Below, in pieces: positions 1-44,257 of a stretch of 44,257 bases of DNA. The notes beneath the pieces are model-generated. The model ran no database searches. It was not told where the DNA came from and saw nothing but the letters and a program-made list of their open reading frames with translations. The translations under genes and the position numbers were made by a program. The DNA comes from Fibrobacter sp. (GTDB lineage: Bacteria; Fibrobacterota; Chitinivibrionia; Chitinivibrionales; Chitinispirillaceae), in the NCBI GenBank assembly GCA_012523595.1, contig JAAYIG010000172.1, positions 1 through 44,257 of the forward strand. The letters are read 5' to 3'. Position 1 is the stretch's first letter, and every line of letters starts with the position of its first letter.

Positions 1-402
1 GAACACATGGTCAATCTATTCCGGCCATTAGAGGTATCCTCCGGTTTCGAACAGATTCAGGAGTTGGCAGAGTTTATGGTTCGGTTCATAGCTTTCTATG
101 TAATTGCTGATGCTGTACTCATTGTTTCCAGCGGTGCACTGAGAGGGGCCGGGGATACATTCTGGACTATGGTGATTTCTGTTTCCATGAATTTTATGTT
201 CGCGTTAACGGCATTTTTGATGTTTAATGTTTTTGGTGCCTCTCCAAAGGTTGTCTGGATTATGATAATTACCCTGTTCATTATATTTGGACCATTGCTC
301 TTTCTGCGTTTCAGGTCGGGTCACTGGAAGAAGAAACTGGTTTTTCTCAATCAGGTAGAGAGTGAAAGAGAAATAGGAGTGACAGCGGAAAGAGTGCAAT
401 GA
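1..402 (+). CDS. MATE family efflux transporter, C-terminal part (5' truncated by window edge)
   Basis: The reading frame is open from the first base of the window, so only the last 133 codons of the gene are present. The protein is hydrophobic with about three membrane segments. It contains the stretch SSGALRGAGDTFWTM, which matches the conserved 'RGAGDT' segment of the second half of MATE (NorM/DinF-type) cation-coupled exporters. The chain ends in a short basic, charged tail (SGHWKKK onward), which would be cytoplasmic. MATE proteins usually have about 450 residues and 12 helices, so roughly two thirds lies upstream. Substrate cannot be inferred. The gene is followed by a 185-bp repeat-rich gap before thioredoxin. 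The family assignment is fairly secure from the motif. Confidence 0.8.
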   Translation, partial: EHMVNLFRPLEVSSGFEQIQELAEFMVRFIAFYVIADAVLIVSSGALRGAGDTFWTMVISVSMNFMFALTAFLMFNVFGASPKVVWIMIITLFIIFGPLLFLRFRSGHWKKKLVFLNQVESEREIGVTAERVQ

Positions 403-421
403 TTCTTTTTCTCCGGTTAAA

Positions 422-582
422 ATCAGGTAAATCATCTTAATCAGATTAATCATAGTTAAAGACATTTCTGATCATCTTACTCAACGGTCAAATGGCATCA
501 CGGTTGCATTATTTATCAGGTAAATCATCATAATCAGGTTAATCATAGTTTAAGACATTTCCTAAACATCTTAATCAGAGGT
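422..582 (+). repeat. Two copies of a ~58-bp block made of 9-nt degenerate repeats, upstream of thioredoxin
   Basis: Copy one is 422-479 and copy two 515-573. They are nearly identical and separated by 35 bp of unrelated sequence. Each begins with four in-phase 9-nt units of the form ATCANNTWA (first copy: ATCAGGTAA, ATCATCTTA, ATCAGATTA, ATCATAGTT), followed by a shared 'aagacattt' segment. A further unit, ATCAGAGGT at 574-582, abuts the start of the thioredoxin gene and contains its likely Shine-Dalgarno sequence (GAGGT, 5 nt before ATG). Related units occur elsewhere in the window at about 16283-16320, 21160-21192 and, inverted, 33937-33971. Seen directly; function unknown. Confidence 0.8.
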
Positions 583-587
583 CTGGG

Positions 588-899
588 ATGACAAAAGAGA
601 CAACGGATGCCAATTTCAAGAATGATGTGATAGAGTCAGAAATTCCTGTGATAGTAGATTTCTGGGCTCCCTGGTGCGGGCCATGCAGGATGGTAAGTCC
701 GATTATGGACAGAATAAGTGAAAAGATGGCAGGGAAGGTGAAGGTTTTCAAGATCAATGTTGATGAAAATCCGGTTACATCAAACGAGTACGGTATAACC
801 GGAATTCCCACAGTAATAATATTTAAGGATGGGAAAATAGAGAGGGAGTTTGTAGGCGTGCAGCCTGAGGATGTTTATATTAGTGCCCTTGCCGCCTGA
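588..899 (+). CDS. trxA: Thioredoxin
   Basis: A 103-residue thioredoxin that reduces protein disulfides in the cytoplasm and is itself reduced by thioredoxin reductase. The redox-active site WCGPC lies at residues 29-33 (Cys30, Cys33), preceded by the usual VIVDFWAPWCGPC context. The cis-proline motif GIPT is present about 40 residues later, and the family's buried Asp is in VDFWA. Length is standard and there is no signal peptide. The ATG is preceded by GAGGT at a 5-nt spacing; that ribosome binding site falls inside a unit of the 9-nt repeat family that fills the upstream gap. The gene converges on the acyltransferase gene, with 6 bp between them, and no clear terminator is visible in that gap. 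Confidence 0.95.
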   Translation: MTKETTDANFKNDVIESEIPVIVDFWAPWCGPCRMVSPIMDRISEKMAGKVKVFKINVDENPVTSNEYGITGIPTVIIFKDGKIEREFVGVQPEDVYISALAA

Positions 900-905
900 A
901 AAACA

Positions 906-1781
906 TTACACAAACGGTATCTCTTCGTGAAGGAAATACCATTGTTCGCAGGCTAACCTGACCATGTTTTCCAGATGATGGTACATCATATCGAGCATAC
1001 CATCACGGTCAGGTGGAAGCTTGAACAGCTCAAGCTTATAGCTGTCATTGCCGTCTCTTATCATAAAAGCGGTAAAAAGATCCACAGTTGCATTAGTAAA
1101 TGCCAGAAGCTTGTCAAGTCCCGAGCCACCGTATACTTTTTTCCCGAAAAGAAAAACCGGCTTTGAGTATGGTGTCTTCTCATCAAAAACCGAAACCAGC
1201 ACCTCTTTGCGCCTGATTGCAGCCGCCATTTCAAGCGCTGCTGCTGTTCCGGGTTTGCCGATCTCTATGAATTTTATTGGCCCAAACAGCCCGCTTTCCT
1301 CCATGTGCCTTGACTGCTGCGCGGCCATTCTGGAAAACTGCTCTGTTGTAAAACGCAATGCGGCATTGAGCGGAACCTTGTAAGTAGAAAGAGATGGAAC
1401 CAGAAACTCGACTGCTCCAAAATGCGCTATTGTCAGAAGAATCCCATTTCCACTCTCGATTGATTTACGCAGAATACCAGCGGCATCAGAGCAATCCACA
1501 TGCTTTTTCAGAAATGAGTGGTAGAAGTCCGCTCCTCCGCACAACGGAAGGAGTTTTTCATAGTAGTGGAGTATAACATTGATCTTGATTTTCTCTACAA
1601 GCTCTGCGGTAAAAGGTATCTCCAGCTTGCGGAGATTCTCTGTTATTAATTCTACCTCACCGGGATTTTCAGAATACCAGCGTTTCCCCCTGTCCAATAC
1701 TTCTCTTTTAAGCTCTTCGGGATTACTGCCGCTAATATTCCTGAGCAATTCAGGAGATTGTATGTACCTGCTAAGACTCAT
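906..1781 (-). CDS. LpxL/HtrB-type lysophospholipid acyltransferase
   Basis: A 291-residue protein of the lipid A late-acyltransferase (LPLAT) family, which transfers a fatty acyl chain to a lipid acceptor at the inner membrane. The catalytic HX4E motif is seen as His120 and Glu125 in AHFGAVEF. The C-terminal QWYFL stretch matches the 'EQW' end region of LpxL-like proteins. The N-terminal transmembrane anchor of LpxL is not obvious, so the acceptor may not be lipid A. The ATG at 1781 overlaps the last base of the upstream radical SAM gene's stop (TGATG); a TTG one codon earlier could also start translation. The tight coupling means the two enzymes are translated together and probably act on the same lipid or acyl-bearing molecule. 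Confidence 0.75.
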   Translation of the reverse strand: MSLSRYIQSPELLRNISGSNPEELKREVLDRGKRWYSENPGEVELITENLRKLEIPFTAELVEKIKINVILHYYEKLLPLCGGADFYHSFLKKHVDCSDAAGILRKSIESGNGILLTIAHFGAVEFLVPSLSTYKVPLNAALRFTTEQFSRMAAQQSRHMEESGLFGPIKFIEIGKPGTAAALEMAAAIRRKEVLVSVFDEKTPYSKPVFLFGKKVYGGSGLDKLLAFTNATVDLFTAFMIRDGNDSYKLELFKLPPDRDGMLDMMYHHLENMVRLACEQWYFLHEEIPFV

Positions 1782-3109
1782 CAATGTGCCATTTCATTCA
1801 GGGACTTGGAAACTGAATCACTCAAAGAGAAAGACCTCAGGGTGTCACCATGCTGTTTGTCACTGTAAAAGGATTTCCACAGGTAATAAAAACCATCCAT
1901 TAGTTCTTTTTCAGTGAAATTTTTTGGCTTGAAAACGATGTTGCCGTGGTTCCATCGCGAGTAATCCCTGTGAAGAATTCTGTTCTCAGCCTCACACTGT
2001 TTCCCGAAAGGTGTTCCCGGGAATGGTGTGATAATGTAGAATTCAGCAAGATCAATTTTACTTTCGTAGGCGAATCTGAGTATCTTGTCGAAAACCCCTG
2101 AATCCTGATTATCAAATCCAACACCGAAAGAGGCAAAGAAATGTATACCCGCATCTTCTATCATTCTGACAAGATCGATTCCTTTCTGCCACTCATCTTT
2201 TGTGCATTCCGGACTCAAAAGGCGGGATGATACTCTGTCGAATCCAAAGATCGTATAGATCGAACTGGCGCCGCCTTCCCTGAGCTTCCTGTAGAATTCC
2301 GGATCAGGCATCATCATCATCGTTGATGCAAGAAAGATGTTAACATTGAGATCTTTTGTCTGTTCCATCAGCTTCAGCAGGAAAATCGAGTACTTCTTTC
2401 CGGGCAGCATGATAGTGTCATCGGCGATGTAGAACTCCTTATAGGGCATCCCTTTTATATCTTCGATTATATTTTCAACAGGGCGTAAACGCACAGAAGT
2501 TCCCTCTTTTCCGGGAATAGGGCAACCTCCGCACTGCACCGGACATCCGCGGGTAGTCAACACAAGATGTGCATCCCACTTGTAAACATCACGGGGAAAT
2601 ATGTCCCGCTTGGGAACAGGGAATTGGTCAAGAGAATAGGGGATACTGTGGGTGTAGAACTTTTTAAGTGATCCTTTTGCGCAATCCTCCAGAATTTCAT
2701 TCCACACCGGTTCAACTTCCCCGATACAGACTGAGTCGGCATGGGTAATTGCCTCATCTGGAAGAGCCGAAGGATGGATTCCTCCCAATATGACATTCTT
2801 TTTTCTCTTCCGGAATTCATCGGCGATTTCATAAGCGCGCTTTGCCTGGGGAGTAAAACAGCTTATGGCAACCAGATCGACATCCTCATCGTAATCTATT
2901 TCCTGGCGTATATTATCATCAGTTAAATTCAACTGGACTTCGGGAGGAGTAAGGGCAGCAATGATCGGGATCGCCAGTGAGGGAGGCATGGTATAATTGC
3001 CTACCAGGTATCTTTTCAGATGAGAATCAAGCTCATGATGACCTTCCAGAAACTTGCGGAAATGTGGATAAATACATCGTACTTTCAAATCACTGACCCG
3101 TTTTGCCAT
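1781..3109 (-). CDS. Radical SAM protein with N-terminal B12-binding-like domain
   Basis: A 442-residue two-domain enzyme. Residues about 5-150 look like the Rossmann-type cobalamin-binding domain common in class B radical SAM enzymes (segments VDLVAISCFTPQA and NVILGGIHPSALPDEA), but without the DxHxxG cobalamin-ligand motif. The radical SAM core follows, with the 4Fe-4S cluster motif CX3CX2C at Cys189, Cys193 and Cys196. The C-terminal part (FYIITPFPGTPFGKQ and onward) resembles the region seen in HpnP/HpnJ-like and other lipid- or methyl-modifying members. It is translationally coupled to the acyltransferase gene, so a role in modifying a membrane lipid is plausible but inferred. AAGGA lies a few bases before the ATG. 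The substrate is unknown. Confidence 0.75.
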   Translation of the reverse strand: MAKRVSDLKVRCIYPHFRKFLEGHHELDSHLKRYLVGNYTMPPSLAIPIIAALTPPEVQLNLTDDNIRQEIDYDEDVDLVAISCFTPQAKRAYEIADEFRKRKKNVILGGIHPSALPDEAITHADSVCIGEVEPVWNEILEDCAKGSLKKFYTHSIPYSLDQFPVPKRDIFPRDVYKWDAHLVLTTRGCPVQCGGCPIPGKEGTSVRLRPVENIIEDIKGMPYKEFYIADDTIMLPGKKYSIFLLKLMEQTKDLNVNIFLASTMMMMPDPEFYRKLREGGASSIYTIFGFDRVSSRLLSPECTKDEWQKGIDLVRMIEDAGIHFFASFGVGFDNQDSGVFDKILRFAYESKIDLAEFYIITPFPGTPFGKQCEAENRILHRDYSRWNHGNIVFKPKNFTEKELMDGFYYLWKSFYSDKQHGDTLRSFSLSDSVSKSLNEMAH

Positions 3110-3281
3110 AAGAATCCTTGATGTCTTGTTTCAACCACTCTCAATAGCAGTGTTGTTGAGCACTGATGAGGTTATCTATAGATAGCATCTTAAAGGAGCA
3201 GATTTAAATAAAAATAGTATGGAGTACGGGAAATTGCGAGATTGTTGTTTTGAAAACCCGATTTTGGTTTGTTCTTGGACT

Positions 3282-3842
3282 CTATTGCACCGGTTCAGGA
3301 GTAGTGGCAGAGATTCTCCCGCAAGCGATTTTCTGACCGGCTGGCCCTGTCTGGAAATTGTCCGGCCCGGAGAAAATGATTATGGAACGACCCAGAACTG
3401 AGAAAGACGATCCCGGAACAACATCGAGACAGGGAACTTCAACCTCCACTTCTGCTTTGCCATCTCCATTGGCTGTTATGTTTGGAAGGATACCTGCCCG
3501 TTTCTGGCTTGGTGAGAGCCATGGCTGGCCATGGCTCTGTGCATTGCCTGGATCAAAATCGGTAAGGACACTGCCGGAGTCACAGGTTCCGTTCATGATA
3601 TGCATGGCGTATGTACTCTCAGGAAGTAATCCCTCGATCTCTCCGGTGACTACAAGACCTCTCCCCTCAACCAGATTAAAGTAGAGTGTCCCCTTGATAG
3701 TGTTTGGAAGAAAACCGGTTATTTCTGCTCTTGCAAGTGCCTCATCAGGTGATGATCCCCCATTTCCGTCACGGCGCTGGAAGACAGTGCATTGAACTGC
3801 CAGTATCAAAGCTGTAAGCAGCATTACTCTGAAATGGTTCAT
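3282..3842 (-). CDS. Secreted Cu/Zn superoxide dismutase-fold protein with degenerate metal site
   Basis: A 186-residue exported protein. Residues 1-18 form a signal sequence ending at a cysteine (LAVQC), an imperfect lipobox. Residues about 48-178 align with the SodC fold: the segments TYAMHIMNGTC, GRSIIIFSGPDNF and KIACGRI correspond to the canonical FHIH..G.C, GRS/T..VH..DD and R.ACGVI blocks. Compared with true SodC the metal ligands are mostly lost. His81 and His104 remain, but the other positions read Met83, Asp95, Arg115, Ile118 and Phe157, and the active-site Arg is Lys171. The disulfide cysteines (Cys87, Cys174) are kept. Dismutase activity is therefore unlikely; a structural or binding role is inferred. 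GGGAG precedes the ATG. It stands alone between divergent and convergent neighbours. Confidence 0.75.
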   Translation of the reverse strand: MNHFRVMLLTALILAVQCTVFQRRDGNGGSSPDEALARAEITGFLPNTIKGTLYFNLVEGRGLVVTGEIEGLLPESTYAMHIMNGTCDSGSVLTDFDPGNAQSHGQPWLSPSQKRAGILPNITANGDGKAEVEVEVPCLDVVPGSSFSVLGRSIIIFSGPDNFQTGPAGQKIACGRISATTPEPVQ

Positions 3843-4024
3843 AGTTTTCTCCCTGTAGAGAAGGCCTTTTTGATACAGAAATTAGAAATTGCAAATGGAG
3901 TGCCTGAGATTAATGCTCAGCCCTTGCCGGGGATAATAAAAACAGTCCATAATCGTAGTTGCTTTAGAATAAAAGGAACATTATATTAAGCACCTTACCT
4001 TGAAAAACAGGAGATACAGAGCAA

Positions 4025-4873
4025 ATGAATACCTTGAAAACAACTGTTCTGCTGGGAGCTCTTACAGGCCTTCTGGTTGTCCTGGGTAATTACCTGGGAG
4101 GATCACATGGAGCAACAATGGCTCTTATTATTGCAGGAGTCATGAATTTTGGTTCCTGGTGGTTTTCCGATAAAATTGTGCTGGCAATGTACAGGGCAAA
4201 AGAGGTCTCGAAGGGTGATGCGCCGGTACTTTACAATGTCGTTGAGAGGCTGGCGGAACGCACCCGGATGCCAATGCCCAAAGTTTACATAATCAATAGT
4301 GAATCACCAAACGCTTTTGCAACTGGCCGCAACCCCAGTCACGCATCCGTGGCAGCGACTGTGGGGATCCTGCGCCTGCTGAGTGAGGATGAGCTGGAAG
4401 GGGTCATGGCTCACGAGCTTGCCCATGTTCAGAACCGGGATACTCTGACCAGCACTATTGCAGCCACAATAGCAGGTGCGATTACCTGGATTGCGCACAT
4501 GGTGCAGTGGTCCGCAATGTGGGGCGGGATGCGCAGAGATGATAACGATCGCGGCGGAGCCCTGGGAGCGCTGGCTATGGCCATACTGGCGCCACTAGCC
4601 GCAATGCTGATCCAGATGGCAATCTCAAGATCCAGAGAGTATGCTGCAGATGAATCAGGGGCAAGGATCAGCGGGAAACCCCTCTCACTTGCAAACGCAC
4701 TCTCCAAACTCCAGAGAGGCTCTCAGATGATTCCCATGGCCGGGGGAAGCCCCTCTACAGCCCACCTCTTTATAGTTAATCCGTTCCGTGGCGGGATAGC
4801 ATCACTTTTCAGCACTCATCCGCCAATGGAAGAGAGAATTAAGAGGCTCCAGGCCCTTGCGAGGCAGATCTGA
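4025..4873 (+). CDS. htpX: Membrane zinc metalloprotease HtpX (M48)
   Basis: A 282-residue inner-membrane protease of the M48B family that degrades misfolded membrane proteins together with FtsH. The zinc motif HEXXH is at His130-Glu131-His134 ([13 protein letters not shown]). The third ligand is Glu204 in the conserved EYAADESGA segment. Two N-terminal hydrophobic segments (residues about 5-22 and 30-50) and further hydrophobic stretches after the zinc motif (about 140-165 and 180-200) match the HtpX topology. Length is usual for the family. GGAG lies about 11 nt before the ATG. A strong hairpin follows the stop at 4882-4904. The gene appears monocistronic. Confidence 0.95.
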
Positions 4874-4881
4874 GCATTTCT

Positions 4882-4904
4882 GTGTGCCGGCCATTCCGGC
4901 ACAC
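4882..4904. terminator. Intergenic hairpin between convergent htpX and DUF72 gene
   Basis: A perfect 9-bp inverted repeat (GTGTGCCGG / CCGGCACAC) with a 5-nt loop lies 8 bp after the htpX stop and 10 bp from the stop of the opposite-strand gene. Neither side has a strong T-run, so it may be a bidirectional but weak terminator or an mRNA 3'-end stabiliser. Confidence 0.6.
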
Positions 4905-4914
4905 TTGAGTTCCC

Positions 4915-5631
4915 TCATAAAAATTCCTTGAGACGAATGCAATTTTTTACTGCGAACCCGCCGATGTCATTGTTGAAATAGGCATAGACAGATAATTCCT
5001 TTTTTAATTGCTCCCGTATCCATTCCGCCCAGGAACTCAGGCGATCATCCGGATAGTCTCCTCCATATCGGGAATCGTGCCCGTGAAACCGGATGTAAAC
5101 AGTATCAGCAGTGATGATTTTATCGGTGGCCAGACCAGACATATCATGAATACAGAAAGTATGTCCCCGCTCTCTTAACAGAGCGTAGGTTTCCTCTGAA
5201 TACCAGGAGACATTACGGAACTCAAAGGCAAATGCCTGGTCTGATGGTAGCCGGGCTGTAAAATCATCGAGACGTTTTAGATCGCTCTTGAGATTGGGGG
5301 GGAGCTGGATAAGTATGATGCCTGTTTTCGGTTTTAAAGGTTCCATTGAAGAGAAAAACCATTCCAATTCCCGGTCACAATTTTTAAGTCTCCTGACATG
5401 TGAAACCAGACGTGACATCTTTACAGCGAATCGGAAATTTGCCGGTGAGCGGTTATACCAGCCAAGTGCTGTTTTTATTGTGGGGATCCGGTAAAAAGAT
5501 GCATTGAGTTCTACAGTATCAAACCTGCTGCTGTAGTACTCGAACCAGCGTTTTTTGGGAACTGTATCCGGATAAAAGACTCCTTTCCAATGATCATAGG
5601 TCCATCCGGACGTGCCAAGATAGCAGGCCAT
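4915..5631 (-). CDS. DUF72 (YecE-like) family protein
   Basis: A TIM-barrel-like protein of the DUF72/YecE family, whose biochemical role is not established. Family hallmarks are the N-terminal YLGTSGWTYDHWKG, the segment FDTVELNASFYRIP, the middle FEFRNVSWY and the late YIRFHGHDSRYGGDY. The C-terminal VYAYFNNDIGGFAVKN corresponds to the usual 'FNNd..g.Av.NA' end. I place the start at the ATG at 5631 because the GTSGW block normally sits within the first ten residues. A GTG at 5697 in the same frame would add 22 unrelated residues, and neither has a strong ribosome binding site. It lies downstream of, and in the same direction as, a small lipoprotein gene, and may be co-transcribed with it. 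Confidence 0.85.
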   Translation of the reverse strand: MACYLGTSGWTYDHWKGVFYPDTVPKKRWFEYYSSRFDTVELNASFYRIPTIKTALGWYNRSPANFRFAVKMSRLVSHVRRLKNCDRELEWFFSSMEPLKPKTGIILIQLPPNLKSDLKRLDDFTARLPSDQAFAFEFRNVSWYSEETYALLRERGHTFCIHDMSGLATDKIITADTVYIRFHGHDSRYGGDYPDDRLSSWAEWIREQLKKELSVYAYFNNDIGGFAVKNCIRLKEFL

Positions 5632-5733
5632 GGAGATTAGTGGGGCAATTTGGGGACCACGAAATTTATGGGGAGGCTGAGTCCATAACTCCCCCACAGA
5701 TGAAATCAGAAAAGAAGGAAAAAGGGTGGGTTT

Positions 5734-6147
5734 TTAGAACACTTCTGCCCCGGAAGAATCCAGAGCTGCTTTGTTTTTGGGGTTTCCCATGGCGTTCATA
5801 ATCCACTTATACTCTTTATAGCCGCCTGGAAGCCCTGCACGGACACAGATCCTGTCCTGTGCTGCTGAGAAAACCTCCTGATACCGCATTCTTCTTTCCG
5901 GTTCCTCTATTTTGAAGGAATCAGAATACATCGTAGTCAATGAATCCAGAAGCGGGTTGCATGACAGCCAGATTTTTATCTTCTCTGCAGAGATGACAGA
6001 ATCCCGGGGAGGAACGAAATTAACCGGCTTTGTTTCGCTCTGAACACTTAGAGTCTGGGGAGGAGTATCTGAAGAACTCTTCTTCTGCTTACATCCCGGA
6101 ACTAACATAAGAACGACCAGGATGAGGGCTGCAGTAAAAGGCTTCAT
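5734..6147 (-). CDS. Small lipoprotein of unknown function
   Basis: A 137-residue protein with a clean lipoprotein signal: positive start (MKPF), hydrophobic core, then lipobox LVPGC at residues 15-19. The mature part starts with a Ser/Lys-rich linker and continues as a soluble helical region with two spaced cysteines (in LSCNPLL and RICVRAG). I do not recognise the family. A strong Shine-Dalgarno sequence (AAAGGAGAG) precedes the ATG, supporting a real gene. It is divergent from rsmA and upstream of the DUF72 gene. Predicted to be membrane-anchored on the periplasmic side. Confidence 0.7.
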   Translation of the reverse strand: MKPFTAALILVVLMLVPGCKQKKSSSDTPPQTLSVQSETKPVNFVPPRDSVISAEKIKIWLSCNPLLDSLTTMYSDSFKIEEPERRMRYQEVFSAAQDRICVRAGLPGGYKEYKWIMNAMGNPKNKAALDSSGAEVF

Positions 6148-6324
6148 TCATCTCTCCTTTTGAGAACGGATGGTGCATATTAAAGAATTTTATTTAAATT
6201 TAATACTGGGAGTATCTGTATAACAATCATATCCTTTGATTTCGCAGCAGAACAATGGCAAAATTCACCCCTGGGGCTAATCTGTAATTGTTTCTGTTAT
6301 GAAATGAATTTGGGAAACAGTTTT

Positions 6325-7125
6325 ATGAGGCCAAAAAAACACCTTGGGCAGCACTTTCTGACCTCAACGAGGTATGCTGAAAGAATTGCTGAATCGGTTC
6401 CGGCCGGCTCCGGTGAAAATGTGCTGGAGATCGGGCCTGGACAGGGTGCACTGAGTGTTTACCTGAAAAAGCGTTTCCCGGATTTTCATCTGGTGGAAGT
6501 TGATCCTGAGGCGGTTGAGAGGCTCAGAGAGAAACTTGGTGAGGGCAGGCATGTCATTCATAATCAGGATATTATGGAATTCGATTACTCCACAGCCGGA
6601 TTTCCGCTTCATGTTGTCGGAAATCTTCCATACTCAATCGCAGCGCTGATACTAAAGAAGACACTTTACTATGGAAATGATATTCTTTCCTGTACTTTCA
6701 TGGTACAACGAGAAGTTGGTGAGAGGATCGCATCGGGACCACACAGTAAAACCAACGGGTTTCTGACAATTTTCTGTGCGTTTTTCGGAACCCCCAGGAT
6801 CCTCTTTCATGTTCCACCCGGGGCTTTCTTCCCCAGACCTAATGTTGATTCAACTGTATTTCAGATAATAATCGATGAAGATCTTGAAACGAAACTTGAG
6901 AGAGACAAGTGGGAGACTTTCTTTGCATTCGTCAGCAGGGGATTTTCACAGCGAAGAAAGACCCTGGCCAAGGTTCTGGGAGATGGTCTGATATCAAAGC
7001 AGGATTACCGCCGGATTTTTGAGGAATCAGGAATAGATCCCCTGTCCCGTCCCGAGGACCTCGATGTTAATCTGTGGCTGAAACTGTTCAGGAAATCACT
7101 TTCATTAAAAAAGGAACCTGTCTGA
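6325..7125 (+). CDS. rsmA: 16S rRNA dimethyladenosine transferase (KsgA/RsmA)
   Basis: This SAM-dependent methyltransferase dimethylates two adjacent adenines near the 3' end of 16S rRNA during late 30S assembly. The N-terminal family signature RPKKHLGQHFL is followed by SAM-binding motif I (VLEIGPGQGAL), the acidic end of strand 2 (LVEVDPEAV) and the catalytic motif IV NLPYSI. The C-terminal helical domain includes FSQRRKTLAKVL, typical for the family. Length is about 266 residues, as expected. I prefer the ATG at 6325 because the family starts just before KKHLGQHFL and GGGAA sits upstream; an in-frame ATG at 6304 lacks a ribosome binding site. The last codons overlap the probable 5' end of the next gene. 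Confidence 0.93.
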   Translation: MRPKKHLGQHFLTSTRYAERIAESVPAGSGENVLEIGPGQGALSVYLKKRFPDFHLVEVDPEAVERLREKLGEGRHVIHNQDIMEFDYSTAGFPLHVVGNLPYSIAALILKKTLYYGNDILSCTFMVQREVGERIASGPHSKTNGFLTIFCAFFGTPRILFHVPPGAFFPRPNVDSTVFQIIIDEDLETKLERDKWETFFAFVSRGFSQRRKTLAKVLGDGLISKQDYRRIFEESGIDPLSRPEDLDVNLWLKLFRKSLSLKKEPV

Positions 7126-9158
7126 GCATAAGGAACTGGTGCAGTTTTCATTTTCGCAAAAAACGATACCGGATTCCGGGTTTTCCGGCATTGTTTCTCT
7201 TTTTTGCCATCTCCTTTCCTGTATTGTCGCAAAGCAATTACTGGCCTCTCATGTTTGCTGTTCCGGAAAACGAACCACCACAAGAAGATTCTTCATATCT
7301 GAAGCTGTCGGATCAATTTTCATACTATGAGATACTCACAAACAGGAGCACAATAAATTTTCAGAGAACCGGCAACAATTCTCAATTAACACAACTCAGT
7401 GATTTCCTCTTTACTTACTATAATAGTAATACAAAAATCCAGTCCTACGATTTTTCAGGAAAGATGCTCTGGCCCGGATATCCTTTCCCGGCTGACAGCT
7501 TTGGAATCGAGTGGACACCAGTGGCTTCATACAAGATCAGGGAAAAAAGTAGTTCTTTTCATTCCATGGTTGATGTGGGGCCTGTGCTTAAAACCAATTT
7601 TAAAGGAATTCCCGTTGAGACAAGGGCTGGAATCGCGGCTTATGGATGGAATGATAATATAAGGGGGGGGCTGCTGGGTACTGACTGGGAAGGGTATGAC
7701 AGTGATCCGGGATACTTCTGCGGGGTTAGTCTGGGAGATCCATCCCGGCCTGTAGGAAACCTTCCGCTCTTTATAAGTTTTCAGGGAATAGGTAAACAAA
7801 TCAGGAACAACGGTTTGGGTTTGATAATGGGATCTGCTCTTTACAAAAACACTCTGCCCAGTGGCGATTCCATTTTCATCTATGCAGGAGATTCCCTGCT
7901 AAATGGCAAAGATGTCTACCTGCGTACTAATCTGGGAAGCGGGGTTTATCAGAGCTCGCCCTGGCGTATCCGACACTCTCTGACAGCCTCAGGTGGGCTA
8001 AGGGCAGCACCCAGGTTTGGTTTTGCACCGGCGATGTACTATCTCTACGGGCTTAACACCGTGGATTATCCCAAGGAGCCAAAATCTCTCAATAATCTTC
8101 TCAATACTTCCCATACCCTGAACTTTCAGCTTTCCAGCCTTGATCATTATTTCTTTGACTATATCGGAGGGATTGAGTTAACATGGGGAAATCTGGACAA
8201 GTTATACAAAGATGACAATTCCAGCGCTTTACTCAATGCCGAGGAACTTCCCACTCACATCAATGATTACCGATATGATAAAGCATTTACGGATCATGAA
8301 CTCACAATCAGACTGCCGGAAAACCTGTCAATTAGCTATGAGCTTCATGCTTCCAAAGATTCTAAAAAGTATAAGGTTTTACAGACGATCCTGACAAAAG
8401 ACGGGGATACAAGCAACCAGGATGAGAGTGACCTTATCAGGATTATGCACAGGGCCGCATTCAATGCAGACAGCCTCTCATATTTTTCCCTCAGTGCCTG
8501 GGGTGAATATGCCAGAACTTATTTGTACTATTTCAGAGAGATGAACAGCGGTAACAGTAAATCTAAAGATGAATACCGGGTGGGGATGGATGCCGCCTTT
8601 GAGAAGGGAAGTATCAGGTTCCATGAGCGGCTGTTTGCTGAATCTGAAATTACCGATTTTAAATTCAAGCATGTTCATAAGAATGATCCGCCCCCTCTTT
8701 CCAGGAAATTTTCATCAACTTTGTCAGGGTGCTGGAAAATAAACCAGAAACTGCTGACACAAATTTCATGGAATCAGATCTACTATGATAATGGCGAATG
8801 GTACGGTGCGGCATATTTCGATGCAGATTCAATCGAGAGAGTGGATTATTATGCTGTCAAGAAAAAGAATAATGATTACAGTGTCCTGGCCCTGCTCAGA
8901 ATGAATCACAGTATTATTGATTTGACTTTGGCAAGCTCTTTCAGTAACATTTCTCAATATGTATATCAGCATAGTTATGACAGATATATTGCTGAAGACC
9001 TGAGAACCATTGAACCATTTCTGGAATTCAGGTTTCACAACGGCTGTTTCGCTGCGCAAGGGAAGATTGGAAGGATATTCAGCACTCTTGATGGAAAAAA
9101 ATATAATTTGAGGAGAAACTGGGATATTTCCTTGAATGCAATGGTGGAGTTCAGATGA
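7074..9158 (+). CDS. Probable outer-membrane beta-barrel protein, unknown function (start uncertain)
   Basis: A large exported protein of up to 694 residues. After a basic stretch (RKKRYR) comes a hydrophobic segment ending in FPVLSQS, which looks like a cleavable signal peptide. The mature part is rich in Tyr, Ser, Asn and Gly, with alternating polar and hydrophobic stretches and short loops, and ends in MVEFR, consistent with a beta-barrel. No ATG lies near the signal peptide: the GTG at 7074 overlaps rsmA by 52 bp, and a CTG at 7122 downstream of AAAGGA is another option. The stop overlaps the next gene by 4 bp (ATGA), so this gene and the two following small-protein genes form one operon. 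No family is recognised. Confidence 0.65.
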   Translation: MAETVQEITFIKKGTCLSIRNWCSFHFRKKRYRIPGFPALFLFFAISFPVLSQSNYWPLMFAVPENEPPQEDSSYLKLSDQFSYYEILTNRSTINFQRTGNNSQLTQLSDFLFTYYNSNTKIQSYDFSGKMLWPGYPFPADSFGIEWTPVASYKIREKSSSFHSMVDVGPVLKTNFKGIPVETRAGIAAYGWNDNIRGGLLGTDWEGYDSDPGYFCGVSLGDPSRPVGNLPLFISFQGIGKQIRNNGLGLIMGSALYKNTLPSGDSIFIYAGDSLLNGKDVYLRTNLGSGVYQSSPWRIRHSLTASGGLRAAPRFGFAPAMYYLYGLNTVDYPKEPKSLNNLLNTSHTLNFQLSSLDHYFFDYIGGIELTWGNLDKLYKDDNSSALLNAEELPTHINDYRYDKAFTDHELTIRLPENLSISYELHASKDSKKYKVLQTILTKDGDTSNQDESDLIRIMHRAAFNADSLSYFSLSAWGEYARTYLYYFREMNSGNSKSKDEYRVGMDAAFEKGSIRFHERLFAESEITDFKFKHVHKNDPPPLSRKFSSTLSGCWKINQKLLTQISWNQIYYDNGEWYGAAYFDADSIERVDYYAVKKKNNDYSVLALLRMNHSIIDLTLASSFSNISQYVYQHSYDRYIAEDLRTIEPFLEFRFHNGCFAAQGKIGRIFSTLDGKKYNLRRNWDISLNAMVEFR

Positions 9159-9658
9159 GAATTGCGATCCAGATTACCTTTTTAACGGTTGTCATAGCTG
9201 GATGCGGTATATTCACACCCAGAAATCAGTTTGAGGAGCCGTTGTTCATCATTGAAACTGACCGTTTCAGCTTCTCAAAGCTGCTTGAGAACTCAGGTGA
9301 GAACTTTACAAGCCTGCATCTTGATGAGGTTTTCTCTGAATCATTTACATATAAAGATATAAACTCCAGAGGTGGGCTGCCCTATGATAAAAATCAGATA
9401 AAGGACAAGCTCAGGCAGATTGAGAGTGAATACCCTGAGATCCGTATCGAATGGGTTGACAGCAGTTTTACCAGAAAGGGAGACAGTATCTTCCTTGAAC
9501 AGACCGGATACACTGTTTTCCTTGACAAGAGCAGTACTGTACCTGATTTTACCGGTAGTTCCAATTTTGCACTGGCAAGAAGTACGGGGTGGCAGATCTG
9601 CAGATGGATCGACATGCCATCGGGTAACGAAAAATCATTTTTTGCACCACAGGAATAG
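9155..9658 (+). CDS. Small lipoprotein, possible NTF2-like fold
   Basis: A 167-residue lipoprotein with lipobox VIAGC at residues 13-17. The mature region (FSKLLENSGENFTSLHLDEV followed by FSESFTY) resembles the start of NTF2/SnoaL-like domains, where a helix is followed by 'l.sesF.f', but the resemblance is weak. It shares the SESF block and a later VDSS/IDNS block with the next gene, so the two look like diverged paralogues. Its ATG overlaps the stop of the barrel-like gene (ATGA) and GGAG lies 7 nt upstream. It may be a periplasmic partner of the barrel protein; that role is inferred only from the operon. Confidence 0.7.
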   Translation: MRIAIQITFLTVVIAGCGIFTPRNQFEEPLFIIETDRFSFSKLLENSGENFTSLHLDEVFSESFTYKDINSRGGLPYDKNQIKDKLRQIESEYPEIRIEWVDSSFTRKGDSIFLEQTGYTVFLDKSSTVPDFTGSSNFALARSTGWQICRWIDMPSGNEKSFFAPQE

Positions 9659-9665
9659 AGAAGAA

Positions 9666-10298
9666 ATGGGCAGGAAAGTTTTCCGGATACTTCTTTTTCC
9701 GTTTTTAATTGTGATTCCAAAATGCTTCAACCCTTTCTTCCCGGAAACTGGAAAGCCTACTATGGAATTGTATAACAGATCTAAACCTGACGGTGTCATA
9801 AGTCAGTTGGTGGAATCTTATGAATCCAGGAGAATTGATCTTTTTGAGCAACTTCTGTCTGAATCATTCCGTTTCTATGTTGCCCCTTCCTTTAACACCG
9901 GCAGCTCCGTATTTGTGACAAAGTACAATATAGAACGTGAAGCTCCTGATATTAATTTGCAATATATTGATAATTCAGAAAGTTATTTTTTCTGGACCAA
10001 AGAACCGGAAAAAGAAAGCCACACAAAACTCTTTAAAAATGCAGAGCAGATTAAATTTGCAATAGAACCGATAATAACAAGGAAGAGATTTATCACTGAT
10101 GAAAATGGTGACACTGTCAATGTTGAACTGATGGTAGAAGGCAGTGAAATGGAGATAAGGGTAAAGAACAGTGATACTGATGTTGAATTGTATACTGTTT
10201 CCATTGAACAACAGGTGTTTTATCTGGAGAGGGACAAGGAGCGGCTCTGGGTAATCGGAAAGTGGTATGATCTAAGCACTGCGCCAAATCTTGATTGA
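9666..10298 (+). CDS. Small secreted protein related to the preceding lipoprotein
   Basis: A 210-residue protein starting MGRKVFRILLFPFLIVIP, a signal sequence followed by a cysteine (IPKC), which is a poor lipobox. The mature part reads like the preceding protein: a helix with VESYESRRIDLFEQLL, then SESFRFY, later LQYIDNS, and a C-terminal LWVIGKWYDLS. That end is typical of NTF2-like domains, where a tryptophan-rich strand closes the sheet. The ATG at 9666 follows AGAGAAG and lies 7 bp after the preceding stop. An open frame extends upstream to 9420 but overlaps the preceding gene and has no signal. It is the last gene of the rsmA-side operon and converges on the flippase gene with only 3 bp between. 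Confidence 0.7.
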   Translation: MGRKVFRILLFPFLIVIPKCFNPFFPETGKPTMELYNRSKPDGVISQLVESYESRRIDLFEQLLSESFRFYVAPSFNTGSSVFVTKYNIEREAPDINLQYIDNSESYFFWTKEPEKESHTKLFKNAEQIKFAIEPIITRKRFITDENGDTVNVELMVEGSEMEIRVKNSDTDVELYTVSIEQQVFYLERDKERLWVIGKWYDLSTAPNLD

Positions 10299-10301
10299 TG
10301 A

Positions 10302-11873
10302 TCACTCTTTCCCGCTTCCCTCTGATGTGCTTATCCCCTTGAATTGCATCATCAGATTGCAGAGATGTTCTACCAGTATTTTACTTTTTCCGGGCAGAAC
10401 AGCCTTTGTGCTCTGAAGCAGTATCATATCCTCTTCTTCAAACGTTCCCAGCACAAGAGAACTGATCAGGTAAACTGCTGTACCGGTGAAAATTGATACT
10501 ACAAATCCGGGTATTCCGCTGTTCTGATTGATTATAAGCTCCATCACTGTTCCCATTATTACAGTGGACAGGGTGATTTTTGCAACCGAAACTACAGGGT
10601 ATTTTAGACTCATCAGTCTGCTGGTGTAAATCAGCCCGCCAACCGATGCCAGTACGGTGATAATCCCGAAACAGACCGCCGCACCCACTGCTCCGTAAGC
10701 CTTTATCAGAAGAAGGTCCAGTGCTATGTTTATCAGTGCCAGAACAAAACCGTATTTGTAAATAAAAGCCTGTTTCTCGAAACCATAAAGGATAGCTGAT
10801 GCGGGGTTTGAGAGGCTTGAGAATATTGAAGCTGCGAACATTATCTGAAGCACACGCTGTGCTCCGATAAATTCGTGGCCGTAAAGGTAATGGATAATCT
10901 GATATGCGAGTATCATACCCGCAGCTCCAACCGGAAATGAAAAGAAAGCAAGATATCTTGTCGAGAGGAAAAAAAGACGCCTCATCTTTTCCTTATCACC
11001 GGAACCGAAATATGACGACATGGTGGGAAAGAGGACACGCCAGAATGTGGTGGGGAGTATGGAAACAAAGCGCTGGGCTACATTGTAACCCAGATTGTAA
11101 TACCCAATCTCGGCAGCAGAACAGAAACGCCCCAGGAAAAAGTTTTCGCTCTTATCCCAGATTATCTTGTCACAAATCAATATCGCGATGACACTCTTGT
11201 TATAGGTCTGTATTCTCTTTTTGATCTCTGATGAAAGACTGTCAGGTCCCTTTTCAAGTGCACCTTCACGTTTAAGAACTATGTAATAGAAGATTGCGTT
11301 GATGAAAGAAAAAACAAGCATCACCATGAGCAGGCCCTCTATCCCTTTGCCCATAATAAGAACGATGATTTTAGAGATAAAGGAAAGTGGTGTAAGGATG
11401 AGGTTGGAGTATGTGAAATACTCAAATTTCTGAATACCCTCTATTGCAGCCGAAAGAATTGCTGTCACCATTCCCGGCAGAAGGCCCAGGGCAGCAAGAA
11501 AAAACAGGAACGATTCCTCCGGAGAGAAGAAAAAATCGGCGATTTTTGAACGGAAAAACACAAGAACCACTGTGGTGATTACAGTAATGACAATCTCGAT
11601 TTTTAGGACATAGTAAATTATAGGTCGAAGGTTCTTTGTCTCGCCCCGCCCGTCGTACTCGGCTACAAACTTTGTAATAGCATGAATAAGCCCCATCCCC
11701 AGCACCCACGTCATGGTACCGGAAATCCAGAGCACAAGATTGAAGATACCGTAATTTACAGGCCCGAGCTGACGGGCTATCCAGATGGAGATGATCCATG
11801 ATGTAAACATCATGAATACAGTGTTAAACAGTATAAAAAAAGAGTTTTTTATGAGCTTTGAACCATGTCCCAT
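10302..11873 (-). CDS. Wzx-type polysaccharide/oligosaccharide flippase
   Basis: A 523-residue integral membrane protein with about 12-14 hydrophobic segments, of the MOP superfamily polysaccharide transporter type. The N-terminal SFFILFNTVFMMFTSWIISI and the segment ARQLGPVNYGIFNLVLWI match the typical 'r.LGp..yGi.....' start of Wzx and RfbX proteins. Such proteins move undecaprenyl-linked oligosaccharide repeat units across the inner membrane. The start codon directly follows the stop of the upstream glycosyltransferase (TAG-ATG), and a second GT4 gene lies further upstream, so the three form a surface polysaccharide operon. The C-terminal about 30 residues are polar and cytoplasmic. Confidence 0.88.
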   Translation of the reverse strand: MGHGSKLIKNSFFILFNTVFMMFTSWIISIWIARQLGPVNYGIFNLVLWISGTMTWVLGMGLIHAITKFVAEYDGRGETKNLRPIIYYVLKIEIVITVITTVVLVFFRSKIADFFFSPEESFLFFLAALGLLPGMVTAILSAAIEGIQKFEYFTYSNLILTPLSFISKIIVLIMGKGIEGLLMVMLVFSFINAIFYYIVLKREGALEKGPDSLSSEIKKRIQTYNKSVIAILICDKIIWDKSENFFLGRFCSAAEIGYYNLGYNVAQRFVSILPTTFWRVLFPTMSSYFGSGDKEKMRRLFFLSTRYLAFFSFPVGAAGMILAYQIIHYLYGHEFIGAQRVLQIMFAASIFSSLSNPASAILYGFEKQAFIYKYGFVLALINIALDLLLIKAYGAVGAAVCFGIITVLASVGGLIYTSRLMSLKYPVVSVAKITLSTVIMGTVMELIINQNSGIPGFVVSIFTGTAVYLISSLVLGTFEEEDMILLQSTKAVLPGKSKILVEHLCNLMMQFKGISTSEGSGKE

Positions 11874-13082
11874 CTATCTGTCCCTTAATGCCTTTTCGTA
11901 AATTCTTTCCAGAGATTCGCAAATTGTGGAGGTGTTAAAATGGCTCTGGACTCTTTTTCTGGTAGTGTCACCCAGTTCTTTTGCCATTTCCTTGTTATCC
12001 AGTATCTTTTTGAGCACTTCAGACAGATCTCTTCTGCTGCCTGACTTTACAAGTAAACCACTCTTCCCATGCTGGATCATCTCCGGATACCCTCCGCAGT
12101 CAGAAGCCACAACCGTTAACCCGCAAGCCATAGCCTCAAGTGCAGCATATGGAAAATTCTCCCATAATGAAGGGAAGATTGCAACCGATGATGCAAGAAG
12201 ATGGCCCTTTACATCGGAAAGTGGCAGCCCCTCTATCCATTCTACTCTGCCGTTAAGCGGCGCACTGTTGATCCGCTTTCCGATCAGTTCTCCGTAAGAT
12301 GTGCCGTCTTTCATTGTCCCGTATGCTCTGCCTATTATTTTCAAAGCAGGAAGAGAACTGCGGCTTTTGCAGAGCTCTTCATAAGCATCCAGAAGTATAT
12401 GAACACCCTTCCTCATCTCAACTCTGCCGGTATAGATCCACCCTCCGCCACTTGTTTTGTCATACTGATCTGCTGGGAGAGAGTTTGGAATAACTTCTAT
12501 GTCCCGCAGTTTCCAGCGTTTCTTCATAATATTAGCAAGCGCACACGAAGGACTGGTTACCAGTTGAGCTTTGCGGGTTGAGTGTTTTTCCATCAGCGTA
12601 AGCAGTATCGGATCACCCGGGGCTTCTTTGATCTGATCAAACTCACTGATCAGCTGCCAGGGGGTGTGGAGTCTTGTTACCAACACTCCTTTTTGCCCTC
12701 TTATGTGGAATCCCTCGGCTCCGCATTCGGGATGCTCGATGATATCAAAACTATGACCATTTCCCTGAAGCTTCTGAAGGGCTTTTGCAACTGATTCTGC
12801 CCATGCAAGGCGTTCAAGAGAGTGGGGTATCATTTTATAGCATAATTTCCGGAATGGAAAGAATGCTTTTCCACGGGGGAGATTAAAATCCAGGAGAGGA
12901 ATACGATGCACAATGACTTCATTTGCAAGAGTGCGGGAGTACTCTCCGGTGATGCTCCTTGACATTACATGAACAGTGTGACCCCTGGCTGTCATTCCCT
13001 CGGCAGTGTGTTTTGTGTAAGTGCCTATGCCGCCAAATCCGGTCTGAGGAGGATATTCATTTGAAATGTAAAGTATCTGCAT
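11874..13082 (-). CDS. GT4 family glycosyltransferase
   Basis: A 402-residue GT-B fold retaining glycosyltransferase. The N-terminal motif ISNEYPPQTGFGGIGTYT is the glycine-rich acceptor loop. The C-terminal donor-sugar site shows the EX7E motif in SLWENFPYAALEAMACG, preceded by the nucleotide-binding segment GWIYTGRVEMRKGVHILLDAY. The enzyme should act on the cytoplasmic face of the membrane, adding a sugar from a nucleotide sugar to a lipid-linked glycan that the adjacent flippase could export. It lies 5 bp after the preceding GT4 gene, with AAGAAGG immediately before the ATG. The sugar specificity cannot be told. Confidence 0.9.
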   Translation of the reverse strand: MQILYISNEYPPQTGFGGIGTYTKHTAEGMTARGHTVHVMSRSITGEYSRTLANEVIVHRIPLLDFNLPRGKAFFPFRKLCYKMIPHSLERLAWAESVAKALQKLQGNGHSFDIIEHPECGAEGFHIRGQKGVLVTRLHTPWQLISEFDQIKEAPGDPILLTLMEKHSTRKAQLVTSPSCALANIMKKRWKLRDIEVIPNSLPADQYDKTSGGGWIYTGRVEMRKGVHILLDAYEELCKSRSSLPALKIIGRAYGTMKDGTSYGELIGKRINSAPLNGRVEWIEGLPLSDVKGHLLASSVAIFPSLWENFPYAALEAMACGLTVVASDCGGYPEMIQHGKSGLLVKSGSRRDLSEVLKKILDNKEMAKELGDTTRKRVQSHFNTSTICESLERIYEKALRDR

Positions 13083-13087
13083 CCTTC

Positions 13088-14308
13088 TTATCGTCTCGCT
13101 TTTCTTAGGCCTTTTTTTCTATCAATCAAAGATTGATAGAAATCGATGGTTTCGGCGGCTATTTTTTCAGGTGAGCAGATACTTTTTATCTCCTTATACG
13201 CTCTTTCCGCCATCTCTCTGCTCTGTTGCGGGTTTTCCATAAATGATTTCACACACCCCAGAAGTTCATCGATACTGTCAGGAGAGAAAAGCAGGCCGGT
13301 ATCCTTGTGCCGGATTATCTCCCGGACACCACCTGAATCGGATGCGATTACAGGAAGTCTCGCCGAGATCGCTTCGAAGAGCCCATAGGGCGCATTCTCG
13401 AAAAGTGAAGGGAACAGAAAACATGAGGAACGGCAGTAAAGAGCACTGAGTTTTTTTATTGGGAGTGGTCCCAGAAACCACACCCTCTTGCGCTCTGAAT
13501 CCCTGAGAGTTCTCTCAATGGCCTGTCTGTAACTGTACGCATCACCAAGCTCTGTTTCCCCGGCAAATGTCACATTGATTCGGTTATCGATCCGGAGAAT
13601 TTTATTCAAACTTCTTAACAGAAGTTCGGCGCCTTTTCTGAATTCCAGACGCCCGGCAAAGAGGAAATCAAAACGGTCGGTTCTATGTGATTTTTCGATA
13701 CGGTCGAAAATTTCCGTTGATACGGGATTGCGGATGATCCTTATCTGATTTGAGGGTATTTCAAAGTCCCTGCTGATTACCTGTGCCAATGCCTCACTGG
13801 GACATCTGTACCCATCTGCCTTTGTAAAAGCTTCCCTTTCGAAACGGTGCCATTTTATCCGCTCTTCGGTAATTATCATATTATTAAGCTTGTCAACCAC
13901 CTCCGACGGAGTATGAAAATTAATGACAACCGGGAAAGGAAGAGAGCCTCTGCATTGGCAGGAAAGTCCGCTGTAGTCGGGAAATTCCGCTATATCCAGG
14001 CCGAATCTTTTGTGGATCGAAAGCAGGGTGTTCTTTATATGTCTCGACTGCCCCTGTTCCCAGACTATTTTGCCGGTTCTGAATCTGTCTGTAATACGTC
14101 TCAGACCGGGTGCAGGAATAAATCCGAAATAACACAGACGCACTGAGTCAAGCAATGGATCTGTAGCTGTGCTTTCTCTGACAAGTACATAAACTGTGTG
14201 CCCCATCGAAGCCAGAGTGTTTGCCATCAGATATGTGTATGTGGCGATACCTCCATGACCTGCTTGCGATGGAGAGGGGTATTCCGAATTTACAAGCGCG
14301 ATGCGCAT
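13088..14308 (-). CDS. GT4 family glycosyltransferase
   Basis: A GT-B glycosyltransferase of about 406 residues, first gene of the flippase operon. It begins MRIALVNSEYPSPS with the acceptor loop GHGGIATYTYLMA. The donor half has FLFAGRLEFRKGAELLLRSL and the EX7E motif in SLFENAPYGLFEAISARLP. It is similar in plan to the next gene, and the two may add successive sugars. I choose the ATG at 14308 because it gives the canonical start and has GGAG about 12 nt upstream; an in-frame start at 14371 would add 21 residues unlike the family. The sequence just upstream is filled with short repeats. Confidence 0.9.
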   Translation of the reverse strand: MRIALVNSEYPSPSQAGHGGIATYTYLMANTLASMGHTVYVLVRESTATDPLLDSVRLCYFGFIPAPGLRRITDRFRTGKIVWEQGQSRHIKNTLLSIHKRFGLDIAEFPDYSGLSCQCRGSLPFPVVINFHTPSEVVDKLNNMIITEERIKWHRFEREAFTKADGYRCPSEALAQVISRDFEIPSNQIRIIRNPVSTEIFDRIEKSHRTDRFDFLFAGRLEFRKGAELLLRSLNKILRIDNRINVTFAGETELGDAYSYRQAIERTLRDSERKRVWFLGPLPIKKLSALYCRSSCFLFPSLFENAPYGLFEAISARLPVIASDSGGVREIIRHKDTGLLFSPDSIDELLGCVKSFMENPQQSREMAERAYKEIKSICSPEKIAAETIDFYQSLIDRKKGLRKARR

Positions 14309-14446
14309 CTTTGATTGACTCCAGAGGTATTCATCCCGGATGAAACCGAAGGATAATATAACAACAGACACTCTGATAAGATATCATGACCTGGAGGCCA
14401 GAATAATATATTCTATAATTACTTATCCTGAGAGTCGAGTGTACGA

Positions 14447-14525
14447 GGGTACGACATTACGACATTATGACGCTACGACAAACATGACACTACGACAATA
14501 TGACACTACTGGGTACGACAATAGG
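14447..14525 (+). repeat. 8-nt degenerate tandem array (TACGACAW)
   Basis: About nine units of consensus TAYGACAY run in series (TACGACAT, TACGACAT, TATGACGC, TACGACAA, then ACATGACAC, TACGACAA, TATGACAC, TACTGGG, TACGACAA). The period is 8 with one or two single-base slips. There is no open frame through it on either strand that looks coding. A short inverted piece of the same motif is at 14694-14725, so the arrays face each other across about 170 bp. Confidence 0.8.
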
Positions 14526-14531
14526 AGTATA

Positions 14532-14555
14532 CGGTACCGATACCAATACCAACCT
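14532..14555 (-). repeat. 6-nt array (GATACC family)
   Basis: Units ACCGAT, ACCAAT and ACCAAC in series, with period 6, immediately after the 8-nt array. The same hexamer family recurs in the window at 19086-19114, 19184-19202 and 34228-34251. Confidence 0.7.
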
Positions 14556-14693
14556 CAAATTTCGCAAGTTGGGTAAGTTAATCTGGCTTTAATTTTACTG
14601 GTGGAGAATGTATTCCGGATTTCCATTTCGTTTCTGTGCTTGTAATCGTAAATAAGTAAAACCGCAGGGTGGACTGATACGTTCACAGTAATG

Positions 14694-14725
14694 TCGTTCT
14701 GTCGTACGCTCGTGTTGTCGTACTT
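14694..14725 (-). repeat. Inverted short copy of the 8-nt TACGACA repeat
   Basis: The complement reads as TACGACAACACGAGCGTACGACAG, i.e. two TACGACA motifs in opposite orientation to the array at 14447-14525. It directly precedes the end of hisF on the map. Confidence 0.65.
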
Positions 14726-15499
14726 TCAGAGTCTGACCTTTATTCCTCGAGATCTCAGGTATTCCTTTATCTGCCTGATACTGTACTCTCCATAGTGCAG
14801 TATCGATGCTATGAGTGCAGCGTCAGCATGACCCTCGGTGAGCACTTCGTAAATGTGTTCCGGTCTGCCGCCTCCACCAGAAGCTATGACAGGTATGGAC
14901 ACAGCATCAGCTATCATTCTGGTAAGTTTTATTTCATAGCCCTGTTTTGTCCCATCTGCATCGATTGAATTGACAACCAGTTCTCCTGCGCCCCGCCTCT
15001 GGCCCTCCACTGCCCACTTAACAGCATCTAAACCGGTTCTGTAACGGCCCCCGTGGGTCACAATCTCATATCCGGAGGGGATCTGCGCAGTAACAGGTAC
15101 TGCCAATACATCCATTGAGAGCACCACTGCCTGAGCACCCAGGGCAACAGATGCCTCATTGATCAGGTCTGGATTGGCTACAGCAGATGTATTCACATTG
15201 ATCTTCTCTGCCCCGGCCAGACGCACCTTTGTGCAGTCCTCCACAGTCCTCAGGCCTCCTCCTACTGAAAACGGGATAAAGATGCAGGATGCAACCCTGT
15301 CTACTACATCTATCATGATATCCCGGTTGTCGCTGGAGGCAGTGATATCATAAAACACCAGTTCATCGATACCCTCTTCATAGTACTTCTGGGCAGTTGC
15401 GACCGGATCACCTATATCCTGAGTGTTTACAAACTTAATACTCTTCGCAAGCTTGCCCCCCCGGACATCAAGGCAGGAGATCACTCTTTTACTTAACAT
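14726..15499 (-). CDS. hisF: Imidazole glycerol phosphate synthase cyclase subunit HisF
   Basis: A 257-residue TIM-barrel enzyme that uses ammonia from HisH to convert PRFAR into imidazole glycerol phosphate and AICAR, the branch point of histidine and purine pathways. The catalytic Asp11 is in [12 protein letters not shown] and the second catalytic Asp in VVLSMDV. The phosphate-binding loops ([10 protein letters not shown] and PVIASGGGG) are intact, and [14 protein letters not shown] is the usual HisF block. Length is standard. It overlaps hisH by 7 bp. No other his genes are in the window, so the pair is detached from a full his operon here. The sequence is a true HisF rather than the amidinosugar-pathway homologue, judged from these blocks. 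Confidence 0.95.
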
Positions 15500-16113
15500 G
15501 GTGAACCATCCCAGGATGAAAATGATTTGAGAATCTCCAACCCTGCGGGACCGCTTTTTTCCGGATGGAACTGAGTGGCGATCAGATTCCTGGTGCCGAT
15601 AACAACCGGAAACTCTGTCCCGTACTCACAGAGCGCAATGATTGTACTTTTATCCGCTGGCTGAGGGTAATAGGAGTGTACGAAATAGAACTCATCCTGC
15701 GGTTTTACATTTCTAAATACCGGATGATCTCTTAAGATCCTGATTGAATCCCATCCCATGTGGGGAATTTTCAATGATTTGTCTTTGAGGTCGAACCGGG
15801 GACAGTTCCCTTCAATAAGTCCGATACACTCTGTATCACCCTCATCGGAGTGTCCCAGAATAATCTGAGTTCCAAGACAGATTCCCAGCAGAGGGATTCC
15901 TGAGAGAAACGCATTTTTCAGAGCAGTGTCCAATCCGCGTTCTATGAGTGTTTTCATGGCCGAAGAGGCATGACCCACCCCTGGAAAAATGATGCGTTCA
16001 GCGGTAAGGAGTTCCTTCGGATCGGCGGTTATTTGGGATTTGATACCGGAATAATCGAGAGCTCTTTTTACTGAGGTAAGATTTCCTGCCCCGTAGTCAA
16101 CAATAGATATCAT
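15493..16113 (-). CDS. hisH: Imidazole glycerol phosphate synthase glutaminase subunit HisH
   Basis: A 206-residue class I glutamine amidotransferase that supplies ammonia to HisF through a channel between the subunits. The nucleophile cysteine is in the elbow LLGICLGTQ, and the His-Glu dyad is in [10 protein letters not shown]. The start [19 protein letters not shown] is typical. The length matches the family. AAGGAC lies 4-5 nt before the ATG. It is the first gene of a two-gene hisH-hisF unit; the region upstream contains scattered 9-nt repeat units but no recognised attenuator. Confidence 0.95.
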
Positions 16114-16282
16114 AGTGTCCTTATGGATAATAGTGAGAAGAAAAATAAATTTTGGTGGTTGGGGGAAAGAATACGAACCTGGGGGAATACTATATCTCAG
16201 ATATGAAAAAGTGAATTAATCCGCTAAATCACAGATTCGACTCCGGGGTGAAAGAGTGACTTAAGTTTAAAGTCTGAGAACC

Positions 16283-16320
16283 ATAATCACGGTAATTCTT
16301 TAATCAGGTAAATCAGGGTC
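16283..16320 (+). repeat. 9-nt repeat units (ATCANNTWA family)
   Basis: Sequence reads ATCACGGTA, ATTCTTTA, ATCAGGTAA, ATCAGGGTC, with spacings of about 9 and 8. It is the same family as the block upstream of thioredoxin, and is about 90 bp upstream of the HAD phosphatase start. Confidence 0.65.
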
Positions 16321-16407
16321 AATTGTACTACCGATGTGAAACCTTTTATTTTTACCCTTTATTGTTACTTATTCAAATACTCTCCGCTTCCGGGAAAAGA
16401 CGAGCAG

Positions 16408-17052
16408 ATGAAACAATATCGATACTACCTCTTTGATGCAGACGGGACACTCTTTGATACCACGGGTATGATCTGCAGTTGTTTTAAACACACAGCGGAA
16501 TTCCTGGGAAGTGCCCCTCTCTCCGACACGCAGATTATCTCCAATATCGGTTTGACACTTCGGGACCAGATGGAGATTTATTTCGGCAAAATGACAGACC
16601 AGAAATTTGAATTTCTCAGGAAATATCATATGGAATACCAGCTCTCAATTTACAAACAGTATCTGAGGCTTTTCCCCGGGGTTGGAGAGGGGTTAAAAGA
16701 ACTGAAGGAAAGGGGAAAAAGATGCGCGGTTGTCACATCGAGAATGAAAAACACCCTGGAACTCTATCTCTCTGAAACAGGGATACTTCACTTTTTCGAG
16801 TATCTCATTACCCCCGAGGACACATCGAGACACAAACCTCAACCCGATCCGGCAGTAAAAGCACTGGAACTTCTGGGGGGCAGGCCGGAGGAAGCTCTCT
16901 TTGTTGGTGATTCTATATATGATATCGAGTGTGGTAAAAACGCCGGGACCGATACTGCTTTTGTTAAGTGGAGTCTGACAGAAATCTCGGATCTGACCAT
17001 AAAACCGACTCACATTATCAGTGATATGAGGGACCTATGCCTGATATCGTGA
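16408..17052 (+). CDS. HAD-family hydrolase (phosphoglycolate phosphatase/beta-phosphoglucomutase type)
   Basis: A 214-residue haloacid dehalogenase superfamily phosphatase with a helical cap inserted after motif I. Motif I is YLFDADGTLFDT with the nucleophile Asp10 and general acid Asp12. Motif II is the VVTSRMK segment. Motif III's Lys lies in SRHKPQPDP, and motif IV is LFVGDSIYDIECGKNAG. The substrate is probably a small phosphorylated metabolite. I choose the ATG at 16408 because it places motif I near the N-terminus as usual; an in-frame ATG at 16336 would add 24 unlike residues. The 3' end overlaps the next gene by 16 bp. Confidence 0.88.
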   Translation: MKQYRYYLFDADGTLFDTTGMICSCFKHTAEFLGSAPLSDTQIISNIGLTLRDQMEIYFGKMTDQKFEFLRKYHMEYQLSIYKQYLRLFPGVGEGLKELKERGKRCAVVTSRMKNTLELYLSETGILHFFEYLITPEDTSRHKPQPDPAVKALELLGGRPEEALFVGDSIYDIECGKNAGTDTAFVKWSLTEISDLTIKPTHIISDMRDLCLIS

Positions 17053-18299
17053 AAAAGCTCTTCAAACCAGTATCAGTTCTTTTTATTCCATTGATTTTTT
17101 CCTGCGGCATTCTGCCTTTTGGTGCTGAAAAGGATGATATTCCGGAACAGTATCGATTTGCTGCCTGGGTATTAAGGAATTATTTCATTTTCCAGGAGAG
17201 ACTGCCAACTGACCTGTATGGTTTCTCTTCTCCGGAGGAACTTTATCTTTTCGTAAATGAACCATACACCAGATTTTATTCAACAGAATTGGCTGAGAGA
17301 CTCAGGAATTTGATAAATTCCGAAAGTGAGGTGGCGGGAATAGGTCTACTCATGGATTCGGTTTACAATGGTTATGTTATAAAAGATGTCTTTCCCGATG
17401 CTCCGGGAGAAAGAGCCGGACTGCTTAGACGGGATACTGTTATTGAAGTCAGCGGGCAGAGTACAGTCGGAATGACCTGGTATAGTGTTCAGAATCTCAT
17501 CAGCGGTGATATCGGTGCAGAGGTAACTCTTGGGATTAAACGCGGGGATACCATTATTAATAAAGATATCATTTTAGATTTTTTCAAAAGCCCTACAGTA
17601 TTTGTAGATACCATTGATTCAGCAATAGCATTCATGCACCTGAGCATGTTTATAAGTGAATCCAATACACCGGGAGGATCGGCGCAGGAGTTTAAAAATG
17701 CACTTCGTGCCACTGAGTGGGCTCAGTACACCATTCTTGACCTCAGGGGAAATCCCGGAGGTCTGGTAGATCAGTGTCTTGAGATTGCCGGAGAGATGGT
17801 TTTGACTAATTCTCCGGTGATAAGATCGCAGGAGCGTAAAATGGATGACAGGTATAATTCTTATGCAGTTGATACAGTCTATTCAACCAGTGGTGGTGGC
17901 TCAGCAGCAAACAGGCATTTAATAATCCTTGCTGACAGCCTCTCTGCCAGTGCATCGGAGATATTAATCTCCTGTATCAAGGTAAACCGCCCGGAGGTTA
18001 TACTTATTGGAGATACCACATACGGTAAAGCCAGAATGCAGGTCTGGGTTGACGGTCCTGACCGTGTAATTGCGATAGTCACAAGCGGTCTTCTGTCACC
18101 ATCTCTTAACGGAATTCCTTATGATACGGTCGGGATTCCTCCCGATATCCCGGTCGAACCTGGTCAGGATGCCTTTGATGTGGCGTTGACAGTTATAAAC
18201 GGTACTCTGGCAAAGTCAAAACGAATGGGTAAACCCGGCAGGTATTATACAGACGGGAAAAAACCCGTCTCTGTTCCTCTTTGTATATTACAAAAATAG
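17037..18299 (+). CDS. S41 family (CtpA-like) carboxyl-terminal processing protease, lipoprotein
   Basis: A 420-residue exported serine protease. The signal peptide ends at lipobox LIFSC (Cys23), so the protein is likely anchored on the periplasmic side. Residues about 95-175 form a PDZ domain (VAGIGLLMDS to DTVIEVSGQS), which captures C-terminal substrate tails. The S41 catalytic domain follows, with LRGNPGG, the nucleophile-bearing LSASASEI and the catalytic Lys in TTYGKARMQ. That last block usually reads GKG, so it is slightly divergent. The ATG overlaps the end of the HAD gene and has GAGGGA upstream. A hairpin lies inside the last 50 bases of the gene. Confidence 0.9.
   Translation: MPDIVKKLFKPVSVLFIPLIFSCGILPFGAEKDDIPEQYRFAAWVLRNYFIFQERLPTDLYGFSSPEELYLFVNEPYTRFYSTELAERLRNLINSESEVAGIGLLMDSVYNGYVIKDVFPDAPGERAGLLRRDTVIEVSGQSTVGMTWYSVQNLISGDIGAEVTLGIKRGDTIINKDIILDFFKSPTVFVDTIDSAIAFMHLSMFISESNTPGGSAQEFKNALRATEWAQYTILDLRGNPGGLVDQCLEIAGEMVLTNSPVIRSQERKMDDRYNSYAVDTVYSTSGGGSAANRHLIILADSLSASASEILISCIKVNRPEVILIGDTTYGKARMQVWVDGPDRVIAIVTSGLLSPSLNGIPYDTVGIPPDIPVEPGQDAFDVALTVINGTLAKSKRMGKPGRYYTDGKKPVSVPLCILQK
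18251..18270 (+). terminator. Terminator-like hairpin inside the 3' end of the S41 protease gene
   Basis: A 7-bp perfect stem (AGACGGG / CCCGTCT) with an A6 loop lies about 30 bases before the stop codon and is followed by a T-rich stretch (CTGTTCCTCTTTG). It may be coincidence, or an intrinsic terminator overlapping the coding end. It would separate the protease from the downstream ABC ATPase. Confidence 0.4.
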
Positions 18300-18342
18300 T
18301 GTTCTTAAACAGGTACAACCGACCTATATCAATTCGGAATTT

Positions 18343-19056
18343 GTGGCGGACAGAATGATTAAACTGGAATCTGTGACAAAGAGATACGGGAAACTTACCG
18401 CGCTTGAAAATGTTTCTCTGGATGTCAGTAAAGGAGAATACCTGGCACTGTTAGGGCCAAACGGTGCCGGAAAAACCACGATCATAAGAATTCTTCTGGA
18501 TTTCACCAGACCCGATTCCGGAAGAGCATTTATAAAGAAAATCAGTTGCCGTCTGCCGGAGGCCAGACAGGGTGTGGGGTATCTGCCTGAAAATATCAGA
18601 ATCCCTCTTTACCTGAGCGGAAGGGATTTTCTCAGAAGACAGGCTTACCTGTGTTCTTTACATGGGAAAGCTGCTGAGAGCGCAATCGACCGGGCGCTTG
18701 AGCTGACCGGTATGAGAGTGCACCAGAAAAATCGTGCCGGCACCTATTCCAAGGGAATGATACAGAGAATCGGTCTCAGTGCTACGCTTCTCTGTTCTCC
18801 GGACCTTCTTATACTCGATGAACCTGTCAATGGTCTCGATCCCATTGGAATAAGAGAGTTCAGGGTAATACTGGAAGACCTGAAAAGCCAGAAAATGACT
18901 CTGCTTCTGAACTCACATATACTTTCGGAAGTAGAGAGACTGTGCAGCTCAGCAATGATCCTTAACCACGGGAAAGTTCTTGCCAGCGGGTCCATTTCCA
19001 GCCTTGTCAGAGACGGTGAAACTCTGGAGGATGTCTTTGTGAGGCTGGTCAAGTAA
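18343..19056 (+). CDS. ABC transporter ATP-binding protein (ABC-2 type exporter class)
   Basis: A 237-residue nucleotide-binding subunit. Walker A is GPNGAGKTT, the signature is YSKGMIQR, Walker B is LLILDEPVNGLDP and the H-loop is NSHIL. The VNGLDPIGIREFR block and the C-terminal ETLEDVFVRLVK are typical of the CcmA/NatA-like exporter class. It should energise a membrane permease, but no permease gene is adjacent: the next gene is on the opposite strand. The partner must be encoded elsewhere. The GTG at 18343 or the ATG at 18355 may start the protein; MIKLESVTKRYG from the ATG is the usual family beginning. Confidence 0.9.
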   Translation: MADRMIKLESVTKRYGKLTALENVSLDVSKGEYLALLGPNGAGKTTIIRILLDFTRPDSGRAFIKKISCRLPEARQGVGYLPENIRIPLYLSGRDFLRRQAYLCSLHGKAAESAIDRALELTGMRVHQKNRAGTYSKGMIQRIGLSATLLCSPDLLILDEPVNGLDPIGIREFRVILEDLKSQKMTLLLNSHILSEVERLCSSAMILNHGKVLASGSISSLVRDGETLEDVFVRLVK

Positions 19057-19085
19057 AGTTTGACAGGCATTTTACTGATCTTTTT

Positions 19086-19202
19086 GGTCGGTATCGACAT
19101 CGGTATCGGTATCGAATACTGTGCACTACCTGATCTATCCACCAGATACTACATAATCCCTGGCTTTACTTTACAACTATTCTGATTCCGATACCAATAC
19201 AG
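19086..19202. repeat. Inverted pair of 6-nt arrays flanking a ~70-bp core
   Basis: At 19086-19114 the strand shown reads GGTCGGTATCGACATCGGTATCGGTATCG, i.e. hexamers GGTATC/GACATC/GGTATC/GGTATC. At 19184-19202 the opposite orientation appears (GATTCCGATACCAATACAG). The two arms face each other across about 70 bp, giving an element of about 117 bp with complementary ends, in the gap between the ABC ATPase and the IspH-UbiA gene. Seen directly. Confidence 0.75.
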
Positions 19203-19230
19203 GGTTAAACTGTGCTACCTGATAAATCTC

Positions 19231-20994
19231 TCACAGTATCGAAGACACCCAGGCTCCAATTGCTACTATATAAAAGACCCCGTCGGCAAGCAGATTGAAC
19301 AGGGCCGGACGGCTGTGGCGGATACGGGGATTCCACCTGATAAAAGATGAGGCGTAGAAAAGCGTTGGGATCTGAAGAAAAAACCTGATGGTATTCTGGT
19401 GTCTGTAAGTGCTGGGACCGATAAACGCCGGAAAGACCAGCAGGGAGACAAGACAGCACCAGATCATAAGGTGGATTGTTTTGCGTGCCCTCTTCTCTCC
19501 GAAAATAGTTATCAGAGTTTCTCTTCCCATAATCCTGTCTCCCTCGATATCTCTCAGGTCAAAGATCAGAGAACGGAAAAAACCCAGTATGAAAATCCAG
19601 ATAAAGGTGGCAATAGATACTGGCCGCAATTGGATGTTTCCATTCAATACCTGTGGGATGAAAGTCAAAACCGTTGCCCAGGCAATGGCCACAAAAATAT
19701 CCCTGGAGGTAGGAATATCTTTGAGTTTTTTATAATGCAGTATACTCCTGAACTTTGCAGGCACAATTGTCAAGTGGTAAACCGAACCGGCAAAGCAGGC
19801 GAAAAACATCAGATAAAACAGAATCGGACTGATAAGAAGACTCATAACCAGAAGAGAAAGGATGCTTATCCCTGAGAGCAGCAGGAGAGATTTTTTGTGC
19901 AGTTGATAAAAGTTGTATCTTGAGAGTCCATGATGCTGGGTTGACTCTATGCTTGCAAGGCTGTTCCAGAGATACATCGATAAAAAGTAAAGAAAAGACA
20001 GTACTGCTCCGGGGAGGCTGAAAGAGATTCCCTGCAGTGTGCATGAGGCGTAGTACACAGCAACCGCACCAAATGCTACAAAGATATTCATGTTGGCAAT
20101 AACATCGAGAGAATTCCAGATCATGTTGTGGATATTGTGCTTTCTGGTTCGGTCCATAAGCTGCAGGTAATCCGTAACCTGTTTTATCATCCAGTTCGGC
20201 GTTGATGCTCCTGCTGCAACACCCACTATCTCACAATCCTGAATTGCCTCCCAGTTTATCTCCTCCTCGTTTTCCACCAGTTGAGTCGGTGTTCCGCAGG
20301 AGCTAGCTATTTTTGCCAGTCTCTGGGTGTTTGCGCTGTTTTTTCCCCCGACCACTATCATTGCGTCAACATGGCCGGCCAGGTCGGCCACTTCAGCCTG
20401 TCTCTGGTCTGTGGCTGCGCAGATTGTCTTCTTTATGACAACTTCAGATGCAGGAAATCTATCTTTTATACCCGATGCGATTCTGTCAAAGAGTGATCGG
20501 TCAAATGTTGTTTGTGAAACAAGACAGATTTTTTCACTTTCGGGAATCCTTTCTATGTCTTCAACACTCTGGATCAGAAACCCTGCATCTCCGGCATAAC
20601 CTGATAACCCGATTACCTCCGCATGACCTTTATCACCGGTGATCACAATTAGGAAGCCCAGTTCACGAAACCTGGAGATCACCTTGTGTACTGTTTTTAC
20701 TTTTGGACATGTTCCATCGATTATTGTATGTCCGACTTTTTCATACCTGGACTGGATTTCCGGGGGAACCCCGTGAGCCCTGATCAGGAGTTTTGACTTT
20801 TCCCCTGGTTCCTGATTCTCCTCCAGTGCAGTTACTCCGCGCTGGCGCAGCATCTCAATCGTCTGGGAATTGTGGATCAGTGGGCCTAAAGTCTTTATCT
20901 CTTTGGATGATCCTGATGAATTCTCCAGAGCAAGATCAACAGCTCTTTTAACTCCCATGCAGAACCCTGCAGTTTTCGCAACTATTATCTTCAT
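19231..20994 (-). CDS. ispH: IspH (HMBPP reductase) fused to a UbiA-like membrane domain
   Basis: A 587-residue fusion. Residues 1-280 are a complete IspH, the [4Fe-4S] enzyme making IPP and DMAPP in the last step of the MEP pathway. Cluster cysteines are Cys12, Cys96 and Cys192. Active-site residues His41, His74, His124, Glu126, Ser220, Asn222 and Ser264 are all in place. Residues about 290-587 hold about eight hydrophobic segments of a UbiA-type prenyltransferase. The second Asp-rich motif is intact (DLRDIEGD; Asp479, Asp482, Asp486). The first motif (normally NDxxDxxxD) reads NSLASIEST at 344-352, with no aspartates, so prenyl transfer is doubtful. There is no stop between domains. GGAG precedes the ATG. 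Confidence 0.9.
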   Translation of the reverse strand: MKIIVAKTAGFCMGVKRAVDLALENSSGSSKEIKTLGPLIHNSQTIEMLRQRGVTALEENQEPGEKSKLLIRAHGVPPEIQSRYEKVGHTIIDGTCPKVKTVHKVISRFRELGFLIVITGDKGHAEVIGLSGYAGDAGFLIQSVEDIERIPESEKICLVSQTTFDRSLFDRIASGIKDRFPASEVVIKKTICAATDQRQAEVADLAGHVDAMIVVGGKNSANTQRLAKIASSCGTPTQLVENEEEINWEAIQDCEIVGVAAGASTPNWMIKQVTDYLQLMDRTRKHNIHNMIWNSLDVIANMNIFVAFGAVAVYYASCTLQGISFSLPGAVLSFLYFLSMYLWNSLASIESTQHHGLSRYNFYQLHKKSLLLLSGISILSLLVMSLLISPILFYLMFFACFAGSVYHLTIVPAKFRSILHYKKLKDIPTSRDIFVAIAWATVLTFIPQVLNGNIQLRPVSIATFIWIFILGFFRSLIFDLRDIEGDRIMGRETLITIFGEKRARKTIHLMIWCCLVSLLVFPAFIGPSTYRHQNTIRFFLQIPTLFYASSFIRWNPRIRHSRPALFNLLADGVFYIVAIGAWVSSIL

Positions 20995-21116
20995 CTATCT
21001 GTCTTCTTCTCCGGAGTAGTCCGATTCTAAACAGAAATTACTAATTTGTTAAAAATAAAACAGGAATCATGAAAGTAATCTTCTAATCTAATCTAATATT
21101 CAAATTCAGAACTCAA

Positions 21117-21192
21117 CCAAGGTAATTCCTTAAAGGCTTCTTCTTCCAAATTTCAATACATCCTTTAATCAAGAAAATCATGGTTTAAGACT
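21117..21192 (+). repeat. 9-nt repeat units upstream of the ABC exporter genes
   Basis: Units resembling ATCANNTWA occur at about 21160-21192 (TTTAATCAAGAAAATCATGGTTTAAGAC). A related GGTAATTCCTTAAAG segment is at 21121-21135 and echoes the GGTAATTCTTTAA at the 16283 locus. The shared end 'GGTTTAAGAC' echoes 'AGTTTAAGAC' of the thioredoxin-upstream block, so the core plus tail recurs. Confidence 0.6.
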
Positions 21193-21214
21193 TGCCATTT
21201 GCCATTTTTACATT

Positions 21215-22123
21215 ATGCCCCCAATCATAACAGCAGAAAATATCTGGAAATCCTTTGGTAAGTATTCGATTCTTGAAGACCTTTCATTGCAGGTCGATGA
21301 GGGCCTTGTGTATGGACTTGTAGGTCTCAATGGGGCGGGAAAGACCACGCTTCTGCGGCTGCTGCTTGGAAATCTGAGAGCCGACAGTGGAAATATCTCG
21401 GTAAGGGGGTTTAACCCCTGGGAACACAGGGAGGAGTTTTACCGTGGTATTGGAGTGGTGCTGGAGCATGATGGTTTCTGGGGGAATCTGACAGTCCGTG
21501 AGAATCTCTCCATCTATGCGGCGGCAAAAGGCATTTCAGCCGCAGAAGCAGAAAGTTACTTTGCTGAGTACTGGAAAGACACCGATATCTTTAACAGCAA
21601 AAAGAAAGTCAAATATCTTTCAAGAGGTCAGAAAATGCAGTGTGCCATCTGCAGAGCCTTCCTGGGGTGGCCAAAGGTTTTATTTCTCGATGAGCCGGTG
21701 GTGGCTCTTGATATCACCGCATACGATCACTTTTGCCGGATGGTCAGGGAGGCTCGTGACCGCGGGGCAGCGATGATTATCAGTTCTCATCAACTGGAGA
21801 TTATCGATAAACTGTGCGGAAGAATCGGAGTCCTCCGCGACAAACACCTGGTTGAACTCAACAGGGAGATTTGTTCCCAATGGGCTGTGGTAACTGATGA
21901 CTCGCCGCAATGGAAGTCTCTTATAGAAAAGGCCGGGGGACTCAATATCATCTATGATGGGTATTGGCGTTTTGAAATCGATCATCCTGATACAGCTATT
22001 CCTGAACTGATCAGCTCTCTTGTGAGTGCAGGATGCCGGATCAGGGAGGTGCGGCAGGAAAGAGACAGTGCTATTGGGGATGCTGTGAGGGGTATTTGCG
22101 GAAACGGTGGAATATCTGCATGA
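21215..22123 (+). CDS. ABC transporter ATP-binding protein
   Basis: A 302-residue nucleotide-binding protein of the ABC-2 exporter type. Walker A is GLNGAGKTT, the signature is LSRGQKMQC, Walker B is VLFLDEPVVALD and the H-loop is SSHQL. Residues 220-302 form a C-terminal extension beyond the ATPase core (WKSLIEKAGGLNIIYDGYW and onward), typical of the DrrA/NatA-like class. The stop overlaps the start of the permease gene by 4 bp (ATGA), so the two form a transporter. The substrate is unknown. The start is ATG, about 20 bp downstream of a 9-nt repeat cluster, without a strong ribosome binding site. Confidence 0.9.
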   Translation: MPPIITAENIWKSFGKYSILEDLSLQVDEGLVYGLVGLNGAGKTTLLRLLLGNLRADSGNISVRGFNPWEHREEFYRGIGVVLEHDGFWGNLTVRENLSIYAAAKGISAAEAESYFAEYWKDTDIFNSKKKVKYLSRGQKMQCAICRAFLGWPKVLFLDEPVVALDITAYDHFCRMVREARDRGAAMIISSHQLEIIDKLCGRIGVLRDKHLVELNREICSQWAVVTDDSPQWKSLIEKAGGLNIIYDGYWRFEIDHPDTAIPELISSLVSAGCRIREVRQERDSAIGDAVRGICGNGGISA

Positions 22124-22779
22124 AAAGCATATTGCAAGTATTAAGGAAAGAATGGATGTGCTTTATAGGGTCGGATCGGGGAGTCTTTGGCCTCTATGCA
22201 ATCCTGGTGCTCTCCTGGAGTTTTCTGCTTGGATCCGGAGATGATTCCGGTATCAGATTAGGGGCGTTGTGGCTGGTTTTTTTCTCTGTAGTTGTATCTG
22301 CGAACTTTTCCAGCACGGTTTTTATTTCCGAAAGGATCACCGGCGCACTTGAGATACTTATTACATCCGGGCTGTCCAGAAGCAGTATTCTTTTCGGGAA
22401 GATGCTCTTTGTGATCATGATGAGTCTGATAATTGGGGGTATATGCCTGTTACTGGGGCTTCTATGGCCACGCTTTCTGTTTAATAGCAGCGGGGGAAGT
22501 GTAAATGCCGCTGATTTTCTGATCTATGCCGCCTCAGTATTTCTGAATGTATCTAACAGTGCTTATCTCTCTGTCAGAATATCAAACCCCAGACTGCTTC
22601 ATTTTGCAAATCTTTTTCTTCTGGCGGTGATCGTATCTGTTTACATGGCAGTGAACTCGGTTTTTCCTCTTTCACCTGTTATACTGATACTGGTTCTTCT
22701 GGTAATGGGTGTGTTTACCTCTATTCTGGCCAGGCGTGAGTTCAATGGTGAGCGGATACTGCAGCAGGTGATTTTGTAA
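22120..22779 (+). CDS. ABC-2 type transporter permease
   Basis: A 219-residue membrane protein with about six hydrophobic helices starting MKSILQVLRKEWMCF. It is the expected membrane partner of the ATPase just upstream: stop and start overlap (ATGA), which fixes the start. The helix-rich middle carries FISERITGALEILITSGLSR, like the conserved 'E...gTle.Ll' cytoplasmic loop of ABC-2 permeases. One ATPase with one small permease suggests a homodimeric membrane unit exporting a lipid, peptide or drug; the substrate is not identifiable. Confidence 0.85.
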   Translation: MKSILQVLRKEWMCFIGSDRGVFGLYAILVLSWSFLLGSGDDSGIRLGALWLVFFSVVVSANFSSTVFISERITGALEILITSGLSRSSILFGKMLFVIMMSLIIGGICLLLGLLWPRFLFNSSGGSVNAADFLIYAASVFLNVSNSAYLSVRISNPRLLHFANLFLLAVIVSVYMAVNSVFPLSPVILILVLLVMGVFTSILARREFNGERILQQVIL

Positions 22780-22863
22780 GTAGTAGCTGAAGTAAAATGG
22801 TATGCTATTTGCATTTTGTTATTGTGCAAAGCATCTTCGGGTGCAGTTTAAAGGAGGAAAGTT

Positions 22864-23061
22864 ATGCCTAAAAGAAAGATAAATATCAACACAGCCAGTA
22901 AAGAGGAGTTGATGTCTCTAAGGATGATGGGGGATACCAGGGCTGAATATCTTGTGGAAAATCGTCCTTACAGGAACTGGGATGATGTGAAAGAGAAGGT
23001 ACCCAGTTTCTCAGATCAGATGATTGATGATTTAAAAAGGAGCGGAGCAACACTGGACTAA
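22864..23061 (+). CDS. Small helix-hairpin-helix protein (ComEA-like)
   Basis: A 65-residue protein that is almost entirely one helix-hairpin-helix domain: ININTASKEELMSLRMMGDTRAEYLVENRPY matches the 'iNiNtAs.eeL..l.gig...A..Ii..R.y' pattern of ComEA-type DNA-binding repeats. The glycine of the hairpin is in MMGDTRA. There is no signal peptide, unlike ComEA, so it is probably cytoplasmic. A strong ribosome binding site (AAAGGAGG) precedes the ATG by about 6-7 nt, and a terminator hairpin follows at 23084-23107. A DNA-related role is inferred from the fold only. Confidence 0.8.
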   Translation: MPKRKININTASKEELMSLRMMGDTRAEYLVENRPYRNWDDVKEKVPSFSDQMIDDLKRSGATLD

Positions 23062-23083
23062 GATCGCAAAAATTTTTCAAAGC

Positions 23084-23107
23084 AAAGGGGGCAGCAATTG
23101 CCCCTTT
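23084..23107 (+). terminator. Intrinsic terminator after the helix-hairpin-helix gene
   Basis: Stem AAAGGGG(G)C / GCCCCTTT with one bulged G and a 7-nt loop, followed by CCTATTTATTAG. It lies 22 bp after the stop, between convergent genes, and may act on both strands. Confidence 0.65.
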
Positions 23108-23130
23108 CCTATTTATTAGACAACTTTAGA

Positions 23131-24186
23131 TTAAAAACACTTTCCTTTCTCCTGTTTTATACACCTTCCATCAGAACAGTGATAACAGATCTCGTTTGGA
23201 AGTTTATCCTCGGCGAAAAAGAGGCGTATGTTTTCCAGGGTGGTCTCTGCAATAGAGGTAAGCGCTTCTTTGGTAAAGAACGCCTGATGAGCAGTGATAA
23301 GGACATTGGGGAAGGTAAGGAGCCTTGCCAGGACATCGTCACTGATAGCTTCTGCAGAGAAATCCTCGAAGAAATAATCTCCCTCTTCCTCGTAGACATC
23401 AAGACCGGCTGAACCGATTTTACGGCTTTTAAGCCCTTCTATCAGGTCACGCGTATTTATCAGCTTTCCTCTCCCGGTATTTATAATCATTACCCCATCT
23501 TTCATTCTGGAGATAGTATCGGTATTGATCATGTGTACATTTTCAGGGGTTAATGGGCAATGGAGTGTAATGATATTGGAATTTCTGTACAATGTATCCA
23601 GGTCAACGTATTTTGCCCCGTTCTTTTCCGCAAAATCATTATCAGGATAAACATCATGACAGAGAACCTGCATTCCGAAGCCTTTGAGGATTTGTATCAC
23701 TATTTTGCCGATCTTTCCTGTACCTATCACTCCGGCTGTTTTCCCGTGCATATCGAACCCAAGCAGATTATTAATTGTGAAATTACTGTCACGAGTTCGG
23801 AAATAGGCCTTGTGAGTTTTGCGGTTAAGAGAGAGCATCAGCGCTACAGCGTGTTCTGCTACTGCATAGGGGGAATAAGCAGGAACCCTCACTACGTGGA
23901 TCTTCCCGAATGTTGCTTTAAGGTCTACATTGTTGAATCCGGCTGAGCGGAGCGCAAGCAGTCGTATTTTGTGCTCCATGAGGCTGTTAATGATAAGTTC
24001 ATCGATGATGTCGTTGACAAACACACAAACCACGTCGAATCCGCTGGAGAGGGTGACAGTATCTTTGGTTAGATGCCCGGGGATGTAGTGGATTTCGTAT
24101 CCATACCTGGGATCTTTGTTTATGCGATCAAAAAACTCCTTGTCGTAAGGCTTGGCATCAAACATGGCTATGCGAAGTTTTGCCAT
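23131..24186 (-). CDS. D-2-hydroxyacid dehydrogenase (LdhA-like) with Cys-rich C-terminal tail
   Basis: A 351-residue NAD-dependent enzyme similar to fermentative D-lactate dehydrogenase, which reduces pyruvate-like 2-oxoacids. The NAD-binding GxGxxG is in GVIGTGKIGKI, catalytic Arg in NTGRGKLIN, Glu in LDVYEEEGDYFF and His in ITAHQAFFT. The 'EEEGDYFFEDFS' block is characteristic of the LdhA subgroup. The last about 18 residues are unusual: a short tail with four cysteines spaced CX2CX4CX7C, which could bind a metal or cluster. The ATG at 24186 follows GGAGGAG at ideal spacing; the frame continues 18 codons upstream without support. Confidence 0.92.
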   Translation of the reverse strand: MAKLRIAMFDAKPYDKEFFDRINKDPRYGYEIHYIPGHLTKDTVTLSSGFDVVCVFVNDIIDELIINSLMEHKIRLLALRSAGFNNVDLKATFGKIHVVRVPAYSPYAVAEHAVALMLSLNRKTHKAYFRTRDSNFTINNLLGFDMHGKTAGVIGTGKIGKIVIQILKGFGMQVLCHDVYPDNDFAEKNGAKYVDLDTLYRNSNIITLHCPLTPENVHMINTDTISRMKDGVMIINTGRGKLINTRDLIEGLKSRKIGSAGLDVYEEEGDYFFEDFSAEAISDDVLARLLTFPNVLITAHQAFFTKEALTSIAETTLENIRLFFAEDKLPNEICYHCSDGRCIKQEKGKCF

Positions 24187-24466
24187 CTTTTTCTCCTCCG
24201 GTTGTCTGAAATTGATTAAAAGAAAAAAGATACATTGCAAAAACCGTACACAACCGTAAAAATTGATCTGCCCTGATGTAGAATTAATTTATTAAGCGTT
24301 TAATCAGGGGGTTGCGCTGAGATAGATATTTTAAACATTTTAAATTTCTGTAACAACTATATTTGGATTTACCGGGCATTTGCAATGATTCCTTTTTTTT
24401 CGATGAATTTTAAATAATTTGATGATATCCTATTTGCACGATTAAATGCCTTTGAAAGGAGCAGTC

Positions 24467-26650
24467 GTGAAAAACCTGAAAGTAATTCATCTTTCCTGGG
24501 CCCTTTGTGGCCTTTTTCTGTTTTATTGCGCTAATCCGGTGGATTATCCGCTTAAATGGCGCACAAAGTTTGAGATTCCTGTCACCAATGAATCTTTTGT
24601 AATAGGGGAGGAGATGCCCGGACTCTTTGAGTTCGACAGCACTATGGACATCCTCAAGGTCCTGAAAACTTATTCTACAAATATCAAAGATCTTGTTCCT
24701 GATACGATTATTGGCGATACAGTTGTCTTTTCAACTATCCGAAGTGATACCTCCAGTTTTGAAAACCACCAGGATTCACTTGGGGAAAAGCTTTACCATG
24801 CCTCTATTGGTCCTATTCCTGTTTCCGGAGCAAGAGAGCTTGGTGTCACATTTCCAATCCCTGCAGCAGCAGGAGCATTTTCGGTTCCGGTAACGATTGA
24901 TATTGATAGTGTTTACCGCATAGTCTTCTATGATACTTCAGTGAATATATTGAACATCACTCTTAAAAACCCCTCAGCATCATCTATCAGCAATGTTTCT
25001 ATAGCAATAGCCGGGTTGGGATCTGATAACGTGGGATTGATTCCAGCAGGAGGAACCCGCACTGCACAGATCGATGTCAGCGGCAAAACTTTGTACGATA
25101 CGGCTGTTGTAACAATATCCGGCAGTACAGATGGAGCAGCAGGAAAGTCTCTTGATATAGAGATGTCTCTGAATGGGCTTCTGGCTTCCAGTTTGACGGT
25201 TAATGATCACCTTATCAACCTTTCAATGAAATTTTCAAATGCTTACAGATTGACAGACACGGTTGATATTGACTATATAGACGTATCTGAAGGTGCTTTT
25301 GCATACTCTCTCACTAATCATACTAATCTGGAACTGAGGCTTAAGATGATCCATGAAAATGTGTGGATCAGATCTCATGTGGAATCCAGAGGAATAATCA
25401 GTGTAGAAGACCTTGTGAGAGCCGATTCGAATTACTTCTGGGGGGATTTAAACCAGAACGAGACAGTAGTTCCGGCCAGACAGAAAACCAGTTTCAAAAA
25501 CCTGGATCTCTCGGCTAAACGACTTTTTCCAGAATGGGATAGAGAAAAGAAAGAATCGGTCACTATTGTAAATTATCATGTAAGTACTTCCACTCCCAGG
25601 GGCGACAAGATTACCCTGAACTCATCCGATTCACTCATATTTTCTATCAGCGCACGATCTTTCAAATTTGAAGATTTTGAAGGCACAGTAATGGAATCCT
25701 TCAATAAGGACGGTGATACGGTAATGATCCCGATTGAACTATCCTTTTTAGGTAATGCAATCAAAGATTCATTGCGTGGAAAATTTGTACTTCATGAGGT
25801 CATTGGAGATGTACAGGTACAAGCCGGGATGCCGGATGAAGCGTTTGTTGACACAATGGTAATTGATTTCCTGTGGTACTGTCCTGATTCAGTTCAGGTT
25901 GCAGATTCCACAAGAACCATTTTTAAAAATGTCAACACTGACTCTTCCTTCATAAGATCGATCAATATCACCAGAGTAACAAATCTCTACCCCGACAGTA
26001 TCGCAATATCTACCAGACTTCGTATACCTGCAGGTACAAGGATGAGGGTAGTCAATGATTTGAAGGTTACTGATCCTGATTTCAACAGTTTCATTGGACG
26101 GATGATAATACGCATAAATACCGATTACCGTCTCAATGCCAAGCTGGACTGGGAGGTGTTGGATACAGTAAACATGGACCTGGGGAGCGGAAGGTTTGAA
26201 GTTCCTGAGGTGCTCGATTATGTAGGCAGACTTGAGGATCGCCTCGCAAGCTTTAATATGTATGTTTCCAACAATTCCAATCTGAATCTTTACATATTTG
26301 CGCTTGTCGCACCAGAAATACTCATCGATTCCCTTGACTCCATGGAAACCAACCGGTTCTACAGCCTGTTATTCGATGAAGGAAAAGCGGAAGAAGAGGG
26401 ATATGTAAATCTTTTAGGCACTAAGGGCATTTATATTCCACCCAGAAATGCAGATTCAGTTTTTAATTCGATCATCTTGAATGATAAACAGCTTGAGACC
26501 ATTCTGAGTTCAGATTCATGCGGATGGCGCTGGATGGTGAGATTTATGGAACAGGAAAGGGATGCAATGGTTGATACAGATTTCATAAGGATCAATTCCT
26601 GGCTCCATGTTGAGGGAATAAACAACGCAGACTCATTACTGATATGGTAA
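24467..26650 (+). CDS. Large exported lipoprotein-like protein, unknown function
   Basis: A 727-residue exported protein. The N-terminus (VKNLKVIHLS) is followed by a hydrophobic stretch ending in LFLFYC, a possible lipobox of poor form; the next residues are ANPVDYP. The mature part is rich in beta-type stretches (IDIDSVYRIVFYDTSVN, LRLKMIHENV) with no recognised domain. The GTG at 24467 is chosen because AAAGGAG sits 5 nt upstream; an ATG at 24446 in the same frame has no such site. The following OmpA-family gene starts 25 bp downstream, so the two should be co-transcribed and act at the outer membrane. Annotated as unknown. Confidence 0.75.
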   Translation: MKNLKVIHLSWALCGLFLFYCANPVDYPLKWRTKFEIPVTNESFVIGEEMPGLFEFDSTMDILKVLKTYSTNIKDLVPDTIIGDTVVFSTIRSDTSSFENHQDSLGEKLYHASIGPIPVSGARELGVTFPIPAAAGAFSVPVTIDIDSVYRIVFYDTSVNILNITLKNPSASSISNVSIAIAGLGSDNVGLIPAGGTRTAQIDVSGKTLYDTAVVTISGSTDGAAGKSLDIEMSLNGLLASSLTVNDHLINLSMKFSNAYRLTDTVDIDYIDVSEGAFAYSLTNHTNLELRLKMIHENVWIRSHVESRGIISVEDLVRADSNYFWGDLNQNETVVPARQKTSFKNLDLSAKRLFPEWDREKKESVTIVNYHVSTSTPRGDKITLNSSDSLIFSISARSFKFEDFEGTVMESFNKDGDTVMIPIELSFLGNAIKDSLRGKFVLHEVIGDVQVQAGMPDEAFVDTMVIDFLWYCPDSVQVADSTRTIFKNVNTDSSFIRSINITRVTNLYPDSIAISTRLRIPAGTRMRVVNDLKVTDPDFNSFIGRMIIRINTDYRLNAKLDWEVLDTVNMDLGSGRFEVPEVLDYVGRLEDRLASFNMYVSNNSNLNLYIFALVAPEILIDSLDSMETNRFYSLLFDEGKAEEEGYVNLLGTKGIYIPPRNADSVFNSIILNDKQLETILSSDSCGWRWMVRFMEQERDAMVDTDFIRINSWLHVEGINNADSLLIW

Positions 26651-26675
26651 ATTCAAACAGAGAGGCTGAAAATAA

Positions 26676-28979
26676 ATGAAACCGTCTATTTTATCATTAA
26701 TAATAGTCCTTCTTTTCAGTGTAGCAGTCCTGTCTGATGTGGATAATAATCCGATCAGTAATGGAAACACGCAGACCCGTAATGCGCTGGGACGTACGTT
26801 TGAGGGTGCGATTCACAACCCGGCAGTTCTTGGGGTGGAGAGAATCCCGAAAGGCGGTATGCCATTTCCCGCGTCGAACTTCGGAATAGGGGTCTGGAGT
26901 GATAAACTGTGTCTTACACCTTTAATTGGTGCTGATTTTAACAAATACTCCATCCTTACCAGTGAAGTGCTTACAAGAAGTTTTGACTTGTACGGACTCA
27001 GCGAGTCGGAAGTTTCTGAAAAATTGACAGAAGAACTCAAAGGCGGAACCCGCGCCTACGCAGGAGCCAGAGCATCACTGCTCAGCTATGCCTGGAACCG
27101 GTTTGCTTTTGATATCACTACGCACATGGATGCTGAAATAAAGATACCGGAAGGTTTCTTTTATACGATTTTTTCCGAAACTAAGGGTTTACTGCAGGGT
27201 AACAAGCTCGATTTCAGCGGACTTCGGGAGGAAGCAATCTGGGCAACAGATTTTACTTTCAGCATAGGATTACCTGTTTATGTCCCGGCTCTGCATAACT
27301 TCTTCAAACTTAGATACGGGGCCGGAGGTTTGAGTGTCAAATATATCATGGGCCATTCAATTTTGAAATCTGAAACAGAAATGGGGTCCGTAGAGTATAG
27401 TGAGATTACAAATGACATCGATTTTAACGGTAACATCAAAATCAAGTCTGCAGGTACAGGTTTCTATGGCAACTGGGATTGGGACAGCCCTTTTTCACAA
27501 TCCATTCTCCCTGTGTCAGGTCACGGTATTGGTGTAGATCTGGGAGGTATTCTTTACGACGAGCATGGGACAATGGTCATAAATTTCCATAATATCGGAG
27601 TCTTGTTCTGGATGAAAGGTGTAAAGGAAGTCTCTTATGAAATAGATAAAGATCATTACACCGCCTATGACTATTTAGAGAAAGACGATGATGATTTTAT
27701 TGAGAGTGATGATTCCCTGAAAACCGGTAATGGTTTTGCCACTCTTCTTCCTTTCTCAGTTAACATAGGGTATGCCTACTCCTGGGATCTTTCCAGACAA
27801 AAGAACCAGAAGCTGAGATATCTTGCTGAATACGCAAACGCCAGCGCCAACTACGAGCAGCAGCTCTCAAGAAGTCCGGGACGCAGGATGATTCCCAGGC
27901 TCTCAATTGGTGGTGAAGCTGGTACCCTGAGAGGGTATTTGCCTGTAAGGCTCGGTCTTATTTTTGGAGGACCGGAACTCATCGCTTCTGCAGTAGGTGC
28001 TGGTATCGATTTCAAGTACGTCTCCGCAAATGCCTCATACAAGGCAGTTGGATCTCCGTTTCTCATCCCTAAAAGGGGTATGGAGCTTGCCGTCGGGCTC
28101 AACTTCGCCTGGGGAATGGAAGTTGACACAGACAAGGATGGTATACCGGATAATGTCGATAAGTGTCCCAGAAATCCTGAGGACCCCGACGGGTTTGAGG
28201 ATAAAGACGGGTGTCCGGATTATGACAATGATAACGACGGTATACCGGATTCTCTTGACAATTGTCCCAATGTCCCTGAAGACAAGGACAATTTCCAGGA
28301 TGATGATGGATGTCCGGAGTATGACAATGATGGAGATGGTGTTCCGGATTCTCTTGACAAATGTCCTAATCTGCCGGAGGATATAGACCTGTTTGAAGAT
28401 GACGATGGGTGTCCGGATTACGATAATGACAAGGATGGAATCCCGGACACAGTTGATAACTGCATCTCGGAACCGGAAACATATAACGGATACAAAGACG
28501 ATGACGGATGTCCCGATACTCTTATCAGGCCGTCTGAGAAAGAAACAAAGGTGCTCAACACAAAACTGCGTGCAATCAATTTCAAAACAGGAAGTGCTGA
28601 GTTGCTGCCTGTTTCTTTCGCCGCTCTGGATTACATCGCGGATTTCCTCAAGCAGTATTCTCACCTGCGCTATGAGATTCAGGGGCATACAGATGATCAG
28701 GGTTCCGATGAGTACAACCTGGTGCTTTCTGCCGCCCGCGCCGGTACTGTCCGTGCCTATCTGTTGTCAAAAGGTATCCCGGAAAGCAGTATCCTGGCTA
28801 TCGGCTATGGTGAAACAATGCCCATAGCGGATAACAAAACCGCCAACGGACGAGCCCTTAACAGACGTGTTGAGTTCAAGATAATCGAGAGTGAGGAAGA
28901 TTATCAGATGCTCAAGACAAGGGAAGAGGTGTTTAGAGACAAAGTGAAAAATTCTAAAATAAAAGGCACCCGCTTCTAA
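26676..28979 (+). CDS. OmpA-family outer-membrane protein with thrombospondin type 3 repeats
   Basis: A 767-residue protein in three parts. A signal peptide (residues 1-20, ending AVLSD) leads a long N-terminal region of about 460 residues that looks like a barrel or beta-rich domain. Residues about 484-613 hold four calcium-binding type 3 repeats (D.DGIPD..D.CP). The C-terminal OmpA/MotB domain (about 620-750) carries the peptidoglycan-binding signature HTDDQGSDEYNLVLS..RA and the final NRRVEFKI. It should tie the outer membrane to the cell wall, with a calcium-stabilised linker. It follows the large lipoprotein gene by 25 bp, with AGAGAGG about 11 nt before the ATG, and ends at a strong terminator. 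Confidence 0.9.
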   Translation: MKPSILSLIIVLLFSVAVLSDVDNNPISNGNTQTRNALGRTFEGAIHNPAVLGVERIPKGGMPFPASNFGIGVWSDKLCLTPLIGADFNKYSILTSEVLTRSFDLYGLSESEVSEKLTEELKGGTRAYAGARASLLSYAWNRFAFDITTHMDAEIKIPEGFFYTIFSETKGLLQGNKLDFSGLREEAIWATDFTFSIGLPVYVPALHNFFKLRYGAGGLSVKYIMGHSILKSETEMGSVEYSEITNDIDFNGNIKIKSAGTGFYGNWDWDSPFSQSILPVSGHGIGVDLGGILYDEHGTMVINFHNIGVLFWMKGVKEVSYEIDKDHYTAYDYLEKDDDDFIESDDSLKTGNGFATLLPFSVNIGYAYSWDLSRQKNQKLRYLAEYANASANYEQQLSRSPGRRMIPRLSIGGEAGTLRGYLPVRLGLIFGGPELIASAVGAGIDFKYVSANASYKAVGSPFLIPKRGMELAVGLNFAWGMEVDTDKDGIPDNVDKCPRNPEDPDGFEDKDGCPDYDNDNDGIPDSLDNCPNVPEDKDNFQDDDGCPEYDNDGDGVPDSLDKCPNLPEDIDLFEDDDGCPDYDNDKDGIPDTVDNCISEPETYNGYKDDDGCPDTLIRPSEKETKVLNTKLRAINFKTGSAELLPVSFAALDYIADFLKQYSHLRYEIQGHTDDQGSDEYNLVLSAARAGTVRAYLLSKGIPESSILAIGYGETMPIADNKTANGRALNRRVEFKIIESEEDYQMLKTREEVFRDKVKNSKIKGTRF

Positions 28980-28988
28980 AACACTCTG

Positions 28989-29020
28989 TGCGGTACAGGA
29001 GAGAATGATCCTGTGCCGCA
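28989..29020 (+). terminator. Terminator hairpin after the OmpA-family gene
   Basis: A 12-bp stem TGCGGTACAGGA / TCCTGTGCCGCA (one G-T pair) with an 8-nt loop lies 10 bp past the stop and is followed by TCTATTCCTT. This is a convincing factor-independent terminator despite a weak T-run, and separates the operon from the convergent epimerase gene. Confidence 0.75.
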
Positions 29021-29092
29021 TCTATTCCTTAAATACAAAATTGTGCAGGGAAAATTATCTGTAAACAGAGGAATTACACCGGATTGCCCGGG

Positions 29093-30058
29093 TCAGTCCG
29101 GGCTTGAACTCTTGCTGAGGTGGGTATACCAGTAATCGTAAATATCATCCAGAGTTTTTTCAAAAGGGATTCTGCTTCTCCATCCCGTCTGCCCGGTTAA
29201 CCTGCTGTTGTCACCAATTACCTGGCCACGAGTCCCGTGTATCTGAAGTTTTTTCTCCTCGGTGCGGATTTCAATTTTTACCCGGCTTTTCCCTGTCAGG
29301 TATTCAAGAATCCAGTTAAGGGTATAGCCTTTTCCGCTGCAGACGTTGTATACTTCTCCCTTTATACCCCTGTCAAGTATCTGATGATAAGCTCTCACCA
29401 CATCCCTTACATCTGAAAAGTCGATTGTGGACTGAAGATTACCGACAAAGATAACAGGCTCCGATAAACCAAGAGAGATCCCGGCAACCTGTTTTGCCCA
29501 GTCGGAACATACAAAGAGGGAAGACTGCCCCGGACCGGTATGATTGAATGATCTGGTAAAGCGGATATCCATTCCGAAGCGCTTTACATATTGCATCCCG
29601 ATCAACTCCGCGCAATATTTTGATACTCCGTAGAAATCCACCGGATCGGGGTTGGATTCTTCCGTAAATCGCTCAGTGATTGATTCACGGCTGTACTCCT
29701 TTGAAGACCCGATAAGCAGAGTCCTCACATCAGGATTGCCCCTTCTTACGGCGTCAAGTACAGAAACCGTCCCTGTAATATTGACTTCGAGAGAACTCCT
29801 GGGAGATTTGTCCGCTTCCGGAGGAAAACTGATTGCAGCCAGGTGATATACTTCGTCAGGCTTGATACTGGAGAGGTAGTCGCCCAGTCTGTCTGAATCG
29901 AGAATGCTAATCTGACTGTAGTTGACTCCTGTGATGGAACAGGATGGATCCTTGTCGATACCGTAGACCTCATAACCGTATTCGATCAGGTACTCCGAAA
30001 GCCATTTGCCTGCAAAGCCGGTGATTCCGGTGATCATTGCTTTTTTATTCATTATCAT
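29093..30058 (-). CDS. NAD(P)-dependent epimerase/dehydratase, nucleotide-sugar type
   Basis: A 321-residue extended short-chain dehydrogenase acting on nucleotide sugars. The glycine-rich dinucleotide site is ITGITGFAGKWLSEYL. The catalytic residues are in LIGSSKEY and YGVSKYCAE, matching Ser and the YxxxK pair. Overall features (TRSFNHTGPGQ, FSDVRDVVRAY, GEVYNVCSGKGYT) resemble GDP-mannose 4,6-dehydratase or GDP-6-deoxy-mannose reductase proteins. Its likely role is making a deoxysugar precursor for the glycan built by the neighbouring genes. It is last in the operon, 63 bp after the GT9 gene. ATG-ATA-ATG offers two possible starts. Confidence 0.85.
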   Translation of the reverse strand: MIMNKKAMITGITGFAGKWLSEYLIEYGYEVYGIDKDPSCSITGVNYSQISILDSDRLGDYLSSIKPDEVYHLAAISFPPEADKSPRSSLEVNITGTVSVLDAVRRGNPDVRTLLIGSSKEYSRESITERFTEESNPDPVDFYGVSKYCAELIGMQYVKRFGMDIRFTRSFNHTGPGQSSLFVCSDWAKQVAGISLGLSEPVIFVGNLQSTIDFSDVRDVVRAYHQILDRGIKGEVYNVCSGKGYTLNWILEYLTGKSRVKIEIRTEEKKLQIHGTRGQVIGDNSRLTGQTGWRSRIPFEKTLDDIYDYWYTHLSKSSSPD

Positions 30059-30121
30059 TTTTTATCTGCTCTTCTCAGGAAAACTTAATTTTTTTTGAAT
30101 ACCTAAAAATAAATGTAACTT

Positions 30122-31087
30122 TCACATCATCAAAATTTCAGTCCGAAAAGCTTGCCCCATCACCTTTTCCAATTCTTTCAGAACTGTTTCCACTTTATGA
30201 GACCGAATGCAGGAGTGATCACAACTTCTGTCAAATCTTTCAGATGGATGGCAGGGAGAACAGGAATGAGAATTGGATAAAACTGATACACTCCTGCCTT
30301 TTGGACTCCACACCAGAGGGTCTGAAGGTCCGAACAGAGCCACAACAGGACATCCTGAAATTGCAGCGAGATGTGTGATACCGCTGTCATTTCCAAGATA
30401 TCCATTACATACTGAAAAAAGACATGCCAGAGAGAGAAGGTCCCGATTGGCTATGATAGAATCCTGTTCAGGTAAACAATAACCCTCTTCAGCAGGCCCT
30501 GATATCCAGATAATAGAATACCCAAGCTTCCTGAGCCTGGATGCGCAATCCAGAAAATTCTCCAGAGGCCAGTTTTTTATTCTGCTGCCGCTCCCGGGAC
30601 CTATGGCTATTGCAGGCCTGTTTGCATCCAGGAGGTTGCGGGCTCTTCTCAAGCCATCTGATGGAAGTTCAAGCCTGAACTGATTACCGGGCTCTGTGAG
30701 ACCCGGAAACAATGATGAATGAAAATCTGAAATGTGAATGCGAGAGTCAGGGAAAGGGTCCTGACGAAGGAGGAGCCTGGGTGCAGCTTTGATTGCGTGA
30801 CTAACAATAGGGGAATCGGCTTTTGCAAACAGTACGATTCTGTTAAACATCTTTAAAAAACTGACTGTTTCTTCGCTGCAGGTTTCCAAAAACAATGAGA
30901 TGAAACTGCTGCTTCCGGCATCCATGGTTTCATCAAAAATACCACAGGCTTTTCCCAGTTCTCCGAAAGGCACTCTCCCCAGAAGAGTGATTCTCTGAAT
31001 CTTTTCTTGCCTTTTCCAGAGATAGACTGATGGCAGAATGTTAAGAAAATCACCAAGGCCGCCGTTGTGATAAATCAGAGATGGCAT
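30122..31087 (-). CDS. GT9 family glycosyltransferase (heptosyltransferase-like)
   Basis: A 321-residue ADP-heptose:LPS heptosyltransferase-like protein. The beginning SLIYHNGGLGDFLNILP is the GT9 acceptor-side motif with the conserved Gly-Asp. The end carries the donor-binding stretch YLGNDSGITHLAAISGCPVVALFGPSDP, the strongest family mark. A GPGSGSRIKNWP segment matches the usual 'p.s....K.wp' loop. It probably adds a sugar to an LPS core or other surface glycan at the cytoplasmic face. It begins 2 bp after the YkgJ-type gene and is within the minus-strand operon. Confidence 0.88.
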   Translation of the reverse strand: MPSLIYHNGGLGDFLNILPSVYLWKRQEKIQRITLLGRVPFGELGKACGIFDETMDAGSSSFISLFLETCSEETVSFLKMFNRIVLFAKADSPIVSHAIKAAPRLLLRQDPFPDSRIHISDFHSSLFPGLTEPGNQFRLELPSDGLRRARNLLDANRPAIAIGPGSGSRIKNWPLENFLDCASRLRKLGYSIIWISGPAEEGYCLPEQDSIIANRDLLSLACLFSVCNGYLGNDSGITHLAAISGCPVVALFGPSDPLVWSPKGRSVSVLSNSHSCSPCHPSERFDRSCDHSCIRSHKVETVLKELEKVMGQAFRTEILMM

Positions 31088-31089
31088 TT

Positions 31090-31656
31090 CTACATTCCCG
31101 CGTGGTATTCAGTGATTATACCTGCTATCTCTCCGGGCAGAATTCCAAGCGAAACGTCTTTCAGATAAATTCGCTTGGAACCAGCTTCAGGATCTCCCAG
31201 AAGCATACAGAATGCCATGTTGAACCTGATAAGATTCAGTGTGACAGAATCAGTGTCCAGAATAAAGCGACTGCTGATTTTGAGTGGCTGCTTGTAATTG
31301 TGCATACAATTGACTGCCGCAGAATTGGTTTGATCATTACTTTTCAGAAGAAGACCGTGTGTACGGCAGATAATGGGTCTGCTGGAATATATCCGGCATT
31401 TGTTATCTGTGAGAAACACACACCCGGAGCGGTTTGTCTCCTGGGAACCGTTGGAAATATGGAGTACGGTTGAGATCGCAAATGCTTCCAGGTAATTCAC
31501 TGAATCAAGTTCACAGCAGGAACTGCACCCTGCTTTATAGTTGATATGCTCGGGGTGATCTCTGAGTGCAGCATCCAAGAATCTGTCACAGTAAAGGCAC
31601 CAAGTTCTGTAGTTTCGAAGGATCTCCGACAGCATGCCCAGAAATACCCTGTTCAA
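31090..31656 (-). CDS. YkgJ-family cysteine cluster protein
   Basis: A 188-residue cytoplasmic protein with the cysteine pattern of the YkgJ/UPF0153 (zinc- or iron-chelating) family: CSSCC at about residues 44-48, then CVFLTDNKCRIYSSRPIICRTHG. Such proteins probably bind a zinc ion or Fe-S cluster; a specific role is not established. It overlaps the upstream gene by 4 bp (ATGA) and is followed 2 bp later by the GT9 gene, so it is fully embedded in the glycan operon. Its presence there is unexpected and suggests a part in the glycan pathway, possibly a metal-dependent modification. Confidence 0.8.
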   Translation of the reverse strand: MNRVFLGMLSEILRNYRTWCLYCDRFLDAALRDHPEHINYKAGCSSCCELDSVNYLEAFAISTVLHISNGSQETNRSGCVFLTDNKCRIYSSRPIICRTHGLLLKSNDQTNSAAVNCMHNYKQPLKISSRFILDTDSVTLNLIRFNMAFCMLLGDPEAGSKRIYLKDVSLGILPGEIAGIITEYHAGM

Positions 31657-33689
31657 TCCAGACCCATTGTAATCTTTCCGTCCATAATTACAAGTCCCCG
31701 GAAAAACTCTCCGGCTGATCCGGCGGACTTGAAAGGCCTGGGGCCTTTTCCGGTGCCGATATAAAATCCGACCTGATAAAACAGATCACCAGGTTCAACT
31801 GACTGCTGCTCCACATGCACTGCCAGCATGTCAACTCTGCAGTTTTTCCAGAACGGTGGGGCGTTTTTCTCACCACCGGGCAGGTAATAGATCCCTTTGG
31901 AACGTCCCCATACAAATTGAAAAACAAACTGGCTTTCGACACTGGCCCAGAAAGACGGGCCGTTTACTTCCCTGAATTTTCTCTGGAATGAACTGAAAGA
32001 CTCCCTGAGTGAGCCGCTGAGGAACTCAAGATTGTTGTTTGTCCAGTGATCATTTACAAGGTATACAGGTGAGAGGTACTGCTCATGGATGAAGGCTGGG
32101 GAATCGGCTGCTATCCTGTCAAGAACGATCATCCCGTCCTCACCCCAGGTAAGCACCCGTATATCTCTGTGAAAAATCTTTTTTCCATGCAAATCGAAAT
32201 AGTTGATCCTTCCCCAGGTGTCAAAACCATCACGAAGAAGTTTGTCCTCGTGAAAAGCAACTTCCCAGGATTTTATTGCATTTTCCGCGGATGGGACACC
32301 GAGAAGTGATGCTTTGAACTGGGCTATCAGTTCGGGTTTGCTGTGGATATTGAACCCGATGAGGGGGTGGTTACCGATGGCTTTCCAGGCAACAGAGCGG
32401 ATCGAACGAATATTTCGCCTGTAACAGACCTCTACATAGGGGTAGATATGACGTGTATCGACCGCATTCTCGATCTGCCCTGGAGAGAAATTGCGCTGCT
32501 CTTTTGAAAGGGGAAGGCATGCCAGTAAAGAGAGTTCAAGCCCGACCTGGCTCTGGAACAGTAGTTCCCATCCTTCATGATTCTGTTCGAGTCCGAAAAC
32601 CCAGGGACCCTGATTTTCCTGGTCATTCAGAAGACATGTATCCATCCATGAAAGAAGCCGCCCTGTAAGATGCAGTGCGCGGGGATCGTTGTGCCATAGT
32701 CCCCAGGCCTGGGCGAATGGTCTGGGCATGAACATGGGCATGTCATGCCCGCCAGGGGTAAAGATTACTCCGGTTGGAAGACAGAACCTCATCAGTATGT
32801 CAAAGGTTCGTTGATGGCTCTTGCGACAGAAGTATTCCGGCCACTCTCTGTTTTGTATAGAATATGCTGCCATCGCAAGGATTACCCAGGAACTGTAAAC
32901 CAGAACTTCAGGATGAAAAAAACCGTGATTCTCAGCAGTCATATCAGGGAAGAGGTTCTGTGTGGTTACTGTTTTTGAGATGGAACTTCCGAAAAAATGG
33001 CTGTGGTCGGTTTTATCATGTATGCTCGATGCAATGTTCAGGGACCATACTTTTTGAGCTTCTTCCCATTCAGGAAGATTCGGGTGTTCGGGGTTGAGAT
33101 TGATTGCCCATGCAAGTACCATCGTATCCTGAGCGTTCTCCTCTACCTTGGTGTCAAATTCACATCCGCTTGGAGGAAGGGTGCCGATGAACCGGTCTGC
33201 TTCAAAAGCCAAAATCTCCTTAATTCTTACAGTATGCTCCTCATCGAGAATATCGCGGCACAAAACACCGATAAGTCCCAGAAGAGTAGCCCATAGACTG
33301 CTTCTCCAGTTTTCTCCCCATCTTTTCCGGTCCAGAAACTCTTCAACATCCAGTGTACCGGTCAGATGAGTGTCGCATGCCCATTTGACACCTTTACGGA
33401 TTCTGGAGATGAGTTCTTCTCTGGAAAGGATTGCGTTAATCAAATCACATTCGTTCAGGTAAATGTAGCTGCCAAGGAGGCATAATACATTCAGATGAGG
33501 ACGGATGACGTATTCGATAACCGGCGATGATGATCTCACAGAGCGCATGTTGAAATTTTGCGGATCCGTGCTGCCGAAAATACCCCTGCTTTCATCCAGA
33601 TCGTGCCATGACTTAAGGTAATATGGAACGCTTCGGGATAAAAGACGCAGTATCTTTCTGGGTTCTATTTTGTCTGTAAAGTTAAGCAT
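31653..33689 (-). CDS. Putative alpha/alpha-toroid glycan-active protein (heparinase II/III-like?)
   Basis: A 678-residue protein without a signal peptide. The first 400 residues are helical with many Trp and Asn-Trp contacts (WGENWRSSLWATLL, TAENHGFFHPEVLVYSSW, FTPGGHDMPMFMPRP). This resembles the alpha/alpha toroid of polysaccharide lyases and related enzymes, where His and Tyr residues line the cleft. The last 250 residues look beta-rich (SWEVAFHEDKLLRDGFDTWGR onward), like the sandwich after a toroid. The assignment rests on style, not on a clear signature. It overlaps the YkgJ gene and lies in the surface-glycan operon, so a glycan is the likely substrate. Cytoplasmic location is odd for a lyase. 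Confidence 0.45.
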   Translation of the reverse strand: MLNFTDKIEPRKILRLLSRSVPYYLKSWHDLDESRGIFGSTDPQNFNMRSVRSSSPVIEYVIRPHLNVLCLLGSYIYLNECDLINAILSREELISRIRKGVKWACDTHLTGTLDVEEFLDRKRWGENWRSSLWATLLGLIGVLCRDILDEEHTVRIKEILAFEADRFIGTLPPSGCEFDTKVEENAQDTMVLAWAINLNPEHPNLPEWEEAQKVWSLNIASSIHDKTDHSHFFGSSISKTVTTQNLFPDMTAENHGFFHPEVLVYSSWVILAMAAYSIQNREWPEYFCRKSHQRTFDILMRFCLPTGVIFTPGGHDMPMFMPRPFAQAWGLWHNDPRALHLTGRLLSWMDTCLLNDQENQGPWVFGLEQNHEGWELLFQSQVGLELSLLACLPLSKEQRNFSPGQIENAVDTRHIYPYVEVCYRRNIRSIRSVAWKAIGNHPLIGFNIHSKPELIAQFKASLLGVPSAENAIKSWEVAFHEDKLLRDGFDTWGRINYFDLHGKKIFHRDIRVLTWGEDGMIVLDRIAADSPAFIHEQYLSPVYLVNDHWTNNNLEFLSGSLRESFSSFQRKFREVNGPSFWASVESQFVFQFVWGRSKGIYYLPGGEKNAPPFWKNCRVDMLAVHVEQQSVEPGDLFYQVGFYIGTGKGPRPFKSAGSAGEFFRGLVIMDGKITMGLD

Positions 33690-33708
33690 TGTCTTCTGTC
33701 ATTATTCT

Positions 33709-33939
33709 TCAGGCTTTTAACGGCCTTTCCATTGGATAAACAGTGATGGAGTTATCCGTTGCGGTCTGCCTGATTTTTCTGGCGAATTCTCTTGCAGTGT
33801 TGGAATCGTAAAGAACAAGGAATGAGTCACCGAAAAAACGCGGAAGTCTGTCGCCTTTAAGCCAGTTGAGATGGATGTTTACCTGTTCACGTAGAAACGA
33901 CGAATCGGAACCTGAATAACCTATGCCTAAATATGCCAC
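33709..33939 (-). CDS. Small protein of unknown function
   Basis: A 76-residue soluble protein starting at GTG (33939), with mixed charge and no membrane segment. I do not recognise it. The start codon and its likely ribosome binding site (AGGA, 8 nt upstream) fall inside units of the 9-nt repeat. It ends 19 bp before the putative toroid gene and is probably the first gene of the glycan operon. Confidence 0.55.
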   Translation of the reverse strand: MAYLGIGYSGSDSSFLREQVNIHLNWLKGDRLPRFFGDSFLVLYDSNTAREFARKIRQTATDNSITVYPMERPLKA

Positions 33940-33971
33940 CTTGATTATCCTGATTAGAGGATTTCCTTGAT
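33937..33971 (-). repeat. 9-nt repeat array at the start of the small-protein gene
   Basis: On the minus strand it reads ATCAAGGAA, ATCCTCTA, ATCAGGATA, ATCAAGGTG, with periods 9, 8, 9. The final unit contains the GTG start codon at 33939 and the preceding unit contains AGGA at ribosome-binding distance. The same family as at 422-582. Confidence 0.75.
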
Positions 33972-34299
33972 TTTAACTAGAGAAAAAGAATTACTAATGT
34001 CTGGTATCCGGAATTTCTACCAATAGAGTGCAGTTTAATTCAGATACTAACTCTAATTACCTCAAGGGCTAGAAAACAAAATTAATAAAAAAAATGGCGA
34101 TTTGAAAGAATTGGACTTCTTGTAATCCGCTTTATCCGGAACAGGTATTACGGATCGGATGCTCTGAGATTGTTCTGGAATTCAAGCTGTTTTTTCAGGC
34201 ACTCTAACTCTATCTCTTCATCGGGGCCGGTATTGGAATCGGAATCGATACTTTTGCTCTGTATTACGGTGTGATTTCACTGGAAAAACACAGAAGTTT
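33940..34299. other. Intergenic region, no gene seen
   Basis: This gap of 360 bp lies between the small-protein gene (pointing away) and the end of the STAS gene. Apart from the 9-nt array at its left edge and a 6-nt array at 34228-34251, the sequence is AT-rich with no convincing open frame. It should contain the promoter of the glycan operon. Confidence 0.6.
34228..34251 (+). repeat. 6-nt array (GGTATC/GGAATC family)
   Basis: Units GGTATT, GGAATC, GGAATC, GATAC in series with period 6. It is related to the arrays at 14532, 19086 and 19184. No inverted partner was seen nearby. Confidence 0.65.
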
Positions 34300-34884
34300 T
34301 TAAGGGTGGGGATTTCCCATCATTTTCAGGGGAAATGCAGCATCTTCAAAAGCTCTTTCTGTACCGAATATGGGAATGAAGTCTTCAAGATTGTATTTCA
34401 AAAGTAATGGTTCTACGGTACTTGAGGGATCGAGAATAGCAAAGAATTTGTTTCCCTCTGTGAACTTTTTATTGTAGAGCAGAAGATTCTGACTTGCCGC
34501 TTCATCAATGGCAACAATATCCGTCATTTTGACTGCTATTGCCTTCCAATGGCCCACATAAATCTTATCCAGTTCTTTATCCAGGTATCCGATAGTCTTT
34601 TGATTGAGTGTACCTACCAGTTGCAGCACAGCGAATCTGGTCTTGGAGTAAATATACGCATCCAGAAACCCAGTTTCCGGTGCGGGTTTTTCTTTTACAC
34701 TGGCATTTCTGGGTTTATGATCAGGACTTTTTCCGGTTTTATTTATTCTGGTGCTGACTGTAATTACTGTTTTTAAAGGCAGGTGCAATGTTGCAGCAAT
34801 GCAATGAGGATCAACCTTTTTTTTGATCATCCTGTAGAGCCGATGATATATCTCGTCGGAAAATTCATTATGCCTGCTGGACAC
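34300..34884 (-). CDS. STAS-domain protein with N-terminal helix-turn-helix-like segment
   Basis: A 194-residue protein in two parts. Residues about 8-48 are helical and contain CIAATLHLPLKTVITVSTRI, which resembles a helix-turn-helix. Residues about 78-185 form a STAS domain of the anti-sigma factor antagonist type (FAVLQLVGTLNQKTIGYLDKEL, then IAVKMTDIVAIDEAASQNLL). The Asp-Glu-Ala at the usual phosphoserine position has no Ser, so regulation by phosphorylation is unlikely in the standard way. It starts at GTG with GGGGG a few bases upstream. The likely role is partner-switching signalling, possibly with direct DNA binding, which is inferred. It lies alone. Confidence 0.75.
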   Translation of the reverse strand: MSSRHNEFSDEIYHRLYRMIKKKVDPHCIAATLHLPLKTVITVSTRINKTGKSPDHKPRNASVKEKPAPETGFLDAYIYSKTRFAVLQLVGTLNQKTIGYLDKELDKIYVGHWKAIAVKMTDIVAIDEAASQNLLLYNKKFTEGNKFFAILDPSSTVEPLLLKYNLEDFIPIFGTERAFEDAAFPLKMMGNPHP

Positions 34885-35052
34885 AGAGCCCCCGTAAGAG
34901 TAAAAAGCATCTTATTTATCTTACATTTTAATCTGGATATCGTCAATACTGCTTTCATGCAGGAAAAATGAAAATAGAGATAAAATAATGAGATGGCTGT
35001 CTGTTCTTGACAGGTTGAGCCTGACAGTGTATTTTCTCATGGAGTTTTTCGA

Positions 35053-35125
35053 GGGGCTGTAGCTCAGCTGGGAGAGCGCGACGTTCGCAATGTCGAGGCC
35101 AGGGGTTCGATCCCCCTCAGCTCCA
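35053..35125 (+). tRNA. tRNA-Ala (anticodon CGC)
   Basis: A 73-nt cloverleaf: acceptor GGGGCTG / CAGCTCC with the G3-U70 wobble pair that identifies alanine tRNAs, D stem GCTC/GAGC, anticodon stem CGACG/TGTCG, loop TTCGCAA with anticodon CGC (reads GCG), T stem AGGGG/CCCCT with loop TTCGATC, discriminator A. The 3' CCA is not encoded. Confidence 0.95.
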
Positions 35126-35189
35126 CTTTTCTTACATGGTTTATTCCTGAATCCCTCAGGTTTTCTGAAAGCCTCCTGCGCGAACCAAT

Positions 35190-35591
35190 TCACTTCTTTT
35201 TCAAAGCATTTGATACCGCATTCAGAATCGCCTTACTGCTGTAGGTTGCCCCTGAGATGGCATCGACCCGAAGGCTCTGAGCTTCGATTACACTCTCCCG
35301 TATCTTCTCTGCAGGTGCTCCATTGCCGCTTTTATGCTCTATGTATTCGATGGAGGTAATCTTGTGGTCCTTGATAGTTACTTTTACTTTCACAGAGATG
35401 GGAAATGCCTTGAATTTTCCCTCATAGGTGCCATCTGCTACAACTGTCAGGTCTACATCCTCAACCGGTGTGGCCAGAAGCTTTATGAGGTTTTTCTGCA
35501 CCGATCTTTTAAACAGCTTCATGCCTACAAATGAACCTGCGAGAACCACAACCAATGATATGAGGACAATGAACAGGGCTTTATCTTTCAT
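35190..35591 (-). CDS. FMN-binding domain membrane-anchored protein
   Basis: A 133-residue protein with one N-terminal membrane helix (residues 5-25) followed by an FMN-binding domain (about 50-130). The flavin attachment motif SGATYSS lies in VDAISGATYSSKAILNAV, as in RnfG/NqrC-type proteins. In those, FMN is covalently bound to the Thr. The domain here stands alone rather than with Rnf or Nqr genes. It should be an electron carrier facing the periplasm. GGAGG lies 8 nt before the ATG. The gene is downstream of the CNNM transporter gene in the same direction. Confidence 0.9.
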   Translation of the reverse strand: MKDKALFIVLISLVVVLAGSFVGMKLFKRSVQKNLIKLLATPVEDVDLTVVADGTYEGKFKAFPISVKVKVTIKDHKITSIEYIEHKSGNGAPAEKIRESVIEAQSLRVDAISGATYSSKAILNAVSNALKKK

Positions 35592-35753
35592 AAAAGGCCT
35601 CCAGACCTGTAATGAGTTGTAGTTTTAACCGGAGTCTTTTATCCCGGCGTTTTTTCATTGTCAGGAAAACAACTGACTTTAACAATCTACTCTTTTTTTC
35701 CGGTCTCTTCAATGGCTCCTTTGTTGTTCCCGGAAAATTCAGGTCTGAAGTGA

Positions 35754-37004
35754 TCACATAAACGGAGGAATTCTATTCATCCGCTCGGCTATTACATCGT
35801 AAACATATCCACGAGCTACTCTTCTGACCCGTATCTGTATGCCGTGGAATTCAAATCCGAAAAATTCCTTCGGTTCTGAGCCGTTGAAATGTGATTTTAC
35901 CAGTTCATCTATTGTCTGTTCAGACTCTGGCAGTTCACTGAAGGCTTTCTCTCTTATTTTACTTATGTGAACCGCGCCGCCGATCCTCCACCTGTTCTCC
36001 GACAGCATCACCATCATTTCAGGAGGCCGGTCATACTCGTCTTCAATCTCTCCAACCAGTGACTCGATTACATCCTCAAGTGTAACCAGCCCGGTCGTAT
36101 TCCCTTTGCTGTTCTGGACTATTGCGATATGCTGATACTCCCTTATCATCCTCCTTAATATTGCATTGACATGCATCGATTCCGGAATGAACATTATCGG
36201 CCTGCAGATTCCCTTCAGAGTCGGGTTTTCCGGTGTAGCATGGAGAACTGTCACCAGGTCTTTGAAATTGATATATCCCAGAATTGAACCTGTTTTATCG
36301 GCAGACAGAAGAGGGTAGCGTGTGTGCCTGTGGACATGTGATGAAAGGAAAGCATCTGTCAGGCTCATGGATTCATCCAGAAACACAACATGATCCTTTT
36401 CAACCATGATATCCCTGGCTGTCGATTTACTCATCTGAAGGCTTCTTGATATTAATGATGCCTGTTCCTGGGAGAGCTTGTTCTCCAGTGCTGCGGCGCT
36501 GGCGAGAAGCGAAATCTCAGTTGCTGCAGAGTCGGGCCTTTCTTTTTGCATTTTCCGGGCAAATGGTCGGTTCGCCATTTCAGAGAGCAGTATAAAAGGA
36601 TGGAACACCTTCACCAGCACGAAAAGCGGCAATGCACTTATCCTGGCAAGCAGGGTGTTATACCTCACACCAAGGGTTTTTGGCAGAATCTCGGTGTACT
36701 GTATCATTGCTACAGAATAACACAGAGAAAACAGAATGATCCATCTGGAGTCAAAAAGCTCGCTGAATTTGGCTCCTGATACTGCAGCACCTATGGTGTG
36801 AGCCAGTGTGTTGATGATCAGAATCACTGCTATGGGTTTTTGAATATCGAGCTTGAACTTTCGCCAGATATCAGCGGTTTTAGGGGACTTCTGGCCGATT
36901 TCCGCTATATCTGCATTGGAAAGACTCAGGAGACATGCTTCCATCAGGGAACAGAAAAAAGAGACACTGAGAGATAAGAGAATCGCCAGGACGAGAATTA
37001 ACAA
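35754..37004 (-). CDS. CNNM/CorC-type transporter (DUF21 and CBS domains)
   Basis: A 416-residue membrane protein. The N-terminal DUF21 domain (about 1-180) has four hydrophobic helices, beginning with LILVLAILLSLSVSFFCSLMEACLLSLS. It is followed by two CBS domains (about 205-325; STARDIMVEKDHVVFL, GLVTLEDVIESLVGEIEDEYD) and a C-terminal CorC_HlyC domain (about 335-410). Such proteins move or sense Mg2+ or Co2+ and bind ATP through the CBS pair. The start is TTG with GGAGG 6 nt upstream, giving good support for this unusual start codon. It is upstream of the FMN-binding gene. Confidence 0.9.
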   Translation of the reverse strand: MLILVLAILLSLSVSFFCSLMEACLLSLSNADIAEIGQKSPKTADIWRKFKLDIQKPIAVILIINTLAHTIGAAVSGAKFSELFDSRWIILFSLCYSVAMIQYTEILPKTLGVRYNTLLARISALPLFVLVKVFHPFILLSEMANRPFARKMQKERPDSAATEISLLASAAALENKLSQEQASLISRSLQMSKSTARDIMVEKDHVVFLDESMSLTDAFLSSHVHRHTRYPLLSADKTGSILGYINFKDLVTVLHATPENPTLKGICRPIMFIPESMHVNAILRRMIREYQHIAIVQNSKGNTTGLVTLEDVIESLVGEIEDEYDRPPEMMVMLSENRWRIGGAVHISKIREKAFSELPESEQTIDELVKSHFNGSEPKEFFGFEFHGIQIRVRRVARGYVYDVIAERMNRIPPFM

Positions 37005-37425
37005 TTTTCCTCCGGATTTCTATGGTTGAGATTACAATAAATAAAAAATATCAAAATTGTGGTAAATGTATGAATATAAGAATTCGGGGACGGTTTGATG
37101 TTATCCACTTGATTTCAGCAGGCTGTCAGCGTTGTGTTCAGTTTTCCAGTAAATTTTACAATTAATAACCCGGTGTGTCCAGGGAATTTTTTGAGTCTGG
37201 TCTCTGTATCTTGATTATCTGCCCTTTTGATCCGGGTTAGCTTGCTCAGGTTTAATATACATCAAACCCGCGAATCATTTGATACCATATATAAACGGAT
37301 TAATCCTCTGATTATTGCCGTGTTATCAACTGCTTTCAAGTTCTGAGGAGATAATTCAGAACAGAAACTGTAAAAAAATGCTATTTTACTATATACACCT
37401 GTTTAGTAAGGAGTCGGTCGGTTTT
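37005..37425. other. Intergenic region upstream of nikR and the CNNM gene, no gene seen
   Basis: A 421-bp divergent promoter region. It contains scattered remnants of the 9-nt repeat (at about 37209-37217, minus orientation) and a 6-bp inverted repeat (TTCTGA ... TCAGAA) at 37341-37361, close to the nikR start. The classical NikR box GTATGA-N16-TCATAC was not seen. Confidence 0.5.
37341..37361. promoter_or_regulatory. Inverted repeat upstream of nikR, possible operator
   Basis: A perfect 6-bp inverted repeat (TTCTGA / TCAGAA) separated by 9 bp, 65 bp before the nikR ATG. It may be a regulatory site, but no protein is assigned; a chance match cannot be excluded. Confidence 0.25.
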
Positions 37426-37842
37426 ATGCGTGAATTGTACCGCTTTGGAATCTCTCTTGAGAAAAGTTTGATCGATGCTTTTGATAAGCACATCAAATCC
37501 CGGAAATACCATAACAGGTCTGAGGCCATACGTGACCTGATTCGTGAAGAACTGGTACAGAAAAAGTGGACCGAGGGCGGTGTTGTGGCCGGCGCCATCG
37601 TCATGACTTATGATCATCATAAAAGAGAACTGGTTACTAAGATGCTGGATATCCAGCATGACTTTCAGGGTACCATCCTTTCTACTCAGCATGTGCACCT
37701 CGACCATCACCACTGCCTCGAAATTATTGCGGTCAGAGGGAAAGCCAGAGATGTCGAGCGGCTTTCAACCAGCCTTAAAGCGCTTGTGGGTGTAAAACAC
37801 CTCAGTCTCAGTATTTCCCAGTCAGGCGATGAGGCTGATTGA
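37426..37842 (+). CDS. nikR: Nickel-responsive transcriptional regulator NikR
   Basis: A 138-residue ribbon-helix-helix repressor of nickel uptake genes. The N-terminal DNA-binding region is RFGISLEKSLIDAFDKHIK followed by NRSEAIRDLIREEL. The C-terminal ACT-like domain carries the nickel ligands: His78 (DIQHDF), His89 and His91 (QHVHLDH) and Cys97 (HHHCLEI), matching His76, His87, His89 and Cys95 of E. coli NikR. The ATG at 37426 is chosen because it begins the domain; AAGGAG lies about 13 nt upstream. An in-frame start at 37315 adds 37 unlike residues. No nickel transporter or nickel enzyme is adjacent, so its targets lie elsewhere. Confidence 0.93.
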   Translation: MRELYRFGISLEKSLIDAFDKHIKSRKYHNRSEAIRDLIREELVQKKWTEGGVVAGAIVMTYDHHKRELVTKMLDIQHDFQGTILSTQHVHLDHHHCLEIIAVRGKARDVERLSTSLKALVGVKHLSLSISQSGDEAD

Positions 37843-37868
37843 TACAAGGAGAATAAGGGGTCTGATTG

Positions 37869-38789
37869 TCAATCCAGAAAAGAATGGAAATCCGAAATGC
37901 TTTCAAGATTGTGTTCTGAGGCGTACTGCCGTATTCCGTCAAAAACTCTTGATGCGATTTTGGGATCGATAAAGTTACCTGTGCCTATCTGAACTGCGGA
38001 GGCCCCGGCAAGAAGGTACTGGATCGCATCATCGGCGTTGAGAATTCCACCCATACCGATGACCGGAATTGTCACCGCGCGGCTGACTTTGTATGTCATT
38101 GCTACTCCTATGGGTCGAATGGCCGGCCCGGAGAGTCCTCCGGTTTTCATGGGAAGGACCGGACGTTTCCTCTTAGTGTCTATTACCATTCCGACCAGTG
38201 TGTTAATGCATGATACGGCATCAGCCCCGCCATCCTGGGCAGCTCTGGCGATTATTGTAATATCTGTGACATTCGGGGATAATTTCAGGATAAGGGGTTT
38301 TGAGGTTAGTTTTCTGAGGCTGTTGGTAAGTTTATAGGTCTGGTCTGGATCAGTCCCGAACGCCATTCCTCCATGTTTCACATTCGGGCAGGAGATGTTT
38401 ACCTCATATCCCCAGATTGAATCGCAGGTTTCCAGCCTCGAAATAACCTCACAGTACTCATCCTGTGTCGATCCGGCAACGTTTGTCACCAGGGCGCATG
38501 GAAGTTTTTCAAGGAAAGGGACCTTCTCACTGAGGAAACGTTCTACTCCGACATTGGCCAATCCGATGGAGTTGAGGATGCCGGCAGGAGTCTCTACGAT
38601 CCGGGGAATGTCATTGCCTCCGCGCGGATTGAGTGTGACTGCTTTTGTGTAAATTGCACCTATACAGGAGAGATCAATTAACTCCTCATACTCACTGCCA
38701 TATCCGAAAGTACCCGATGCCACTCCCACCGGATTGGGTAAACGCTTATTACCGATTTCTACGCCGAAATTCATTGATTTATCGCTCAT
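37869..38789 (-). CDS. pyrD: Dihydroorotate dehydrogenase B, catalytic subunit
   Basis: A 306-residue class 1B dihydroorotate dehydrogenase, which oxidises dihydroorotate to orotate in pyrimidine synthesis with FMN. The catalytic cysteine is in EVNISCPNVKHGG, as in class 1 enzymes. The start with GNKRLPNPVGVASGTFGYG and the C-terminal VIGMGGILNADDA and VQIGTGNF blocks bind FMN and phosphate. It is paired with PyrK, which marks it as type 1B, using NAD+ as the electron acceptor. It overlaps pyrK by 4 bp. The gene is convergent with nikR. Confidence 0.95.
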   Translation of the reverse strand: MSDKSMNFGVEIGNKRLPNPVGVASGTFGYGSEYEELIDLSCIGAIYTKAVTLNPRGGNDIPRIVETPAGILNSIGLANVGVERFLSEKVPFLEKLPCALVTNVAGSTQDEYCEVISRLETCDSIWGYEVNISCPNVKHGGMAFGTDPDQTYKLTNSLRKLTSKPLILKLSPNVTDITIIARAAQDGGADAVSCINTLVGMVIDTKRKRPVLPMKTGGLSGPAIRPIGVAMTYKVSRAVTIPVIGMGGILNADDAIQYLLAGASAVQIGTGNFIDPKIASRVFDGIRQYASEHNLESISDFHSFLD

Positions 38790-39562
38790 GTTAGCTGCCA
38801 GTCCAGTTCCAGGCTGTTAAAAACCGGGCCCTCTTTGCAGGCGCGTTTATATCCCGGAGGATCGATGGTTTTGACCGCACAACCCATACATGCTCCTACA
38901 CCACAGGCCATGATCTGCTCAACTGAAACAAAACAAGGAATCTGCTTTTTTAACGCGAAAAGATGGCAGGCAGCCAGCATCGGGTGTGGTCCGCAACAAA
39001 AAACAGCCGAATCCGGGTCAATCTCATTGGCAATGGAGTTTAAATAGTCTGCTGTGGTGCCATGAAAACCCTCGCTGCCGTCATCTGTGCAGATAATCGG
39101 ATTCTCTCTGGTGAAAGAAACAGATTGTGGTATAAGAGTTTTTGAGCGGCATCCGAAGATAAATCTGGTGTTTATTGCGGAGTTTCTAAGTGTGGCAGAC
39201 AAAAAGAGGATAGGTCCCAGGCCTGTTCCACCTGCTATAAGGAGTGCTTTGCTGCCGGAAAATGGGGGAAAACCGTTTCCCATTGGGCCAATAACATCGA
39301 TAACTTCACCAGCTTTTTTTGCGGACAGGATTTCGGTTGCACACCCGCGTACCTGATAGATTATCGAGCAGGTTCTTTTCAGTGGATCAAATGATGAGAT
39401 TGCGAAGGGTCTGCGAAGCAATGGTATGGCAATATCAGAAACCCGAATAGTGAGAAATTGACCCGGACTGGGAATCTCTGCTGCTTCCCAGGCCATTTCC
39501 ATTTCCAGAAAAGCATCATTTACAGGATGATTTTTGATGATTTTAGCTGAAAACTGCTCCAT
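38786..39562 (-). CDS. pyrK: Dihydroorotate dehydrogenase B, electron transfer subunit
   Basis: A 258-residue FAD- and [2Fe-2S]-protein that passes electrons from PyrD to NAD+. The FAD-binding motif is IPLLRRPFAISSF, the NAD-binding region is LIAGGTGLGPILFL, and the [2Fe-2S] cysteines are in ACGVGACMGCAVKT with the fourth in KRACKEG. Length and order of domains match PyrK. The ATG is at 39562; the stop overlaps pyrD (ATGA), so the two subunits are made together. Confidence 0.95.
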   Translation of the reverse strand: MEQFSAKIIKNHPVNDAFLEMEMAWEAAEIPSPGQFLTIRVSDIAIPLLRRPFAISSFDPLKRTCSIIYQVRGCATEILSAKKAGEVIDVIGPMGNGFPPFSGSKALLIAGGTGLGPILFLSATLRNSAINTRFIFGCRSKTLIPQSVSFTRENPIICTDDGSEGFHGTTADYLNSIANEIDPDSAVFCCGPHPMLAACHLFALKKQIPCFVSVEQIMACGVGACMGCAVKTIDPPGYKRACKEGPVFNSLELDWQLT

Positions 39563-39701
39563 ACAGAATCTTTATGGGTTATAAAAAATGGGAATTGAAG
39601 TGCTTGAATATTGCGGAAGTGATGATGCAATATTTTCGCTTTCAATGTTTACTGAAATATAAATCAGGGAGGTAAGGATAGAGCTTGTAAAAAGGATGAT
39701 T

Positions 39702-39731
39702 TGCCGGTTGGGTAATACCTTCCAACCGGCA
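39702..39731 (-). terminator. Intrinsic terminator after the DUF1540 gene
   Basis: A perfect 10-bp stem TGCCGGTTGG / CCAACCGGCA with a 10-nt loop, 6 bp after the stop of the DUF1540 gene on the minus strand. On that strand it is followed by AATCATCCTTTTT. A strong terminator that separates the gene from pyrK. Confidence 0.85.
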
Positions 39732-39737
39732 GGATGG

Positions 39738-40034
39738 TTAAGTCTTTTTAGGCTGATAAGTGCCGCAATCGGCATGGTTGGCGTGTGTGATAACGTGGAT
39801 TCCGGACGCGGTGCATTCAAAGGCGTCATTATACTCACAGTTTGATATTTTACATGCGCCTACTCCGCCGTTTATGTCGGTAAAACCTCCCTTGTTCTCT
39901 GCCGGAAAGAAGGTGTCACATGAGGCCTCCAATTCATCACCTACTGTAATTGCAAGTGTGTGACACTTTTTACCTTTGTTGTACACACAGTTGATAGCTT
40001 CACAATCAATTATTCTGGACATTTCTGTAGGCAT
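39738..40034 (-). CDS. Protein with two DUF1540 cysteine motifs
   Basis: A 98-residue protein with two DUF1540 repeats. Repeat one is DCEAINCVYNKGKKC; repeat two is CKISNCEYNDAFECTASGI. Each has the 'C.a..C.yn....C.a..i.v' pattern and a fourth Cys further on (ASCDTFFP, ADCGTYQP). DUF1540 proteins are small cysteine-rich proteins probably binding metal; the function is not known. The ATG at 40034 has GAAAGGAG about 5 nt upstream, a strong site, so the longer frame to 40115 is not needed. Expressed alone, ending at a terminator. Confidence 0.85.
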   Translation of the reverse strand: MPTEMSRIIDCEAINCVYNKGKKCHTLAITVGDELEASCDTFFPAENKGGFTDINGGVGACKISNCEYNDAFECTASGIHVITHANHADCGTYQPKKT

Positions 40035-40375
40035 AATGCTCCTTTCTGCTGAATGGATCCTGAGTTTAAGAAAGATGCAAAACTCATGCCGGAATAGATT
40101 GTCTAAGCGGTTCAATTGGCATCAGGAAAGAAAAAAAGCCCATTATAAAAGTCTTAAGGCAGGGATTTATATGCTTAAAATCTATTTTATTAGTTAAAAA
40201 AGGTTTTCCTAGGATAAAGATAGCATGTATATTTCTTTCAGTCCTGAAATTTCCAGATTCATAAATTGAGTTTTGGAGTGAAAACAACCTGTTCGGGTGT
40301 TTCTAAAAATTCCGGACTTGATATTGATTATTGTTAAAAAAAAAGGCAAATAGCTTTGAAACCGGAGGCTTACAG
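40035..40375. other. Intergenic region upstream of the TPR gene, no gene seen
   Basis: A 341-bp divergent promoter region between the DUF1540 gene and the TPR gene. It is AT-rich with a poly-A run at about 40336-40344. No repeat unit or hairpin stands out, and no convincing open frame is present on either strand. Confidence 0.5.
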
Positions 40376-43300
40376 ATGAGAAACGGTGGAGTATCAGCGT
40401 CACTCTTTTCAGTTCCTGCTTTCCTGGTATTGTTGGTAGCCGGGTTGCATGCTGATGAAACGTTTAACAAACTGTTTGATGAAGGCAAGTATGCTGAGGT
40501 GATCAAGTATGCTGATGAAAAACTGCCGATTGCAGACAGGAATGCCTCGGTTTGGGCAAAGCTTGGAGTGGCACATGAAGAGCAGAAACTCGATGAGAAG
40601 GCCTTAGCCTGTTATCTGGTGGCCATTAGAAACGATGCCAAAAATTATGAGGCACACCTGGGTGCTGCCCGTATCTATAACAACATTGGCCAGCCTTCAA
40701 GTGCTGCTGATCTGGCTAAAAAAGCCATGGAACTCAAATCCACTGGTGAAGCCAGTTGGGAGTACGCGCGCTCCTGTATAGCTCAGAACAAAACCAAAGA
40801 GGCAAAGGCCGCACTGGAAAAGGTTGTTGAGACCGACAAATCAAATATCGTTGCAAACAGGGAACTGGGCAGCATTTTCTACGGAGAAAAGAATTATGAA
40901 AAAGCCCTGCCCCTTATGAAACTTGCTTATCATGCCAAACCTGATGGAGAAACCGCCTACAAAATAGCGCAGATCTTCACGACACAGAAATCGCCCGATT
41001 CGGCTATCGTCTATTACAAGGAAGCACTGAAAGACAAAAAACTGGAAAAACCCGAAGCTGGTCTGGAACTGGCCCGGCTCTATTTTCAGGCAGGAAAGCA
41101 CAAACAGGCTGCCGAGGAGTATGAAAAGGTCGATCAGAAGCTCTTGACAACCGATGATCTTTACGACCATGCGTTCTGTGCCGAAAAAGCGGGAAAGGAC
41201 AAGAATGAAACGGGAAAACTGTACGAAGCTGCTGTGCAGAAGTTCGGTGCATCAAATGCCAAAAAGGCTCTTCTGGCAAAAGAGAAAGTTGCCAGGTGGA
41301 AGCTGGATAAAAAAGAGTATAAGGATGCTCTTCTGCTTCTTCAGGCAATTTCCAAAGCCGATCCCGGCAGCAAAGTTGTCAAGGGTGTCACATTTCTTAT
41401 GGCTGAAGCCTATGATGGTTCAGGCGAACGCTCAAAAGCCATTCCGCTGCTGGAAGCTGTAATCGCCAAAGAACCTGATAATGTTGAAGCTGTTGCCAGG
41501 CTGGCTGATCTCTACAATAAACAGAAAATGTCCGATAAAGCCCAGGCACTTTATTCCAAGCTTCTCTCTCTCCAGCCTAATAATCCTAATGTTTATCTGG
41601 CTCTGGGAGAATACAGCCTTAAATCAAAGAAGTACGAGGATGCGCTCAGGCATTTCCAGAAAAGCTTTACACTTGAAAAAACTGCACGTGCCGCTGAGGG
41701 CATGATGCTTTCTGCGTGGGAACTGAAAGATTATCAGTTGGCCAGCGATGCTGCTGAATCAGCTCTCCGTATCGATGGATCGATGCGCCAGCCACAGATC
41801 ACCCTCTCAAATATCCATATTCAGGAGAAGAACTATTCAGCTGCTATCAAAATTCTCGAAAAATTGCTGAAAGATAAACCTTCAGATTTGGATATTCTGA
41901 AAAAGCTGGCTCTGTGTTTTGAGAAATCCGGAAAAGCGGATAAACTGGCAGAGATCGATAAAACAATTGCCGCCGCTGATAAGAAAGACACTGTCTCCAG
42001 ACTTCGTTATGCCAAATACCTTCAGTCCACAGGTGATAATGAAGCGGCTCTTGGAATGTATAAAGAGCTTTCCACGCTTCTGCCAAAAGATCCTGAAATC
42101 CCATACAACTTGTATCAGATCACTCTGAAGATGGGAAAGAAAGATGATGCAGTTGTTCATCTTACAAAGTATGTACGGCTTAAACCTCAGGATGCAAAAG
42201 CTCAGCGTGATCTGGGTAACATGCTTTATGACAAAAAGGATTCTGATGGGGCCCTTGCTGCATATCGTGCTGCCCTGAAACATGACCCGGCCATCAAAGG
42301 GTTTTACAAAAAATATGCTGACCTGATTCTGGCCCAGAAACCCAAAGCACCGGTGAAAGGACAGAAAAGTGCGGAAGATGAGGTCATAGATGTACTCAAT
42401 TCTGCTGTAAAGGCAGGTGAGGCTGATGAGGAGATCTATTCCACCCTGGCTGAAATCTACCAGAAAAAGGGAAACTTCGAACAGGCCTCCCAGATGTATC
42501 ATAAAGCCCTTCAGTTGAAGCCTCAGAATCCTGAAATGCTTGCTGCTCTGGCCTTCTGCCAGGAGAAAGCGGGCAAGGTTTCTGATGCGATTATCTCTTA
42601 TGAACAGGTGATCGCAATGAACACCTCCAGTACAAAAGAGATGAAAGCTCTCGGTGATCTGTATATGAAATCCGGGAAAAAGGAAAACGCCATCTCTACC
42701 TATAAGAAATTCCTGGGGGTATCTCAGGATTCCAGAATTGCTTCATTGGTGGGAAAATCGGAGTTTCAACGGAAAAATTACAAGGAAGCTGTCAAGTACC
42801 TGGGAATGGTCACTGGTGCGGATGCCAGAAAAGCGGATCATCTTTCAGATTACGCTATGTCAGCTTACAATGCTGGTGATACCAAAAAGGCTGAAGAACT
42901 CTTTACTGCTCTTATGGCTGTGTCTCCGAAAGACCCTGAGCCGGTAAAGATGCTCTATGAAATTGCCCAGAAAGCTAATGACACAACCAAAGCTGTCGAA
43001 CATCTTAAAAAGTACACAGTTCTTAAGCCCTCAGATGCAAAAATGCTTCAGACACTGGGAGATCTGCTTTATATACAAAAGGATCGCCCTGGTGCTCTTG
43101 CCGCCTACAAGGGAGCCCTCAAGGCAGATCCTTCTGCAAAAGGTTTCTTAAGGCGATATGTCGAACTGGTAAATGCAAGCGGTAAACCAGAAGAAAAATC
43201 AGAGGCTTTAAACAAAGCAATTGCAGCAGGAGAAGCAGATGCTGCCATGTATGAGCAGCTTGGTGAAAGCTACAAAAAAGCAGGCAATCTTCCCAGAGCC

Positions 43301-44257
43301 ATTCAGAATCTGGAGAAAGCCTCCCAACTCGATCCCAAAAATGCAGGCTTGCTCATTTCACTTGCTGAGTGTCAGGCTCAAAGTGGTGCCATCGATGCCG
43401 CTATTCTGACTTATGAGCAGGGAATTGCGATAAACCCCAGAGCGGATAAGGAATACAAAGCCCTGGGAAAACTTTACATGCAGCAGAAAAAGACCGAATC
43501 TGCCATAAAGAACTTTAAAAAATTCCTCGAAAATAACAAAGATAATGAGCTTGCCAAAATTGTAGGTCAGGAAGCTTTCAAAGCGAAGAACTACACTGAG
43601 GCAGTGAAATATCTTTCGATGGTAAGCGGTGCAGATGCCTCCGCTCCTTCACATCTGAAGATGTACGCCGAAGCCTGCAGCCAGACAAAAGACGACCAGA
43701 AGGCTTTTCAGCTCTACAAGGAATTGTCGGTAAAGACTCCCCAGGATGCTGAGGTAATGAAGAAGCTTTATGAGATCGCCGGCAAGGCAGGCACAAAGGA
43801 AGAGGTGCTGACCTATCTTAAGAAATACACGGCTCTCAAGCCCGGAGATGTCGAGGCACAGAAAGTTCTTGCCGACAATCTTTACGAGAGAAAAGACAAC
43901 GCAGGCGCTCTTGCCGCTTATCGTGCCATTGTCAAAGCAGATTCTTCTGCGAAGGGTATTTACAAGAAATATGCAGAACTTGCCCTGGCGGCCGGGAACG
44001 AAGCTGAAATCGTCAGCGTGCTTAACGGTGCTATAGCAGCCGGAGAAGCCGATGGGAAGATGTACAAAAAGCTGGCTGAAATCTACAGCAAGCAGGGTAA
44101 TCACGCAAAGGCGGTTGCCATGTATGAGAAGGCCAGCCAGAGTGATCCTAAAGATGTGTCACTCCTTACTGACCTTGCTGAAGCTCAGGCAAAGAGTGGA
44201 AACAAGAGCGCTGCGATTTTGACCTACGAGCAGGCCGTAGCGATGAATCCTCAGGCC
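40376..44257 (+). CDS. Very large exported TPR-repeat protein (3' truncated by window edge)
   Basis: An open frame of at least 1294 codons that continues past the window end. The start MRNGGVSASLFSVP with a hydrophobic stretch ending LVAGLHA-DE is a signal peptide, so the protein is periplasmic or outer-membrane-associated. The rest is a continuous series of tetratricopeptide helices (e.g. LGVAHEEQKLDEKALACYLVA), a protein-interaction scaffold. From residue about 598 a higher-order unit repeats: KYVRLKP at 42167, KYTVLKP at 43010, KYTALKP at 43823, periods 281 and 271 residues. Units share GALAAYRAALK, KYAEL, AIAAGEAD, AILTYEQAIAMNP and YKALGKLYM blocks. The codon usage is rich in Lys and Ala. 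CCGGAGG precedes the ATG by about 7 nt. The partners are unknown. Confidence 0.9.
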   Translation, partial: MRNGGVSASLFSVPAFLVLLVAGLHADETFNKLFDEGKYAEVIKYADEKLPIADRNASVWAKLGVAHEEQKLDEKALACYLVAIRNDAKNYEAHLGAARIYNNIGQPSSAADLAKKAMELKSTGEASWEYARSCIAQNKTKEAKAALEKVVETDKSNIVANRELGSIFYGEKNYEKALPLMKLAYHAKPDGETAYKIAQIFTTQKSPDSAIVYYKEALKDKKLEKPEAGLELARLYFQAGKHKQAAEEYEKVDQKLLTTDDLYDHAFCAEKAGKDKNETGKLYEAAVQKFGASNAKKALLAKEKVARWKLDKKEYKDALLLLQAISKADPGSKVVKGVTFLMAEAYDGSGERSKAIPLLEAVIAKEPDNVEAVARLADLYNKQKMSDKAQALYSKLLSLQPNNPNVYLALGEYSLKSKKYEDALRHFQKSFTLEKTARAAEGMMLSAWELKDYQLASDAAESALRIDGSMRQPQITLSNIHIQEKNYSAAIKILEKLLKDKPSDLDILKKLALCFEKSGKADKLAEIDKTIAAADKKDTVSRLRYAKYLQSTGDNEAALGMYKELSTLLPKDPEIPYNLYQITLKMGKKDDAVVHLTKYVRLKPQDAKAQRDLGNMLYDKKDSDGALAAYRAALKHDPAIKGFYKKYADLILAQKPKAPVKGQKSAEDEVIDVLNSAVKAGEADEEIYSTLAEIYQKKGNFEQASQMYHKALQLKPQNPEMLAALAFCQEKAGKVSDAIISYEQVIAMNTSSTKEMKALGDLYMKSGKKENAISTYKKFLGVSQDSRIASLVGKSEFQRKNYKEAVKYLGMVTGADARKADHLSDYAMSAYNAGDTKKAEELFTALMAVSPKDPEPVKMLYEIAQKANDTTKAVEHLKKYTVLKPSDAKMLQTLGDLLYIQKDRPGALAAYKGALKADPSAKGFLRRYVELVNASGKPEEKSEALNKAIAAGEADAAMYEQLGESYKKAGNLPRAIQNLEKASQLDPKNAGLLISLAECQAQSGAIDAAILTYEQGIAINPRADKEYKALGKLYMQQKKTESAIKNFKKFLENNKDNELAKIVGQEAFKAKNYTEAVKYLSMVSGADASAPSHLKMYAEACSQTKDDQKAFQLYKELSVKTPQDAEVMKKLYEIAGKAGTKEEVLTYLKKYTALKPGDVEAQKVLADNLYERKDNAGALAAYRAIVKADSSAKGIYKKYAELALAAGNEAEIVSVLNGAIAAGEADGKMYKKLAEIYSKQGNHAKAVAMYEKASQSDPKDVSLLTDLAEAQAKSGNKSAAILTYEQAVAMNPQA
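42167..44257 (+). repeat. Higher-order coding repeat of 813-843 bp in the TPR gene
   Basis: The phase marker (AAG-TAY-..-CTT/CTC-AAG-CCC/T, encoding KY..LKP) occurs at 42167, 43010 and 43823. The first unit is 281 codons; the second is 271, lacking about ten residues around PKAPVKGQ. The third unit is cut by the window edge. The copies have diverged at the DNA level, so the duplications are not recent. Confidence 0.75.

Follow-up and report, generated by a model that had tools for sequence, protein, structure and literature searches.

Five intergenic sites in a 44,257-nt stretch of a Fibrobacter sp. genome (contig JAAYIG010000172.1; the whole of this stretch is called the window below) carry arrays of a degenerate 9-nt unit, and at two genes the repeat runs into the start codon with a Shine-Dalgarno-like sequence, which raises the question of what these repeats are and how they came to lie there. 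Array strings of a similar kind are common in other bacterial genomes. A sequence-only reading of the window had suggested that the repeat is a translation-start cassette or, alternatively, a sequence that inserts at start sites or expands from them. Our analysis makes it probable that the arrays are scattered copies, lacking the gene, of the terminal parts of a small mobile element that contains a GxxExxY open reading frame.

A nine-nucleotide repeat with defined ends

The sequence was read directly at all five sites. Two arrays lie on the forward strand ahead of a thioredoxin gene. Copy 1 (419..491) has four WAATCANNT units (422-464) and ends in AATCATAGTTNAAGACATTTC, with the terminal AATCATAGTTAAAGACA and a tail, ...CTTACTCAACGGTC, reaching to 491; copy 2 (513..583) has its units at 515-557 and the same AATCATAGTTNAAGACATTTC end, with the terminal AATCATAGTTTAAGACA (541-557) and the tail CATCTTAATCAGAGGTC to 583. 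Also on the forward strand are the array at 16283..16320, the most degenerate in the window, which ends in AATCAGGGTCAA, and the one at 21160..21192, which ends in AATCATGGTTTAAGACT, also written AATCATGGTTTAAGAC. The fifth, on the reverse strand (33937..33991), shows a second type of end, with the left part TTTTTCTCTAGTTAAAATCA and the right part ..GGATAATCAAGGTGG, and reaches into the GTG start codon of a gene for a 76-residue protein. More than a bare array, the repeat also shows two kinds of end that recur, AATCATAGTTCAAGACA and AATCAGTGGTC. The earlier description of an array stands, but its supposed last unit, the ribosome-binding "GAGGT" unit ahead of thioredoxin, is not a further array unit; it is the tail of the element and is present after other copies as well. 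In an Rfam search at gathering score the window arrays matched no structured RNA family, the sole match in the window being a tRNA at 35053-35125.

The existence of the arrays and their intergenic position, as first reported, are confirmed far above chance across the genome. The two-unit 16-mer TTAATCANNTTAATCA, with up to one mismatch, has 86 matches in the 4.1 Mb genome versus none for the same pattern read backwards, and the array end AATCATAGTTNAAGACA has 18 matches versus one for its control. The 16-mer matches group into 57 clusters across dozens of contigs, 54 of which lie outside called genes, though a simple gene caller assigned about 71% of the 366 kb examined to coding sequence. Common to the clusters are the defined ends (TTAATCANN)n-TTAATCATAGTTCAAGACATTTC and (..)AATCAGTGGTC, which turn up in either orientation at dozens of unrelated sites, and inverted array pairs are found in this genome on contigs C207 and C212. 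Of the 45 clusters for which both neighbouring genes could be called, 14 are flanked by 5' ends on both sides, 20 by one 3' and one 5' end, and 11 by 3' ends on both sides. Placement in this genome roughly follows the available intergenic space, and specificity for gene starts is absent.

Array-free orthologous sites

The thioredoxin gene (TIGR01068; 588..899, forward strand) lies 3' of array copy 2, and GAGGT at 578-582, five bases ahead of its ATG at 588, does provide the Shine-Dalgarno-like sequence that had been noted. In ten orthologues examined in the family the array is absent from all ten, most have a strong GGAGG, and each carries a sigma-54-type -24/-12 element, TGGCAY-N5-TTGC, 110-134 nt before the codon of the active-site WCxxC. 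The window gene has retained this promoter (TGGCATCACGGTTGC, 493..507, forward strand) between its two arrays, about 156 nt ahead of the WCxxC codon. A promoter kept in this position, farther from the WCxxC codon, indicates that array copy 2 occupies most of the thioredoxin leader and that its tail, with GAGGT, has apparently replaced the ancestral GGAGG as ribosome-binding site; a transcription start near 517 is predicted.

The second gene cited for the start-site arrangement is equally genuine. It encodes a conserved 76-residue protein of unknown family (VAYLGIGYSG..; 33709..33939, reverse strand), is kept in 21 of 24 family genomes, and has AGGA on its own strand 8 nt ahead of the GTG at 33939, so that here too the repeat runs into the start with a Shine-Dalgarno-like sequence. 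Its start is conserved, the first residue being the same in all nine orthologues read, and none of the nine has the array. At the 21160 site a genome of the same genus (G058) retains the flank (CATTTGCCATTTTTA..ATG) and lacks the array, and the gap syntenic with the 16283 site in that genome is likewise array-free; a sequence resembling the 16283 array is present in many near-identical copies in another genome, G014. At every orthologous site examined, in other species or genera, the window arrays are absent. Since they are missing from the thioredoxin and 76-residue gene orthologues, the arrays are insertions rather than conserved signals. These orthologues and the 11 of 45 clusters that lie between two 3' ends speak against a translation-start cassette in general use, and the argument that a period of three codons avoids frame shifts is unneeded because the arrays are not translated.

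An element built around a GxxExxY gene

The sole GxxExxY gene of this genome (PF13366/TIGR04256; C207:6892-7299) is surrounded by an array cluster that ranks among the densest in the genome; inverted array pairs lie around it, and these share their ends and tails with the window arrays. Its leader ends in AATCAGAGGCCAAAATG, that of thioredoxin in AATCAGAGGTCTGGGATG, and the tail AATCAGAGGY-N4..8-ATG precedes the GxxExxY gene here and in a relative, as well as the gene 3' of the relative's element. The family assignment lies above the curated cut-offs, with 127.3 bits against 35 for TIGR04256 and 123 against 22 for PF13366. Across 26 diverse GxxExxY sequences no change was seen at D71, E81 or K83, leaving the D..ExK motif intact, and the AlphaFold model (pLDDT 91) has a fold of the PD-(D/E)XK type, whose best PDB matches are Cas4 (4ic1) and lambda exonuclease at a partial TM of about 0.5. 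Motif and predicted fold together mark the protein as a putative PD-(D/E)XK nuclease. A weak sequence match to the junction-resolving enzyme T7 endonuclease I (E=0.11) is a lead only.

At least 564 relatives occur in Bacteroidota, Cyanobacteria, Nitrospirae, Fibrobacterota and other groups. Because plasmids gave seven relatives, and viral contigs (diverse-alignment scan) and the phage collection none, the family is mainly chromosomal in the collections scanned; outside bacteria, the algal virus CpV-BQ1 has a gene product annotated as GxxExxY (PMC12085832). Two GxxExxY proteins matched none of the PADLOC defence families. In the literature searched, which lay outside subscription journals and preprints, we found no functional content in papers naming GxxExxY, no link from the family to repeats, arrays or mobility, and no mention of the long array motifs.

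The surroundings of the gene were compared at 80 loci from many phyla, of the same clade as the window type and drawn from among the matches listed. By this comparison the full element reads TGTCTGAAC-[inverted 9-nt units]-GxxExxY ORF-[9-nt units]-GTTCAGACA and usually measures 460-600 bp, with TGTCT(T)GAAC at its left end and GTTCA(A)GACA at its right. Within 250 nt of the gene, 60 of 79 upstream and 55 of 77 downstream sides have the end GTTCA(A)GAC facing outward, leaving 19 and 22 sides, respectively, without a recognised end; inward-facing ends are found near 17 of 79 and 11 of 77, and distant control windows contain an end in 19 and 8 of 952 cases (about 1-2%). Both ends are present at 55 loci, with a modal spacing of about 466 bp, and GxxExxY is the only ORF within elements of that size. 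When the two ends of an element are compared over the 14 nt that lie just inside them, agreement is 0.683, versus 0.510 with shuffled partners (z=7.3). In 30 of 54 elements, versus 7 of 48 control sites, an ATG follows 1-5 nt past the right end, and it is thus the proposal of insertion at start sites, rather than that of a cassette, that finds support, for full elements. The gene upstream of the element is on the same strand in 70 of 75 cases, and no excess of matching 2-9 nt flanks, as expected of a target-site duplication, was detected in 54 two-ended elements.

Two variations in this material may be recorded. By eye, about 30 of 75 window-type elements lie in type I restriction-modification operons, after hsdS/hsdM and before hsdR/RhuM-like genes, and PADLOC and Pfam confirmed the few that were tested (neighbours of loci L100-L178). 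At five loci of Fibrobacteraceae type (L081, L082, L086, L088, L252) the boundaries of the GxxExxY gene are CCACACGGATTCG...CGAATCCGTGTGG, and inside them a hairpin, GGAAAATCGTTAGATTTTCC, takes the place of a clear 9-nt array.

Arrays and proteins vary together

The pairing of gene and array was examined further by local autocorrelation beside genes at lags 5 to 15, with no unit sequence assumed. Beside GxxExxY genes the signal peaks at lag 9 in both sets used: 16% of flanks reach 0.7 at 46 diverse loci of the Fibrobacterota phylum versus 1.1% of distant windows, and 12% versus 0.5% at the other 80 loci. The remaining lags are almost nil, apart from a small rise at lag 10 in the Fibrobacterota set. 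The three main GxxExxY clades correspond to the unit types AATC, CACGAAA/ACACGGA and CACAGAG, one genome (G074) has three GxxExxY paralogues with three array types, and between genera the similarity of proteins correlates with that of flanks (Mantel r=0.374, reached in 0 of 2000 permutations). Array unit type tracks GxxExxY subfamily across genera.

A further observation concerns genes of PF05635 (23S-rRNA IVP / four-helix-bundle) that lie outside rRNA (L271-L300), which are accompanied by inverted arrays of period 7, for example AACTGACAACTGACAACT and CACTAACCACTAACCACT. At lag 7, 33% of 57 such flanks give a signal versus 3% of distant windows, and lag 9 is absent. PF05635 with its period-7 arrays is a second gene-array pairing that resembles that of GxxExxY.

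Occupied and empty junctions

Mobility is indicated by comparison of occupied and empty sites between species or genera. In Chitinophagaceae, the junction of trpG and trpD is empty and 3-12 nt wide at four loci (L193, L196, L243, L244), filled by GxxExxY elements of 476-505 nt at three (L231, L232, L233), and occupied by a longer array-bearing insert in L238; two more (L194, L235) hold gene-less inverted arrays of other unit types, and L246 and L245 are weaker candidates. In L231-L233 the left end of the element supplies the trpG stop codon, and in these and L238 the right end abuts the trpD ATG. Two or three of the GxxExxY proteins at this junction are mutually close and one is not, so the full elements there may represent fewer insertions than their number suggests.

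Gene-less copies are also present in G014, where at least six near-identical copies of about 130 bp (L364-L369) have the ends TGTCTGAACC..GGTTCAGACA and inverted arrays; some of them share longer outer flanks (GCCGTTGAT / ATCAACGGC). A gene-less inverted pair, as a single strand, folds more stably than its shuffles (z=-3.6). The G014 copies are a miniature, gene-less form of the element, and they are also the main puzzle for a model based on GxxExxY: no GxxExxY gene was detected in G014 (91% complete) or in G040 (83% complete), both of which have element copies, and for these genomes the model has to assume a different factor or the loss of the gene.

Comparison with known systems

The closest parallel is with REP/REPIN sequences and their RAYT (TnpA-REP) proteins, which are likewise short, dispersed intergenic repeats, present in many copies and often as inverted pairs, with a cognate single-copy gene flanked by repeats and no evident target duplication (PMC3116915, PMC8266576, PMC3733652). 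Dispersed intergenic repeats, single or inverted, are what is found here, with 54 of 57 clusters intergenic and pairs on C207 and C212. The differences lie in the protein, a HUH/Y1 transposase in RAYT and a PD-(D/E)XK-fold GxxExxY here, and in the repeat, a GTAG/CGTC-tagged hairpin in REP and a phased 9-nt array with a TGTCTGAAC/GTTCAGACA end here. The combination of dispersed repeats with a flanked cognate gene resembles REP/RAYT, but the defining transposase (PF01797) is absent from the arrays: none of 58 flanks of Y1_Tnp genes in the phylum has a lag-9 array, and this genome's Y1_Tnp genes, among the matches listed, lie away from arrays. A RAYT partner is accordingly rejected for this phylum.

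Free-standing homing endonucleases of T4-like phages are similar in being small intergenic nuclease genes that cause no disruption and have related empty junctions, and the folds known among homing nucleases include PD-(D/E)XK (PMC2988022, PMC6083498). Occupied and empty junctions are found here too; the present elements, by contrast, have terminal inverted repeats with iterated arrays, occupy many unrelated sites and are accompanied by gene-less copies. Miniature inverted-repeat elements (MITEs) of insertion sequences share the terminal inverted repeats, the lack of a gene and the multiple near-identical copies seen in G014, but here no DDE transposase partner was identified, the 54 two-ended elements gave no target-site duplication, and the arrays are internal and iterated. 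The intervening sequences of 23S rRNA with an S23/IVP ORF are selfish elements that, at 428 nt, are about as long and likewise contain a single tiny ORF (PMC4990558), and IVP genes in this phylum also occur in phased inverted arrays; the protein family differs, as do the period (7 nt versus 9 nt) and the location, the 9-nt elements not being in rRNA.

Alternative explanations

If GxxExxY were cargo or a defence-related nuclease, the cassette would be mobilised by another enzyme, such as a RAYT/Y1 transposase, and the arrays would be the ends of that enzyme's substrate. The copies in G014 and G040 with GxxExxY undetected suit such an arrangement, as do the ten Y1_Tnp matches in this genome and the several elements among type I restriction genes, PADLOC-confirmed where tested. 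We nevertheless consider it unlikely, given that Y1_Tnp genes are not associated with arrays either in the phylum (0 of 58 flanks) or, among the matches listed, in this genome, that GxxExxY is alone in elements of about 466 bp, that its subfamily predicts the array type, and that the two GxxExxY proteins tested fit no PADLOC defence model. Still less probable is a role of the arrays as operators, bound by GxxExxY or another protein to control transcription or translation and spread by operon transfer rather than by self-mobility. Regular 9-nt phasing, arrays upstream of some starts and the same-strand upstream neighbours (70 of 75) would be expected of operators; the 11 of 45 clusters between convergent genes and the array-free orthologues would not, and paired inverted arrays whose termini match, copies lacking the gene, and junctions either occupied or empty are what mobile elements show.

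The host cassette of the sequence-only reading, selected to supply a ribosome-binding site, can point to the tail that serves two window genes and GxxExxY leaders. It is very improbable in view of the lack of preference for gene starts in this genome, the many copies (the majority) that are not beside a start, and the orthologues, which lack arrays and in the case of thioredoxin mostly have their own GGAGG. That replication slippage expanded the repeat locally in tandem, no mobile element being involved, has a negligible chance of being correct: the period-9 tandem structure and the long near-perfect arrays at some loci (such as L087) are what slippage would produce, but the sharing of defined ends by dozens of unrelated sites, in either orientation, and the covariation of inverted ends refute it.

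A possible mechanism and its implications

There remains the mobile element. Sequence comparison shows how it is built, that its ends face outward, that it enters between genes, stop/start junctions among them, and that the orthologous sites examined are array-free; that GxxExxY drives its mobility we infer. The protein would recognise its own iterated ends, or a cruciform that the inverted arrays could form, and cut or nick the DNA there, upon which a gene junction would receive the element, by copying or by transfer. Arrays that lack the gene would either be mobilised in trans by GxxExxY or be remnants. Such a role would parallel, by analogy, that of the RAYT transposase, as thought for REPs, or that of a self-moving homing nuclease. 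Insertion directly 5' of a start codon would swap out the 5' leader, and where the element's purine-rich tail may now act as ribosome-binding site, ahead of thioredoxin and of the 33939 gene, this would be a by-product of insertion, not its purpose.

A broader proposal, to which we give about an even chance, is that a large class of elements, so far undescribed, is mobilised by GxxExxY proteins: PD-(D/E)XK nucleases that read their own 9-nt ends, insert at junctions while keeping operons unbroken and leave arrays without a gene behind, with ACCACAGAGGACACAGAG, CCACGAAATACACGAAA and AATCAGNTTAATCAG as footprints, and with S23/IVP four-helix proteins and their 7-nt arrays as a parallel second class. 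An abundant family with no assigned function would thereby gain a testable role, the recognition of its own iterated ends, and its link to flanking intergenic strings would explain a class of repeats. The thioredoxin leader offers a concrete route from an inserted element to the ribosome-binding site of a housekeeping gene.

The window contains two other tandem repeats. A 99-nt repeat at 28193-28447, within the ORF at 26676-28979, codes for a D/G-rich repeat, and an intergenic array at 14450-14509, with 8/16-nt units (GACACTACGACAATAT), is unrelated to the 9-nt arrays.
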